Assembly: GCA_000827205.1 (NCBI GenBank)
Contig: KN832561.1
Span: forward strand, 815,446-879,445
Reading direction: 5' to 3'
From: Plicaturopsis crispa FD-325 SS-3
Taxonomy: Eukaryota > Basidiomycota > Agaricomycetes > Amylocorticiales > Amylocorticiaceae
DNA length: 64,000 nucleotides
The position numbers and the translations under genes were made by a program. Positions 1 through 64,000 of the stretch are shown piece by piece; position 1 is the stretch's first letter; each line of letters starts with the position of its first letter. Below the pieces are notes generated by a model. It had not been told where the DNA came from, made no database searches, and saw only the letters and a list, made by a program, of their open reading frames with translations.

Positions 1-924
1 CTCTATTCGACGATGAGCCTGATGATGACGACCCCGACAGTAAACCGAACTCGCGTCTCGCAATTTCAAATAGTTTCGCACCCGCACAATCCCAACCGAC
101 AACTTTCGGGACTGCAGGCTCAGTTGCGCCTCCCAAGAATGCGCCTCCTCTGCTCGAGGCCCCTACATACGCTGATTTCTCCCCGGATATTCTAATGACG
201 AGCTCCATTGACGGTCAGATCATCCTGTGGGATAAGAGGGTGAACACGCCTGGGAAGGGAGTAGGCCGGCTGTGGATGAGTGAAAAGACGCCTCCCTGGT
301 GCCTATCGGTACGGACTTTTACTCTCAAAATCTTCCCTTGTTGATGTTCTCGCTCATTGACGTTGCTAGGCATGCTGGTCAGCCGACGGAGGTCAGATAT
401 ATGCGGGAAGGCGTAACGGCACCATTGACATATGGGACACGCGACAGCTTGGGCGCTCGGGCCCAAATGGCACTCCAAGGTTGCTGAAAACACTCCGTAA
501 CCCGCTGAGCTCCGGTGTCGTGTCGTGCGTTGTAGCATTTCCCGACGGACGACATATAGCATGGCAAGTTGATTCCGTTTTAAACTCGCACTGAACTGTA
601 ACTCAAGCCGTGTCGCGTCCATAGTGCATCCAACGATAACATCCGCTTATGGAACGCCGCTGAAGCCGGTGAACCAGACAGCTCCGGAAAGATGAAAAGT
701 GGCGTACAATTCAAGATAATTCCAGGTCACCATGGCGGATATGTTTCCCAAATGAGTGAGTTTCCGGATTCAATACTCGCGGGTCTTCTTAATGATTGAC
801 GCGCCATATGAATCTAGTTGTAGACCCTGGAGCCCGTTTCCTCGTGAGCGCCAGCAGCAACCGTGGATGGCACGGCGACTCCACCCGTACGGTTTTTGTT
901 CACGATGTCAAACTTGTTCATTGA
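1..924 (+). CDS. SPT8: SPT8, SAGA complex WD40 subunit (3' part)
   Basis: This is the C-terminal part of Spt8, the WD40-propeller subunit of the SAGA transcription co-activator, which acts in the nucleus and helps deliver TBP to promoters. The gene runs off the left edge. Exons are 1-308 (reading from base 3), 370-563, 625-755 and 818-924, ending in a TGA. Visible WD repeats include SSIDGQIILWDKR, NGTIDIWDTRQLG and SNDNIRLWNAAEAG; the stretch GRLWMSEKTPPWCLS is typical of Spt8 proteins. The conserved end is GARFLVSASSNRGWHGDST followed by a VFVHDVKLVH tail. The second intron (564-624) starts with GCAAGT rather than GT; only this choice restores the conserved IACASNDN reading. The identification comes from remembered family sequence and is fairly firm. 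Confidence 0.85.
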
Positions 925-1326
925 CATGTTAGACACTCGCGGCCCCCGCTGGATTTTTCTTGAAGTGATCGGCAGCATGTCTGAGCAGCTCCCACGAGTC
1001 TACGTTAGGTAGTATCTTTGCTTAACGATAGGCGCTTTCATTTATCTGAATCGTCACACATTGTTTAAGTTCGGGAACAGTCTACCCGATTTCAGACCTA
1101 ACCTTATGTTCCGCAACATAGTCACCAACAGAGCGATCGAGAACTTAGGTTCCGTGATTCAAAGCTTCATTACTTTGTACATTCAGGTTCCAAATCGAAT
1201 CACAACGCGGCAAACACATGGTGCGCTCATTTTGTGATTCCTGTCAAAGAAGATTAACGCGTTTAAGGATAGGTTATATAGCGCCGCTGTGGATGGGATT
1301 CGACAAGCACATCGACCTACCCCAGC
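925..1326. other. Intergenic: SPT8 3' region and methyltransferase promoter
   Basis: These 402 bases hold the likely SPT8 3' UTR and the upstream region of the methyltransferase. I see no open frame with gene character, no clear TATA box and no repeat. Confidence 0.6.
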
Positions 1327-3982
1327 ATGCCTTCCTACCGGCGACATCGTCATTCGTCGCGTCCGCAATTCGATGTTGACTTCGTGGGCGCGGATGATTC
1401 TCGCTTTTTCCGGATAGCCCACGGTATGAGACTCAATGCGACCAACACCCGGTAAGCACCGTTGTGAACTGCTCACGACAGGCTACAAGACTGATGTGAC
1501 CCAGGTACATGATCCCAGTGGACGAAGACGCAGTTCGTGTAAGTTACCGGATGTGCTTTTTCTTCATTATGAACCTCGCTGACGCTGAAGTGGGCGTACA
1601 GCGCTCATATTTGCTCAACATTATGGTGCATTTTATGTTCGAAGGGAAGCGCTACCTCGGGCCCGTCGCGGAGGTCCTTAGGTCCCGCGTTGACAATCGC
1701 CAACGGCAAATCCTTGATTTGGGGACCGGTGCAGGACAATGGTAAGTCATTTATAATTGCACTCATAAACGGTAGCCCGCGCATTGACCCACTTATGATC
1801 GTTAGGGCTATTGATATAGCGGACGAATTTCCTCGGGTCGAGGTCACTGGTGTCGACCTTGCNNNNNNNNNNNNNNNNNNNNNNNNNNNNNNNNNNNNNN
1901 NNNNNNNNNNNNNNNNNNNNNNNNNNNNNNNNNNNNNNNNNNNNNNNNNNNNNNNNNNNNNNNNNNNNNNNNNNNNNNNNNNNNNNNNNNNNNNNNNNNN
2001 NNNNNNNNNNNNNNNNNNNNNNNNNNNNNNNNNNNNNNNNNNNNNNNNNNNNNNNNNNNNNNNNNNNNNNNNNNNNNNNNNNNNNNNNNNNNNNNNNNNN
2101 NNNNNNNNNNNNNNNNNNNNNNNNNNNNNNNNNNNNNNNNNNNNNNNNNNNNNNNNNNNNNNNNNNNNNNNNNNNNNNNNNNNNNNNNNNNNNNNNNNNN
2201 NNNNNNNNNNNNNNNNNNNNNNNNNNNNNNNNNNNNNNNNNNNNNNNNNNNNNNNNNNNNNNNNNNNNNNNNNNNNNNNNNNNNNNNNNNNNNNNNNNNN
2301 NNNNNNNNNNNNNNNNNNNNNNNNNNNNNNNNNNNNNNNNNNNNNNNNNNNNNNNNNNNNNNNNNNNNNNNNNNNNNNNNNNNNNNNNNNNNNNNNNNNN
2401 NNNNNNNNNNNNNNNNNNNNNNNNNNNNNNNNNNNNNNNNNNNNNNNNNNNNNNNNNNNNNNNNNNNNNNNNNNNNNNNNNNNNNNNNNNNNNNNNNNNN
2501 NNNNNNNNNNNNNNNNNNNNNNNNNNNNNNNNNNNNNNNNNNNNNNNNNNNNNNNNNNNNNNNNNNNNNNNNNNNNNNNNNNNNNNNNNNNNNNNNNNNN
2601 NNNNNNNNNNNNNNNNNNNNNNNNNNNNNNNNNNNNNNNNNNNNNNNNGACTTCGTGGGCGCGGATGATTCTCGCTTTTCCGGATAGCCCACGGTATGAG
2701 ACTCAATGCGACCAACACCCGGTAAGCACCGTTGTGAACTGCTCACGACAGGCTACAAGACTGATGTGACCCAGGTACATGATCCCAGTGGACGAAGACG
2801 CAGTTCGTGTAAGTTACCGGATGTGCTTTTTCTTCATTATGAACCTCGCTGACGCTGAAGTGGGCGTACAGCGCTCATATTTGCTCAACATTATGGTGCA
2901 TTTTATGTTCGAAGGGAAGCGCTACCTCGGGCCCGTCGCGGAGGTCCTTAGGTCCCGCGTTGACAATCGCCAACGGCAAATCCTTGATTTGGGGACCGGT
3001 GCAGGACAATGGTAAGTCATTTATAATTGCACTCATAAACGGTAGCCCGCGCATTGACCCACTTATGATCGTTAGGGCTATTGATATAGCGGACGAATTT
3101 CCTCGGGTCGAGGTCACTGGTGTCGACCTTGCCCCCATCCAGCCGAGGTAGGCTATTCTGTTATATGGCCCTATGGCCTGACTAACCGCTTTACAGACTG
3201 GTTCCGTCGAATTGCACGTATGACCACCGCGTTCACTCTCAGTTCTGAATTACAACACTGACTGGATGACTACAGGTTCGAAGTGTGCGACCTAGATGTG
3301 CCGCGCCTCCTGTATCCGAGTAACTGCTACGATTTCATACACGCGCGCGCGATGCACACGGGGGTGAGTGTTTCTCATTGGTCTAATAGCTTCGTTTCCT
3401 CACGACTGCCTACCTCTCAGATCAGCAATTACCCCAAATTCCTCAAAGAAATCGGGCGTATGCTACGACCAGGCGGCATGGTTCTCCTCATAGAGCCTGA
3501 TCTTGAACCGATGGCCGACGGCAAAATGGCCTCCGAGATCGAAGGCTACTCAGGCCTGTCCGGGTGGTTTGCCCTCTGGCAGGCCTACCACTACTGTCTG
3601 CACCGGCGCGGGATCGACGTCACCGTCCCACAAAATCTCGACGAGCTCCTGGCAGAGGCCGAGGTATTCGAGAACATCACTGTCAGGGTGGGCAGTGTGC
3701 CCATTGGTTTTTGGCCGCGAGGTACGTGGTTAACGTTAGACTTCAAATTGAACTCGAAGGCGACCTCAAGAATTTCTCACAGACTCGTTGAATTTGACCA
3801 TCGGGGAGATATCGTGGATGTACTTCGACTCCCTGCTCCCTTCGATGCTCCCCATACTGGTGGAATCCGGGTACCCCGAGGGCCACGCGAAGGTTCTCAT
3901 CCACAGTGCACAGCAGGACTTGTACCACCCCATCGTCCATACCTCCACTCGGCTCCACATTGCGTGGGCATTCAAAAAGTAG
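1327..3982 (+). CDS. Class I SAM-dependent methyltransferase (fungal TAM/LaeA-like type)
   Basis: This is a SAM-dependent methyltransferase of the class I Rossmann fold; the substrate cannot be told. The SAM-binding motif I is ILDLGTGAGQWAIDIA, followed by VEVTGVDLAPIQP (motif II region) and the post-I segment RMLRPGGMVLLIEPDLEP. Exons that keep one frame are 1327-1451, 1505-1538, 1602-1741 (repeated as 2872-3011), 3076-3147, 3197-3217, 3276-3363, 3421-3721 and 3783-3982, giving 326 residues, a normal length. The start at 1327 (MPSYRRHRH) lies in frame with the conserved SRFFRIAHGMRLNATN. An assembly gap sits inside the gene. Sequence left of the gap is repeated to its right with one T missing, which would shift the frame there, so the left version carries the true reading. 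No biosynthetic cluster surrounds it. Confidence 0.8.
1378..1862. repeat. Left copy of contig-end overlap flanking the first gap
   Basis: These 485 bases recur as 2649-3132. The left copy ends exactly at the gap and the right copy begins exactly at it, as expected of two overlapping contigs that were not merged. The copies match by eye except for a T run of five here and four in the right copy. The five-T version keeps the methyltransferase in frame. Confidence 0.9.
1863..2648. other. Assembly gap (786 N)
   Basis: This is a run of 786 undetermined bases. Because both sides overlap in sequence, the true gap is probably zero and the run is an artefact. Confidence 0.95.
2649..3132. repeat. Right copy of contig-end overlap flanking the first gap
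   Basis: This is the second copy of 1378-1862, one base shorter in a T run. It should not be annotated as extra methyltransferase exons. Confidence 0.9.
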
Positions 3983-4505
3983 TGATAATCTTTCTCGGAC
4001 ACTTGTAGCATAATATCTTCCTTTTCTTACCATAGGGTTCTGCATGGACACGGGCACGGGCACGGGCACGGACACGGATTGATATACCTCGCACATACAC
4101 AATTTTCTTGGGTCGGGTCTGTCTATACATCACACGCATGTCGCTATAATCGTGAAAAATCCTCGACGGTCTTTCGTTCCTGCGAGTTTTAACTATCGCA
4201 CTTGTCGTTTGAAAATCAACCACACATTAAAGCAGTTGTATCACCTCTGTTACTTCAAAGCTACACAAAGGAACGACCGACACACTACCCAGCTAAGTAA
4301 AACATCAGGCTACCACAACAACAACAGCGGTAACAGCGAGCAGAAGGCGGGCAGACAGCGGTCACGGATGATCAACGCACGAAGTCATAACAGTGCGAGA
4401 AAACGAAAGGACGGGCTGAAAAGATTCGCTCCAAAGTTATAAGAAAAGAAATGCATGCATAGGTCTCCGTCCACTCCACCAACCCCGTGCATCGCGCACG
4501 GCACC
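3983..4505. other. Convergent intergenic region with hexamer repeat
   Basis: This region lies between the 3' ends of the methyltransferase (+) and PAB1 (-). It carries the CACGGG repeat at 4047-4077. No gene is supported here. Confidence 0.6.
4047..4077. repeat. Short tandem repeat (CACGGG)n
   Basis: About five units of CACGGG, with G-to-A changes in the outer units, lie 65 bases after the methyltransferase stop. It is an ordinary microsatellite in a 3' region. Confidence 0.85.
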
Positions 4506-6810
<2,305 letters not shown>

Positions 6811-7692
6811 CTTGATCGTGCGGAGTGTTGTTGTTGTGTGTTGGGTGGTTTGAGTGTTTTTTTCTTATATATGGATATGGATCTGGGGTTTCTGGATTTT
6901 GGGTATGAAGGTCGTTACTGCTTTGTGGACTTTTCTGCGACTGCGGTGCCAAAGTATACAAGGTGGGTGGAATGGGAGGAGGAGAGGAAGGAAACGCCTC
7001 GCGATAAGCAAAATTTTCGCGCTATAGATATCATGGAATAGGACGTACACAGGGAGGCGACAAGGCAACCGCTTTTTTATATAAAAAGAATTTTTTATGT
7101 GTTTTTTGGAGACGACTTTTTGGCTGCGAAAAGACAAGACATTTAGCGCGCTGCCCAAGGCGAAAACAGGCAAGAAGGAGGGCGTACGGTTTAGAGATGA
7201 TGGATGTAGGAAACAGCGCACTCAGTCTTTTGAATTCGCCACATTGTTCGTCTTTCGAACTCAGCGCTTTTGTATTTCAGACCCCGTCTCCTTATCGAGA
7301 CGCATGCTTCAGACTCCGAAGCACTTTCATCTCCGCTCTGCCTCATGATTTTCTTGTCTGCGTTGCCGCCGGAGCGTCAGAGTCAATGACATTCTTCACA
7401 TTGTTCTCGTCTATTATGAGTCCGCTATTCATGCATATTTCAGGCAACAACAAACAGGTCTGCGATACGATACGTCCAGAGGAAAACAGAATCTGCCAAG
7501 CAAGCAAGGAGCGGGCACCGGAAATAAATATCGCGAGGCATGTAAGAAGTGGATACGGTACGATGTGGATACGTCGGCGGCGATGTGAGGTACTTTTCAG
7601 CGCGAGGCGTACCATATGTAATGGGAGGTGCTGTCGCCGCGTCGCGTTAGGGCCAATTGCAATAGAGTGTAGAGCATATCGACGGCTGAGCT
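6811..7692. other. Intergenic: PAB1 upstream region and SCAMP 3' region
   Basis: These 882 bases separate two minus-strand genes. The part next to PAB1 is its promoter and 5' UTR; it holds AT-rich runs near 6860-6875 and 7073-7095. No further gene is supported. Confidence 0.55.
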
Positions 7693-8855
7693 TTATCCTC
7701 TCGTAAAGTACGCTTTCGCGCCATGGGATGCCAACTCCGTTCTTGCCTGTAAGGACCGGGTTAGAAAAGTCCGAAAGACACCATACTATGAGGTGTCGCG
7801 CTCAGGTTTTGTGTAATAAAACGCACCTGCTCCACGGTATGCCCGGCGGCAGTGTGATGTGCCCAAATCAGCCTGTAATAGTACGCGTTCCCAACGCCCT
7901 GCACCGTCCACCCAACTGTCGTGACGATGCCGAGGACACCCGCAGCAATGTGCCCACCCCCGAACATCTGGATAGTCTGTATGAGCCCCGCGGATCCCGT
8001 ACTGTCCTACTCGTAAACATCCGCATCGCCATACTAAATGTCACATGTACGTACCTTGGAATCCCGATGATCATGTAGAGGCTAAACAGAAGATGGAAAC
8101 CGCCGAAGAAAAAGTAGAAATCTGCGTGGGGTTCGTGAGCTGCAGGGGGACGAGCTGTGCGTGCACGTACAGTAATACAGTGATTGTTCCTGCACACAAG
8201 AGGTCAGATCAAAAGTGTACAAGTTGGTGAGAGCAGACACACCTTCATGTATGCGTTATATATTGGGCTGACGGCGACTCCATCAGTATACAATGGAGCA
8301 GTATTTCGCTGAAGGCCTTACCGATACCACAACAGGAACGACGGGATCCCAATTATGAATATGTACCTAGAATGCGCGTGAGATGGCTTGCTCGACGCGG
8401 GCAGACCAACATACCCAATGCTCCCACCAAGGTCCTTTCCGCCATCACCCGAGCCCGAGATGAGAATGACGAGACACGCGACGAAGTTGAGGATGAGTGT
8501 AGCGAGCAGGACAAGCCATAGTTGGTAGAGGCGCGTAATGAGCGGCCGCGAGTCGACAGGTATCTCGTCTGCTATCGAGTGGAATATCAACGGGAAAACT
8601 TGAGAGAGGTCAGTATTCGTTTTGCCGGCAAATAATGACGGAACGCGTACATGGTGGCCAGTTATTGCGACCATGGGTGCGGACAAACTCTTGCCTGTTG
8701 TTGAGGGCGGCTTCGCGAGCCTCGAGATCGCGTTCCCTGCGCGCAAGCTCCTCTGCCCGCGCCTGTGCCTGCACTGGCGCGGGATCATCGAAGGGATTCG
8801 TGTCGAGCGAGTGCGTCGACGCAAACGGATTCTGAGTGAATTCTGTAGCTGTCAT
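7693..8855 (-). CDS. Secretory carrier-associated membrane protein (SCAMP)
   Basis: This is a SCAMP, a four-helix membrane protein of post-Golgi and endosomal traffic. Eight exons are supported: 8651-8855, 8415-8598, 8322-8366, 8243-8267, 8171-8189, 8055-8121, 7827-8001 and 7693-7746, giving 257 residues in frame. The N-terminus has the family's NPF repeats (TQNPFAS, DTNPFDDP) that bind EH-domain proteins, then a coiled coil with ELARRERDLEAREAAL. The membrane core starts with NNWPPFFPLIFHSIADEIP and continues through LWLVLLATLILNFVACLVI, a short IGIPSFLLWYRPIYNAYMK loop, and two further helices. Two exons are only 25 and 19 nt. The start MTATEF is preferred over an upstream in-frame ATG because family members begin just before the first NPF. 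Confidence 0.9.
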
Positions 8856-9622
8856 GGCGTCAGAACTGCGTATGACATTTGGGGTGCACGGACAAACCCA
8901 TGATATGTCGTTACTGGGCGTGCTGTTCCCGCGCGGCACCGTTTGATTCGTGGACTCTGTATGAGTTTTGATTTTTCTTTGTTTCGTCGACGTGGACGAC
9001 GAGCTCGAGGCTGCGGCTGCTACGAGAGCAAATACGTGCAAATACCAAGCCACTGTTTCCTAATTGGGCTATGAATCGGCTGCATTGTTTTAGCCACGTG
9101 TGCGCCGCAGTTCCGTTTATCCTCCGTTGAACGCCCCGTTTATTTTTTAAATCCAATTTCTACGAGTTTTCGTCGCTGTTGCGCGCTGTAAAAATGAGAA
9201 AGGCAGCGCTGGCTACCGGTATGATTTACACGTATGCGAACGCTAGAAGACGGGTAGATCGGTGCCAAGGGGGGCCGTGAGTAGCCACCGTGCGAAGAAG
9301 CGGCGACGCAAGTGGAGTGGACGAGTTATAAAAAGGGTGGCGACCACAAGGCCAACCAACCCCAGTTTTATTCCCTTTCCTCTTTTTTCCAGTCCATTTG
9401 CCTCTTGTCCTCTTACCACGTCCTCCTCGCCTCCTCCTCGCGGTAACTTCCTGCTGCTTTTTGCACGGTACGTATCAATGCCTGCCCTCTTTCACGTTCA
9501 CAAAAACGTTCACAAAGACTGATCCCCGTCTCTCTTACAGCCCATCCGCTCGCTTAAATTGCAACGACTTTATCTAAAGTCACTCTACACTCGCTCAACA
9601 CCCCCCACGATACATATCAGCC
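8856..9622. promoter_or_regulatory. Divergent promoter region with TATA box and 5' UTR intron
   Basis: This region lies between SCAMP (-) and the RlpA-like gene (+). A TATAAAAA box lies at 9327-9334, followed by a long pyrimidine-rich tract (9360-9460) of the kind seen at strong fungal promoters. A likely 5' UTR intron spans 9468-9540 (GTACGT...TTACAG). The strong TATA box suggests high or regulated expression of the secreted protein; the intron is inferred from its splice signals only. Confidence 0.6.
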
Positions 9623-10744
9623 ATGTTCTCCCAGATCCTTTCGTCCGTCGCAGTCGCGCTCGCCGCAGCATCCGCAGTCCAGGCCGTCCCCCATGCGTCT
9701 GGTGTCCGCCGTTCTCACCACGGCCTCGCAATCCGCGCACAGCCCGCAGGCTGGGCCACTGGCTACCTTGAGGTACGACCGCATCATTCACATTCGGTGT
9801 TACCTGTCCTAACTCCTTCCGCAGAACTACACCACCTACCACACGCGCTACCTTGCTTTGGACTGCGAGGACAAGCACAACACGTATGTTGGTTCGAATG
9901 CCAATAACCACCGATAGTACTGACCGCGGGAATTCAACAGCACCTTCTTCGATTCTTGCTGCCACCCTCTTCTCGCGACCGAGAAGTTGAGCTCGCGCCC
10001 GTCGAACTGCACCCCGAGTGCCGCTGCTCTGTCGTCCGCCGCCAAGGCCGAGCCCACGTCCACCGTGTCGACTCCGGCTGACGCCGAGTGCGAGGAAGAG
10101 TCCACGTCGTCGACCCCGGCCCCCAAGACGTCGTCGACCCCCGCTCCCAAGGCGGCGGCCACGACCACTTCCAAGCCCGCCCCGGCACCGGCCACCACTT
10201 CGCACACCTCGACGACCGCCAAGCCCGCCGCGAACACCTTCAAGGCCGAGTCGTCCTCGTCTGCCACCAAGACGTCCACCTCGGCCAAGTCGATCGCCAG
10301 CGACCTCGGTGACCTCATCAAGGGTGGTGTCGCGACCTTCTTCTACCAAAACGGTGTTGCTGGCGCTTGCGGCACGACCCACTCTGACAACGACTTCATC
10401 GCTGCCATTGGTACGTACTATATCCGTATCCTTGTGCTGCTCATTGCTGACGATGGATGAATGCAGACTCGCAGCGCTACGGCAACACCGGCGAGAAGTC
10501 TTCGCTCTGCGGCAAACAGGTTCTGATCACCAACACCAAGAACCAGAAGCAGGTCACCGTCACCATCGCTGACGCTTGCCCCACCTGCAACAACGCTGCC
10601 TCCATCGATCTCTCGAAGGCAGCCTTCACCTCCATCGCCACCGAGGAGGAGGGTGAAGTCTCCAGTGCGTATCCCCACACTCTCTACCCCATTCCTACCG
10701 TATACTGACGCACGCGTATTGCAGTCGAATGGAAGTTCGTCTAG
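9623..10744 (+). CDS. Secreted RlpA-like double-psi beta-barrel protein
   Basis: This is a secreted protein with a C-terminal RlpA/barwin-like double-psi beta-barrel, the fold of expansins and plant barwins. Exons are 9623-9772, 9825-9883, 9941-10410, 10467-10664 and 10725-10744 (298 residues). A signal peptide is clear (MFSQILSSVAVALAAASAVQA). A Cys-containing N-terminal domain follows (LALDCEDKHNTTFFDSCCHP), then about 100 residues of Ser/Thr/Pro/Ala-rich linker likely to be O-glycosylated. The barrel begins at GGVATFFYQNGVAGACGTTH and includes the ADACPTC motif with its conserved Asp. Such proteins in Agaricomycetes are linked to wall remodelling and fruiting; the exact activity is unknown. 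A TATA box lies 290 bases upstream. A second, smaller family member lies at 34363-34919. Confidence 0.85.
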
Positions 10745-11700
10745 ATATCTTCCGCTCGTCCAGTACCCCGATCGCTTTCTATTTAGCTACCACTTTTTTC
10801 TCTCCTCCCTTATCTGTGTTTATTGCAATTGATGTGCACACTCTTTTTCTCCGCTCGGTGGCCGCCCTGTCGGTGGGCGGCAGGGGCTCCCGGGGTGTCC
10901 TGACGAAACCTGGTCCGACGTCGCTGCTGGCATGAGTTCACGAATCACTGGCGGGTCCGCGCGAAGCTCACAAGACGTGTTTCTTGATGCACCCCCCGTC
11001 CGTATTACGACCGCTCTTCTTCTCTTTCTTTCTATCTTGATCTTGGGCTTGGCGAAGGGTGCTTAGGCTGCCCTCCCCGTTTATTACTCAATTACTTTTT
11101 TTTTGCATTCACTAGAAAACTCCATCGGCGCGGCCTGGGGGTACATACTACGTAGATACGTATCGTGGACCTTTACGACAGGATTTTCGATTGTAGGTAT
11201 TACTTTACGGACTACTTGCTATCGCATATTTTGTTGGACGCGTCGTTTGGGTCATTTCGTGAGTGCTACGCGTCGGCTTCGAGGTATGTAGGGTGTCTGC
11301 GATGGCAGGACGGTCTCAGAAGGATGTCAATGTCCTGATGTGCTTCGAGTTCGTATGATGTAGCTCCAACGCTAATGCAGGCTAAGTAGTGCTCGCAAGC
11401 GCATACGCGCATTGATTTCTGCCTAAAGTAAGTACTTGGTACCCACAGAATGGAGGAACGAGCGATGGTGGCTGTCTAGCGAGGCTAGGGCAACACCCTG
11501 ATTATATTGGTTCCTCGTGCGCGCAGCGTCCGTAGAAGAGTGCAAAACATGGTCGACTGGTTGGGGAGCGCACGACGTATCCAGACAGTGCCCGGCGTGC
11601 ATTTAGACGATCCTGGAAGAAAGAGGGCCTTGGCTACCACAAGCAATAAATATTGTTAACATGCAATGCTACACTTACACAGATCAAGTACTGGGAGTCA
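10745..11700. other. Convergent intergenic region, no gene seen
   Basis: These 956 bases lie between two converging 3' ends. They hold CT-rich and T-rich runs (around 11013-11035 and 11093-11104) consistent with 3' UTR sequence. I found no spliceable reading frame. Confidence 0.55.
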
Positions 11701-12539
11701 TCATGATGCCTTCCCCATCTGCTCCTTCTTCCACCTTTTCTTCTGCGCCGACGCCGAGCTCTTGTTTCCGAAAAGAAACGCGGACGTGCGCTTGTCGGCG
11801 CCAGTTTTCCTCGACGTCCGAGACGACCCCGCGAACACGATCTGCAAGCGTGCGGACCGGCATTCAGCATAGCACCTTGCAAACACGATGCGAAAGCGAC
11901 TTACCGCCCAGAGTCCCCATACGCCTATGACGGCACACCCGGTAAACAGCAGGTAAGACAGCGAGCCCACCGTCGTCGTGTTGTAGGACACAAACGCCGA
12001 GAGGACGCACGCGCCCGAGAGCGGGCCGAGCAGCGGGTGGCTCGGTGCTGCGCGGATCTGTCGTGCGGGCACAGGAGGAAGTGGAGAGGGTATCTGACGA
12101 GCGTTAATAGTTGCAGGAATCGGCGAAGACGAGCCACGGATTTTTTTCTGGGCTGGGAGTAAGCGAACAAACGTACATTAAGCAGTAGTGTAAGAGCGAT
12201 GGCAATTAGGAATATCCCAAAGTGCAGAGCCAAGAAGCGTTCGAGTGAACTGAGCTGGGTGCGTCGCTCTGATTCTGCGGTCGCGAAGAGGAGCACCCGG
12301 GGGAACAGAATCAGCGTTGACGCTAGGAGCAATATTCTGTGGTTCAAATCAGCTTGGATATAGAGCTTGCTCCGAACATCGTGGTTAGAGACTCACAGAG
12401 ACGTCGAGGTCCAAGCCCATAACGAGATCACGCCGTCCTTGGGACTGTCGACCTCGGGGTCATCGGTAGGTTTTTCAGCCCCGTCGGCGAGTGCAGTCTT
12501 CACTGCCAGGTCGTCCATTTCAATTTCTTGCGACGACAT
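11701..12539 (-). CDS. Uncharacterised fungal membrane protein, about three TM helices
   Basis: I do not recognise a named family. Exons 12397-12539, 12177-12336, 11905-12093 and 11701-11841 give a clean 210-residue frame. The N-terminus is acidic and hydrophilic (MSSQEIEMDDLAV). Hydrophobic segments follow: ILLLASTLILFPRVLLFAT, then FGIFLIAIALTLLLN, and a third covering YLLFTGCAVIGVWGLWAIVF. A positively charged tail, SRTSRKTGADKRTSAFLFGN followed by a lysine-rich end, has the look of a conserved motif. The segment SHPLLGPLSGACVLSAFVSY between helices is also family-like. The splice phases and the fit of helices across introns support a real gene. Topology and function are unknown; an endomembrane location is a guess. 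Confidence 0.75.
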
Positions 12540-12847
12540 GGTATCCCGAGAAACAAAGGCGCGGGTCGTCGTGGTATGGGTCTGAGTATACTTACGTGCA
12601 CCGCAGTGGTGTCGAGCTAATGAGCGTTAACGTTGACTGCTGCGGTCGGTGACATCACCAACTTGCTGTGCAAAAAAAACAAGGGAACGTTCTTTCGATA
12701 CAAAGGAATGAAATTCCGTCTCGAGGAATATATTATGCAGTACAATACATGCAGTGGATGTGTAAATGTAGCATTGTGCATGAGCCTATATGATATACGA
12801 AAGCAAAAAAGAGAGACAGCAAAAGTCAAATGAACACCCAGATAGAA
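12540..12847. other. Short intergenic spacer
   Basis: These 308 bases are the upstream region of the membrane protein (-) and the 3' region of SPT6 (-). It is AT-rich (12660-12790) and holds no gene. Confidence 0.6.
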
Positions 12848-15800
12848 TCACCATCCGCCGCCGCCAGTAGGCCACCCTGAACTCGACGAGTCCTGCAGCA
12901 TCGCTGCCCGGGCTGGATTCATACCAGGAGGCACTGCGGGAGGCTGCTGATGTAGCCCAGGTGGTCTTGGCGGGTATTGCGCCGGCGTCTGGTATCCTCC
13001 TCCGTATGGTGTCTGTGGCGGCATACCGTAGGCAGTAGGCGCAGGCCCCCCGAGGCCACCGTACGCAGGGGTGACACCACCCGGAACTGGGTTCCCGTAC
13101 GGGTTGGGTGTCCTGCCGATTTGACGCACCGACATCCGCCCTGGGGTGGCATGTCCGGGGGTACGAGCTGGAGTGCGCCCTCCGCCGATGTACGGCGTTT
13201 TTCCGCCACCGCCACCGAGATTTTGCGACTCGTGTAAATGCCTGACTTTGAATGCATCGCAGAGCTCGGCAACTCCAGGTGCTTTGGCCTCGAACAGATG
13301 ATACGCTTTAGGGCTTACGCGTACGGGCTACCAGGTTCTGTCGTCAGCATACCCATCTGGAGGTCAGAGAGAAAGATACGCACCCAGGTCTGCACTGTGG
13401 AATTTTTGTTCGCCAAGAAGCACAAGTTGAAATGGCCCGGCTTGTTGCGATTCAAGGTGAAGCCATATATACTTTTCGCGGGATTGGCAGCGACATAGTT
13501 TTTCAGTACCAAATCTAAGACTATTCGTCAATGCCGGCTATGGTAACGGGAAAGAAGGGACGTACGAAGGTCGTCGGCAGAGCCGTGCTTGAATTTTTCA
13601 TGGGCCATGAGCTCGTCAACCTTGCGAGCAATTGCTTGTACGTGGTTAACGATTAATTCGTCAAGATCAGCGTATTGATGCTCCTCGTCGATGATTAGCT
13701 TGCTCCCAACAGACTGTCCAGTAGGATCAGCGTTAGGTTCCATAACATCTAAGGCCAGTGGTCAGGATGAATATACCAGCATCGAGAGAGAGAAAGGACG
13801 CACCGATATGCTGGTACAATTTGTCGTCAACTTTCCATGTGACGGCGAGATGGTCTACGCCCTTCGACGACGGCCGGATCACGACTTCGCCGCGAGGCTG
13901 CTTGTCCAAGTACGCCTCTGCCTGCGAGCTGTTGAAGTTGTGGAAGTTCGGGTGCTTGATGACGCGCCGTGTGCGGTCCACTTCAGCGCGCTTCTTCCGC
14001 GCCTGCATCTCCACGTCTTTCTCGTGCCGTGCGCGGTCCCATGCTTCGTCGTGCCTCACGCGGCGGAACGAAGCATCACCAGCTGCAACGTCGGCTGGTC
14101 GTGATGATAGCTCAACAAAGAACATGTCTTGGGCTAGGTTGAGCTTGACATCGATAACAACGCCGGGAAGCGTTTGGCCTTTCTTCACGACGTCGTCGAT
14201 TTTCGAGGGCACTTGATCGGCTAGGTACTGGGCGTTGATCATTCCCTCGATGCCCGAGTCGAGGCGAACACCGACGAAACCTTGCTTGACGCGGACAACG
14301 GAGACAGAGACAATGAGGCCAACACGGAGAGTCCGAGGTGTTTCGCCACTGAGCATCGTGAGGACGTCCCAAGCTTGTAGGGTGGGGTACTTTGGCCGCT
14401 GCTCGGCGAACGGTCGTACGAGCTCCTCGCGAATGATCTGTAACGTATGTCGCTTCCGATCTTTGTTCTGCTCGTACATGTTCACAGCGAACTCGTCGAG
14501 GTTGAGTTCGTTGAGCTTCTTCTCGTTGTCCTCGTCCTGCATGATCATTTGGACAACGTGAGATGGATGCTCGTCGTGCACATCCTCCTCGTCAAGCTCG
14601 AGAGCATCCGTGGCCATCTTGCGTGCCAGCTCGTAGTCTTCTGGATGAATACGAGTGCTGTCTATCGGATCTTGCACATCGTCGACGTCGGCATTGTGGC
14701 GATTCTTTATGAGTTTCGAATCCATGTCCTGAGTTATGCGCAAGAATCCTGCTGCGTTCAGGAATATCTTCGTCGTCAAAAGACCCCCCTTGATGAACTG
14801 GTCGCGGTTGATGAGATTGCCACCCTACACACGCGCCGGTGAGATACCATTTCATGATACTGGAAGAATTGAGACGACTGACCATCGATCCAATCTTCTT
14901 GATTAAAACTTGGGCTTTTCGTGGACCAAGCCCACAAACGAAGGGAAGGAGATGTTGGTAGTAGGGATCCGTCACTGCACGGTTGATGTCGACACCAACT
15001 TTGTTGACGATATCAACGAGTGCTCGCTCGAAGGCGGAGAGCAACTTCTCCTTCGGAACCTGGACAAACGTCAGTAAGCCTGAGCGTATAAACATCGAAA
15101 GGGCGGAGCTCACTAGATGTTGATCCTCTTCATCGTACGATATAGCTGCTACATCTACACCTAAAGCAGCGTACTCGTTCAAGGGACTCTGCGTATAACG
15201 AGCCAGGCCTACGCAGTATTTCGCAATAGGGGAAAGAGCACTGAACTCATCGGCGGCGCGTTTGCTATGTTGGTAGATACGCGCAACCTCGTCGTGCACA
15301 TAAATAACCGGAATATCGAAGGCCTGGTCATTTGTGGGTGGTGGTGGCGGCGGTTGTTCCATACCCCATGGGGCACTCTCAGGATCCTTTGGCGGTCCTC
15401 CGCCTACGAGCAGCTTGATCTGCTGTGCGAGCCTCGTAGTTGCCATGCTGAATCCACCTATTGCTATAACGTCGGGCCGCCGGCGCTTCAAGAGGTCCAC
15501 GAATTCGTCTTTCAGCTCCTGATCGACAAGGTTGTCAACTTTAGTATGCTCCCGGAGACGACCTTCTTCGTCAACGAATACGAGGGTGATAGCGTCTTGC
15601 TTGGGATCGCCTTTACCCCACGAGACCGCAAGTACCGACGAGGTATCTCCTGGCTGCATTTCTGCGGTGATGAAGGGGGCAACGTTGATGCGCTAGGAAA
15701 AGGTGATAATTAGGACGCGGAGTGGAAGATGAAAACCAGGAGACCTACTTCTCGCAAAGAATTCGCACATCGCTCAGCTAACAGATCCTCTTCTTCTTCG

Positions 15801-18198
15801 CGGATCCACTCCCTTGTCCATTTCACCCCAACGGGAAGAAGGTGTTGTTCCAAGGCCTCCTGTACGATTTTACTGCGCTCTTCGTTCCAGGCCCGTGCGG
15901 TGTCGCTGAAGTTATCGGAAGAAAAGGCCTCAGACAACCGGCGTTCGAATTGACCTTTGGAATCTTCGTCGAGAAAGATATGGACTGTGACGAGGTGCTC
16001 GGCCTCAGCGGCCAAAATGTTGAGGAACTGGCCACTATCAAGCATGTCCGAAGCTCTCTTGTTCAGAAGGTATTTGAAGTTCTAGTCAAAGAGCTTATCA
16101 GTACACTGCAGAGTAAATATCCACATTCCAGATGAACGCACAAAGTAGGGATGGTGCTCGTCAATCTTTGCAATTCCTCTGTCCGTCGGTGTGATAGTGA
16201 TGCGTGCGTCCTTCTTGAACGTCTCTCGCATTTCCTGTCGGAGGAGAGGGTCCTTTCCAAGCTCGGTGGCCATAATCATGCGCGCTCGCCGGAGAAGTTC
16301 TTCCGGTGTCTGAGACTTGGAGGCATCGGGATCTACGTATTGCTCTGCGAACACCACGGGGTTCAACTCCATGTCGTCGACAAAAGCCTCATGACGCTGG
16401 GTGAAGAAGTTGAGGACAACGTCCTGCGCTTTGATTCCAAACCCCTGTAGATTACGATAAGTCATATGAATGGTATCCGTAGATAGCGAATAATATCACA
16501 TACATCGGCTAACTTCGAGACCACAGTCTTTTTGGCCATCTCGTATGCAGATATTCGACTGGGTGTCTTGTGCTTCTTGGTTTCGGGCGCTTGCTCCTCA
16601 TCGTCGTGAAAATGAAATTCGAAGCTGTCCTTCTTCTGGTCCTTGTACTTCATAGATAGCCATTCCGTAATGTCAGCGACGATTTCTACGCTTTCGATCT
16701 TGGGTTGGATGTGCTCGGTGTAGTATTCGTCCTCGACACCAAGGCGTCGATAGGAAGCCTCCAAAGCCCTCCGGCGGTCCAGTAACGATCGGTATTTCTG
16801 GCCAAGAGCATGGATACGCCACAAGTCAGGGAGTGTCAGGAGTTCTACCCGCGTCCGCATGTTCTCGGGGTTGAAGTACGAGATGTAGTCGCGCTTGTGC
16901 GTCCAGATATATGGCACTTCGAATTCTTGAATGAATAGGTATCGCAGCGCATATTGGACGGCCATGACGAGATCCTGGCGGTATCCCTCGTACTGGCCGC
17001 CGGAACGGAAGAAATCCTGCGTCTTCTTCGCGGACAAACGAGGCGTGATCCACATGGACGCGTCGTTAATGTCGCGGTCTTCTAAAGGTTTGTGCAATGA
17101 CAGTGTCGCTGGCTGTGATAACGAGGAGGTCGCCAGTTGCATTCGTTCGGGAATGTCTTGAGCACGAATTAGATCGTCGTCTTCGGTCAACATCCGCGAG
17201 CGAATCTCCGACGGTTCGAAAACCTGAACCACATGTGAGCAAAATGACAAGAGGAAGAACAAGTGCTCCGTACGTCTTGATATTTCATGTCCGGTTTCAT
17301 TTCTTCGTCGTAGTCCACTTCATCGTCTCCTGCCAAGGCCCAATCATACTCATGTCCATCGCCAAATACGTCGTGTATCTCTTCCCAAGCACTGGAAGTA
17401 GTTGTTAGACGTAGAATGTCTTTGTATAAACATGAGCACGACTCACTTAGCATCGATGCCAGCCAGTTCTGGCCGTGAGCCCATTGCTTTCCGACGTTGC
17501 TTCTCCCGTTGTCGCTCCCGCAGCCTTTCTTCGCGTTCCTCCTCACCCATCTGACCTGCACCTTCCTCTTCCTCGTCATAGTCGATGAAACCATCCATAT
17601 CATCTTGGTCCATTTCCACGTCGTCGTCATCGTCTTTGAAGATGCTCTGTATGTCTTGGACGCGCGGGAGGTCTTCATTGTCAAGGTCGAGATCGTCGTC
17701 CGAAGATTCGACCAATGCTTTACGTTTGGAAGAAGACGCTACTGGAGGTGAACCGGAATCGCGTCCGCGGCGCAGGCGGGTGAGACGCTTTTTGAACGAA
17801 GTGCCAGTGTTTTCTTCCAGGAGTTCAAGGTCATCATCCTCGAGGCCCTCATCCTCATCCTCTTCTGTGTATTGCAATATCGGTCAAACGGTCGAACATA
17901 TACAGACCAATCTGAAGCACGTACCTCGGCGATGGCGTCTCTTGCGTTTTTTGTGCGGTCGCCGTTTCCCTTCATCCTCCTCCTCCTCTTCCTCCTCATC
18001 TTCGTCAACAATGAATCCTTCCCTGATTTTTCTCTCCTCCTCCGCATCCTCCTCCGGCTCTTCTGAGCTATCGTCCGAAATACCTGCAGGAACATCATCG
18101 CCTTCGCCCTCGTCTTCTGCACCCGAGCCCTGCATGGGGTCGTCCTCGGGCTCTAAGGGAGCCGCATCCATGGGATCTTGGGGAATGGGGGAAGACAT
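12848..18198 (-). CDS. SPT6: Transcription elongation factor and histone chaperone Spt6
   Basis: This is Spt6, which travels with RNA polymerase II and reassembles nucleosomes behind it. The many-exon gene encodes roughly 1,500 residues, the usual size. The N-terminus is very acidic with basic patches (18198-17440). The tex-like core follows: helical N-terminal part with RSGGQYEGYRQDLVMAVQYA; YqgF domain with SSVLAVSWGKGDP and RRRPDVIAIGGFSM (15.66-15.45 kb); a helix-hairpin-helix part with LPFVCGLGPRKAQVLIKKIG (near 14.9 kb); and an S1 domain with LRVGLIVSVSVVRVKQGFVG (near 14.3 kb). Tandem SH2 domains include RGEVVIRPSSKGVDHLAVTW. The C-terminus is a Gly/Pro/Tyr-rich tail ending GWPTGGGGW. 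The start MSSPIPQDPMDAAP at 18198 precedes the acidic region. The 278-base upstream spacer is shared with the divergent deaminase gene. Confidence 0.97.
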
Positions 18199-18476
18199 GT
18201 TTAGAGTGGTAGTCCACAGACAAGACGCCCTTCGCCCGCCAACTTTCGCGGCCAACTGCTGTCGGAGTTTCCCGCAGCTGACGTAAGCGACAGACGCCGA
18301 AGTCCGAGGCGCGACGTCGCCAAACCGCGAGCTCGACGAACAAGTTGTGAAGATGCAGGCACCTCAGTGCATTGCTTGACTGGCATATATCGCAAGGATC
18401 GTGAACACTACATTGCACACTTTGTTTCTACATTTGTTTCGTACGATGGCAACAGGTAGGTTGGTGTATTTTCAAC
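18199..18476. promoter_or_regulatory. Bidirectional promoter of SPT6 and the deaminase gene
   Basis: These 278 bases separate the divergent start codons of SPT6 and the deaminase, so both promoters must lie here. No TATA box is evident, which fits housekeeping genes. Confidence 0.6.
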
Positions 18477-19028
18477 ATGAATGCCTTCTCATCGAAATAT
18501 CCAGAAAACGCTGAACACACGCGCCTGCTGAACCTTGCCTTATCAGAAGCGCAGAAATGCGAGCCCACACCGAAAGCATTCTGCGTCGGCTGCATCATAG
18601 CAGTCCCAAGCCCATCTGCAGGCGACGCGCCAATCGTACTGTCCGCGGGATATTCGAGAGAGCTTCCAGGGAACACTCACGCCGAAGCTAACGCGTTGGC
18701 CAAGGCGCGAAGCCTGACGCCCGCGGAACTGTCGGTTTTGTTACCCAGAGCAAGCTCCCCTGTCACCGTCGATGCCCTTCTGCAGACCGCCGATGTGTAT
18801 ACGACGATGGAGCCTTGCTCGGTCCGCACGTCTGGCCTCGCACCGTGCGCAGATGCTCTTGTAGCTGCAGGGATACGTCGGTGCTTTATCGGCGTGGGGG
18901 AACCGGATGATTTCGTTAACTGTGAGGGTGCAAAGAAGCTGAAAGACGCCGGAATAGAAGTCGTGTGGGTGAAGGGTTTGGAGGAGGAGTGCTTGCGTGC
19001 CGCACGGAGGGGTCACAGCTCTTCATAA
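18477..19028 (+). CDS. Riboflavin-type cytidine/dCMP deaminase family protein
   Basis: This single-exon gene encodes a 183-residue zinc deaminase of the CMP/dCMP fold. The zinc and catalytic motif is THAEANAL (His plus proton-shuttling Glu) paired with MEPCSVRTSGLAPC, giving the two zinc cysteines. The Cys-X8-Cys spacing and the GVGEPDDFVNCEGAKKLKDA end resemble the deaminase domain of RibD/Rib2, which deaminates the pyrimidine intermediate of riboflavin synthesis, and the stand-alone fission-yeast homologue implicated in that pathway. No reductase or pseudouridine synthase domain is attached. The role in riboflavin synthesis is inferred from family resemblance; another CMP-type substrate is possible. 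Confidence 0.85.
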   Translation: MNAFSSKYPENAEHTRLLNLALSEAQKCEPTPKAFCVGCIIAVPSPSAGDAPIVLSAGYSRELPGNTHAEANALAKARSLTPAELSVLLPRASSPVTVDALLQTADVYTTMEPCSVRTSGLAPCADALVAAGIRRCFIGVGEPDDFVNCEGAKKLKDAGIEVVWVKGLEEECLRAARRGHSSS

Positions 19029-19204
19029 AATATATATAGACCTGGGATCTGACTCGGACAGTCGAAGGGGATTCAATAGCATGACATGGCAGTGGTGGAT
19101 GAGCCTGGTGAGCTTCGCTGCAGCGTTTAGATGACTGCAGCTCTAGTCGTTGTGTCACTGTGAATGAAAACACCTCCATGACGAGTACAGAATAACGCAC
19201 ATAA

Positions 19205-19684
19205 AGACTGACAGCAGTAGCCGTTAAATACGCGTAGATGAATGCCCCAATTCTGTTGTTGTGAGCCGCATCGATGAGCCTTCTAGTGCACGGGCAACGC
19301 AGATCGCGACAATCGAGCCCAAAACATAGGGCATGGTCGAGCTGCCATAGGACCAGGCATGTAGACGTCCCCGGAATGGTTGCCAAATAGTGTGCGGGAC
19401 TCGAGGAAACCACAGATGGGTTGTCGCGATTTTCCGACCGTAAATTATGGATCCTCGTCGGGGACAGCATACCAAAAAATCAGAACCGCGTCGAAGAAAA
19501 TAGTGAGAGCAACGCACATCGTCGAGAGGAGAGCAGGGGGCGAGGAAACAGAGCGCAATGTCGTGCGGATCCAATTTGCAACCAATTTCGGTGACTTTTC
19601 GACGGGAAGTCCGACCGGGGGCCTGACTCGCGGTTTCCTCTCCAGTGTCTCCACCATTCCTCCCTCTCGCAACCGCATCTCCAA
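19205..19684 (-). CDS. Possible small membrane-protein gene or decayed remnant
   Basis: The minus strand has a frame starting at 19684 (MEMRLREGGMVETLER) with the gene-like segments PPVGLPVEKSPKLVANWIRT and LLSTMCVALTIFFDAVLIFW. A GTATGC after the latter could be a 5' splice site. In another frame further on come STMPYVLGSIVAICVARALE and then GAFIYAYLTATAVSLYVRYS, also hydrophobic. No splice plan I tried joined all pieces cleanly. It may be a small integral membrane protein whose introns I failed to place, or a decaying gene. Family not recognised. Confidence 0.25.
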
Positions 19685-21342
19685 AAAATTGGCTTCACTC
19701 TGGACTTCGCTCTTCTGGTATATTGGTTACAGCAGAGAGGCTTGGGATAGAGGCTTTGGACGAAGGCGCCGATTGACCTGCGCCGCAGATATAACCTATC
19801 TAGCGACAGCGAGGTGGACCTATCAGGTTTTATATCGGGATGCTTGCTTGCGGGGTTCTCTTGTACAATCTTCGCCTTCATGCCTGCGTCTTGAGGTCTT
19901 GCGACTGTCCTGTTGAGGTTTTGCGGCGACTTGGATGCTCTCTCTAGGTCTTGCGCCACGCCACGACTCGCCCTCACAAATGCAGATCGCTCACCGGCGG
20001 GGATGGGCTCAGCGACCCAGCTTGCGAGTGCTAGCGGTCAAGGGGGCCGAGCCCTCATTGCTGTGAATCACACTGCAGATCGTGTTGTGGGCCGGGTGCT
20101 TGAGGCGCCGTCTCTTCCTCACCACGTCCACGGACAATGGTCGCGCCATCGACAAAGCGTGAGGTGCGTCTGTCCCCCAGCTCGCTTTCTTGCTTTGTAC
20201 AAGTCATGGGCACGGTCTGGCGTTTTCTGGGGTGGCGGATGGAATTTCAATGGACGTGCATAGCATCCTCGACGGCGATCGTCTCTGTATCTGGGTGGAT
20301 GCATGACCCTCGTCTTTCCATGAGTCGTGTTTGGTCGTCGCCACGTCAGGCTACTCCTAGTGCTCTATGCAAGTGGCTTCAGAGACGAGGTGTGCTAGAC
20401 AAGGAGGGGAAACACTTGTCTTATTTTGCGGCGTCGACCTCGCGATCACGTGGTTGTATGCGCCGTGCAATATTGAACGCAGCGCGTTGGGAGCTGCGCA
20501 GATATGACTGGAAGCGCTATGGATGAGGCGCCATCGAGAACGTACATGGTCATAGTCCGCGGACGATCGCGAGGGGGAGGGGGCACTGTGTTTTACAGTC
20601 GCAGCCGTCCGCCCGTTGCCCTTTCCGAGGACGCGAAAAGCCTAGCGCGGACTGCTAGAGCTTTCTGGCATCCGCGGCATGTTTTCCTATCTTTTTTCAC
20701 AAGATTAGCCGTTGCAAATGCTTCAGACGCTCACCTAACTATATTCTTTGCAGTAAACCAAGGACACTTTGCGATCAAGGACTACGGCATGCATGTATCC
20801 TCCGTGTGGACTCGCCGCTGTGCCAAAACGAGCTTGTCTTTGCTTCTTCACCCTCCTGGGCTCTGTTGGCGGCAACCTCCGAGGTTCCTGGCCGTGGTAT
20901 CTTCAGTTGTCCCCAGCGCTCGTTGAACGTTACCGTACGGGAGACCACCCATAGAGGCTTCGGGAGCCACCGCGCGGTGGTACTGGAGCTTCTTCACCCG
21001 CAAGCGCGTCGCAGCATCGCAGCTACGAGGCGAATGATCCTAGGAAACACCGTCGGCACTAGTCCTGCGCGCGCTGCCCTATTCGATACTCAAGCGCATG
21101 ACCATACCTAGGAAGCACGGACTTCTGTGAAATGCCGCTCTATCAGCGGCGTACCGTGGGTGCGCGCCATGACTCGTCGTATTCGGCCCCATTTGCCAAT
21201 ATCGGCACCCACAGCGCCCCATAAATTTGCGCTCTCCCCGCCTTTCTCTCTCTTTTCCTCCTTTTCTTTCGTACGCCATTCTTTTCTTACTAGACTTTGG
21301 GTCTGTACCCTCCGTTGCCGCAGATTTATCTTTGCTGTGACG
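19685..21342. other. Gene-poor stretch
   Basis: These 1.66 kb lack any convincing gene. Several plus-strand frames of 100-140 codons exist (for example near 20137-20526) but show no family motif and no consistent splicing. The last 150 bases are CT-rich with an ATAAAT near 21220, and look like the promoter of the next gene. I see no transposon ends. Confidence 0.5.
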
Positions 21343-21953
21343 ATGCGCTTTCCCGAAAAACCTTACCCGTCCTTTACCTTGGTCATATCGCAGGCACAGC
21401 ACTCTCCTTGGTTCAGCCGCTACCATTCCCCATATCTTGTCCGATATCACCCCTACTCGAGGCAGATTGCCGTGGCTCGTGAAGATCTAATGGTCAGTGA
21501 ACTTCATTTCATAGTACTTGCCTTGGCTGATGAATGTTCTGTGTCGGGCAGCGCACTATTGACTACCGCGACGAGGACGAGTCGATAGACTCTACGGCCA
21601 TCCGCGACAGCGACTTGCGTACCGAAGACCGGCACTCTACAGTGAGCTTTGATTTCTGTCAAGCCGCGGACTTGATGTTTACTTGAGCGGTACAGGACAG
21701 CGAAGAACTTGACGCCGCCAATTTGAGTGAAGTCATTCGGGGCCCTGATGAACGGCATGCTGCCTCACGTGGGTTGCGCAAGCTGAGGCTGTCTACACTG
21801 GTCATCGTACGTCGCCCCCAACATATTTACTATGCATATACTAACAATATTGTCCAGGACCTCGCGTTGCTGGTCCGACGCAAGTGCCGACTGGCTACTT
21901 CAGTCAAAGCACCCGCACAGTATCCTTCAGGGGAGCTTGATCTTACGGCTTGA
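21343..21953 (+). CDS. Small unknown four-exon gene
   Basis: I do not recognise the product. Four exons, 21343-21492, 21552-21641, 21696-21806 and 21858-21953, are joined by introns of 51-59 nt, all with GT-AG ends and all in phase 0, giving 148 residues without a stop. The protein starts MRFPEKPYPSFTLVISQAQH; the middle is acidic (DYRDEDESIDSTAIRDSDLR) and the last part is basic (DLALLVRRKCRLATS). No signal peptide or membrane helix is evident. Four consecutive in-phase exons in a region with many stops are hard to get by chance, and a pyrimidine-rich promoter precedes the start. Expression has not been shown. Confidence 0.55.
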
Positions 21954-22558
21954 GTGCTTGAGTGCCTAAGTCTGGATACGGCTCATGGCCTAATGCTTGA
22001 GGCATTGATGTAGGTGATTCCGATCTCAAGTTTAATGAGCTTGAGGCGCGTCCGTTTTGAGGAATTTCTTGGTATCATATATCTTGCTTCTTGGTTCAGT
22101 CTTCATTGCTATGTCTTTGGAGGTTTGAGTTGTCAACGATTCGGCATACACTACTTACGCATAATACATCTAGTGTACGCGAGCGAGTGTCTTGTAGATA
22201 TTCACAATCATTTCATGGGTTTTCTTGATCTTGCTCGACGCTCTTGCTGTTGGTCTTGAGCTTGGATTTGTAAGACTTGAGACTGGATCTTGAAATTGAG
22301 TGTCTTGCTGCTGTCCGTGAGGAGGTCACGCAGTATAAAATACAATAGTGGATTGTGGTCGTTGTGTGCAAAGTAGTGTTCGTCGTCGTCGTTGTCGTCA
22401 AAGAGTTGTGGGCGCCTGTCGCGCGACGCCAGCTCGGTAGCGAAAGGTTTTCCCACGGTCATAATCTTCACCGATTCTCGAGTCCTCGAGCTCATCGTGT
22501 GCATTTACCACCAGCCACCGCCCACTTTTCCCCCTTTCCCTGCATCTATTCCGCTAGG
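21954..22558. other. Intergenic: upstream region of RLP24
   Basis: These 605 bases hold the 3' region of the small unknown gene and the RLP24 promoter. Imperfect short repeats of a CTTGAG-type word occur near 21950-22035 and 22230-22300. No gene is supported. Confidence 0.55.
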
Positions 22559-23372
22559 ATGCGTATTGAAAAGTGTTATTTCTGCTCGACGAGCGTATAC
22601 CCCGGACATGGTGCGAGACTTGTCTATCTGGAAAAAAGAGACGGAGAAATTTAACGTGATCGGAATGTAGGCTCTGCGTTTGTGCGCAACGATGCAAAAG
22701 TATTCCGGTTTTGTACATCAAAGTAAGCAAGACATATCTGCTTAGCAGATTTCATTCTGACGAGAGTTTGCATAGATGCCATAAAAACTTCAAGTGCGTA
22801 GATGTCTGCAATTTGCGGAATGTGGCTATGAGGCTGATGGACTATGCAGGATGAAGCGGAATCCACGCAAAGTGAGATGGACGAAAGCTTTCAGGAAGGC
22901 CGCAGGGAAGGAAATGACCATCGTGAGGACTCTTTTCTGTATGCCACGTTATATGCACTGACAGAATATACAGGACTCTACTATCGATTTCGAGAAACGG
23001 AGAAACGTCCCTGTCCGCTACGATCGCGAGCTTGTACAAACAACACTCAAGGCGATGAAGCGTGTGGGCGAGATCAAGAGCCGGAGGGAACGGGCATTCT
23101 GGAAAAACAGGTGCGCACCTCTGATTAGACGAGGGCATGCGTTGTATGACTAAATACATGGCTTTTTTTCCAGGATGGCGGCAAGCCGAGAAAAACTACG
23201 CGCCCACCGCAAAAAGGTCCTGGAGGGCAAGACTTCCGTCAAGCTCGTGGAGCCTTTATCCAAGGACTCTCCTGCGAAGACGTTGGTTCGGGAAAAGATC
23301 AAGGTTCCCGCAAAATCTCGGAGCGCGCTGGTCCAAGGCGAAGGCCGCTCAATGGGAATGGAGATCGATTGA
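22559..23372 (+). CDS. RLP24: Ribosome biogenesis protein Rlp24
   Basis: Rlp24 is the L24e-like placeholder on pre-60S ribosomes; it recruits the AAA ATPase Drg1 and is later exchanged for ribosomal protein eL24. The gene has six coding exons and encodes 176 residues. The zinc finger is at the N-terminus: [18 protein letters not shown] gives the first Cys pair and [13 protein letters not shown] the second, followed by the L24e signature [20 protein letters not shown]. The Rlp24-specific extension continues with [16 protein letters not shown] and [19 protein letters not shown]. That extension and the central KAAGKEMT segment mark it as Rlp24 rather than eL24. It converges on ATG2 with 181 bases between stop codons. 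Confidence 0.95.
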
Positions 23373-23553
23373 TCTCTGGATGGTCGCATTTTCTGTCCCA
23401 CTTGTTCTTCACAGTCGTAACCTGTTATAGCTTTTGAACCCATATTGTATCCATGGACATGTTATAATACAGTATGCGATCTAGCGAGTGTGATTTACAT
23501 GCAAAGGGCAAGGGAAAAGCAGATGTGCTACAAGTACATGTTTAGAGTGTCGA

Positions 23554-26500
23554 TTAGCGATGCTTGTACTTCTCTTCATTCTCGAGGCGAACGTTTGGGT
23601 CCATGGTATTGTGAAGGCCCATCAAAGTCTTACTGACAGCCTCGCTAGCCCCGATCATTGGTTTCAATACCGCGATTGGTACTGCACGAATGACCGAGCG
23701 AACAGGTCCCTGCATGCATCGTCAGGTCAAAGGCATAAAAGCACTCAAACCCCGCACTCACCTCGTTACCAGACCTTTCGTACACCTCCATTGGCACAGC
23801 GAGGATTGTCTGTGCAGCAGAATTGAAGTTTCTCTGCAAGCTCTTGTACGCCGACTGGACTCCCTCCGCGACATTGTCCGGCTGCTCAGCGTACCTGCTG
23901 ATGAGCTCGGCCGCTTCGTCCTCGTCGCTCGAGCCTCGCTCCTGCTCCATAATATCTAGAGGGGAAATCTGCACCGCTTCCGCCGTGATAGAATCGTCGA
24001 ACCGACCACCGAGTACATGCTCTGCTTGCTCCAGGATGACCTGGGTGCCCGTCGCAAGGCGCGCGCCGAGCTTGATAGCTTCCATGGCGGTCGATTTCAC
24101 AAACGCGGTTGTCCCTTTCTGTACACCACGAACGATACGCCCGTCCTTCTTGTACTGGGCAATGGGGAGTAACACAAGGTCCGCGACTCCGGAGCCGACA
24201 TTCACCACAGATCGGATGGGTGCCACTCCGGAGATCACTTCCACCAGCTGAGTAGCCTTGACATCTGGTGTCCATAGATCATTCAAGAGGTCGAAAAGGC
24301 GTGGCCAGCCAGTGATCTGTGGGTCACAGTAAGCCGGGACAACGACAACGGAAAGATTGAATCCTCACCCCTGATAAAGTGATGTGTCTAAGCGTCATCT
24401 CTGCTCCGTCGAAATGGAAGAAATTCATTAGTTCGATTGTCTTTCCCTCGCGTAACGCCCTGTAATCCACACGACGTGGTTTGTAGTCCAGCTTCAGCCC
24501 GATCGGGAATATTTCGGCGTGCTCTGGATATATCAGATGAGTGATTGTTGTGACCTGTAGGATGACTAGTACGCACGGAAATATATCCCTTCACTAGGAG
24601 TATCAGATGGTGGTGCAGAAGGGGCATTCGGGTCTTGGAAACTGAAGAATTTCTTGAGGAAGTCGAGAGCATCTTGATCGACATAGAGCCTCAACGGCAA
24701 AATCTTCGCCTGTCATGTTCGGTCAGAGTAGTCAATCTCTCGATGAATCAAAATGCTTACCCTCAGCCTCGCCTCCTCTGATGGATGGTCGGCAACAGGG
24801 TGCACTGTGCGGATTTCCACACGCACCATGTTGGAATCAGTCTCGCGGACATTCCCTCGAGAATCGGCTCGCAGGTCTGTCAGGAACTTCTTCCACGTCG
24901 AGGTCTTGATGTGGTCCAGGATCTCGAGATCTCGAACGGTAGCAAAAGTTCTTGAGACCTCATCTCCTGGCCGGTATTGATCTACCTCTGCATCCACGCC
25001 GGATAGCCGAAACTCGATGCTAGGGCCTTTTGACCGGGTGAGACGCTTTCCATGGACGCGAGTGGACTTCGTTCGGCCCTTTCCAGACGGAGGACGTAAT
25101 GATTGCCACGAGCTTTGGCTGACCGAGTCGCCCTCATCGTTCAGCTCCTCATCGATGGCAGCAATGAGAGCTCCAGGCTCTAGCTCGTTCACGTCCTGCT
25201 CCAAGCCTATGTAGACTGAATTGAAAAGCACGGCGCTAGTCTCTTCGTCAAGGCTAGGATCCTGGGTTTGTCCATTGGCTACCAGCTGTCGTATCTTTGC
25301 TAGTCGCCGCCTCATATCCTTGACTTCGTCCTCGATCATCTTCCTGGTACGCGCCCAATCATAGCCATCGTACAGGAACAGAGTGACGTCGCAGTTATGG
25401 ACGCGAACAGATAGTGTTGTGTCGCGAGATCTAGGTGGAAATAAGACTGGTGAGAAAGTTCGGAAAGCGATTGTACTTACTTGCTTGCTCCCCCAACTGC
25501 TTCAGGTGGGATCGTATCAAAGTGGTTCTCAACATAATTGAGTGGACGCAGCATCGTGATGGTCTCGCCACCGACACTTGAGATGACGCCCATCTGTTGT
25601 CCACCCGGAGTTGGTGTCACTGTCCCCTTCTCTGTGTCCAGGTCGAATTCGTCCAGATCGTCGTCGCGTAACTCGCGAAGACCTGCAGCTGCGCTAAAAG
25701 AGTCGTCCAAATAGTCCAGGTTCGAAGGTAGATCATCGCTAATCATGTCAGGAGCAGGGCCGACATCTGGTGCGCGTCGGAACGCATGTTCATCCACAGT
25801 AGCTGTGAGCAATTGCACGTTAGTGGGTTTCGATGGTTCATGCTCGAATCGCACTGACACATGATTCCGCGACGACTCGGTCTTTGTTCAGAGACCATTG
25901 ATGGTGCTGGCCTTGGCTTTGGCTGAGCTCTTCAAAGTTTCTATAAGACTGCTATGGGAGCGCAGAAGAGATGCAGCTACTTACTGAGGATCAGGAGGGG
26001 GTTTAAATGCAGAAGTCAGGTCTCCTATGAAAGCTCCAAGGGGTGCTCCCGTGTCTGCGCAAAGATGTGCCCGAAGATCAAGCCTATCAACCAGAACCTG
26101 TAGACGCCCAATGCATCAGTGGTTTGGTGCGTACAAAAGCGATGGCATATCTTACTCGAACATCCGGAAGTTTATCCGCTGTGCTGCTGTTGAATCCTAG
26201 ATCGAGGTCAGCTACCTCAGCAAGTAAGGCGTATCCTGATCCCTGTGGCGCCCTTCAGTTTCAAACGTACTTACACGACCATAGGACGAACCTTCCAGTA
26301 CGCAACCCCTGAGGTAGGCACCAAGGCCTTCGTTCCAGCATCGTTGGTCCCCGTCACTGGACGCGAATCATCGATGAACAAAACTGACGAGGGGGGCGAG
26401 GGCGGCAGAAGGAGGTGGAAGGACGTTTCCGGGGAATCGCCAACAAGGTCCGTCGAGAATTCGAGGTCACCTACGTGGAACACCAAGGAGCCGGGATGCG

Positions 26501-29500
26501 TGGGCGCCAAAGCGCGGATGGAGCCGTCCATGATCTTCACGTTCACTCGTGTGCATTCGCTTGGGATGACGGATTCGAAAGTCTGTGGGTGTATGCATTA
26601 GACATCACACTGAAGCCAGCTGGACCTCGAGACGTACACCAGGCGGAGCTTTGAAGAATCGTCCTAAGTCAGTAGTCCATTTCAAGTCGGGATACAACGT
26701 ATACGTGAAGCCCCATAGAGTGACCTTGACCCTCGACTCTTTGGCTGTAGTCCCAGGAAGAACCAACGAAGTGAATCGCACTTTGAGTAAAGTTTTCGGT
26801 GCTGAAGACTGCAGGGAATTAGGAAAGACGTATCGCAAGTTGAAAACACTCACCAGACTTCGCGGACTAGTCAGTGACATCATAGATATCCGTGAATTAG
26901 ATGAGGATGTATCGTCAATATTGAGATCCATAACTCCAACGGTGAACACAGTCTCGTTCTAAGCGGGAACGATGAGGAAGAGCACGCTATAAAGTGCGCG
27001 GTAGCGTACCTTGCCCTCAGGTTTCATTTCCATTAGTACGTCGATATCTGAGGACGAGATATCGAACGGCCGAAAACCCACGAACTCGTCGTGTTCGCGA
27101 GGGACAAACAATCTCACGAATGCTAAAGGACGAATGTCAGTCTACCCCAGACACAACAGTAGCGGTGTGTGACAGCTTACCTTCGGAAATGACGAGTTTG
27201 ATCACTGTCTCGCTAGGTCGCTGGGTAGAGGTGTCCTCGCGACGGACAGTGAAACCGCTACCGCTCTCGCTTTCGCTGCTTCCGTTCCGTCTAGAGGTTT
27301 TGGCAAAGAATCGACTGCCGATAATGCTCGAGTCGCGACTCTCGCCTTTCTCTGTACCTGTGTCCTCCATACCGCTACCCAAAGTGCGTTCGACAAATTG
27401 AGCCGCATCATCCACGAATAGTTGTATACCATCGAACAAAGGTTTCGATACACTTGCATGCAATGACGGGATGTCGAAGGCTACGACAAGAGTGTGCGGT
27501 TTATGAGGGTCGGGTGAGGACTGCGTCGAGTTGGATTGGGTCAGTGTTATACGAGGCGGTAATGGAGGCCGAGGCCGGGTAACAGTTGGCAAAGCGTGTG
27601 CGCCGAACGTAGGGGTGTTGTTCATTGCGTCCGTGGACTGGTCCTCTGGGAGAAGCGGCCCGAGGGACAGCACCGCGCTCGCGGTAGTATCGTCTTTCAA
27701 CGATACCGCAACTACCAGCCGTTGGCACTGTGCAGACAATATGCTATCCCTTCCTATGTCCTCCTCATGACCAGATGACCCACTCGAAGCGAACCGTGCG
27801 GTCGGTGGTGCACGATTTGGGGGTTCCGAGGGGATGTCGAGTTTGATTTGGTGTAAGTCAAGTACGATTGAGCCGGAACGCTGTGCGTATTTTGGCGGTG
27901 AAGGGCATCGAATCTCGGTTCTGATCATCGAGAACATGACAGCAATATATATCGCCTGACTGTGGTCAGTTCCATGCTACAGACAGAATTGTTAAATGCA
28001 TGACCCCGTAGCGAAATAAAAGACGACTTGCCGTTCGTTTAGATTTCCTCTTCATACCACCCTTGGGCTTGGGTTGCGGGTCTCGATAGTCGAGATCGAG
28101 GTCCAAATCCTGTAAGACTAGCTTCTCTAACCGACGCCGTTCCCTTTCTTTCTCTCTCTCCCGCTCTCTAGCCGTTCGCGGGCCAGGTGTTGCAGGTGGC
28201 GTCCCCTCGTCGTCGTCCGTATCAGCACCTTCAGTATCATCACCTTCGCTGTCAGGATCGGCGTCAGGGCTCTCGTCAGACGCCATCGGTGGGGCAACGT
28301 CGAGGCTGGATCCGACGGCCTCGTCCAAGAACCTCAACGTCTCGTCGCAAAGGACCAGGCCAACGTCTATGAAGATATGCAAAGGAACTATATTCACTTC
28401 CACGCTGCTGTCCTCGCTGACACCCTTATCCCTTCGCTTTCCGTGAGCGGCAGGCTTCGACGGTAAGATTATTTTCCCGGTAGCAACAATAGCACGGGGA
28501 AGGGTTTCTGGACCTTTGAGGCCTTCACTCCCCGCAAACGGGGATTTGGATGGTGACGACGGCGACGCTCCCATAGGAGTTTGGCTATCCCGTCGGGAGT
28601 GCTTGCTAGGCTTTGGTTTTAATTTACTGCGCCATGTCGAAACCCTTGAGCTTCCACGGTGCGTCGGGTCCGTCCAATCCATGACAGCGAATGAAGGTAA
28701 CTGGGGATCTCCTCGCGAGGGGTCTGGATGGGTATGGATAGATGAGTATTGGGATGGTAAATGGTGGTCTGTGATGAGAAGTGGTGAGGCGGATAACTCC
28801 TGGTCTTGGGTCGACTGGGAGGGCGGCGCACGAAACGCGAAGGCGGATAATTCGTGGCAAGCAAGAGTCAGCGTGACAATCGTAGGACCTGTCTCTCGGG
28901 GGTTCTCCCTTGGCCGCTTCTGAGCGGTGCTTAGCGCGGTCGGTGTTGGGGTCGAGAGTAACGCCGAGGCTGACACTCCTTCGACGTGCACTCTCAGATA
29001 CCCATGAGGTAGTCGCGGGGGCACGAGAGGCCGATTCCAAAAGTCAGCCATGGAAGCTACTGATGCGGAAGATGTGCAAGACACAGGAAGAACCAAAACA
29101 ACGACCCCTCTGATCGTGGCACTTGCCTCAACGGCCAGTCCAAGGAATGCTGCAGAAGTCCCCGGAGAAGAGCTCGCGGGCGTAGTAGGCACTACAGGAG
29201 AGCGATGTGATCCCCATGCACGCGCTACATCCAGCAGAGCGCGGACTTGCCACGCCTGGAACGCACATGCTAAAACGCCTGCCGAAAGCGATACCTTCAG
29301 TCGTTCGCTTTCTTGAACTCGCGACGCTTGAGAGGGTAACGAGCTGGACGATGGTTCGGTACTTGGCTGTGGCCGGCGGCTCGGCGGAGGCGTGGTCATT
29401 CGAATGACGATTGGCTCAGAGCCAAATGACAATATCGTCTCGTCCCTCGGCAATTGCGACTCGTCGGGTATCGATGTTGGCGCGGGCGACGGTGGCGCAG

Positions 29501-30833
29501 AATGGTGGCATGTTTCCGAAGACACCGTGCTTTCGACATCATCCGCTCTTCGATCGCCAGGAGACGGTGTCACACTTCTACTCTCTGGCACACTACCGCC
29601 GTCGTCCAAGTCGTTTGAAGCAAAGGGAGACTCCTCCACCTCGTGGACAGTCGATATTGCACTCTGGTACATGCTACTCGCGACGGAGCTCGAGGGGGAC
29701 GGCGGCCGCGGCGGGAGTGACGCAAGTGACTGTGACATCATGAGTTGTGTATCCTCGTCAAGGGACGATGACGAAGATGAGGGCGAGGCAGAGCGTGTGG
29801 GAGACGGCGGGGCATTCGAATAAATCGACGCTGAAGGCGCAGGGGATACAGGGGACGCGGTCGATGGTGTGAGTGGCGCGGGCGATGTGTGCTTCGGAGG
29901 CACTAGGGTACGCGCAGAGACACTGACCCCAGATATCGTTAGTGTTCTACTCTGTCCTTCAGGTGTCCGAGGATCTTCTAACACCCCTCGGTCAGGCGTG
30001 TCCGTTGTAGGCGTTGCGCCTTGCGGATCAGTATCGCGACTGGCCTCGGTACCGTAGGTAACATCCTGCACAGAGAACGTGAAACACGCGTTTTCAGGGA
30101 GGACAATACTAATCTTGGTATCGACTGCCGCAAACTCGAACCGCGCGAGAAGCCGCTCGATGAGGGTGGCAAACATGGACACGCCTGACGGATCTGCTTC
30201 CCCGTGGAAGTCTTCATCTTCGGGAGCAGATATGAATGGATTAAGACCACCAGGAACATGCTGATCGTCGTCTACAGAAGATGTTGAAGCGGCGAGGTCA
30301 GCGTGAAATGATTCACGGAGAGTAGCCTCCTCTCGCGGGTCTAATTCGTCGTGGATAAATGAGTCTGCAACGGATGCTACAGAATCGGCCAGGTTGACAG
30401 AGGGGAACGGAACATCCGAAGTATTCGGATCGAGGTAGAAGGTGAGGTGGAGAGACTCCAGGGAGAAGCCCAGAGTCGACGTGAGGGGGTTTGGCCATGG
30501 TATTCGCGCAGTGACTGAAGCAATGGAGCCATCGTGAAGTTTGAGGGGGAGTCCGGCGAGATGTGAGTTGATCGCCTATTGTAAATTCAGAATATGGTAT
30601 TAAGCGAAGGAAATGGGAAGGCATACGTCGTTGTCCAACTCGAGGTCTTTAATCTGGACATACCCTGAGCCTATTTGAGAATCAATCTGATTGATATCCA
30701 GTTGTCCCGGCTTCAGGAGATGTCCAAGGGATTTCTTGAGCACAAATGACAAGAATCTGCGTTGGATTGTCGACGGCAGCGCAAAGTCGATGGAGGGAAG
30801 CCCTGGGATCCATGACCAGTACCACGAAGACAT
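23554..30833 (-). CDS. ATG2: Autophagy-related lipid-transfer protein Atg2
   Basis: Atg2 is the rod-shaped bridge that moves lipids from the ER to the growing phagophore, working with Atg9 and Atg18. The gene spans 7.3 kb with many short introns and encodes around 2,000 residues, typical for Atg2. The N-terminal chorein-type region is clear: [20 protein letters not shown], then [20 protein letters not shown] Ser/Pro-rich low-complexity stretch lies at about 29.9-28.5 kb, followed by an acidic patch. The C-terminal ATG_C region includes [38 protein letters not shown] and [20 protein letters not shown], and the protein ends with ENEEKYKHR at 23554. The start [17 protein letters not shown] matches the conserved Atg2 N-terminus. 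Individual intron borders in the middle were not all resolved. Confidence 0.95.
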
Positions 30834-31341
30834 GGTTCATCAACTCTGTTGGCTTGAGCATCGGCAGTCCGTCGCGTACTTGAAAGCACTAGAGCCTCAC
30901 CTTTTCACCCTACGGCAATGAACAGCTCTGTATCCAAGCGCCCTCACGCGATTCGTAGCTCAAAGCAAGGCCAAGATTCTGAATCGCAAAGCTCGGTGCA
31001 GACCTGGGTGTCTGCTGCAGCGCGACCGTTCGCGATCCTGACACGAAGTTCGATTCAGCAAGGACCCTTAGTAGTTAGAGAACGAGAGCTGCTTGTGGCC
31101 GGAGTAGACGAGGAGGCTAGGACGTCGGACGCGCAGCTGCAGCAGAAGAGACTTCCCCATGCGACCACGTGGCTTTCGGTACAGTTAAGTAGATCAGTCG
31201 CGCTGCGTCGACGCGTTCCCTTGCCTTGATATTTTGTGCACCTATCAGTCCAGGACTTGATGAAATAAATCGTCAAGGCTGTGATGGTAGCAGAAAATCA
31301 ATACTCTATGGATTCCATTGAGTCTCCAGGTACACATGAAT
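30834..31341. other. Intergenic: ATG2 upstream and esterase 3' region
   Basis: These 508 bases separate two minus-strand genes. A plus-strand frame at 30918-31229 has no family features. I see no clear promoter element. Confidence 0.55.
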
Positions 31342-32475
31342 CTACGCGTCAGACTCTTCAGTCTGCTTCACTCCGTTCAAGAATTGGGCCAAGTCTCTTG
31401 CCACAAAATTGTGCACTTTGGTACCCGGATGAATGTGGTCAATCCATATCTCGCCCCCTTGTTTTCTCAAATCCTTCGCCGGTACACCGTGTCCAGTGGG
31501 ATCGTCGAGAAATCGCGTAAATGTCTCGTACGAGGAGAACATCATTGTCGTGATGTCAGGGTGTGCGGCTGAGAATGTGCGAATCGCAGCGAGCAGAGTT
31601 TCGTTCCAATGCTTGAACCGTGGCGCGAGATAATCGGCCCTCGTCTCGGGGACTTTGCGTATTAATAGGGTGTAGAAACTATCCGTCAGTTAAGTACTAT
31701 TCAGGTAGATATATGGATACATACCTGCCGGGGATCTCTCGACGGGGGGAACGTCAATGAAGAGGAAGTTCCGAGCACCCACAGCGTACAGCTTTTCGTG
31801 GGCGGATAGAAGGATATCTATACGGCCAGCATGGTCTTCTTCTGGGGACTGTCTACAGAGATCGAAGTTCAGGGTGTTCACGAATCTACGGAAACAGCTA
31901 CGTACCCGCAATCATTGATGCCCACCCATGTAACTAAGCATTCGAGGTCAGTCAGTTCAGCTCACGGCACCCAGCAGACGACCCTGTACTCACCGAATAA
32001 AGAGTTATTTCCGGTCCAAGTATCGTCACTCGGTTCCACAGCGGCGTGGTACGGTAAGAAATGCCGTTCGACTTGAGTAGAAACACCGTGGACGGTATCA
32101 CCACCTACAGCAAAATCATACACCAAAATCGGGGGCTCGTCGACCTGCTTCCCGTCCAAGTCTACTGCCGTCTTCTTGGATGGATTGTACCGTATACGTG
32201 GCGCGTATTTACTGAGCAGATGTCCTACCCAGTTGGGCTGGTTGTCCTCTGTAAATGGGTATCCGGGGTAAGGAAGACCTAACGGGTCCCTTCGCGTGGG
32301 CGGAGTAAATTTCGACCTCATCGCAACGGAGCTATATGAATCACCACTAGATTATATAGTCAGAGAGAGTAAGTTGTCGAGGTCTGATGAGACACGGTGC
32401 GGCTTACAATACGATTAGGTGCTTAATCTTCGTAAACTCGGGCCAACTTCTGCTGAGCTGGATGACCACCGACAT
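31342..32475 (-). CDS. GDSL/SGNH-hydrolase (CE16-like esterase)
   Basis: This is an SGNH-fold esterase resembling fungal carbohydrate esterase family 16 acetylesterases. The catalytic Ser block is KHLIVFGDSYSSVAMRS, formed across the first intron; block III is WVGINDC with its Asn; and the Asp-His pair is DHIHPGTKVH near the C-terminus. The segment ILVYDFAVGGDTVHGVSTQV supplies the block II glycine region. The start at 32475 (MSVVIQLSRSWPEFTK) places the GDS motif about 25 residues in, with no room for a signal peptide, whereas many CE16 enzymes are secreted. Either this one is intracellular or an upstream exon was missed. Length is about 300 residues. Substrate is unknown. Confidence 0.85.
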
Positions 32476-32703
32476 TTTCGACGGCTCTGTGGAGAATTCT
32501 AGGGGACGTGTTCGACGGCGTCGAAATCTTGATAGAAAGTGAGTAGAAAACGATGGCATGGCCGCATGTCGTCCCGAACGTTGTGCACTGCATGATGGGC
32601 GAAAGCAGAAACAGGGGTTATTAATTTATTAATTTAGACCGGAAACAGCAGAACACAACGCGAACGCGTCAAAGCCGCGCATAAATCTCTATCTGCAACC
32701 ACC

Positions 32704-34079
32704 ATGAGTTCCTCTGCACTCGACGATATTTGGGATGAACCGGTAGCATCTTCGTCGCGGCCCAGTCCGCGCCCTCGTCAAGACTCCGATTCTGACAACG
32801 ACGCGCACCGCCCCGCTAAACGACGACGGTCTTCCCAGCTCTTTCTGCCCGACTCCGATGACGAGGATGATATACAAGTTTCCGAACCCGCAGCAGCAAA
32901 AGCGCCGACATCTAGTGTGCGCCCTGACATAGACGCGATGTTTGCTGACCTCGACGACGACGAGGACCTCGCGTTCGCACCGCTTCCACCCTCGCTCGAT
33001 CGCGACGCGTTGCGCAAGCAGGCAGACGCCAAACACGCTGCCGCCCTTAGCCTCACGCCACACGCTATCGCACCAAGTAGCTCTCCACCACGCGACTTTG
33101 GCGACGACGCGAAGAAGGGCAGGAACGGAGAGGAGAAGAAGGAGCGGAAGAAGGTGGCGCGACTTGACGAGACGCGTCTGCTGGGACCAGACGGATTTCC
33201 TGCTCTCATCCAGAGCACGAAGGGATTCAAATCGAAAGGAAAGGGCCATGAAGTGGGTCCTCTACGATCCGTCTTTACGGTGTTTGTGCTCATAGGAAAC
33301 ATGAATAGGTGCAGGATCTTAACCGTCTACTCAATATATACCAATTTTGGACCCACAAGATGTATCCAAAGACACAATTTCGTGACACCGTCCAACGAAT
33401 AGAGAAATTGTGCCACTCCAGACGTATGCATGTAAGTGCACACTGATACAACGCCAACGCCCTACCCAACTCTAATTTCCACTCTCAACAGGTAGCGTTA
33501 AGTGTATGGCACGACGAGGCTAAAGGCATCGTCAAAGGAGAAAAGGCAGATGATGCAATCGACCTCGCATCTGATGCTGAAGTCGACGACGAAGCTGCGG
33601 ACAATGACCGCGGCAAGAATGACACTTCCCGTTCATCGCTGCCCCCGTCCTCCGCATCCGAGCCCGATGGCGACGACTTCGATATCGACGCCCTGATCCG
33701 CGAGGAAGAAGAGCGCGCTGCAGACCTTGCCCGCCAAGCCGCGGCTGCAGCACCTAGCACGTCGAACGACGATGACGAGGAAGCGTTGTGGGGAGCGCTT
33801 GGCGAGATGCCACCGTCATCTTCCCCCGCACGCCCCCCTCCTGCACGCGACGAATTTGACGAGATGTGGGACATGGCACGAGAAATGGAGGATGAGATGC
33901 AGATGCAGGTTGACTCGAATGGCCACGGAGATGGGGAGCCTATGGACACCACTGGTGGAAGAAAGGAGGACGTTGGAAGAGCGGATAAAGAGAATGAGAA
34001 AGTTGGCGAGGCAGAAGTACTACAGGCAGAAGCAGCTAAGCCGACTAATAGTGAGGGCTGGGATGATATGTATCTGTAA
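32704..34079 (+). CDS. CSM3: Replication fork protection factor Csm3/Swi3 (TIPIN homologue)
   Basis: Csm3 pairs with Tof1 to hold the replisome together at paused forks and to support checkpoint signalling. Exons 32704-33252, 33315-33431 and 33492-34079 give 417 residues. The Swi3 domain is visible: RLLGPDGFPALIQSTKGFKS, then EDLNRLLNIYQFWTHKMYPK and RRMHVALSVWHDEAKG. The flanks are acidic and Ser-rich, with a basic patch RPAKRRRSSQLFLPDSDDED near the N-terminus. The acidic C-terminus, with EEALWGALGEM and EFDEMWDMAREMEDEM, is typical of the family and may include an RPA-binding stretch (inference). It ends SEGWDDMYL and converges on the small RlpA-like gene. Confidence 0.9.
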
Positions 34080-34362
34080 TTTAGGACCGCGACGTATTGT
34101 CCTGACATGTTGAGGAGGCTTGAGCACATCAACGTGGTGAAGCTTGAAAGACTATACCCTGCAAGTAGTTCTGATGAAGCGCGTTGAAAAAGGTGAGGAA
34201 AGGTAACATTGGTAGAGTAGGTTGAGGATACATGTGCATATAGCGCTACAGGAATTGATTCTCTACAATTGGCGTGCTACCTTGCGATAATGTGATACAG
34301 GGTTGGAAAACTTCTGGAACGGGAAACGACAGTGGAAAAAGAGCGTGTACGGGGCTAGCGGA

Positions 34363-34919
34363 TCAGAGGTACCACCACCTCACGGCAACGACACCATCAT
34401 CAAGCGAGGCGAAGTGTTTGAACAAAGAAGGCGACATGTCTACGAGTATAGGTTAGTCTTCCGTAGATAGACGGATGACGGATATTTAGGCATACCTAGG
34501 TCGCCGGCCTCGCAAGAGGGGCAGGAGTCGCGGACGAGAGCGGTAGCGGTCTTTCCGTTCGCCTTGATTTTGATTTTCTGCGGTGAAAATAAGCTAAACG
34601 ATCGATTGTTGAAGAAACAGGGAGGGGAGGGACATACGTGGTCGCAGTGCGATCCGCTGGCATAGTCAGACGTGGGGAGCGCGACAATCCAGTCGGAGTC
34701 CTTGTTGGTCTTTCCACAGTTGCCCAGACCAACGTTGAACCAGGTACCCTGAAGATGATAGTCAGTATCAAGCATCCTAACGAAAAAAGTAGGCGGACAT
34801 ACAGTCCCGGAGTGCGCGCGCTTGGCAAGAGTCTCAGCCTCGACGGGGCTGGCGACGGCAAAGGACAGGAACGCGGCAACGAAGGCCGCAAGGATGAAGA
34901 ACATGGAGACACGGGACAT
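34363..34919 (-). CDS. Small secreted RlpA-like double-psi beta-barrel protein
   Basis: This small secreted protein of about 130 residues consists of a signal peptide (MSRVSMFFILAAFVAAFLSF, cut near AVASP) and one barwin/RlpA-like barrel. It has four exons; the last begins after a GTATGC donor and reads DMSPSLFKHFASLDDGVVAV with a WWYL end. The barrel shows GTWFNVGLGNCGKTNKDSDW and VRDSCPSCEAGDLDMSPSLF, with the conserved Asp and paired cysteines. A Lys-Arg before AHSGT could be a Kex2-type propeptide site. A TATAAA lies at 35034-35039, 115 bases upstream. Proteins of this shape include expansin-like and inhibitor-like members; the role here is unknown. Confidence 0.85.
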
Positions 34920-35923
34920 TTTTGGTGCAGTTGGTCGGGTGTGGGGGGGAAACCGTAAGTTGGCTTGGAGGCGGTTAACTGCGAATACGAATCGAATGAA
35001 TCGTGAGGGCTTTCATCCCTCGATTGTCGCGCCTTTATACCCTGAGTTACCTGGGGCCCCGAGAGCCCAAGAAAATTTCAATGTTTCCATGATGGCGTAA
35101 AGGACACCAGAAAACGGGGCAGAGGAGATGCCAAGATGGGAAAGAGGTTAAAAGGATTGCAATCACAACGAGGGAGAATGAGGGAGTGCGACACCAGAAA
35201 ATAATCGCAAGGCACAAAGAAAGGGGCTCCGAGGCGAAGGTAGCGAAGTTGTGTCCCAATGCGGTCGCAATGTATGAAACGAGGGGTGTGCCCTGGAATT
35301 TTTCGGAAATTAAACGGTAAAAACCGGCGTCAGCCGGTCAACGACAGTGTCCCGGTGCTCGAAAAATATTCGGGGCAGAGAACGGGGGAATAATTTGGAG
35401 GTGCATGAAGGCGATGGGGGTGAAAACACTCGCGAAAGGTCTGCCAATCACGTCGAGCTATCGGGCATCGGAGGCAAAATTTCAAAGGAGACCGACTCCT
35501 GAAGCATAGTTGCCAAATAAACTGGAACTCACCACACAAAGAATCTATCCAACACTAGCATCCGCGAGATGCTCTGGGCGTCAATTCGAGTAATCCAGTG
35601 TATTATTTCATAGTTGGGACAATGACGAGAGGATTTTGGGTGCTGCTACAGAGAACTTCGATGGTCAGGCGACCGATTATTGGTGTGCTAATCTATTTGG
35701 GGTGGAGGTGGCCTGCGTGCCTAGAGCTCAGAGTAGAACAACGATGAGAGTCTGTAGGACTTACGTCGTATGTACATATGTGGTGTTGTGTCGCATGGTG
35801 GGGGCAAGGCAGGGAGAACCCGGTGGATGCTCAACGATGGTTGAAAGCCCTAGAAAATATAAACGATTGCCCGTAAGTCCTCGACGCGTGTACACTCGGT
35901 GACTAAAACAAACCCTGAACGTT
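34920..35923. other. Intergenic: TATA-containing promoter of the small RlpA-like gene
   Basis: A TATAAA on the minus strand lies at 35034-35039. The remaining 0.9 kb, up to the stop of the homeodomain-like gene, holds no supported gene. Confidence 0.55.
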
Positions 35924-37852
35924 TTATATGCCACCCCCAGCTGAGTTAGTCCTTAGCCTCGCCGCTGAATAGCTGCTACCTGGCGAAGGCATGGCCTTTT
36001 TGTCGCGCGCGAAGGAGCGTGTCCGGGACCTGATATCGCGATCGGGATAGTTGGCAGAAAATTCGATGTTGCCGGAGAGAGTCATGTAGCTCGATTTTTG
36101 CAGGCGCTCGGCACGAAGAGAACGGGATTGGTCGACAGTGTATTGCAAAGGAGACGGGCCAGGCCGTGTCGGAACACTAAGAAGGAGAGGAGGTTGTGAC
36201 GTAGCCGGAAACGCCTCTGGTAAGTTAAACCTCCGGGGCACGGACTCCGAGACACGAGATGAGGTACGCTGGCGCTTCATCGGCGCTAAAGAGCGCTCTG
36301 GCTTTGGCTCGTGCACTTCCGGCACCTGCTCCTCGATGACTCCTACAGTATTGGTGTCTTCTTCTGTCGAGAAATCGGGGAATAGATCGTCAAGTCCGGG
36401 TCCAAAGCGAGGATCGGTGAAATCAAGAGAAAACATTGGGTCAGAGACAACAACCTCATTGCGCTGGGTGGGTCCATCCTTGACTTGCGATCGAGCAGAC
36501 GGCGGATCATTCTGGGACACGGCCGCACATATGAGCCATTTCCGAAAGTCCTCGTCCTTAGGAATATCGTCATTTGACGAGGAGCGCGAGGACAATTCAG
36601 ACGACGTCTCAACAAGCGTCGGAAAGCGTGGTGCGGCTTTACGTGGGACAGTAGGATGTGTGTGACTGAGAAGGTGATCGAAGTAGGCGCGAGACCGCTC
36701 TGCCATGCGCGACGTATACGTGCCAACAGATTCTTGAATGCCAACGGCGGGGCCTACGAATTTTGACATGAACGCGTAAAATGCTTCTCGCTCGTCTTGG
36801 GGAAGAACCCGTTGGTCTAGGGGTATCGACATATCACAAGCTTGATCCTGGGAGTCCGCGGGAGGAAAGTGATTTGAAGGTGTGAGGCTGATAGAGACAG
36901 GTTCTCGCAGAAGGTCTTCTTCGCATATAGACATAGAGTAGGGAGTTCCGAACGGCGAATTAACCGAGTTTGGCTCGGTGGCCGGAGTCGTTATTGCAGG
37001 TGACCAGTAGTCTGAGATAGATCCAGAGCGTTGCGTGCAAGATTTGTCCTCCATAGCGCCGATGGGATACGATTGCTGGATCGGGTTGACAAGAGAAAAG
37101 TATCGTGGGGACTGCATCTCAGTCGGGGGCACATACGCAGGACTTGAAGCTCTTGGGCGAGTCACAGGATGCTGTTTCTTCTCCCGCACACGCGCTGGTG
37201 CTCTTGCTGCTGCCGGCAGTCGAGGCGTCGTCTTCTTGATCACGGTAGGAAGACTGCGGATCGCCCGCGGCGGCGCGTGCCTCAAAAGACGCGCTGTAGG
37301 CTGTAATACCAGCAGTCCCGTTCAGTGTGTTCTCTAATCGAGATTTGACACGCGAAGCGTAGCATGATCAATACTCACCATTTGCGAAACAAGCGGGCTG
37401 GACTCCCGAATTGGATTGCCGTGCTTATCTTCTTTAACGACACGCAGACCTTTGCTGTGGAAATAATCATAAATGTGACGCCTGTCGATGTCGTAGCGTT
37501 CCTGGAGCTCGCGGCGAGCAGCGAAAGATGGCATATCGAAGTTGCCGGGCAGGATGAGCGCGTCGAGGTCATGAACGAGTTCCGCGCCAAGGCGTTTAGC
37601 GAGGCTCTCTGGGTTGACGCGCCGCCTCAAGGGGATGCTGCTGTTCGTGTATAAGCTATTAGGAGACGAAGGGTGTACGGCATCGATGCTAGGCGTTGCA
37701 GTAGTATGCGAGGATGTTCGGAGCCGTTTGCGATCTGGGGCGCCGGATTCGGAATCTGGATGAGAGGAAAAAGTAGGAGACGAGTCTTGGTCTTGGTCGG
37801 GGGTGTCGCGTTTCGATAGAGAAGATGCTTCATTCGAGGTTTCGAGAGACAT
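35924..37852 (-). CDS. Divergent homeodomain-like protein
   Basis: Two exons, 37379-37852 and 35924-37300, encode 616 residues in one frame. Around residues 85-135 the segment LPGNFDMPSFAARRELQERY followed by DIDRRHIYDYFHSKGLRVV resembles homeodomain helices 1-3. The recognition helix would carry YF in place of WF, and Ser and Gly where most homeodomains have Asn51 and Arg53, so specific DNA contact may be altered. The rest is Ser/Pro-rich with phospho-site-like stretches. A later segment, LPQDEREAFYAFMSKFVGPA, may be a small helical domain. It is not a standard HD1/HD2 mating-type protein by motif, and no mating-locus neighbours are seen. A nuclear regulator is the likeliest reading. An ATG 16 codons upstream of the chosen start is possible. 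Confidence 0.6.
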
Positions 37853-38078
37853 AATGAGCGAGAATCTGGAGAATAGACGAAAAGAATGTGAGGACCGCAA
37901 GACGAACGTGATGGCGGGAAGGAAGGAACAGAGGAGGGACTAGGATGGGCGACGCGAATGACTTTGCCTGGACTTTGCGGTTGACTTTCAAATTCGAATA
38001 CTCCGAGTCGAGTTGTAACTTGCAGTGGGTATCACGATACAGGCATACCATTGTACACAATAGTAGGAATAAAACACG

Positions 38079-40375
38079 CTACAAATCGCCTGGTGCCCAC
38101 AATACACAGCGCCCACTCCCGTTTCCACTCACCACCCGCTCGACAACACTAGGGTGAGAGCATGTCACCGCTTGAACGGCCGTGATCCTGCGCGCAATTC
38201 TCGTAAATCGTGTATTCCTTGATGGAGGCTGTATACTAATAGCTTACCGTTGGCGGTCAGAGAGCTTGGCGATAAGGTCACCCTTCCACGGTGTCAAGCG
38301 CGTCAGGAAGCAGGAAGGATGTGAAGGACAAATACCACACGCACTTTGCAAGAGAAGATGTCAATGGAGTGGTCCATATTACCGATCTTGAGCTCAAGAT
38401 TAGCCCGGGAAAATCATCGCAAATATGAGGTGTTGAGTACGTACCGTGAAGTGAGGATATACGTCAGGATTAGATGACCATTGTGCGCGTAGGATGGTCA
38501 GCCATTTACCCTGTACAGATTTAGCACGCGAATAGTGATTCTAGGACGACGGGGAACTTACCGTCTGACAGTTGTGTTTGAGTTGGCTAAAAGGCCTGGA
38601 TGATGGGAACGGCGAGAAACTTTGAAGAACCGAGGTCTTGTAGTTCCATACTATCCACATCCCCAAACCAGTCAGTCATAACGCGACGAGAAAGATGACT
38701 AACACGTACAGCGGAGAGTGTCGTCGTAACTCGTACTGACAACGGATTTTCCGCACGGATCCCAATACGCGGAGCTCACAGACTTGTCGTGACGCCACTC
38801 TGCTCGAAGCAACCCTTTGCCATTTGGCGAGTCTACAAACGTCTTGACAGTATCCGAATCGAATTCAAGGTCATCAGGGCCCGTCTTCGCAAACGCACCG
38901 TCAGCTGCAGACATCTCTCGTAATCGGAGAAATATTCACCGTGATGTCCTCAAACTTTCTGGTGTCCCAAATTCTGCACAAAGCTTTGCTATCAGCGCTA
39001 TACCTCAAAGACAGGGAAAAGAAAATACTCACTTGAGCATGCGATTGTTTGAAGCTGTCAGCAATAGATGAGGATTGGTCGGATTGACGCTGACGGAGCC
39101 TATTTTCTGGTCCGAAAGTGCATACCATCTCGCCTTGGACTTGTCCTGCCGCAGGTCAAGGTGTATGACCCCTCCCAGGGCGTCAGATATCCACATCTCG
39201 TGCCCGGAGGGCGCGAGGTCCATGCTGGAAATCAGCGCATCCTCAGTAGTGAATATCTCGCGCGAAATTCCAGACGTAAACGATAGTGTTCGTATCGTGC
39301 AGTCGTATGAACTCGTATATATCTAAGCAGCGAATGCTCAAGAATCGATGTATGATGCGTGCAGAGAGGTAAAGACTCACGCTATCCGAGTCGATAGGGT
39401 CAACTTTGATGCATGATATAGAGGACTTGGAGGTCGCAGGCCAGTGCTGTTGCAGTCGCCAGTATTTTCCACCTTCCCGATCCTCGGGTGCGACTCCTTG
39501 GTCCTCGTCGTCCTCAAGTTCGTCCGGGGGTGCTCGTGCATCCCAGATCCCAAGCTGACCATGTTTATCTATGAAATACGGTCAAGATGAGACGCAACAA
39601 AATCAAGATGAATCCTCACCGCCAAAGAAGACCAAATCTTTTGTTGGTTCAGGGTGATACGCAGCACTGTAGACCCTATTCTGAGTGACTTTCGCTCTCG
39701 ACACTACTTTGAGCCCCTGTAGCCTTTCTCGCAACTTGGCAACCTCCTCCTTGTGCTTCTTGTCGCTGTCAAACGTGTAAGCATCCACGTCGGGGACGTG
39801 CTTCGCGTGTACCGTCTGCGTTACTGATTGGAACGTAGTCCGGAGAGCAGAGACCTCAAGACCGTCCATTTCCTCTCCGAGCGTTATAAGGTCTAGGTCT
39901 TCGTGTCGAGGACGCTTGGCTTCGCGTTCGCGTTCCTCCGCTTCGAGACGTGCGTCTTCCTCTTCTTTCCGTCTCTTCTCTTCCTCTTCCTACAGACATT
40001 CAATTCGGAATTACAGTAGTACCACAAATTTAATTGCTACTCACGAGGCGCTTTCGCTTCTTGGTAGGGCTTTCGTTTACATCTACCACCGTAGTCCTCA
40101 GCCTGGTTGAGTGACGTCTGGGGGCTTCGCTCGACGCGGCCTTCTTGACGCGCTTTGTTGGCTGGATAGGCTTCGCTTTAGTTTTCGGGGGTGGTTGAGA
40201 CTTGGAAGGACCGCCAAGTTGCGCGACAGCGGCCTCCATGTCAAGCTCCGCGAGAAGGGCGCGGTTGCGGGCGATGTTAGCCTCACGCTCGCGTTCACTA
40301 GTTTCGCATAATAATCTTGAGAAGCTGTGGACAGCATACATAAATTAGAGCTCACTATGCTGATAACTTGGCCAT
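38079..40375 (-). CDS. CMR1: WD40 DNA damage-binding protein Cmr1 (WDR76 homologue)
   Basis: Cmr1 is a nuclear WD40 protein that binds damaged DNA and chromatin and moves to protein-quality sites under replication stress. The first coding exon is just 20 nt (40356-40375), and exon 2 starts at 40297, giving MAKLSAYERERE, the expected Cmr1 start. The N-terminal part is basic and coiled. The propeller follows with YSAAYHPEPTKDLVFFGDKH, GQLGIWDAR, SVSVNPTNPHLLLTASNNRM and LKIWDTRKFED. The last exons read TIGNMDHSIDIFSCKGDLIA and end with SGNGSGRCVLWAPGDL at 38079. A long acidic insert separates two blades (DDLEFDSDTVKTFVDSP). The gene has many short introns. Confidence 0.9.
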
Positions 40376-40693
40376 ATTTCACTATGATAGTACGATGATG
40401 GTGGTTGCGGAGAGAAAGTGCGCGTTTCGATTTCCAACGCGCGCCGTGATACGGATGTCACGGTCACGTTACGGGACTCGACGCGAGCGTGTGACACTGT
40501 GAGCTCAGACGCGACATAGTACTTCAAAATTTAAAGACTCTTGAAAAGCTGAACTGCAAATTGGCCCTGTTTTTTGTTACTACAGTGACTCGCAGAAGTA
40601 AGTATCCGAAAGATCAATCAGATTAACAAGTCACCGTACGGTGGTCGACATAGAATACACCTAAGGAGGAGAACAGGCACTGAAATAAACTCC
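40376..40693. other. Short intergenic spacer
   Basis: These 318 bases hold the CMR1 promoter and the 3' end of the permease gene. I see nothing else in it. Confidence 0.6.
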
Positions 40694-43069
40694 CTACTCA
40701 TTCTTAACTGCATGGAACACATTCCGCAATAAACCATCTTTCCCGACCTCCTCTCTCCTCTCAAGCTTATAGCCAAAGAGACGCGGTAGGATCTGTGCCC
40801 AGATCACCCAGTACAGCGCTCCGATGCCGAGGACCTATTATCGATACAGTTAGCCCGTAACATTGATACACTTAAAGTTTACTTACAGCCCAGCCTCCTA
40901 CCGCGTGTGACCAGTACGGCAGACTGACATATGGCCTATAGTCCGCGTATCAGTATCACCCCGGGAGTAGAATGGGCATCACTCACTCTGAGCCCGCAGG
41001 CGGCTTGACAAGAGGTACAACCCACAGGAATACATTGAACGCGAAGAAGACTGGGAACCGGCAGTGTGAGCGATGTCCGTCACAAGTTCACGGCGTGCAA
41101 CCTACATAATGCAACAGGCCAAGAAGCTTTAAAACTCTTGTTATTCCAATCGGGATAAGGCCGCCAGTATAGGTAGACGAGCCCCGCAGCAATAAGGGAG
41201 TTGACGATGGCGAGCGGGTAGGAGATCACGTTGATCACGAAAGAGTATGCGTCGCCTGGGGGGAGGGCGATGATGGTGATAAGGCCTACGAACCAGTGCA
41301 GCCCGAGGCCGACAAAGGGAGCGTTGAATCTAGAGAATGCAAAGTGCACGTTAGCAAGTTCGAACGAAATATATTTCAGAGGGCCGAGGGACATACGGTC
41401 TGTTCGAACCGAAGAATTTACTGAAGGGCAAGATGCCCTCTCTCGCAAGCTCTATGAAAGCGAGAGATTGAGTACGCCTATAATCGGGGCGTAAATTTAT
41501 TGAGCTGACCCTGGTTAACTAGTCATTTGACTTTATCAGCCGCATGCTTTGGGGGAAGAGGATAATAAAATTACCTCTGCCTTGACTGAAGATCACCGAC
41601 AGAACATTGCCGAGAGCGCTGATAGCCACTATCACCGATATAGCCTTCTCTCCTGTCGCGCCATACACGTTCTTGAATAACAGGGCCGCTACCAAGTTCT
41701 TAGAAGCCAGAATGTCCTCCTTGGGTGCACCGGCGAAATACGCAATGTTAGCGAGGACATCTAGGACAGATGTGATGAGTAGGGATACCGTACAGAAAGC
41801 GTATAAAATCATGGCTTACATAGAACGGTGACGATGGCGATAGCGGTAGGTCCTGCTATCAGGACTGTGCGCCTCGGGTTCTTGGTTTCCGCTCTGAAGA
41901 ACTGTTAACGAGATCATAGCCACATGAATGATTAGTACTTACAACGCGTAATTCAAGTTAGAATACCCGATGTAAGACCAGATCACTGCAGTTTGAATGA
42001 GCGAGTGGTACACCCTGGATGTCGGATTATTCGAATTTACCATTATAGAGGCCGTTGACGACGCTGGTAGCGCTTGTGGTAGTCCCTTCAAAAGCACTGT
42101 GGAAATGATCAGTCCACTTCAGCCCTTCCATACTGAAGCAGATAAGCTAAACGCACTTGTCAAAGTTATTCCACGTCTTCGGAATCTTAGTCCGCCCCGA
42201 AAGGGCAACCCATCCAGTGATCACAACAAAAATCAAAACCCCTAATTTGAACACGCCGAGCACGTTCTGTAGCCAGAGACCCGCGCGACGCGACGTTCCG
42301 TGAAGGAGCCACGCGAACGTCAAGCACGCTAGTGCGACCCCGCGCTGGTTCCATCGTCCGACCTCGACGTTTGCGGCGTTTAATATGTATTCACCTGTGA
42401 CGTACCGCTAGTCAATGAGAAGTCTTTGAATAAACGGGCATGCATACCAAATACGATCGAGTTACTCGCTGCCCATGCGAGCAGAACACCGTCTGCTGCA
42501 TACACCGATGTGATAAAATACTTCGGGCGTCTGTAGACATATTCGAGATAATTTTCTGGGGTGTGTTCTATGATCAGAGCGACAAGATCCGATACGGAAT
42601 GGGTGTACGCACTCTCAGCGCCGTTTCTTGGTATAGCAATGCCGTATTCTGCATATACCATCATGCCGGCAACAGCCACACTGTGCATTGACGTTGAGAC
42701 TTAAGTGTAGCCGGTATTAAGAGATGGAGACACTCACATCGCGCCGATAACCCACAGGAATAGAGCCAGACCAACGGACCCTGCCTGGCCTAATATTGTA
42801 GCCGGCGTAGCGAACACTCTGAGATCGCCCCGCGGAATAAGCACTGCTACTGCCGCTGTGCGCCACAAACAAACGTACCCAGTACCGATTATACGGTTGA
42901 AGATGAGAAATGTGGCACTGAGGAGGCCGATTTCGCGACGCCCAGGTACGATATCGCTGACCGCGTCGTTGAAGTCATCACTACGCTCTACCGCGACGTC
43001 GGTAGTTTCCCGGTCGGTGTCGTATCCCGGCTCCTTGCCTTTTGAAGAGTCCGTACTTTCGAAGGCCAT
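40694..43069 (-). CDS. Amino-acid permease, MUP1-like (LAT/APC family)
   Basis: This is a plasma-membrane amino-acid permease of the APC superfamily, close to high-affinity methionine permease Mup1. The N-terminus is hydrophilic and acidic (MAFESTDSSKGKEPGYDTDR), then helix 1 carries the substrate motif IIGTGVFATPATILGQAGSV. Later segments include AEYGIAIPRNGAESAY (helix 3 region with the conserved Glu), NVIWSYIGYSNLNYALAETK (helix 6 region) and AISALGNVLSVIFSQGR. The C-terminal helices include LHWFVGLITIIALPPGDAYS, and the protein ends LLRNVFHAVKNE. About ten short introns are spread across the gene, and the order of pieces matches the family. Methionine as substrate is inferred from similarity only. 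Confidence 0.88.
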
Positions 43070-43909
43070 TATGTGCCAGTGGCTGCGAGGGCTTTCTCTA
43101 AGGAAGTAGAAGTGGGAAAAGCGCGTCCGGATGGATCAGCGTACGCAGCATGTTAAGAGCAAATTTTGAGCACGCCATGGATGGTGAGTATGAGATTTTT
43201 CATTGCGCCGTGTCATCGACGCCTAGCCGATGCCCCTAACGCGTGGTTGCTTCTGGTTCCGACCGAGTGACCTGGCCCGGGGCTGTCTTGGCCGTGTCCA
43301 CACTGCCCCGATTCACAGATTTTGGAACGGAAAATGCGCCAGAGGATGGATTCGCAAAATGGCGAGTTTGCGACACAACATGGCCTGCGCAGGAACAGCG
43401 AAAACATGCGATCGCGAGAGAGTCGCGGAGACAAAGATTTTATGGAGGACATCAATTGGATCTCCGCGATTTTCATTTTACGCGCTTGATTCGTGCCTGA
43501 CTTGCATACACATTCTTTTGTTCACCGGACGAGTCCCTTGGCCGCACCATCTGTGGAATTATGAGTCGTAATTACAGCTACTCACGCATGAAACGTCGCC
43601 GCTACATGACATTGCATTGCGACACTTTTTCCACAGGGTGTCAGGATGGGCCTCTCGAGGCGGAGAAATTTTGGACGGCACACGAACACTCGTCACGGTC
43701 GAAAAGATGGAGATGATCTGCGATAAACAACTCCTAACAGCCCTGAACATTCCTCTGCTCAGTACTAAGCATCAGCAAGCATCGGATGGCAGGTGGATAC
43801 ATAAGGACACAAGCCGCCTAGAACAAACGGAATCTATTAGAGGGCGCTCTAGTAAAAGGAAGTGTCCTGCTCACCTTTTCTATGGAATTGCAGTCAGTCG
43901 AGTACAAGT
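43070..43909. other. Intergenic, no gene seen
   Basis: These 840 bases lie upstream of the permease and downstream of the F-box gene. Short frames occur on both strands but none has gene character. No repeat or transposon end was seen. Confidence 0.5.
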
Positions 43910-45298
43910 TCAACATTCTAAGCCATCGGCGCCGAAAACTTCTGTCCACTGAGGGGTCGTCGTGAATGCATCCACGCGTACCCTGGTATGCAGCGCTGCA
44001 GCGCCCGCGGGCGGGAAGCAGGCTAAGTCGCGCGAATGAATGCGCAACGTTTGAATGGGCAAGCCAATGCGGGCCCGCATGTCGAGGAAGTTGGTAAGGC
44101 AGGCGACGAGGCTGAAAGGATCAACCTCGAACAGTGACCGCATATATGTAGGAGAAGGGGAGCTGATCGTGAGGGTGCGTAGGTGCGGCCATGAAGTGCT
44201 TGGATCGGGCAGGGATGTCGTGGCCAGGACATTCAGCAAGTGGATACCGTTCGGTCCGGACCCAACGCACACATCTACGTCTTCGATGTACGGCGTGCGC
44301 TGTACGAAACCAGAAACCAAAGAGGCGGCATGGGTTGTCCCTAAATCGCGCATCGAGGGAAATCCTCCGACCTTGATGGAACGTAGAGACGGAAAGAATG
44401 TCGCGATGGTGCAGAGAACATGGCTGTAGACATCCCCCTTTACACTAGAGAGCATGAGATTCGCAAGGCGCGGCGCACGGAACAACTGTAAGATAGTTTT
44501 AATGAGCACTGTACGCCCGATCGTACCTCTAACAATAACTGTCTCCAGAGAGGCTAGTTCGATCTTGGATGGGGGTGTCTCCATAGGTTCGCAAATGCAA
44601 TCTTGCAGGACAAGCTTTTTTAAAGAAGGAAACGATTCCAGCATATGCTGGAATTCACCATAGCTCGTGATGTAGTGGATGGCGGAGAAGTGAAGGATCG
44701 TTATGGAACGGAACCATGCGAGTACGAGTTCACCAGGGAATAGACCCTCAAGACGTAGGTAGGTCAGTCGAGGTAGACCGTCACCAAGTCTTGGTCCGAT
44801 GGGAGCGCTGAGGTCCACATGTGCGACAGCGAGACTCAAGTTCTCGAGGGACGGTGCTTTCGTGTGCACGATATTGCGGAGTGTACGGTGCAGGCTCCAC
44901 CCATTTTCTCGGAGAATATGCAAACTGCGCCAGCGATGAATATCGGTTGTCATAAAGACGTGGGGACGAGGCCGAGACCCGGGCTGGTTCAAAGGAACAT
45001 CGTGGATGTCGAGTGTCCATCCTTTTGACCTCTCCAGGTATAGCGCAACCAGGAAGTCCGACATCCACTCCATATCAATGCAACTCCAGAGCGAAGGGGT
45101 TCCAATCGCAACGGCGCGCCAATAGCTGGTGACGCGCGAGAGAGTGAGAGGGTACGACGACCGGAAGAAGGGCGTTCGGTTGGGGGAACAATCGAGAGCG
45201 CCTTGTTCAAAGATGCGAGAGAGCATTTCGAAAGGCAGTTTCGATACTGGCGCGAATCCGTCGGCTGGTGCACTAGATTGCATTTTGACCAAGTTCAT
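43910..45298 (-). CDS. F-box protein with LRR-like C-terminal region
   Basis: This single-exon gene encodes 462 residues. An F-box lies at residues 17-65 (VSKLPFEMLSRIFEQGALDC, then LSRVTSYWRAVAIGTPSLWS), which would bind Skp1 in an SCF ubiquitin ligase. The rest contains irregular leucine-rich stretches such as LPRLTYLRLEGLFPGELVLA and FPSLKKLVLQDCICEP, consistent with a substrate-binding LRR arc. This architecture is greatly expanded in Agaricomycetes, so the target cannot be guessed. The second Met (MQSSAPADG) is an equally good start. Confidence 0.85.
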   Translation of the reverse strand: MNLVKMQSSAPADGFAPVSKLPFEMLSRIFEQGALDCSPNRTPFFRSSYPLTLSRVTSYWRAVAIGTPSLWSCIDMEWMSDFLVALYLERSKGWTLDIHDVPLNQPGSRPRPHVFMTTDIHRWRSLHILRENGWSLHRTLRNIVHTKAPSLENLSLAVAHVDLSAPIGPRLGDGLPRLTYLRLEGLFPGELVLAWFRSITILHFSAIHYITSYGEFQHMLESFPSLKKLVLQDCICEPMETPPSKIELASLETVIVRGTIGRTVLIKTILQLFRAPRLANLMLSSVKGDVYSHVLCTIATFFPSLRSIKVGGFPSMRDLGTTHAASLVSGFVQRTPYIEDVDVCVGSGPNGIHLLNVLATTSLPDPSTSWPHLRTLTISSPSPTYMRSLFEVDPFSLVACLTNFLDMRARIGLPIQTLRIHSRDLACFPPAGAAALHTRVRVDAFTTTPQWTEVFGADGLEC

Positions 45299-45940
45299 CC
45301 AAGTTGATCGGCCGAGTGGCTCTGCGCGTCCTTAGTGGCAACAGATATCGCGACTACGATTACACGGATGGGGTCAATATTCATCTATTGCGATAGACTG
45401 GTCCAACGTACACGTCGGTGGCGTTTTGCAAGCGTCGGCGGGTCTAAGTGGGTGGCGTGCCAGTCACTTTATCCGTCGCAGGGGTTGCAGGCTAAACACC
45501 CGGGGGAACTTGTGGCCCACGTAAATCTGGGAAGGAGGAGCACTCGCAATACCAGAATGCAGCCGCAATAGATTGAGCAAAGACTTGAAAGAAAAAATTT
45601 GCAAAGCGTGAGGGCAACAAATATTCGGCTGCGAGTCCTCCATCGACCTGAGCGAGCGAGAGAGCGGGCAGCGCCGGCCCGGTGCCGCCGCGACGCGCGA
45701 AACTCTACAACGAGTTGTCCTCGAACAGCCTCGGACAGGTTTACTCTCACCGTGGCTTACCAGTCACCGTCAGGCTGCAGCAAACGACGGCCTTGCGACG
45801 AACATTAGCGCCGCCATCCATTTGCGCGGCGTGAGTTGTCTATCGCACGCAGCTGTGAGTACATTCGTATGACCATAACTCCGAGTCGGACACGTACTTA
45901 TACGCGTTTACAGTTGCTCACCAGCCGCCTGAGGTCCACG
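45299..45940. other. Divergent intergenic region
   Basis: These 642 bases separate the F-box gene (-) from the dehydrogenase (+) and must contain both promoters. No TATA box or repeat stands out. Confidence 0.55.
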
Positions 45941-47332
45941 ATGCTCTCAGAGATTTTGAGCTTCCCTGTATTTGAATGGCTGCGACAAAATTTCCCGTCG
46001 AAGGCAGAATGGAGTACGGACGACATGCCCGACTTGAACGGCAAAGTCGTTATTGTATCGCTTCAGAGAATGGGTATCTAAGAATGCTTACTTTCTGTGC
46101 CTACACGCGCAGGCACTACTTGAGCATAATGCCAAGGTGTACATTGCAGGACGCAGTCAGACGAAGGTCGACGCAGCGATTGAGGACCTTGCGGCAACTA
46201 CAGGCAAACGTGCGTTGCCACTGAAACTGGACCTCGCGGACTCAAAATCTGTCAAGGCCGCTGCGGATGACTTTATTTGGTTCGTGTTTTCCTCCATGCG
46301 ATCATGGCAGGTCGTTGACGCGTTCAATCTCATCTAGCAAAGAGAAAGAACTGCATATCCTCTTCAACAACGCGTGAGTTGAGCAACACAATTCGCGTCA
46401 GGTCAAAGACTCAACATCCCATACGACTGCAGTGGTGTTATGAAGCCTCCCATTGACCAAACGACTGCGGATGGTTATGATCTACAGTTCGGAACGAGCG
46501 TGCTAGGTTCCCCATTTACTCACACGAACACAACTAGAGACTAACGAATGACACACAGGCCACTTTTACTTCACGAAGCTCCTTCTCCCAATACTCACGT
46601 CTACCGCTGCGAATTCTCCCGAGAAGAGTGTTCGTGTCGTGAATTTGTCCTCCATTCTGCACTATCTATACCCTCTGGATTTCGACACGTTTAAGGACGG
46701 ACCTAAGAGACGAAAACGCTCTGGTGATGCTCTGTACTGCCAGAGTAAATACGTGAGATAATTTTGCATGATTCCGTGGTAATTATATCCTTACGGACTC
46801 AATTGGGGAGTAGGGCGTATTGCTGTATGCGGAAGAACTTGCGAAGAGATACGGGGACCAAGGGATCATCTCCACAGCGGTGAATCCAGGTAATGAACCG
46901 CCCTATTTCGAACTAGGCCCTCGTGTGCAGGTGCTGACCGTGGCTTGTTTCCAGGAAACATAAGAACGGATCTGATGCGGCATTTAACGCGTGTTGAAGA
47001 TTTACTTCTGGTAGGGCTGTCTTCAAGCACCATCAAGCAAGCCACGTCACTGACCTGCTAATTTTCTGCGAACTAAAGAGCATTATCTTATTTCCTCTGC
47101 AATATGGCGGTATAACACCGCTATGGGCTGCTACATCACCGGCCGGTGCTTCTCTAAATGGGAAGGTAAGTCTACAACTTTCTTTTGTGTGACTACACCA
47201 TGGATTTACTGGCTGCCCGTATCTTATCAGTATTTAATACCGTGGGCTAGGGAGGGAAAGCCTAGGAGTCATGATCCTAGACTTAGCAGCGATCTATGGG
47301 AATGGCTAGAGGACCAAGTCCGGGGCGTGTAG
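45941..47332 (+). CDS. Short-chain dehydrogenase/reductase lacking the glycine-rich loop
   Basis: This is an SDR of the retinol-dehydrogenase-like fungal group. The N-terminus WSTDDMPDLNGKVVI is typical, and so are the later motifs: AKVYIAGRSQTKVDAAIEDL, NNAG with VMKPPIDQTTADGYDLQFGT, RVVNLSSILHYLYPLDF, the catalytic YCQSK, and VNPGNIRTDL. The TGxxxGIG cofactor motif should follow KVVIV, but the DNA from 46055 to 46112 does not encode it. Read straight through, that stretch has a stop. Read as a 58-nt intron (GTATCG...CGCAG), it joins VVI to ALLEHNAKVY in phase 0, giving an otherwise normal protein minus about 13 residues. The other introns are canonical. It is either a pseudoenzyme or a gene inactivated at one site. 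Confidence 0.75.
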
Positions 47333-47813
47333 ATGTAGTCAGCTGTGTTCTACTATTATTGCAGTATATAATGCCAACACACGCATCAGCGTTGTCGCAC
47401 CGTAACATATACTCAGAGTACATTCCTGAGCAAGGAAGGTGAATTCGAATGCAAACATCAAGGTTATCATTCAGTATGGTTCCATGCGGACGAGCAAGAG
47501 AAAGAAAAGGGCAGTGGATACAACGAGGGAAACGGTACGAGAAGACGGATGACTAGCGAAACAGCAAGCGTATATACGGGATCCTATGTAAGTAAGCGAA
47601 CGATGCGAAACAGAAACTCTGGTCGGACCAAGACAGGCGAGCGCACACGGAATACAAGACAACAGAATAACACGACCAAAACCCGAGGGATATAAAGAAA
47701 ATGCACTAGCACTAGATTATGAATACGTAACGGAAGTGGGTAGCTAGACCCGCAGATACACTCACAGCAAGAGAGAACGAGGAAGGAAAGAAAGAGAGGA
47801 ACGCGGTGGGCGT
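47333..47813. other. Convergent intergenic region
   Basis: These 481 bases lie between two converging 3' ends. The sequence is A-rich on the plus strand and I see no gene in it. Confidence 0.55.
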
Positions 47814-49672
47814 CTATGTGACTTCCAGCACAGATGTTTCCAGAACGCGGAACATCGTGGTGTCTTTGGATAACTCCGACCAACCAACGATCTCGCGCCA
47901 GTTGACGCCGTTCGCCTCTTTCTCGCCGGCACCCGCGAAGTTTCCCAGCTCATCGTCCGAGAGTCCACGGAAGATGAGGAACAGGCGTGTGAAGTAGCAA
48001 GGGTCCTGCGTCACGGCAATATCAATTGCGGCGGCGATCTTGCTCGGGGAGAGGAAACGATATGCAATGTTCTTGTGTGCAGAAAAGGCGGACATGTTGT
48101 TGCTGCAAAGTGAGGAGGTTAGTAGACGGGGAGATGTGTCCAGTAGTATGGAACGTGCCTGATGAAATTTGTCCGGGCGTGAAGAGACATGCCTAGTTGG
48201 TCTAGGACGTTCATGAGATGCGGAATGAAATCGCGGAATGTCATCGCGAAGCCATTCCGCGGAGCGATATAAGCGCTAGGCTCAACCATGGTCGGATCCG
48301 GTCTGTAAGAAAACGCTTCAGTCGCGAGTATCATCTAGGCAGAAATGCAGGACGTACACGGCTTCATAGTACAGCGAGGTGACAACCATCTCACTCTCGA
48401 AATGCTCTAGGGCACCGCCAGGATGAACCCTAAGGAAGTATTTGACCTTGCCCTCTGAGACCGCCTCGGCGGGCGGCCATGTAACGCCGAGTTTCCAGAT
48501 CGGCGACAGGCTAAGGATCACATCGCAGTACTGCTGCGTGGGCGAGAGAATGCTGAGATGGCATTTCGCTGTAGTCGGCTTAATCGCGGTGGCGAGTTTT
48601 GTGACGACGCGAGAGTCGAACATGAGCTCGGGCGGGAGTTCCTCGGAGGAGACGAGGCGCGTTCCCGTAAACTCCATCGTGTGCGTGTCGCCTTGGTGCA
48701 CGATGTCTAGTTTTCCCCAGAATTGTCCGTCGACTGTAGTTCCATCCTCCATGCGAGCCATATCCAGCTCGTCGGAAGATACAGTGGTATCGAGAGCTAC
48801 ATTCTGTCCTTTAGAAAGCTCGAGACTGAACGTCGCGGGCATTTCAAGGACAGGAGGTGGGCTGTGGAAGAGTGGGCCATGGAATCAGCAATCAAGCACG
48901 GACCTTTCCAGCACTTACGGTGGCGGACTAATGAAAATGGAAGAAAAAAGAATAGTTACTCCCGCAGTCGAAGGAAAGGAAAAGAATGGAAGAAATGTAT
49001 ACTTACGGAGGCTCGTCTGGTGGAGGTGGCGCGTCGCTGACGATTTCTACCCGTATGCCTGGTGTACCCATTGTAGCAATCTGATACGATTCTTCGTCCG
49101 TGACCTGTGTGGTCTTGATTAGATGAGTCGTGAGTTATCAATTAATCAATCTCACATAGATATACGGGCCCGACACCATCCGCTATATGCAATGATAAGT
49201 AAATGGTCATACATGGGGCACATGCAACGTACCGCCACTTGGATGGATGCGCTTTCTACCGGAACCCGCAGACCGAAGATGGCGTCTGGCGGGGGCTTGG
49301 TCCAATCTTTAGCAAGGCTAACCAGCTCCTGAAGAACAATAAGATTCGGTAATGTGCCAACGCCGCAGTGATAGACGCACTGCGAAGGTCTGTGGGAGCT
49401 AATGACGGGCGTCAGATAGATACGCCGCTTTGTATCGATGCACTCACCAGACGGATAGTCTCCATATCGCCATATGCCAACGTGAGGAGTCGCTGTCTTG
49501 ACAGCGCCATCCCACCGCCATTGTCCTTCGGGGTCTTCTGCTGGCCCTTGAGCCTACCCCAGAAGCCCTGGGGCTGGAGGCTTGCGTTCGTAGATCTAGC
49601 AGACAGATTGGGCGCGTGAGCGGAGGTATGTGAGGGAGACGACAGTGGGGCCTACGCGGGAGAGAGGAGCAT
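47814..49672 (-). CDS. Uncharacterised conserved-looking protein
   Basis: I do not recognise the family. The gene has about seven exons and encodes roughly 440 residues. A start at 49672 gives MLLSPASTNASLQPQGFWGR after a phase-2 splice. Then follow DWTKPPPDAIFGLRVPVESA, a Pro-rich turn (DAPPPPDEPPPPVLEMPATF), a beta-rich domain with MEDGTTVDGQFWGKLDIVHQ and SPIWKLGVTWPPAEAVSEGK, and a helical end with GFAMTFRDFIPHLMNVLDQL and KIAAAIDIAVTQDPCYFTRL. No signal peptide or membrane helix is seen. Hydrophobic and charged residues alternate as in folded domains, and the frame survives several introns, so it is a real gene. An ATTATAAAATG sequence directly overlaps the start, which is odd; a TATA role is unlikely so close. 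Confidence 0.7.
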
Positions 49673-50273
49673 TTTATAATGGAGCACTCGAAAACGTGAA
49701 TACAGTGATTATGGGGAGGACCAAGTAGCTCCAGTCATATTTGGGAGAAAACGGAAAGGCGAACGTCGAACACGCGAGGACAACACGAGGCCGGGGCTGA
49801 TTTCCGCGACCGATGAGACCAAGATGAGACTACGATAGGCCAGGATGTGCGCCGATAGATCGATGAAAACGTGAAACCTGTGCAGCATTAGCCGCTGGTG
49901 CTGTCATCTGGTTTCTGTTTTCCTGTTCTACTCGCCGTCGAACACGTCGAGCAGACAGACGCAGACAGAGGAGATTTAGAAAAACCTGTATAACTTGATT
50001 CGGTAATTAACCCCTGAGTAGCATGGGCTTGTTCCCGGAAAACATGGGCGTCTTCGTCGTAGTTCATAAGAAAGCGGAGCAGGACCACCTTGCAAACGCA
50101 TCTCAGTTGACTCCAGGTAAATTAAACGACTTTCAGAGGTGTTCAAGAGGCGGTAAGTAAGCCACAGGCGTTAGACCGAGACAATTGATGTCTTGCCAAG
50201 CGCGTGTTTTCCCGAAAAGGCAGCCCAAAATTCCGTTCGTCTACGCGCCCGGTCCACCGCTCATACCACGACA
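49673..50273. other. Divergent intergenic region
   Basis: This 601-base spacer sits between the unknown gene (-) and the AIM34-like gene (+). No element stands out. Confidence 0.55.
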
Positions 50274-51285
50274 ATGTTGCGCACCGCATTCCGCTCGCAC
50301 CAGCTGCACCACGCTCTTTCAAGACCTCATCAACGCACGTTGACGTCCTCTGTTCTCCTGACAAGGACATGGGAAAATGAATCCGTCGTCGAGCTCCGCA
50401 GGGAGGCAAAAAATCGCGGTTTGTCTGCGTATGTGCTCCGCTTTTCTCTCGTGGGTTTCATGCGCTAATTTTGCATCTCTTTCAGAAAGGGGAATAAGTC
50501 CACCTTGATCACTCGCATCCAGCAACATGAAAAAAGCACCACATTGGATGCGGTAGCGTCGCGCGATCCACCCGTACCCGCTGGCAAGACTGCTGGCTAC
50601 ATACGACAAGCGTCGACCATACCGACGTCTGTGTCGCCGGGCATCCCTCCCGCATCGCAGCCTAATACGCCGGTCCCCGAGCCATTCACGAACATCTACC
50701 TGCCGGATATCTCGCAGCCTGAACCGGAGTCGCCAGTCCAAATTGTATGTCCGGTACCTTTGACTGTGCCCTACCGGCGAATCTTCCTCGACATACTTAC
50801 TGACCGTCTCCTCGTTTTAGCCGTTCTATCCCGATAACTGGGAGTCCGAGCAAAAGAAACTTGAGGCGGCCCCAGAGATACCCGTGTCTGACCTCCCGAA
50901 AATCGTCGTCATCGCTGGTGCTTCGACCCACCACGGCGGCGGGCCTTCGCACAACCTTTCCTCAGACCATGAAGCGCATGCGTACTCTGAAGTGACCGTT
51001 GAGACAGCTCAGCAGGGCAAGGGTGGGTTCTTCCGGGACATTGCAGAGGACCTTGGGCTACCTACGTCTCTGGGAGCGGAGAAACAGAAGGCAAGGGAGC
51101 TCATTGAATCGCTGCCGGACACGATCGGAAGCCCGTCGACCGAGTCGAAAACTCACTCGAGAGACCTTCACAAGGACGAGGTGCGGGGTATATGGGCTGT
51201 CGTTGGGCTGTTGACCGGGACTTGGATTGTTGGAGGGATTGTCAACAGGGCACCTGCGGAGGAAGAGGATGTTCATGGTCATTAA
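50274..51285 (+). CDS. AIM34-like mitochondrial SAP-domain protein
   Basis: Exons 50274-50428, 50486-50744 and 50821-51285 encode 292 residues. The start MLRTAFRSHQLHHALSRPHQ is rich in Arg, Ser and His with no acids, a good mitochondrial presequence. A SAP-like helix-turn-helix follows (SVVELRREAKNRGLSAKGNK, then STLITRIQQHE), then a Pro-rich linker and a C-terminal hydrophobic segment, GIWAVVGLLTGTWIVGGIV, likely a membrane anchor. Presequence, SAP domain and C-terminal anchor together match yeast Aim34, whose molecular role is not settled. The SAP domain may bind nucleic acid (inference). The gene ends 173 bases before the transposon's left target duplication. Confidence 0.75.
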
Positions 51286-51466
51286 GTCTTTGCAAGACGA
51301 GACGCACCGTGATAGCCTACTGCGAGGACTTCCGTTCTGTTGTCTGCATACATCTGTATCTCCCGCATATCTTATTCTCCCTCTCAAGAATGTCCATAAA
51401 CTGTTAGAGGGCGCAAATAGGTGCGCAGAGTCCTTTGAAAAAATGTCCGAGGACGGCCATCGGAAG

Positions 51467-53460
51467 GGCAGAGAGATTTTACCGCGGGACTGCCGCGCAG
51501 TGCCGCGCACCGGACCAAAATGCACTTTTGCACCAATCTAAGAACATTTTACCGGATGCCTGCATCTTATCCTACAATCTTGAAAGATTTCCCCTGATTT
51601 CTGTCGTATTTCACCCGAAACGCGCTCGACACCGTCAATCGTTGCCCATATCCTCGCTGTCCATATCCTCCTGTGCCTTCACCACCTACCTTGAGCCTGA
51701 CCTGGACACTACCTTCATCGTCCGGACCCTCTCAAGATGTTCTATCTTGCCACATGAAATGGTATGCGCGGCACTTGCTCGTCACTGGCGCGGCACTGCG
51801 CGGTAGTGGCGCGGCACTTGCGCGGTAATGGCGCGTCACTTGCGCGGTAATGGCCCGGGCGCGTCACTTGCGCGGCACTGCGCGGCACCTGCCCAACACT
51901 GCATGGACCGTCCATGCATTCATTGGCCCACGAACTCGTCAAAAGATAGGTCGACGCTGTAGTATATCGTCGCGGCGGAGCATCGACTACACACGCGGCT
52001 CAAGTGCAGATGACCCGCTGTGAGCTGTGTACTCGGAGGCGGCATCACAGGCACTCAGGACATCCTCGCATTCATGATGCAGGGCACCATAAGGGACTAT
52101 CATGTGTGAGTGCATTTGCCATGCTAGCAAATGTGTCACTTATATTCTCATGCTTAAGTAGCAGACTCTCGTAACGACGCACTAGCACAACCAATCCCAC
52201 CACGGACCCTACTCACTCACCCTGACACGCAAAGAACCTTCATCGTCGTGAGTTTTGGGTCGAAGAAGGACTTGATTGCAGGTCCTTCCATAGATATCTC
52301 CAGGATATCTCCAATGTGGTCCATGAGTTTCTCATGTGTCGTGCGTAAACGCTTAAACTCACACATATAATACCTACAAACTTCTTGTGTCCGTTGGACC
52401 ATATGTACTCTGTACGTTGTACTATACTCTGTACCGAATACATATTTTTCTATGTCCTGACAGATGCTTGCCTCCCTGAAGTTGACCCGCTGCCTATGTA
52501 CCACTAGTAGGCCAGAAAATATGCCGCTAAACATGCTATGACACTGTGCTCTGTGGCTGCGGAGGTGCACTTGCCCAGTTCGATAATGTCAGGTAAGCGA
52601 TAAGTGATTTGTTCAGAGGTACATAAGCACAGTATGATATAAGTACACACATCCAGCAGGTGCAGGCAGCAGTGCCGTGAGCCTATCATCTGCGAGACTG
52701 CGACAACTCCGTGCACCACCGTGGCATTGAGTCTATCCTACGGAACGATGTGGGCGTGTGACCGTGCTCTATCAAGAGCATCACGCGCGGACAGCAGGCA
52801 TCTACTGTAAGCCTCCGAGCGGCGAACACTTCCTTGAGTATCTTGGAGGACACGGGGGTGCTGAAGCAAACACAGTGGTATTGATGTACATATAATACAT
52901 AGTCTGCAATCGACGACACGTTGTAGGTTTGGGTGAAGTGAAAACAGTCTGAAGCTCACCATCTATCCAATCCGTCCAGCTGTCCCTGGTCCGCACGTCC
53001 CGCACAGCGCACCCTCCTCTGGCCCCTGGGAGCACATCACAACGCCTGCGTAGGCGAGCATGGTGTTGGGGCCAGAATCCGGTTGACATTCAGTCGCGGA
53101 AGTTGATAGCACATAGAAGTTGAATCCGAGAACGCGAGAGGCATTGCGAGTGTAGATGATGATGAGGAGAGCAAGGTCTCTGCAGCGAGAAGATACGGGA
53201 ATGAAAGAGGTCCCGCCAGTCCAGCGATACTATACAACGGTGCACCGGATATGGTGTCCAAGCCGTTGTCAATGTTATGTGCGGAGGAGAATGTCCTTAC
53301 GGACTCAGCGCCATAGTAAACGCAGGAAAGGATGTTGCAGGAGCTGGGAGAGGTTGGGGTGAGAGGATGATGGACGCAGACAAGATGCGCGGCAGTCAGT
53401 CGACCAGCGCGGTAATGCGCGGCAGTCGCGGCAGTGGCGCGGCATTTTACACCTGCCCCC
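51467..53460. mobile_element. Non-autonomous DNA transposon, KDZ/Zisupton-like, with 8-bp target duplication
   Basis: A 1,994-base element is flanked by the direct repeat ATCGGAAG at 51459-51466 and 53461-53468. Its ends are inverted relatives. The left end reads GGCAGAGAGATTTTACCGCG, then GACTGCCGCGCAG. The right end, read inward, is GGGGGCAGGTGTAAAATGCC, then GCGCCACTGCCGCG. Many subterminal copies of GCGCGGCAGT and GCGCGGTAAT words lie near the right end and at 51766-51894. An 8-bp duplication, GGGGCAG-type ends and such subterminal repeats resemble the Kyakuja-Dileera-Zisupton group as I recall it (inference). Inside I find only short frames and no transposase motif, so it would depend on a full element elsewhere. 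The right end lies 41 bases before the COA8 start codon. Confidence 0.75.
51766..51894. repeat. GC-rich subterminal repeat cluster inside the transposon
   Basis: About eight degenerate copies of a GCGCGG(C/T)A(C/G)T-type word lie here, in the orientation seen at the element's right end (53384-53444). The block closes with GCGGCACCTGCCC, which resembles the right terminal sequence. Confidence 0.7.
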
Positions 53461-53501
53461 ATCGGAAGCAGGTGCGCCGCGCGCCTTTCTTCCGTACCAC
53501 C

Positions 53502-54104
53502 ATGTCCGCCGCTTCCACCGTACTCTCCCTCCTCCGGCACGCATCTCCTACTCTACCTCGCTGTCGTTCTTTTCACTGCTCCTCTGCACGACTAGGCGCC
53601 CTCGTCGGGCCCTCCGACCCCGTGTCGCATATGCGGCCTATTCTATACGACGACCCACCTCTCCCGCGACGTCGAGAGACCACTCATCCTTACTCGCTCC
53701 GCGAATTCAACGGTGACGCAAGGGATGATCAGGATTTCGACCTCCTCTGGAGGATGCAGAGACAAGAGCTTGACCGGTTCAATCATAATTTCTGGGCAGA
53801 CGTATGTCCTCATTACCGTCTCGGTTTATCACCTTTCCTATTTCCTAAATCTCTGACGCAGAGCAATACACGTTTCGAAGCTGCGCGTGCAGAGGTCCTC
53901 GCCTCCCTGCCTCCATCTGCGTCGCCAATAGATAAGGAGCGCGCGGAATCCACTTTCTATACGCATTGGCTCATGCAGGAGGCGGAGCGGCAGCGCGCGT
54001 ACTCGGCAGAATGGCGGCGGCGGAATCTCGAGTGCATCCTCATGGCCGCTCGGGTCCAGTGGCGAAAGATGTGGGGTGGCATGAAATTTGGCCGTAGGAG
54101 ATGA
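53502..54104 (+). CDS. COA8: Cytochrome c oxidase assembly factor COA8 (APOPT1 homologue)
   Basis: COA8 is a mitochondrial matrix protein that protects complex IV assembly from oxidative damage. Exons 53502-53801 and 53862-54104 encode 180 residues. The N-terminus MSAASTVLSLLRHASPTLPR with RSFHCSSARL is a good presequence. The family core follows: GALVGPSDPVSHMRPILYDD, QELDRFNHNFWAD, and the C-terminal YSAEWRRRNLECILMAARVQ with WRKMWGGMKFG. The order and spacing match COA8. The DNA transposon's right target repeat ends 33 bases before this start codon, so the native promoter has probably been displaced or replaced by transposon sequence. An ATG upstream at 53277 lies in transposon sequence and is not the likely start. 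Confidence 0.88.
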   Translation: MSAASTVLSLLRHASPTLPRCRSFHCSSARLGALVGPSDPVSHMRPILYDDPPLPRRRETTHPYSLREFNGDARDDQDFDLLWRMQRQELDRFNHNFWADVCPHYRLGLSPFLFPKSLTQSNTRFEAARAEVLASLPPSASPIDKERAESTFYTHWLMQEAERQRAYSAEWRRRNLECILMAARVQWRKMWGGMKFGRRR

Positions 54105-54181
54105 GTGTGCCGTCGTTGCCGGTTGGTGAGACCCTCTTAATTTTACGAAGAGACGCTCAACAGGCTTTGCAGTGAAGTGCT

Positions 54182-54523
54182 TCACGGCTCGCAGGCCTTC
54201 TCAATCGATAAGAGTGGCTCTCTGTGTCTCACCTTTCCCTCAACCCAGGTTGACGGGTACGGCATGGCTCCATCGACGAATGAATGCAGTCCATTCGGCC
54301 CTGCCCAGGGAACTCGGGGTCTTGATGTCCTTGGATATGAACTGGGAGCAACATGCAGATCTATACTAATACATGCTTGTACCTTATATCCTTACCCCCA
54401 CAGATAGAGGATGGCACCCTGTAACTGCTGCCGCGACATGAGACCGTCAGGCAAGAATCTGTCCAGAATCTCCTTGGTACTCCGCGCACCGGGCGCATTT
54501 CCACCCGCAGTCTCCTGATTCAT
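54182..54523 (-). CDS. Small unknown two-exon gene
   Basis: The family is not recognised. Exons 54396-54523 and 54182-54365 join across a 30-nt gap with GTAAGG...ATTAG ends, an unusually short intron, giving 103 residues in frame. The protein begins MNQETAGGNAPGARSTKEIL, continues DRFLPDGLMSRQQLQGAILY with LWG, and after the splice reads IDLHVAPSSYPRTSRPRVPW. It ends REPLLSIEKACEP. The first exon looks like a helical, soluble domain. It is divergent from HTD2 (102-base shared spacer) and converges on COA8. The weak point is the intron, shorter than the window's usual 50-65 nt; if it is not spliced, the frame does not continue. No signal peptide or helix is seen. Confidence 0.45.
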
Positions 54524-54625
54524 CTTCTACTTGGACATCGACCATTGTATTGTGTATTGCCAACATATGCGCTGAACGTCTCTTCCTGCTTCCCTTACTT
54601 TCCTAGTCTGCTAAGAGTCAACGAC

Positions 54626-55700
54626 ATGGTGTCCTGTTTACGCGGTCGTTTGCCTGTACAAACAGCCACCCGGGCTACTCGTGTGCACCGTTTCTATCAC
54701 TCTGCATCCTCGCTCAACATCGAGAAGCTCGATAAATGGATAGCATCGCCGAAACACCTCGTCCTTCCGAACACTCTATCCTCAGAGCACCTCGCCGATT
54801 TGTACATCACCCTCCCGACCCGTGACGGGACACGCCGCCCGTACGCAGAACCGCACCCCGGAGACGCCCTTCCCTTCGGGCACCACCTCGTCTTCTTCCA
54901 TCCTCGACACCCTGAAGTACAACTACGCCCTGACGGGACGGATGCGGACTTCTGCCCACCCCCGCCATTCACGCGCCGCATGTGGGCGGGCGGGAAGATG
55001 GTGTGGGGAGGCGCCAATCCGCTTGTCGTTGGGCGAAAGGCGACTATGTCTTCCGACGTAGCGGCAGTCGAGAAGAAGGGGTTTGAGAGTGGCTCACCGA
55101 TGGTCTTTGTGAAACAGAGAATCAGCATAAAGATGGAGGGCAGTGAGGACGCGTCTGTAGAGGAAGAACGGTCTCATGTCTACCTTCCCGTTTCACCAGG
55201 GAGTGCTCCCAGAGGAATTCGTGAAGGTGATGTCCATACTATCTCGAAAGCCTGTGCAAATCAATCTAATGACCATCCAGTGACGGGCTTGCCCTCGCCC
55301 GATTTTTCATTCTCGTTTACGCCTTCACTGACTACGCTCTTCCGCTTCTCTGCTCTGACTTGGAACGGGCACCACATACACCTTGACAAGGACTATGCCC
55401 AGCAGGCTGAGGGATACCCTGGTACATCGCGTTCATTTCATGGTTGTCTCCGGCGTTGTGTTCATGCATGCTACAGAACGGTTAGTGCACGGCCCACTAA
55501 CGGCGCTGATGCTCCTCGAGACGGTGCTGTTTCATCATCCAGATGCGCAATTGAAGTCTTTCGAATATCGCGCTCGAAATCCCCTCGTAGTCCGACGACC
55601 TTTGACGGTACACGGCTCGTTCGAGGACAAAGATACCGTGCAGCTCTGGGTTGTCGACGACAAAGGAACGGTTGGCATGACAGGGAAAGTCTGCTTGTAA
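54626..55700 (+). CDS. HTD2: Mitochondrial 3-hydroxyacyl-thioester dehydratase Htd2
   Basis: Htd2 is the hot-dog-fold dehydratase of mitochondrial type II fatty-acid synthesis, which feeds lipoic acid. Exons 54626-55226, 55281-55421 and 55477-55700 encode 321 residues, a normal length for the fungal enzyme. The N-terminus is a presequence (MVSCLRGRLPVQTATRATRV). The first hot-dog half includes RRMWAGGKMVWGGANPLVVG. The hydratase-2 signature comes later: FRFSALTWNGHHIHLDKDYA, then EGYPERLVHGPLTALMLLET, with the expected Asp and His catalytic pair. It ends VVDDKGTVGMTGKVCL. Bacterial homologues include mesaconyl-C4-CoA hydratase. An upstream in-frame ATG at 54545 is less likely because it precedes the Arg-rich presequence. 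Confidence 0.88.
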
Positions 55701-56038
55701 CTGGATACCGATTCTCCGTGTATGTACCACCATGAAGTCGCGCTTTTTGAAAAAGATTCGTCCCCAGGCTGCCTCGAACGGCCGTCCTTTGGCCAACCCC
55801 GCGCGTCGACGTTTGGAGGTCACCTGACCTGGCTTTGTTGATCGCGTTTATTGAAAGCCCGCTTGCTCGCAGCGCGCACCTATATAAAGCGCGTCCGCAG
55901 ACGCGTCTTGCCTCAAAACCTTCCTCTTTCCTGCCACCACCACCACCTCTCTGCGCCACTCACCAGTCTAGTGCGTATATTGACTGTCTGACTTAGTGTG
56001 TCATGACTGACCCTCTTTTCAAATAGCCTATATCTCCA
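55701..56038 (+). promoter_or_regulatory. H2B promoter with TATA box
   Basis: A TATATAAA box lies at 55881-55888, 151 bases before the H2B start. A likely 5' UTR intron follows the CTCACCAGTCTA segment, with a GTGCGT donor near 55972 and an AATAG acceptor near 56026. The strong TATA box fits a histone gene. Confidence 0.6.
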
Positions 56039-56692
56039 ATGGCACCTAAAGTTCGTCGTCCTCGAACTTTATATCAACAACCTTGATTGACCATCCACCT
56101 TTTTAGCCCGCATCTACTGCTAAGCCTGCCTCCACTGCTGGCAAGGCACCCGCCAAGACCGAAGGGTCCAAGGCAGCAAAGAAGACTGCGGCCAAGAAGG
56201 CCGCGCCCGCGGACGGCGACAAGAAGAAGCGTCGCAAGTCTCGCAAGGAGACCTACAGCTCGTACATCTACAAGGGTTCGTCGCGTCGCCTGCATCCACA
56301 TTGATGTCGTATGCTCACGGACGGTGCAGTGCTCAAGCAGGTTCACCCTGACACCGGTCTATCGAACAAGGCGATGGCCATCCTCAACTCCTTCGTCAAC
56401 GACATCTTTGAGCGCATCGCATCGGAAGCGTCCAGTGCGTTGTTCGCTTCTCGTTTGTCAGCTGCTCTCTGACTAGTTGCCTATCAACATAGAACTCGCA
56501 TCGTACTCTAAAAAGTCGACGATCTCTTCTCGCGAAATCCAGACCAGCGTGCGCCTCATCCTCCCCGGCGAGCTTGCCAAGCACGCTATCTCTGAGGGCA
56601 CGAAGTCCGTTACTAGTATGTCGTCGTAAATTCTCCGAGCACTGGATGGGACACTGATACTCGTCATAGAATTCTCCTCTGGTGCGAAGTAA
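56039..56692 (+). CDS. HTB1: Histone H2B
   Basis: This is core histone H2B, which pairs with H2A in the nucleosome. Exons are 56039-56050, 56107-56275, 56330-56434, 56493-56615 and 56670-56692, giving 143 residues. The first coding exon is only 12 nt (MAPK). The tail is Lys/Ala-rich ([20 protein letters not shown]), followed by the histone fold with [40 protein letters not shown] and [20 protein letters not shown]. The end reads [20 protein letters not shown] and includes the lysine that Rad6/Bre1 ubiquitinate in other fungi. No H2A gene lies next to it within the window, though paired H2A-H2B genes are common in fungi. Confidence 0.97.
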
Positions 56693-56851
56693 TCGAGCTT
56701 TGCGCTGCGTTTCTTCCGAGTCGTATTTCTTGTTCTTGCTGCATGTGTACTCTATATATTCCCCTAGTGTCCGGTATGAATTAGATTCGTGTAATTTGCA
56801 ATCCCAGTGTGATCATAAGGACATGCGAAAGATACGGTGTACAACCGAACG

Positions 56852-58131
56852 TCAAAATCCTGCAACGCGAGTTAGAGATTGCAGCGACACGCAAAAGTTC
56901 TGAACTGCGACACACCATATTTGTTCCCTGCCTCCTTCCTGTTCCTCCTCCCCTGTGCAATCTTCTCTTCCAAGGCCTCGCGATTCTCGTATGCCTCTGT
57001 CAGCAGTGTCGACAACTGGTGCCTCGTCCTAGCGCCCTTGCCCAACTTCGCGCCCTTCACATTCATCCTCGGCGCAGCGATCTCACCCTCCTTCGCCGCA
57101 CCCATCGTCAGCTGCTTCTGCTCCTCGCGCTCCTTCACCTCCCTCCTCGCGCGCTCCATCTCCTCGCTCATGTTCACCTCCTGCTCCGTGCCCTCGTCGT
57201 ACCCCTCGAAGCCCTTCGTCTTGCCCTTCTCGAGCGCGCGCAACTGGGCGTTGTATTCCGCTTGCCACTTCTTGTAGTATTTGGCGTAGTAGTCGGGGTC
57301 GTGGGCGGCCCACGAGCCGGAGGGGAGAAGGTAGTAGCCCGGGTAGGGGTCGGTGGGGGTGGGCGAAGGTGGGCGGAACTCCTCGACTTTGGGGGCGGAG
57401 GATACGGATGCAGGTATTGGTGCGGAGATGGATGGGGATGTACTACTACTAGCTCCAGCGGAGGACGACGAGCCACCTGTATGTGCAATGAGAAACAATC
57501 GCTGTTCAAGGGGAAGATAACACGTACCTAGCGAGAAGAAATCCCCAGCAGGTGCCGCAGATATTCGGGTCGCCGGTGCCTTTGCTTTCGCCTTAGGCAT
57601 GCTCGTCTCTTCCACCGAGATACCAGCCCGGCCTTTCTTCAACGAAGGAGGCAGGAACGCCATGGCAGTCTCTTTCTCCGGTGCAGCTTCGACCGGTGCA
57701 AGCGGTTTTTCCTGCGTATCTCCTTCATCCTCGTCCTCCTCCGCATCTCCCATATCGCGCGTCGGCTGCGGTGGACGTGCCGCATTGAAGACTAGTCCCG
57801 GGCCTTTCCCGCCACCGAGCACGCGCTCCGGCGCGGGCAGGACGGGGGCCTTCTGCTTGGGCGCGGGCAGCATCCCCAGCAACGAAGACCTCCCTGCGCC
57901 GGAATCCAGTCGCGGTTTCTTGGCGACCGGCCGCTCGTCGTCGTCGTCATCGGGAGGTGCGCTCGAAAGCGCAGGTAGACCGATAGTTATCTTCTTGGGA
58001 CCGCGTTTTGTCTTGGTGGGTTTAGCGGTTGGTGGGGGTAGGGAAGCGGCTAAAGATGATTTTGCCTGTGGAGGTGGGGAGCCAGAGTCACTGTCGCTGT
58101 CGCTGCCATAGTCTGCGAGTCCGAGATTCAT
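56852..58131 (-). CDS. PRCC-like nuclear protein
   Basis: This is a homologue of PRCC, the proline-rich nuclear protein that associates with splicing factors and MAD2B. Exons 57528-58131, 56916-57476 and 56852-56859 give 390 residues. The N-terminus is MNLGLADYGSDSDSDSGSPP, as in PRCC (short Ser/Asp repeats). Then come KRGPKKITIGLPALSS and RSSLLGMLPAPKQKAPV, and the conserved C-terminal domain RTRHQLSTLLTEAYENREAL followed by EEKIAQGRRNRKEAGNKYGF. The last exon is only 8 nt and supplies the final GF and the stop; it is needed to reach the family's invariant NKYGF end. The upstream in-frame ATG at 58164 is less likely. It converges on H2B. Confidence 0.85.
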
Positions 58132-59290
58132 TGTCGAAGCGGGAGATGTGTCGCTAAATAACAAGTTTTTATCTTTCCAAAGACCTCCGTCAGATGTGTA
58201 TTTTCGCTCTGTTTAGGGTATCAAATTTTATGGACGAATTCCTTTACTGTAGGCGTCTCGGCGAGTGGTAAAGCAGCGAAAGTCTGAAGACGGAGATTGG
58301 TGGCTGCGTGCAAGTGTGGCTGAACAGTGAAAATGCGCCTTCCCCATATTTGCTGTTGTTTGGCATCGGCGTGCAATCGAAATCACCGCTACTCAACGCC
58401 ATCCATCACCGTTTTGATTCTTGACGACTTCCCCTGCTGCTTTTGTAATGGCTTTTGATTTGGAGGCTTTATCTCTAATTGCAACACGGCTTTTCAGTGT
58501 GCTACTACTACCGTGACTATCAGCAAGTTAGCTAATTCAGCGCGGAGTGTATACACGGCGCGAGCTTTCGCTGTGTATGTTCGTCCATCTTTCATCGCGT
58601 TTTTTAGCTAAATGCCCCACTTCTTCAGCTGTATACTCAGCGGAAACTTGAAACAGTGCTTGGCACTTGAGCCACGCTCTTTCGTTCTCTTTTGTGGAGC
58701 TGGTCGACGTGACAGACGCGTCGAGCGCGATACAAATGCGGCAGAGCTCGGCGCTCATCAGTCGCTTCCGCAATCGTTGATGGGATGATTACAACTGTTG
58801 CAAGTGCAACCGCCCGGAGGTGATGATGCCAAAACCACGACCTGATGCCTTCACGGTATGATACGCATCCCCGCAAAGCCGTACTTCCCTCACAACGACT
58901 AGCATGCCGGGCGCTGACGGTCGGACCCCAAACCACCAGGACCCCAAAACGACGGCGTTGGAGTGGGTCGAATGAACTTACAGAATGGAGGTAAGGCTGA
59001 TGGTGGTCTATCTAGGAGACGCTAGAAGGAAATGGGTCATGCTGTCGCAATTCAGCCAAGTGCAACGCTGCCCGGGTCGCAAACTATAAAGGATGGGCAT
59101 CTGTCTGTTCGTTTTCCTCAGCAGCGCTCCACCTTCGTTCTTTCTCACTCAACTTCAAGGGTACCGGTTACCTCCACTTTCTACAGTCTCTCTTTGGTCG
59201 CAGCACTTCCCACTCCTTCACGTCAATCTTTTCACGCCCCACGAATAACTTCCCAACTCTACCTTCCCAATCAAGTTTAAATCTATCAAA
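58132..59290. promoter_or_regulatory. Divergent region with TATA box of the secreted repeat protein
   Basis: This 1.16-kb spacer lies between the PRCC-like gene (-) and the secreted repeat gene (+). A TATAAA lies at 59085-59090, followed by a pyrimidine-rich stretch (59105-59150) and the start codon about 200 bases on, which suggests strong, regulated expression. The part at 58200-58980 holds no supported gene. Confidence 0.55.
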
Positions 59291-60548
59291 ATGGTTAACC
59301 AGAAGACTTCCTCCGCCGTCGCCCTCGCCGTCGCTCTCAGCGCCGTTGCACCTTCCCTCGCAGCGCCCATTGTGTGAGTTTCTCAGACATATTTCGGTGC
59401 TGGGATATAGCTCTAATACAATGTTACTGTTCTAGCGCCGCCCCCGGCACGAACTTCCACGTCCCCACCTTCAACGGAGCACCCGTCGGCGCACCCGCCG
59501 TCGGCGGTATCCGCCCCGTCAGCTTGAACGCGCAGCGCGGCCTCGGCTCGACCATCGCCAAGGGCGCCGGAGGCGGAGCTGCCAGCGCAGTGCTCGGCCA
59601 GGGCGTCCAGCTCCTCAAGGGCCTCCTCAGCCGTGACGTCGAGGAGCGCGCAGCTGCTGCAGCCAAGAGCTCGGGCAGCAAGGGCTCGGGCATCGGTGGC
59701 GACATCGCCAGCTCCGTCGCCGGTGGCGCCGCGAACGCTGCGGTCACCCAGGGCATTGAGGCCATCAAGGGCCTCTTCGCCCGTGAGCTCGAGCTTGAGC
59801 TTGAGGCGCGCGCAACTGCGGCCAAGAGCTCGGGCAGCAAGGGCTCTGGCATTGGTGGCGACATCGCAAGCTCCGTCGCCGGTGGTGCCGCGAACGCTGC
59901 GGTCACTCAGGGCATTGAGGCCATCAAGGGTCTCTTCAGCCGTGAGCTCGAGCTCGAGCTCCAGGCGCGCGCAGCGGCCGCAGCGAAGAGCTCGGGCAGC
60001 AAGGGCTCTGGCATCGGCGGCGACATCGCCAGCTCCGTCGCCGGCGGTGCCGCCAACGCGGCCGTCACCCAGGGCATCGAAGCCATCAAGGGCCTCTTCG
60101 CCCGTGAGCTCGAGCTTGAGCTTGAGGCGCGCGCAACTGCGGCCAAGAGCTCGGGCAGCAAGGGCTCGGGCATCGGTGGCGACATCGCCAGCTCCGTCGC
60201 CGGTGGTGCCGCGAACGCTGCGGTCACCCAGGGCATCGAGGCCATCAAGGGCCTCTTCGCCCGTGAGCTCGAGCTTGAACTCGAGGCGCGCGCAACTGCC
60301 GCGAAGAGCTCTGGCAGCAAGGGCTCTGGCATCGGCGGTGACATCGCCAGCTCCGTCGCCGGCGGTGCTGCGAACGCGGCCGTCACCCAAGGAATTGAGG
60401 CCATCAAGGGCCTCTTCGCCCGTGAGCTCGAGCTCGAGCTTGAGGCGCGCGCAACTGCGGCCAAGAGCTCTGGCAGCAAGGGCTCCGGCATCGGCGGCGA
60501 CATCGCCAGCTCCGTCGCCGGCGGTGCCGCCAACGCGGCCGTCACCCA
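59291..60548 (+). CDS. Secreted modular repeat protein, gap-truncated copy
   Basis: This begins with the same protein as the copy at 60964: signal peptide MVNQKTSSAVALAVALSAVA, intron 59374-59435, then repeats. By eye, bases 59288-60206 are identical to 60961-61879, intron included; after that small differences start. It has at least six modules of the SSGSKGSGIGGDIASSVAGG kind before running into undetermined bases. It is either a second, nearly identical gene or, more likely, the end of a contig from the same locus or the other haplotype. The first gap in this window shows the same restart pattern. Confidence 0.6.
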
Positions 60549-60960
60549 NNNNNNNNNNNNNNNNNNNNNNNNNNNNNNNNNNNNNNNNNNNNNNNNNNNN
60601 NNNNNNNNNNNNNNNNNNNNNNNNNNNNNNNNNNNNNNNNNNNNNNNNNNNNNNNNNNNNNNNNNNNNNNNNNNNNNNNNNNNNNNNNNNNNNNNNNNNN
60701 NNNNNNNNNNNNNNNNNNNNNNNNNNNNNNNNNNNNNNNNNNNNNNNNNNNNNNNNNNNNNNNNNNNNNNNNNNNNNNNNNNNNNNNNNNNNNNNNNNNN
60801 NNNNNNNNNNNNNNNNNNNNNNNNNNNNNNNNNNNNNNNNNNNNNNNNNNNNNNNNNNNNNNNNNNNNNNNNNNNNNNNNNNNNNNNNNNNNNNNNNNNN
60901 NNNNNNNNNNNNNNNNNNNNNNNNNNNNNNNNNNNNNNNNNNNNNNNNNNNNNNNNNNNN
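60549..60960. other. Assembly gap (412 N)
   Basis: This is a run of 412 undetermined bases inside repetitive coding DNA. The sequence after it restarts four bases before the gene's own ATG context. Confidence 0.95.
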
Positions 60961-60963
60961 AAA

Positions 60964-62438
60964 ATGGTTAACCAGAAGACTTCCTCCGCCGTCGCCCTCG
61001 CCGTCGCTCTCAGCGCCGTTGCACCTTCCCTCGCAGCGCCCATTGTGTGAGTTTCTCAGACATATTTCGGTGCTGGGATATAGCTCTAATACAATGTTAC
61101 TGTTCTAGCGCCGCCCCCGGCACGAACTTCCACGTCCCCACCTTCAACGGAGCACCCGTCGGCGCACCCGCCGTCGGCGGTATCCGCCCCGTCAGCTTGA
61201 ACGCGCAGCGCGGCCTCGGCTCGACCATCGCCAAGGGCGCCGGAGGCGGAGCTGCCAGCGCAGTGCTCGGCCAGGGCGTCCAGCTCCTCAAGGGCCTCCT
61301 CAGCCGTGACGTCGAGGAGCGCGCAGCTGCTGCAGCCAAGAGCTCGGGCAGCAAGGGCTCGGGCATCGGTGGCGACATCGCCAGCTCCGTCGCCGGTGGC
61401 GCCGCGAACGCTGCGGTCACCCAGGGCATTGAGGCCATCAAGGGCCTCTTCGCCCGTGAGCTCGAGCTTGAGCTTGAGGCGCGCGCAACTGCGGCCAAGA
61501 GCTCGGGCAGCAAGGGCTCTGGCATTGGTGGCGACATCGCAAGCTCCGTCGCCGGTGGTGCCGCGAACGCTGCGGTCACTCAGGGCATTGAGGCCATCAA
61601 GGGTCTCTTCAGCCGTGAGCTCGAGCTCGAGCTCCAGGCGCGCGCAGCGGCCGCAGCGAAGAGCTCGGGCAGCAAGGGCTCTGGCATCGGCGGCGACATC
61701 GCCAGCTCCGTCGCCGGCGGTGCCGCCAACGCGGCCGTCACCCAGGGCATCGAAGCCATCAAGGGCCTCTTCGCCCGTGAGCTCGAGCTTGAGCTTGAGG
61801 CGCGCGCAACTGCGGCCAAGAGCTCGGGCAGCAAGGGCTCGGGCATCGGTGGCGACATCGCCAGCTCCGTCGCCGGTGGCGCCGCGAACGCTGCGGTTAC
61901 CCAAGGAATTGAGGCGGTCAAGGGCCTCTTCAGCCGCGAGCCCGAACCCGGTGTCGGCTCGACCATCGCCAAGGGCGCCGGAGGCGGAGCTGCCAGCGCA
62001 GTGCTCGGCCAGGGGGTCCAGCTCCTACAGGGCCTCTTCAGCCGTGAGCTCGAGCTCGAGCTTGAAGCGCGTGCGACCGCTGCGAAGAGCTCGGGCAGCA
62101 AGGGCTCGGGCATCGGTGGTGACATCGCCAGCTCCGTCGCCGGTGGTGCTGCGAACGCGGCCGTCACCCAGGGCATCGAAGCCATCAAGGGCCTTTTCGC
62201 CCGTGAGCTCGAGGCGCGCGCAGCGGCCGCAGCAAAGAGCTCTGGCAGCAAGGGCTCTGGCATCGGTGGCGACATCGCTGGCTCCGTCGCAGGTGGCGCC
62301 GCGAACGCAGCCGTTACTCAAGGCATCCAGGCCATCGAGGGCCTCTTCAGCCGCGAATTCGCCGGGTATGTTCCACTCATCTCATCTTCTATTCAACTTA
62401 CTGACCATTCTTTCTGCAGCCTTAACGAACTTGACTAA
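60964..62438 (+). CDS. Secreted protein of about 53-residue Gly/Ala-rich repeats, complete copy
   Basis: No family is recognised. Exons 60964-61046, 61109-62365 and 62420-62438 encode 452 residues. A signal peptide (MVNQKTSSAVALAVALSAVA, then PSLAAP) leads to a short linker and eight modules. The generic module is GIGGDIASSVAGGAANAAVT, then QGIEAIKGLFARELELELEA, then RATAAKSSGSKGS, 53 residues in all. Each has a small-residue-rich hydrophobic stretch, an acidic Glu/Leu run, and a Ser/Gly/Lys linker. Two modules are of a distinct lead type (GSTIAKGAGGGAASAVLGQG), one first and one in the middle, suggesting an older block duplication. No cysteine and no Lys-Arg pairs occur, so Kex2 processing is not obvious. 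It ends FAGLNELD after a short last exon. Possible roles are a wall, matrix or surface-active protein (guess). Confidence 0.8.
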
Positions 62439-63557
62439 ACGATTATCGGAAGGATTTAATTTGGGTTTTTATTACTATCATTCGGGCTTTGGACTGCATT
62501 GTTAGGGACTTGGGACACGGGCCCAGGATGACTTGTAGACTCACGAAGGAGCTTTGATCATGTACTCTGGTCTTGGCTTCATCGGAATGGCATCATCCCT
62601 TGATTTCTCGATATATTTTCTGTGTGTTCCCTTGAGGCTCCTCGAAGACGCTTTCGTCGCGGATTCTGGAATCTGGCCTAAGGCCTTGTGTTCGTAAGTA
62701 ACCAGACACTAACCAGACGCGTTTTCGCCGCGCAAGTGGGGATCGTACATTGGGCTATATTACTTTTTCATTATGATTATGAAGGGAAAGTCCCCGAAGG
62801 ATTCGAGGAACCTTTTCTTATAATTTGTAGTGCGAACGGCTGGATTGTCTCTGGATCATAAATATTCTTGCAGTACAACATTCCTAGTACCTGCACTTCG
62901 GACCTGCTTTCCCGCTCGCACATAGGCATGTCGTACTTGTGCGAAACCGCGTAACTCACGACGCACGACCACCTTTCCACGCTGTGGCACGTACGCTAGT
63001 GTTGCGGTGTGTCGCACGCATCCGACGTAGACGCGAGTATCCCTCCCTCCTCCGATGCGGGCATGCTCATGGACGGGCGAAGATGTCTCCACAGGGCAGC
63101 GTGTTTCCACAGGTTGGAGTTGGCGGCGTCGGGCGTGGGGAGGCAAAGGCACGATCAGCCGTCGCAGGCGCCGATGCAGAGTGAGGACGGCTGGCGCTAC
63201 GGGGACGGGCACAGGGCACACTGTGGGGCCGTAGCCGTAAGATAGGACACGATGTTATGTCGCCGTCAACATCTATCAAGTCATTCGAAGCGGACGCGCG
63301 AAGACACGTCGATCGAATCCAAACACGTCGGCCGAACGAGGACAGGGAGCGGTGGCGCGAGGATGTATACCGAGAGGGTGTCAGCGGCGTGCAAACCCGC
63401 GAATCGTCGCGTACATTGTCGTCATGGTGCACCGCGCATACACCTTCGTGCACCGTGCCCACACCTTCATGACGCGCCCGCGTGGACAGGGAAGAAGGTA
63501 CGGGGACAGGCGACACATTTGGTAGCATGTGCGAGCGACGCATCTGTCAGCAGTGAC
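62439..63557. other. Intergenic, no gene seen
   Basis: This 1.1-kb stretch follows the secreted repeat gene. Frames on both strands lack family features. GC content rises from about 62940 toward the minisatellite. Confidence 0.5.
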
Positions 63558-64000
63558 GGGATGCGTTTGCGAGCAGGGATAGGCGATGCGTCTGCGAGAA
63601 GGGACGGGCGATGCATCTACCAGCAGCCAGGACAGCCGGCACGTTGTGCGAGCAGGGGCGAGGGCATGCGTTTGCGAGCAAGGACCGTCGATGTATGTGC
63701 GAGCAGGGACCGTCGATGTGTGTGCGAGCAACGACAGGAGATGCGTCTGCCAGGAGAGACCGGGTATGTGTCCGTGAGCAGAAATGGGGATGCGTCCGCG
63801 AGTAGGAACGGGAGATGCGTCTGCAAGCGACTAGGGCGTCTGGCAGGCACGGACGGGCGTGTCTGCTAGCAACTGACCCACTTGGCAGAGACGGAGGCAT
63901 CTGCGGCCAGCGACGGACGCGTTTGCAAGCAACGACGGACAGCGCATTTGGGCCGTCTCTGCGAGCACGTACGCAGGAATTTCGGGGTAGGCTGGCATTT
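63558..64000. repeat. Degenerate minisatellite, about 25-bp unit
   Basis: A unit close to GATGCGTCTGCGAGCAGGGA followed by CGGGC recurs about every 24-26 bases, clearest at 63558-63830 and more degraded toward the window edge, where it may continue. The repeat produces open but meaningless frames on both strands because its length is often not a multiple of three. Confidence 0.75.

What the first reader, a model, noticed from the sequence alone, without database searches (positions are those of the whole stretch)
60964..62438. Secreted protein made of eight near-identical Gly/Ala-rich modules with no recognised family
Seen: a signal peptide, then modules of about 53 residues with a hydrophobic small-residue stretch (GIGGDIASSVAGGAANAAVT), an amphipathic GIEAIKGLF segment, a Glu/Leu run and a Ser/Gly/Lys linker. 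Two modules are of a lead type that reappears mid-protein, so unit and block duplications both occurred. Inference: it could be a precursor of many similar amphipathic peptides, or a surface or matrix protein. The lack of Lys-Arg pairs argues against standard Kex2 processing. A TATA box suggests strong regulated expression.
Basis: partly seen in the sequence, partly recalled or inferred. Interest (0 to 1): 0.75.

Follow-up and report, generated by a model that had tools for sequence, protein, structure and literature searches.

The report
Fungal multi-peptide precursor with shared promoter
A fungal gene encodes a secreted chain of near-identical helical peptides that looks built to be cut apart at single arginines, and a matching three-part promoter lies before about seventeen other secreted-protein genes of the same genome, which hints at a coordinated peptide-secretion programme.

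Summary
The repeat is real: 452 aa, eight modules, no Pfam match. But the ORF starts 3 bp after a 412-bp assembly gap, and 919 bp (intron included) recur without a mismatch left of the gap. The promoter belongs to that left copy, so this is one split gene, two alleles, or a fresh duplicate.

Seven paralogues with 9-14 modules each lie in the same genome (88 modules in all), plus two distant relatives. In the eight genes 167 of 177 arginines carry L/I/V/F three residues earlier (22% by composition): LxxR, the expanded Kex2 motif. Some paralogues have RR at the same borders. Weakly cationic cores alternate with short acidic spacers, so the protein reads as a precursor cut mostly at single arginines into helical peptides of about 30-45 residues.

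Unexpectedly, all eight share TATA, ~34 bp, CAGC[A/T]GCGCTC; GGTAC follows in seven. Genome-wide I found this promoter before 17 secreted genes: nine of the module family and eight with other cargo, seven of these with Kex-type sites. An eighteenth, found by module similarity, has a variant. Cutting and co-expression are inferred; function is open, hyphal-surface peptides like Ustilago repellents being my best guess.

The parts
59085..59090 (+). TATAAA box of the left copy
   Evidence: 34 bp before CAGCAGCGCTC
59118..59129 (+). TCAGCAGCGCTC, initiator-like shared promoter element (distance from TATA suggests the transcription start, inferred)
59160..59172 (+). GGTACCGGTTACC, third shared promoter/5'UTR element
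59291..59373 (+). left copy, exon 1: signal peptide ending SLAAP
   Evidence: signal peptide judged by eye
59374..59435 (+). left copy, phase-2 intron, 62 bp
59436..60548 (+). left copy, exon 2: six modules and part of a seventh, cut by the gap
60549..60960 (.). assembly gap (412 N)
60961..61879 (+). 919 bp identical to 59288-60206, intron included
60964..61046 (+). right copy (the finding), exon 1
61047..61108 (+). right copy, phase-2 intron
61109..62365 (+). right copy, exon 2: pro-region and eight modules (ends at 61307, 61457, 61616, 61778, 61937, 62045, 62204, 62354)
61938..62045 (+). second lead-type module (EPEPGVGSTIAKGAGGG...LFSR); EPEP reads as a Ste13-type dipeptide spacer (inferred)
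62366..62419 (+). right copy, second intron
62420..62438 (+). right copy, exon 3: tail LNELD and stop

Best explanation
The gene encodes a Kex2-type multi-peptide precursor. The chain enters the secretory pathway (signal peptide ending AAP), a kexin cuts after the Arg of [L/I/V]xxR on both sides of each short acidic spacer (LFSR|ELELELEAR|ATAAK...), a carboxypeptidase would trim the C-terminal Arg, and each chain yields about eight peptides of 30-45 residues: a flexible Ser/Gly/Lys tail followed by one continuous helix rich in Gly/Ala, ending in an amphipathic GIQAIEGLF-like segment. It belongs to a family of at least eight such genes, expressed (inferred) together with other, differently built secreted precursors through a shared TATA / CAGCWGCGCTC / GGTAC promoter. 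Shown by sequence: module architecture, motif enrichment, RR at such borders in some paralogues, a kexin gene in the genome, the shared promoter. Inferred: cleavage, trimming, co-expression. The released peptides most likely coat or condition the hyphal surface or its surroundings, as Rep1 peptides do in Ustilago; this last step is the weakest (about 0.35).
For: Eight genes (8 modules here, 9-14 in the others), all Cys- and Trp-free, same first-exon layout and a C-terminal [DN][ED]L[DN] tail. 167 of 177 Arg with L/I/V/F at P4 against 21.7% background; 64 of 71 distinct 9-residue contexts. RR in C6b (14: 13 LFRR, 1 VVRR), C5a (5) and C6a (3), no KR in any of the eight. In this gene six standard cores carry net +1 to +2 (Arg included) and the spacers -1 to -3; the second lead-type module is 0. 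Core pN/pS 0.33 between paralogues, uncorrected for saturation, on the 83 modules that fit a fixed pattern. Isolated module predicted as one helix, residues 14-50, mean pLDDT 83.3, 92-95 in its middle. One kexin P-domain hit; catalytic and membrane parts of that gene judged by eye. Promoter: TATA plus element at 15 distinct sites against 2 for the reversed pattern; 14 of the 15 precede a signal-peptide-like ORF. GGTAC, no criterion there, in 12 of these 14 against 0 of 29 element sites without TATA. Reciprocal search TATA..GGTACNGGYTACC, element not asked for: 6 distinct sites, all six carry it, control 1. Literature: LxxR as expanded Kex2 motif (PMC8528282, passages); products ending at single Arg when agaricomycete KEPs are expressed in Pichia (PMC9769878, passages).
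Against: No transcript, peptide or cleavage data. Most borders have Ser, Ala or Glu at P2, not the preferred Lys/Arg; uncut or partly cut protein is possible. A periodic helical protein with Arg at helix ends would also show regular Arg spacing. The element alone is not enriched (46 sites, control 40). Nine of the 17 promoter genes are one homologous family, so part of the sharing is descent, and three of the other eight were found with GGTAC as a criterion. C13x shows no repeats or Kex-type sites in my truncated model, and the site at C11:721447 precedes no intact gene. Two hydrophobin matches exist, so replacement of hydrophobins as in Ustilago is not shown.
Confidence: 0.72

Rival explanations
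1. The protein is not cut. It is a secreted repetitive structural protein of the wall or matrix, modules forming a string of helices that pack through Gly/Ala faces.
For: Modules are long for signalling peptides; one helix per module in the 418-aa model (but mean pLDDT only 42); no dibasic site in this gene.
Against: Nearly every Arg sits in LxxR, at spacer borders; three paralogues have RR there; spacers vary in length (0 to 14 residues, longer inserts in C8b) while the core is fixed; seven promoter partners carry KR, RR or KKR sites.
Confidence: 0.2
2. A multi-peptide precursor whose products are membrane-active or antimicrobial peptides aimed at competitors, like tandem amphibian skin-peptide precursors (recalled) or other fungal linear peptides.
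For: Signal peptide, tandem cores, acidic spacers, GIG start and helical prediction; standard cores weakly cationic here; the PMC9769878 abstract suggests a role in biotic interaction for KEP peptides.
Against: Cores in C13a and C6b are close to neutral by inspection; whole-core hydrophobic moment no higher than shuffles.
Confidence: 0.25
3. The two copies in the window are an assembly artefact (one gene split at a scaffold gap) or two alleles, and the eight-module count is unreliable.
For: 919 bp identical on both sides of a 412-N gap, then different module order; only one copy of the promoter is assembled.
Against: A very recent tandem duplication gives the same picture; gap size is only an estimate. 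Does not touch the family: the seven paralogues lie in fetched loci without N runs.
Confidence: 0.6
4. The shared promoter only reflects descent of all these genes from one ancestral precursor gene, not present-day co-regulation.
For: Exon-1 signal peptides look alike, a phase-2 intron follows in 15 of 17, and tails like [DN]EL[DN] recur.
Against: Among 10 representative genes (three of them from the module family) the stretches between the elements are only 0.32-0.34 identical while the elements persist, which points to selection on them; the element itself was a search criterion, so its 0.97 identity proves nothing.
Confidence: 0.3

Closest known systems
Kex2-processed repeat proteins (KEPs; Le Marquer 2019 PMC6339444, Umemura 2020 PMC7329392, Vogt 2022 PMC9769878)
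   Same: Signal peptide, tandem near-identical peptides, Kex-type sites between them; three paralogues have RR sites; XP dipeptides (EP, EPEP) after sites as in Ste13 signatures
   Different: This gene and four of its paralogues (C5b, C5c, C8b, C13a) have no KR/RR/KK, so both surveys, which ask for dibasic sites, should miss them; cores are longer than the 9-24 aa class reported as most abundant in Dikarya; a shared promoter is not mentioned in the parts I read
Ustilago maydis Rep1 repellent (PMC4617103, passages)
   Same: Twelve repeats of 34-55 aa, cut by Kex2 into 35-53-aa amphipathic peptides; same size and layout
   Different: No sequence comparison with Rep1 was made; here sites are mostly monobasic and a module is predicted helical, whereas Rep1 peptides form amyloid-like fibrils; here it is a family of eight genes
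Kex2-processed pro-domain effectors with LxxR sites (PMC8528282, passages)
   Same: LxxR as Kex2 motif, P4 Leu or other aliphatic, variable P2
   Different: There a single pro-domain is removed; here many sites would cut a polyprotein
Fungal hydrophobins (PF01185)
   Same: Possible role at the hyphal surface
   Different: No Cys at all; the genome has separate hydrophobin matches

Membership tests
KEP (published computational definition) | N-terminal secretion signal | tested here: met
   Hydrophobic N-terminus ending in a small-residue stretch and Pro (mostly AAP) in the family genes, by eye, no SignalP
KEP (published computational definition) | At least three tandem repeats of at least 8 aa, none above 100 aa | tested here: met
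   8-14 modules; 34-76 aa each after the first, which carries the leader
KEP (published computational definition) | Dibasic site (KR, RR, KK, RK) between repeats | tested here: not met
   0 in this gene, C5b, C5c, C13a; C8b has only two RK; RR 14 in C6b, 5 in C5a, 3 in C6a
KEP (by mechanism) | Cleavage of the repeats by a kexin | not testable with these tools
   LxxR enrichment and a kexin gene support it; no protein data
Rep1-type repellent | Repeats of 34-55 aa cut into small peptides | tested here: inconclusive
   Size fits; cutting not shown
[quoted passage not shown]
   -
Dikaritin/ustiloxin-type RiPP | UstYa (DUF3328) gene near the precursor | tested here: not met
   The 6 UstYa matches lie on C1, C4 and C10; no family or promoter gene lies on these contigs; the C4 chance site is 139 kb from the C4 match
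Any Pfam family | Score above the curated cut-off | tested here: not met
   This protein: 0 families at E<=1; a shortened C13a and C11: only matches below cut-off; 14 single modules: none

The most novel reading that the evidence does not exclude
This fungus runs a dedicated 'peptide-precursor cassette': one core promoter (TATA, initiator-like CAGCWGCGCTC, GGTACNGGYTACC-like element), a stereotyped signal-peptide exon and a phase-2 intron, fronting about 18 genes with hypervariable, mostly multi-peptide cargo and often a common C-terminal tail, much as venom and skin-peptide genes (recalled) keep a conserved leader and vary the cargo. The promoter would then allow such precursors, including monobasic ones that dibasic-site surveys should miss, to be found directly in genomes.
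Probability: 0.5. Interest if true: 0.82.

Novelty: new variant of a known kind. Interest (0 to 1): 0.66.

Why it matters
Fungal multi-peptide precursors have been surveyed by their dibasic sites, and most have no known function. A monobasic family of this size suggests that surveys undercount them, and a shared promoter, if it works as one, gives a testable handle on when and why a fungus releases these peptides together.

Tried and rejected
Homology outside the genome: no relative in bacterial/archaeal contigs, viral contigs, PDB sequences or Pfam; no fungal genome collection was available, so the spread of the family among fungi is untested. RiPP cyclisation cluster: no UstYa match near. 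Element alone as promoter mark: rejected, 46 sites against 40 in control. The 29 of 46 sites not yet explained were fetched and read: 0 of 29 have TATA at the right spacing (one TATAT 25 bp upstream in L049) and 0 of 29 have GGTAC within 80 nt; three ATGs (two in L037, one in L049) passed my crude hydrophobicity test, none begins a gene I could recognise. Element plus GGTAC without TATA: C4:1077498 precedes a non-secreted-looking ORF that resembles a histidine acid phosphatase (label recalled), taken as chance. TATAAA..GGTACTGG without the element: 7 sites, 5 in the set (C13b among them), 2 not, control 8, hence no evidence by itself. Whole-core amphipathicity: not above shuffles; the C-terminal segment depends on where it is cut (32 of 32 or 11 of 32). 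Model of the 418-residue exon product: mean pLDDT 42, not used. My crude gene-model script missed the second intron of C6a when tested on it, so the models of the eight genes with other cargo are rough. Naming the organism: one paper search found nothing; dropped. Paper searches on Kex2 repeats plus promoter motif and on agaricomycete secreted peptides plus hydrophobin: 0 papers each; on basidiomycete core promoters: 2 listed, not opened.

Full report
Observation. The finding's ORF is real and has the described parts. With two introns it gives a 452-aa protein with a signal-peptide-like start and eight modules, modules 1 and 6 of the lead type. TRF reports the 159-bp array on both sides of the gap.

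Assembly. The ORF begins 3 bp after 412 N. Bases 60961-61879 equal 59288-60206 exactly, intron included (919 bp), then the module order differs: the left copy runs on with standard modules, the right one has a variant module and then a second lead module. The only assembled promoter is left of the gap. One gene broken at a scaffold gap, two alleles of different module number, or a fresh tandem duplicate all fit; I favour the first two.

Family. DNA and module searches of the same assembly led to seven further genes, named here by contig: C6a, C6b, C5a, C5b, C5c, C8b, C13a, with 11, 14, 9, 11, 9, 13 and 13 modules, and two distant ones (C11, C13b). Splitting at module ends gives 88 modules in the eight genes. 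83 of the 88 fit the pattern G-x5-A-x4-G-x9-G-x6-L-[FL]-x-R, with 32 distinct cores; those positions are fixed by the pattern. Positions not fixed by it but nearly invariant in the 32 are G3 (30), G13 (30), A15 (31), A17 (30) and Q21 (30). pN/pS of these cores between genes is 0.33, uncorrected, so the core looks constrained while spacers and linkers vary in length.

Cutting sites. Of 177 Arg (last R of each pair, leader excluded) 167 have L, I, V or F three residues before; the background is 21.7%. Because modules repeat, I also counted distinct 9-residue contexts: 64 of 71. PMC8528282 (passages read) gives LxxR as the expanded Kex2 motif, with Leu or another aliphatic at P4 and a variable P2. 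In C6b, C5a and C6a some borders read RR. In this gene 14 of 16 Arg fit; the other two lie in the N-terminal pro-region. Acidic spacers of 5-9 residues alternate with cores of 44-45 residues; the second lead module carries EPEP instead. PMC9769878 (passages) reports products that seem to end at single Arg when C. cinerea KEPs are expressed in Pichia. The genome has one kexin P-domain match; its subtilisin and membrane parts I judged by eye.

Structure. One module alone is predicted as a helix from residue 14 to 50 with good confidence although no alignment was given. The exon product is not modelled reliably. Positions 19-30 of the core are amphipathic as a helix in 32 of 32 distinct cores, positions 20-30 in 11, the first 18 positions in 13, the whole core in 0. 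The cores are related, so these are not independent counts.

Promoter. Aligning the upstream regions of the eight genes and C11 showed TATA-type boxes 33-34 bp before CAGC[AT]GCGCTC, then GGTAC (8 of these 9; C5a has AGTAC), then ATG. TATA plus element occurs at 15 distinct sites in 33.2 Mb, against 2 for the reversed pattern. Nine are the family genes and C11. One (C11:721447) precedes no intact gene and looks, by eye, like a decayed copy. The other five precede secreted-looking ORFs with other cargo: C7x, C7y, C13x, C13y, C17x. Element plus GGTAC (16 sites, control 1) adds C3, C11z and C17z, again secreted-looking and with KR sites, and C4, which lacks TATA and a secretion signal. In the 17 genes a TATA-like box (TTTAAA and CATAAA allowed) lies 31-35 bp upstream in 17, GGTAC follows at +39 to +59 in 15 (for C3, C11z and C17z that was the search criterion), ATG at +141 to +192 in 17, and a phase-2 intron follows the signal-peptide exon in 15. 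Seven of the eight genes outside the module family show KR, RR or KKR sites in my rough models; C13x does not.

Checks against circularity. GGTAC was not used to find the first 14 genes: 12 of 14 have it, 0 of the 29 TATA-less element sites have it within 80 nt (Fisher 6e-9). Searching TATA..GGTACNGGYTACC without the element gives six distinct sites, each of which has the element; control 1. C13b, reached by a weak module match (E 0.036), has TATAAA, then CCAGCCGTGCTC (two letters off) at the same spacing, then GGTACTGG; the gene seems to end in LFRREFAADELD. TATA among element sites, 15 of 46 against 2 of 40 in control, gives p 0.002. Not in favour: the element alone is no more frequent than its control, and TATAAA..GGTACTGG alone is no more frequent than its control (7 against 8).

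Known or new. Both KEP surveys ask for dibasic sites (PMC7329392: abstract, detection section and first part of one results section read; PMC6339444: passages read), so this gene should escape them; C6b and C5a should not. A shared KEP promoter I saw nowhere; that rests on searches and on the passages opened, in an open-access library only. Function: two hydrophobin matches, one with a stop in its frame (a lower bound), leave room for a repellent-like role but do not show it.

Verdict. A new, mostly monobasic variant of fungal multi-peptide precursors, embedded in a promoter-defined gene set. Processing and co-expression are inferred and straightforward to test.

Noticed in passing
59288-62438: 919 bp repeated exactly on both sides of a 412-N gap, followed by different module orders; likely scaffold artefact or two alleles.
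   Followed up: partly
L015:2984-3520 (C11:721483 on): TATA plus element with no intact gene behind it, but a stretch like a decayed signal-peptide exon and donor site.
   Followed up: partly
L020:1-1979 and L016 (C13 about 423-426 kb, minus strand): Distant relative with modules split over several exons (..GLINSIKNHTSRASGGGGKGSG..) and a variant of the shared promoter.
   Followed up: partly
L018, L021, L025, L022, L024: Other secreted-looking precursors behind the same promoter, some Cys-containing with KKR sites, one with ALKREPEPEPF-like repeats; several promoter genes lie 2-30 kb from another one.
   Followed up: partly
C-terminal ends of family and promoter genes: Differently built precursors end in [DNQ]EL[DN] or close variants (DELD, NELN, QELD); C17x, C3 and C11z do not. 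Meaning unknown.
   Followed up: no
window 63535-63828: About 12 degenerate copies of a 25-bp unit downstream of the gene.
   Followed up: no
window 51765-51892: GC-rich 11/22/43-bp tandem repeat (GCGCGGCACTT).
   Followed up: no
L040 and L054: Identical 57 bp at the element on C6 and on small contig C41, probably a repeat or transposon.
   Followed up: no
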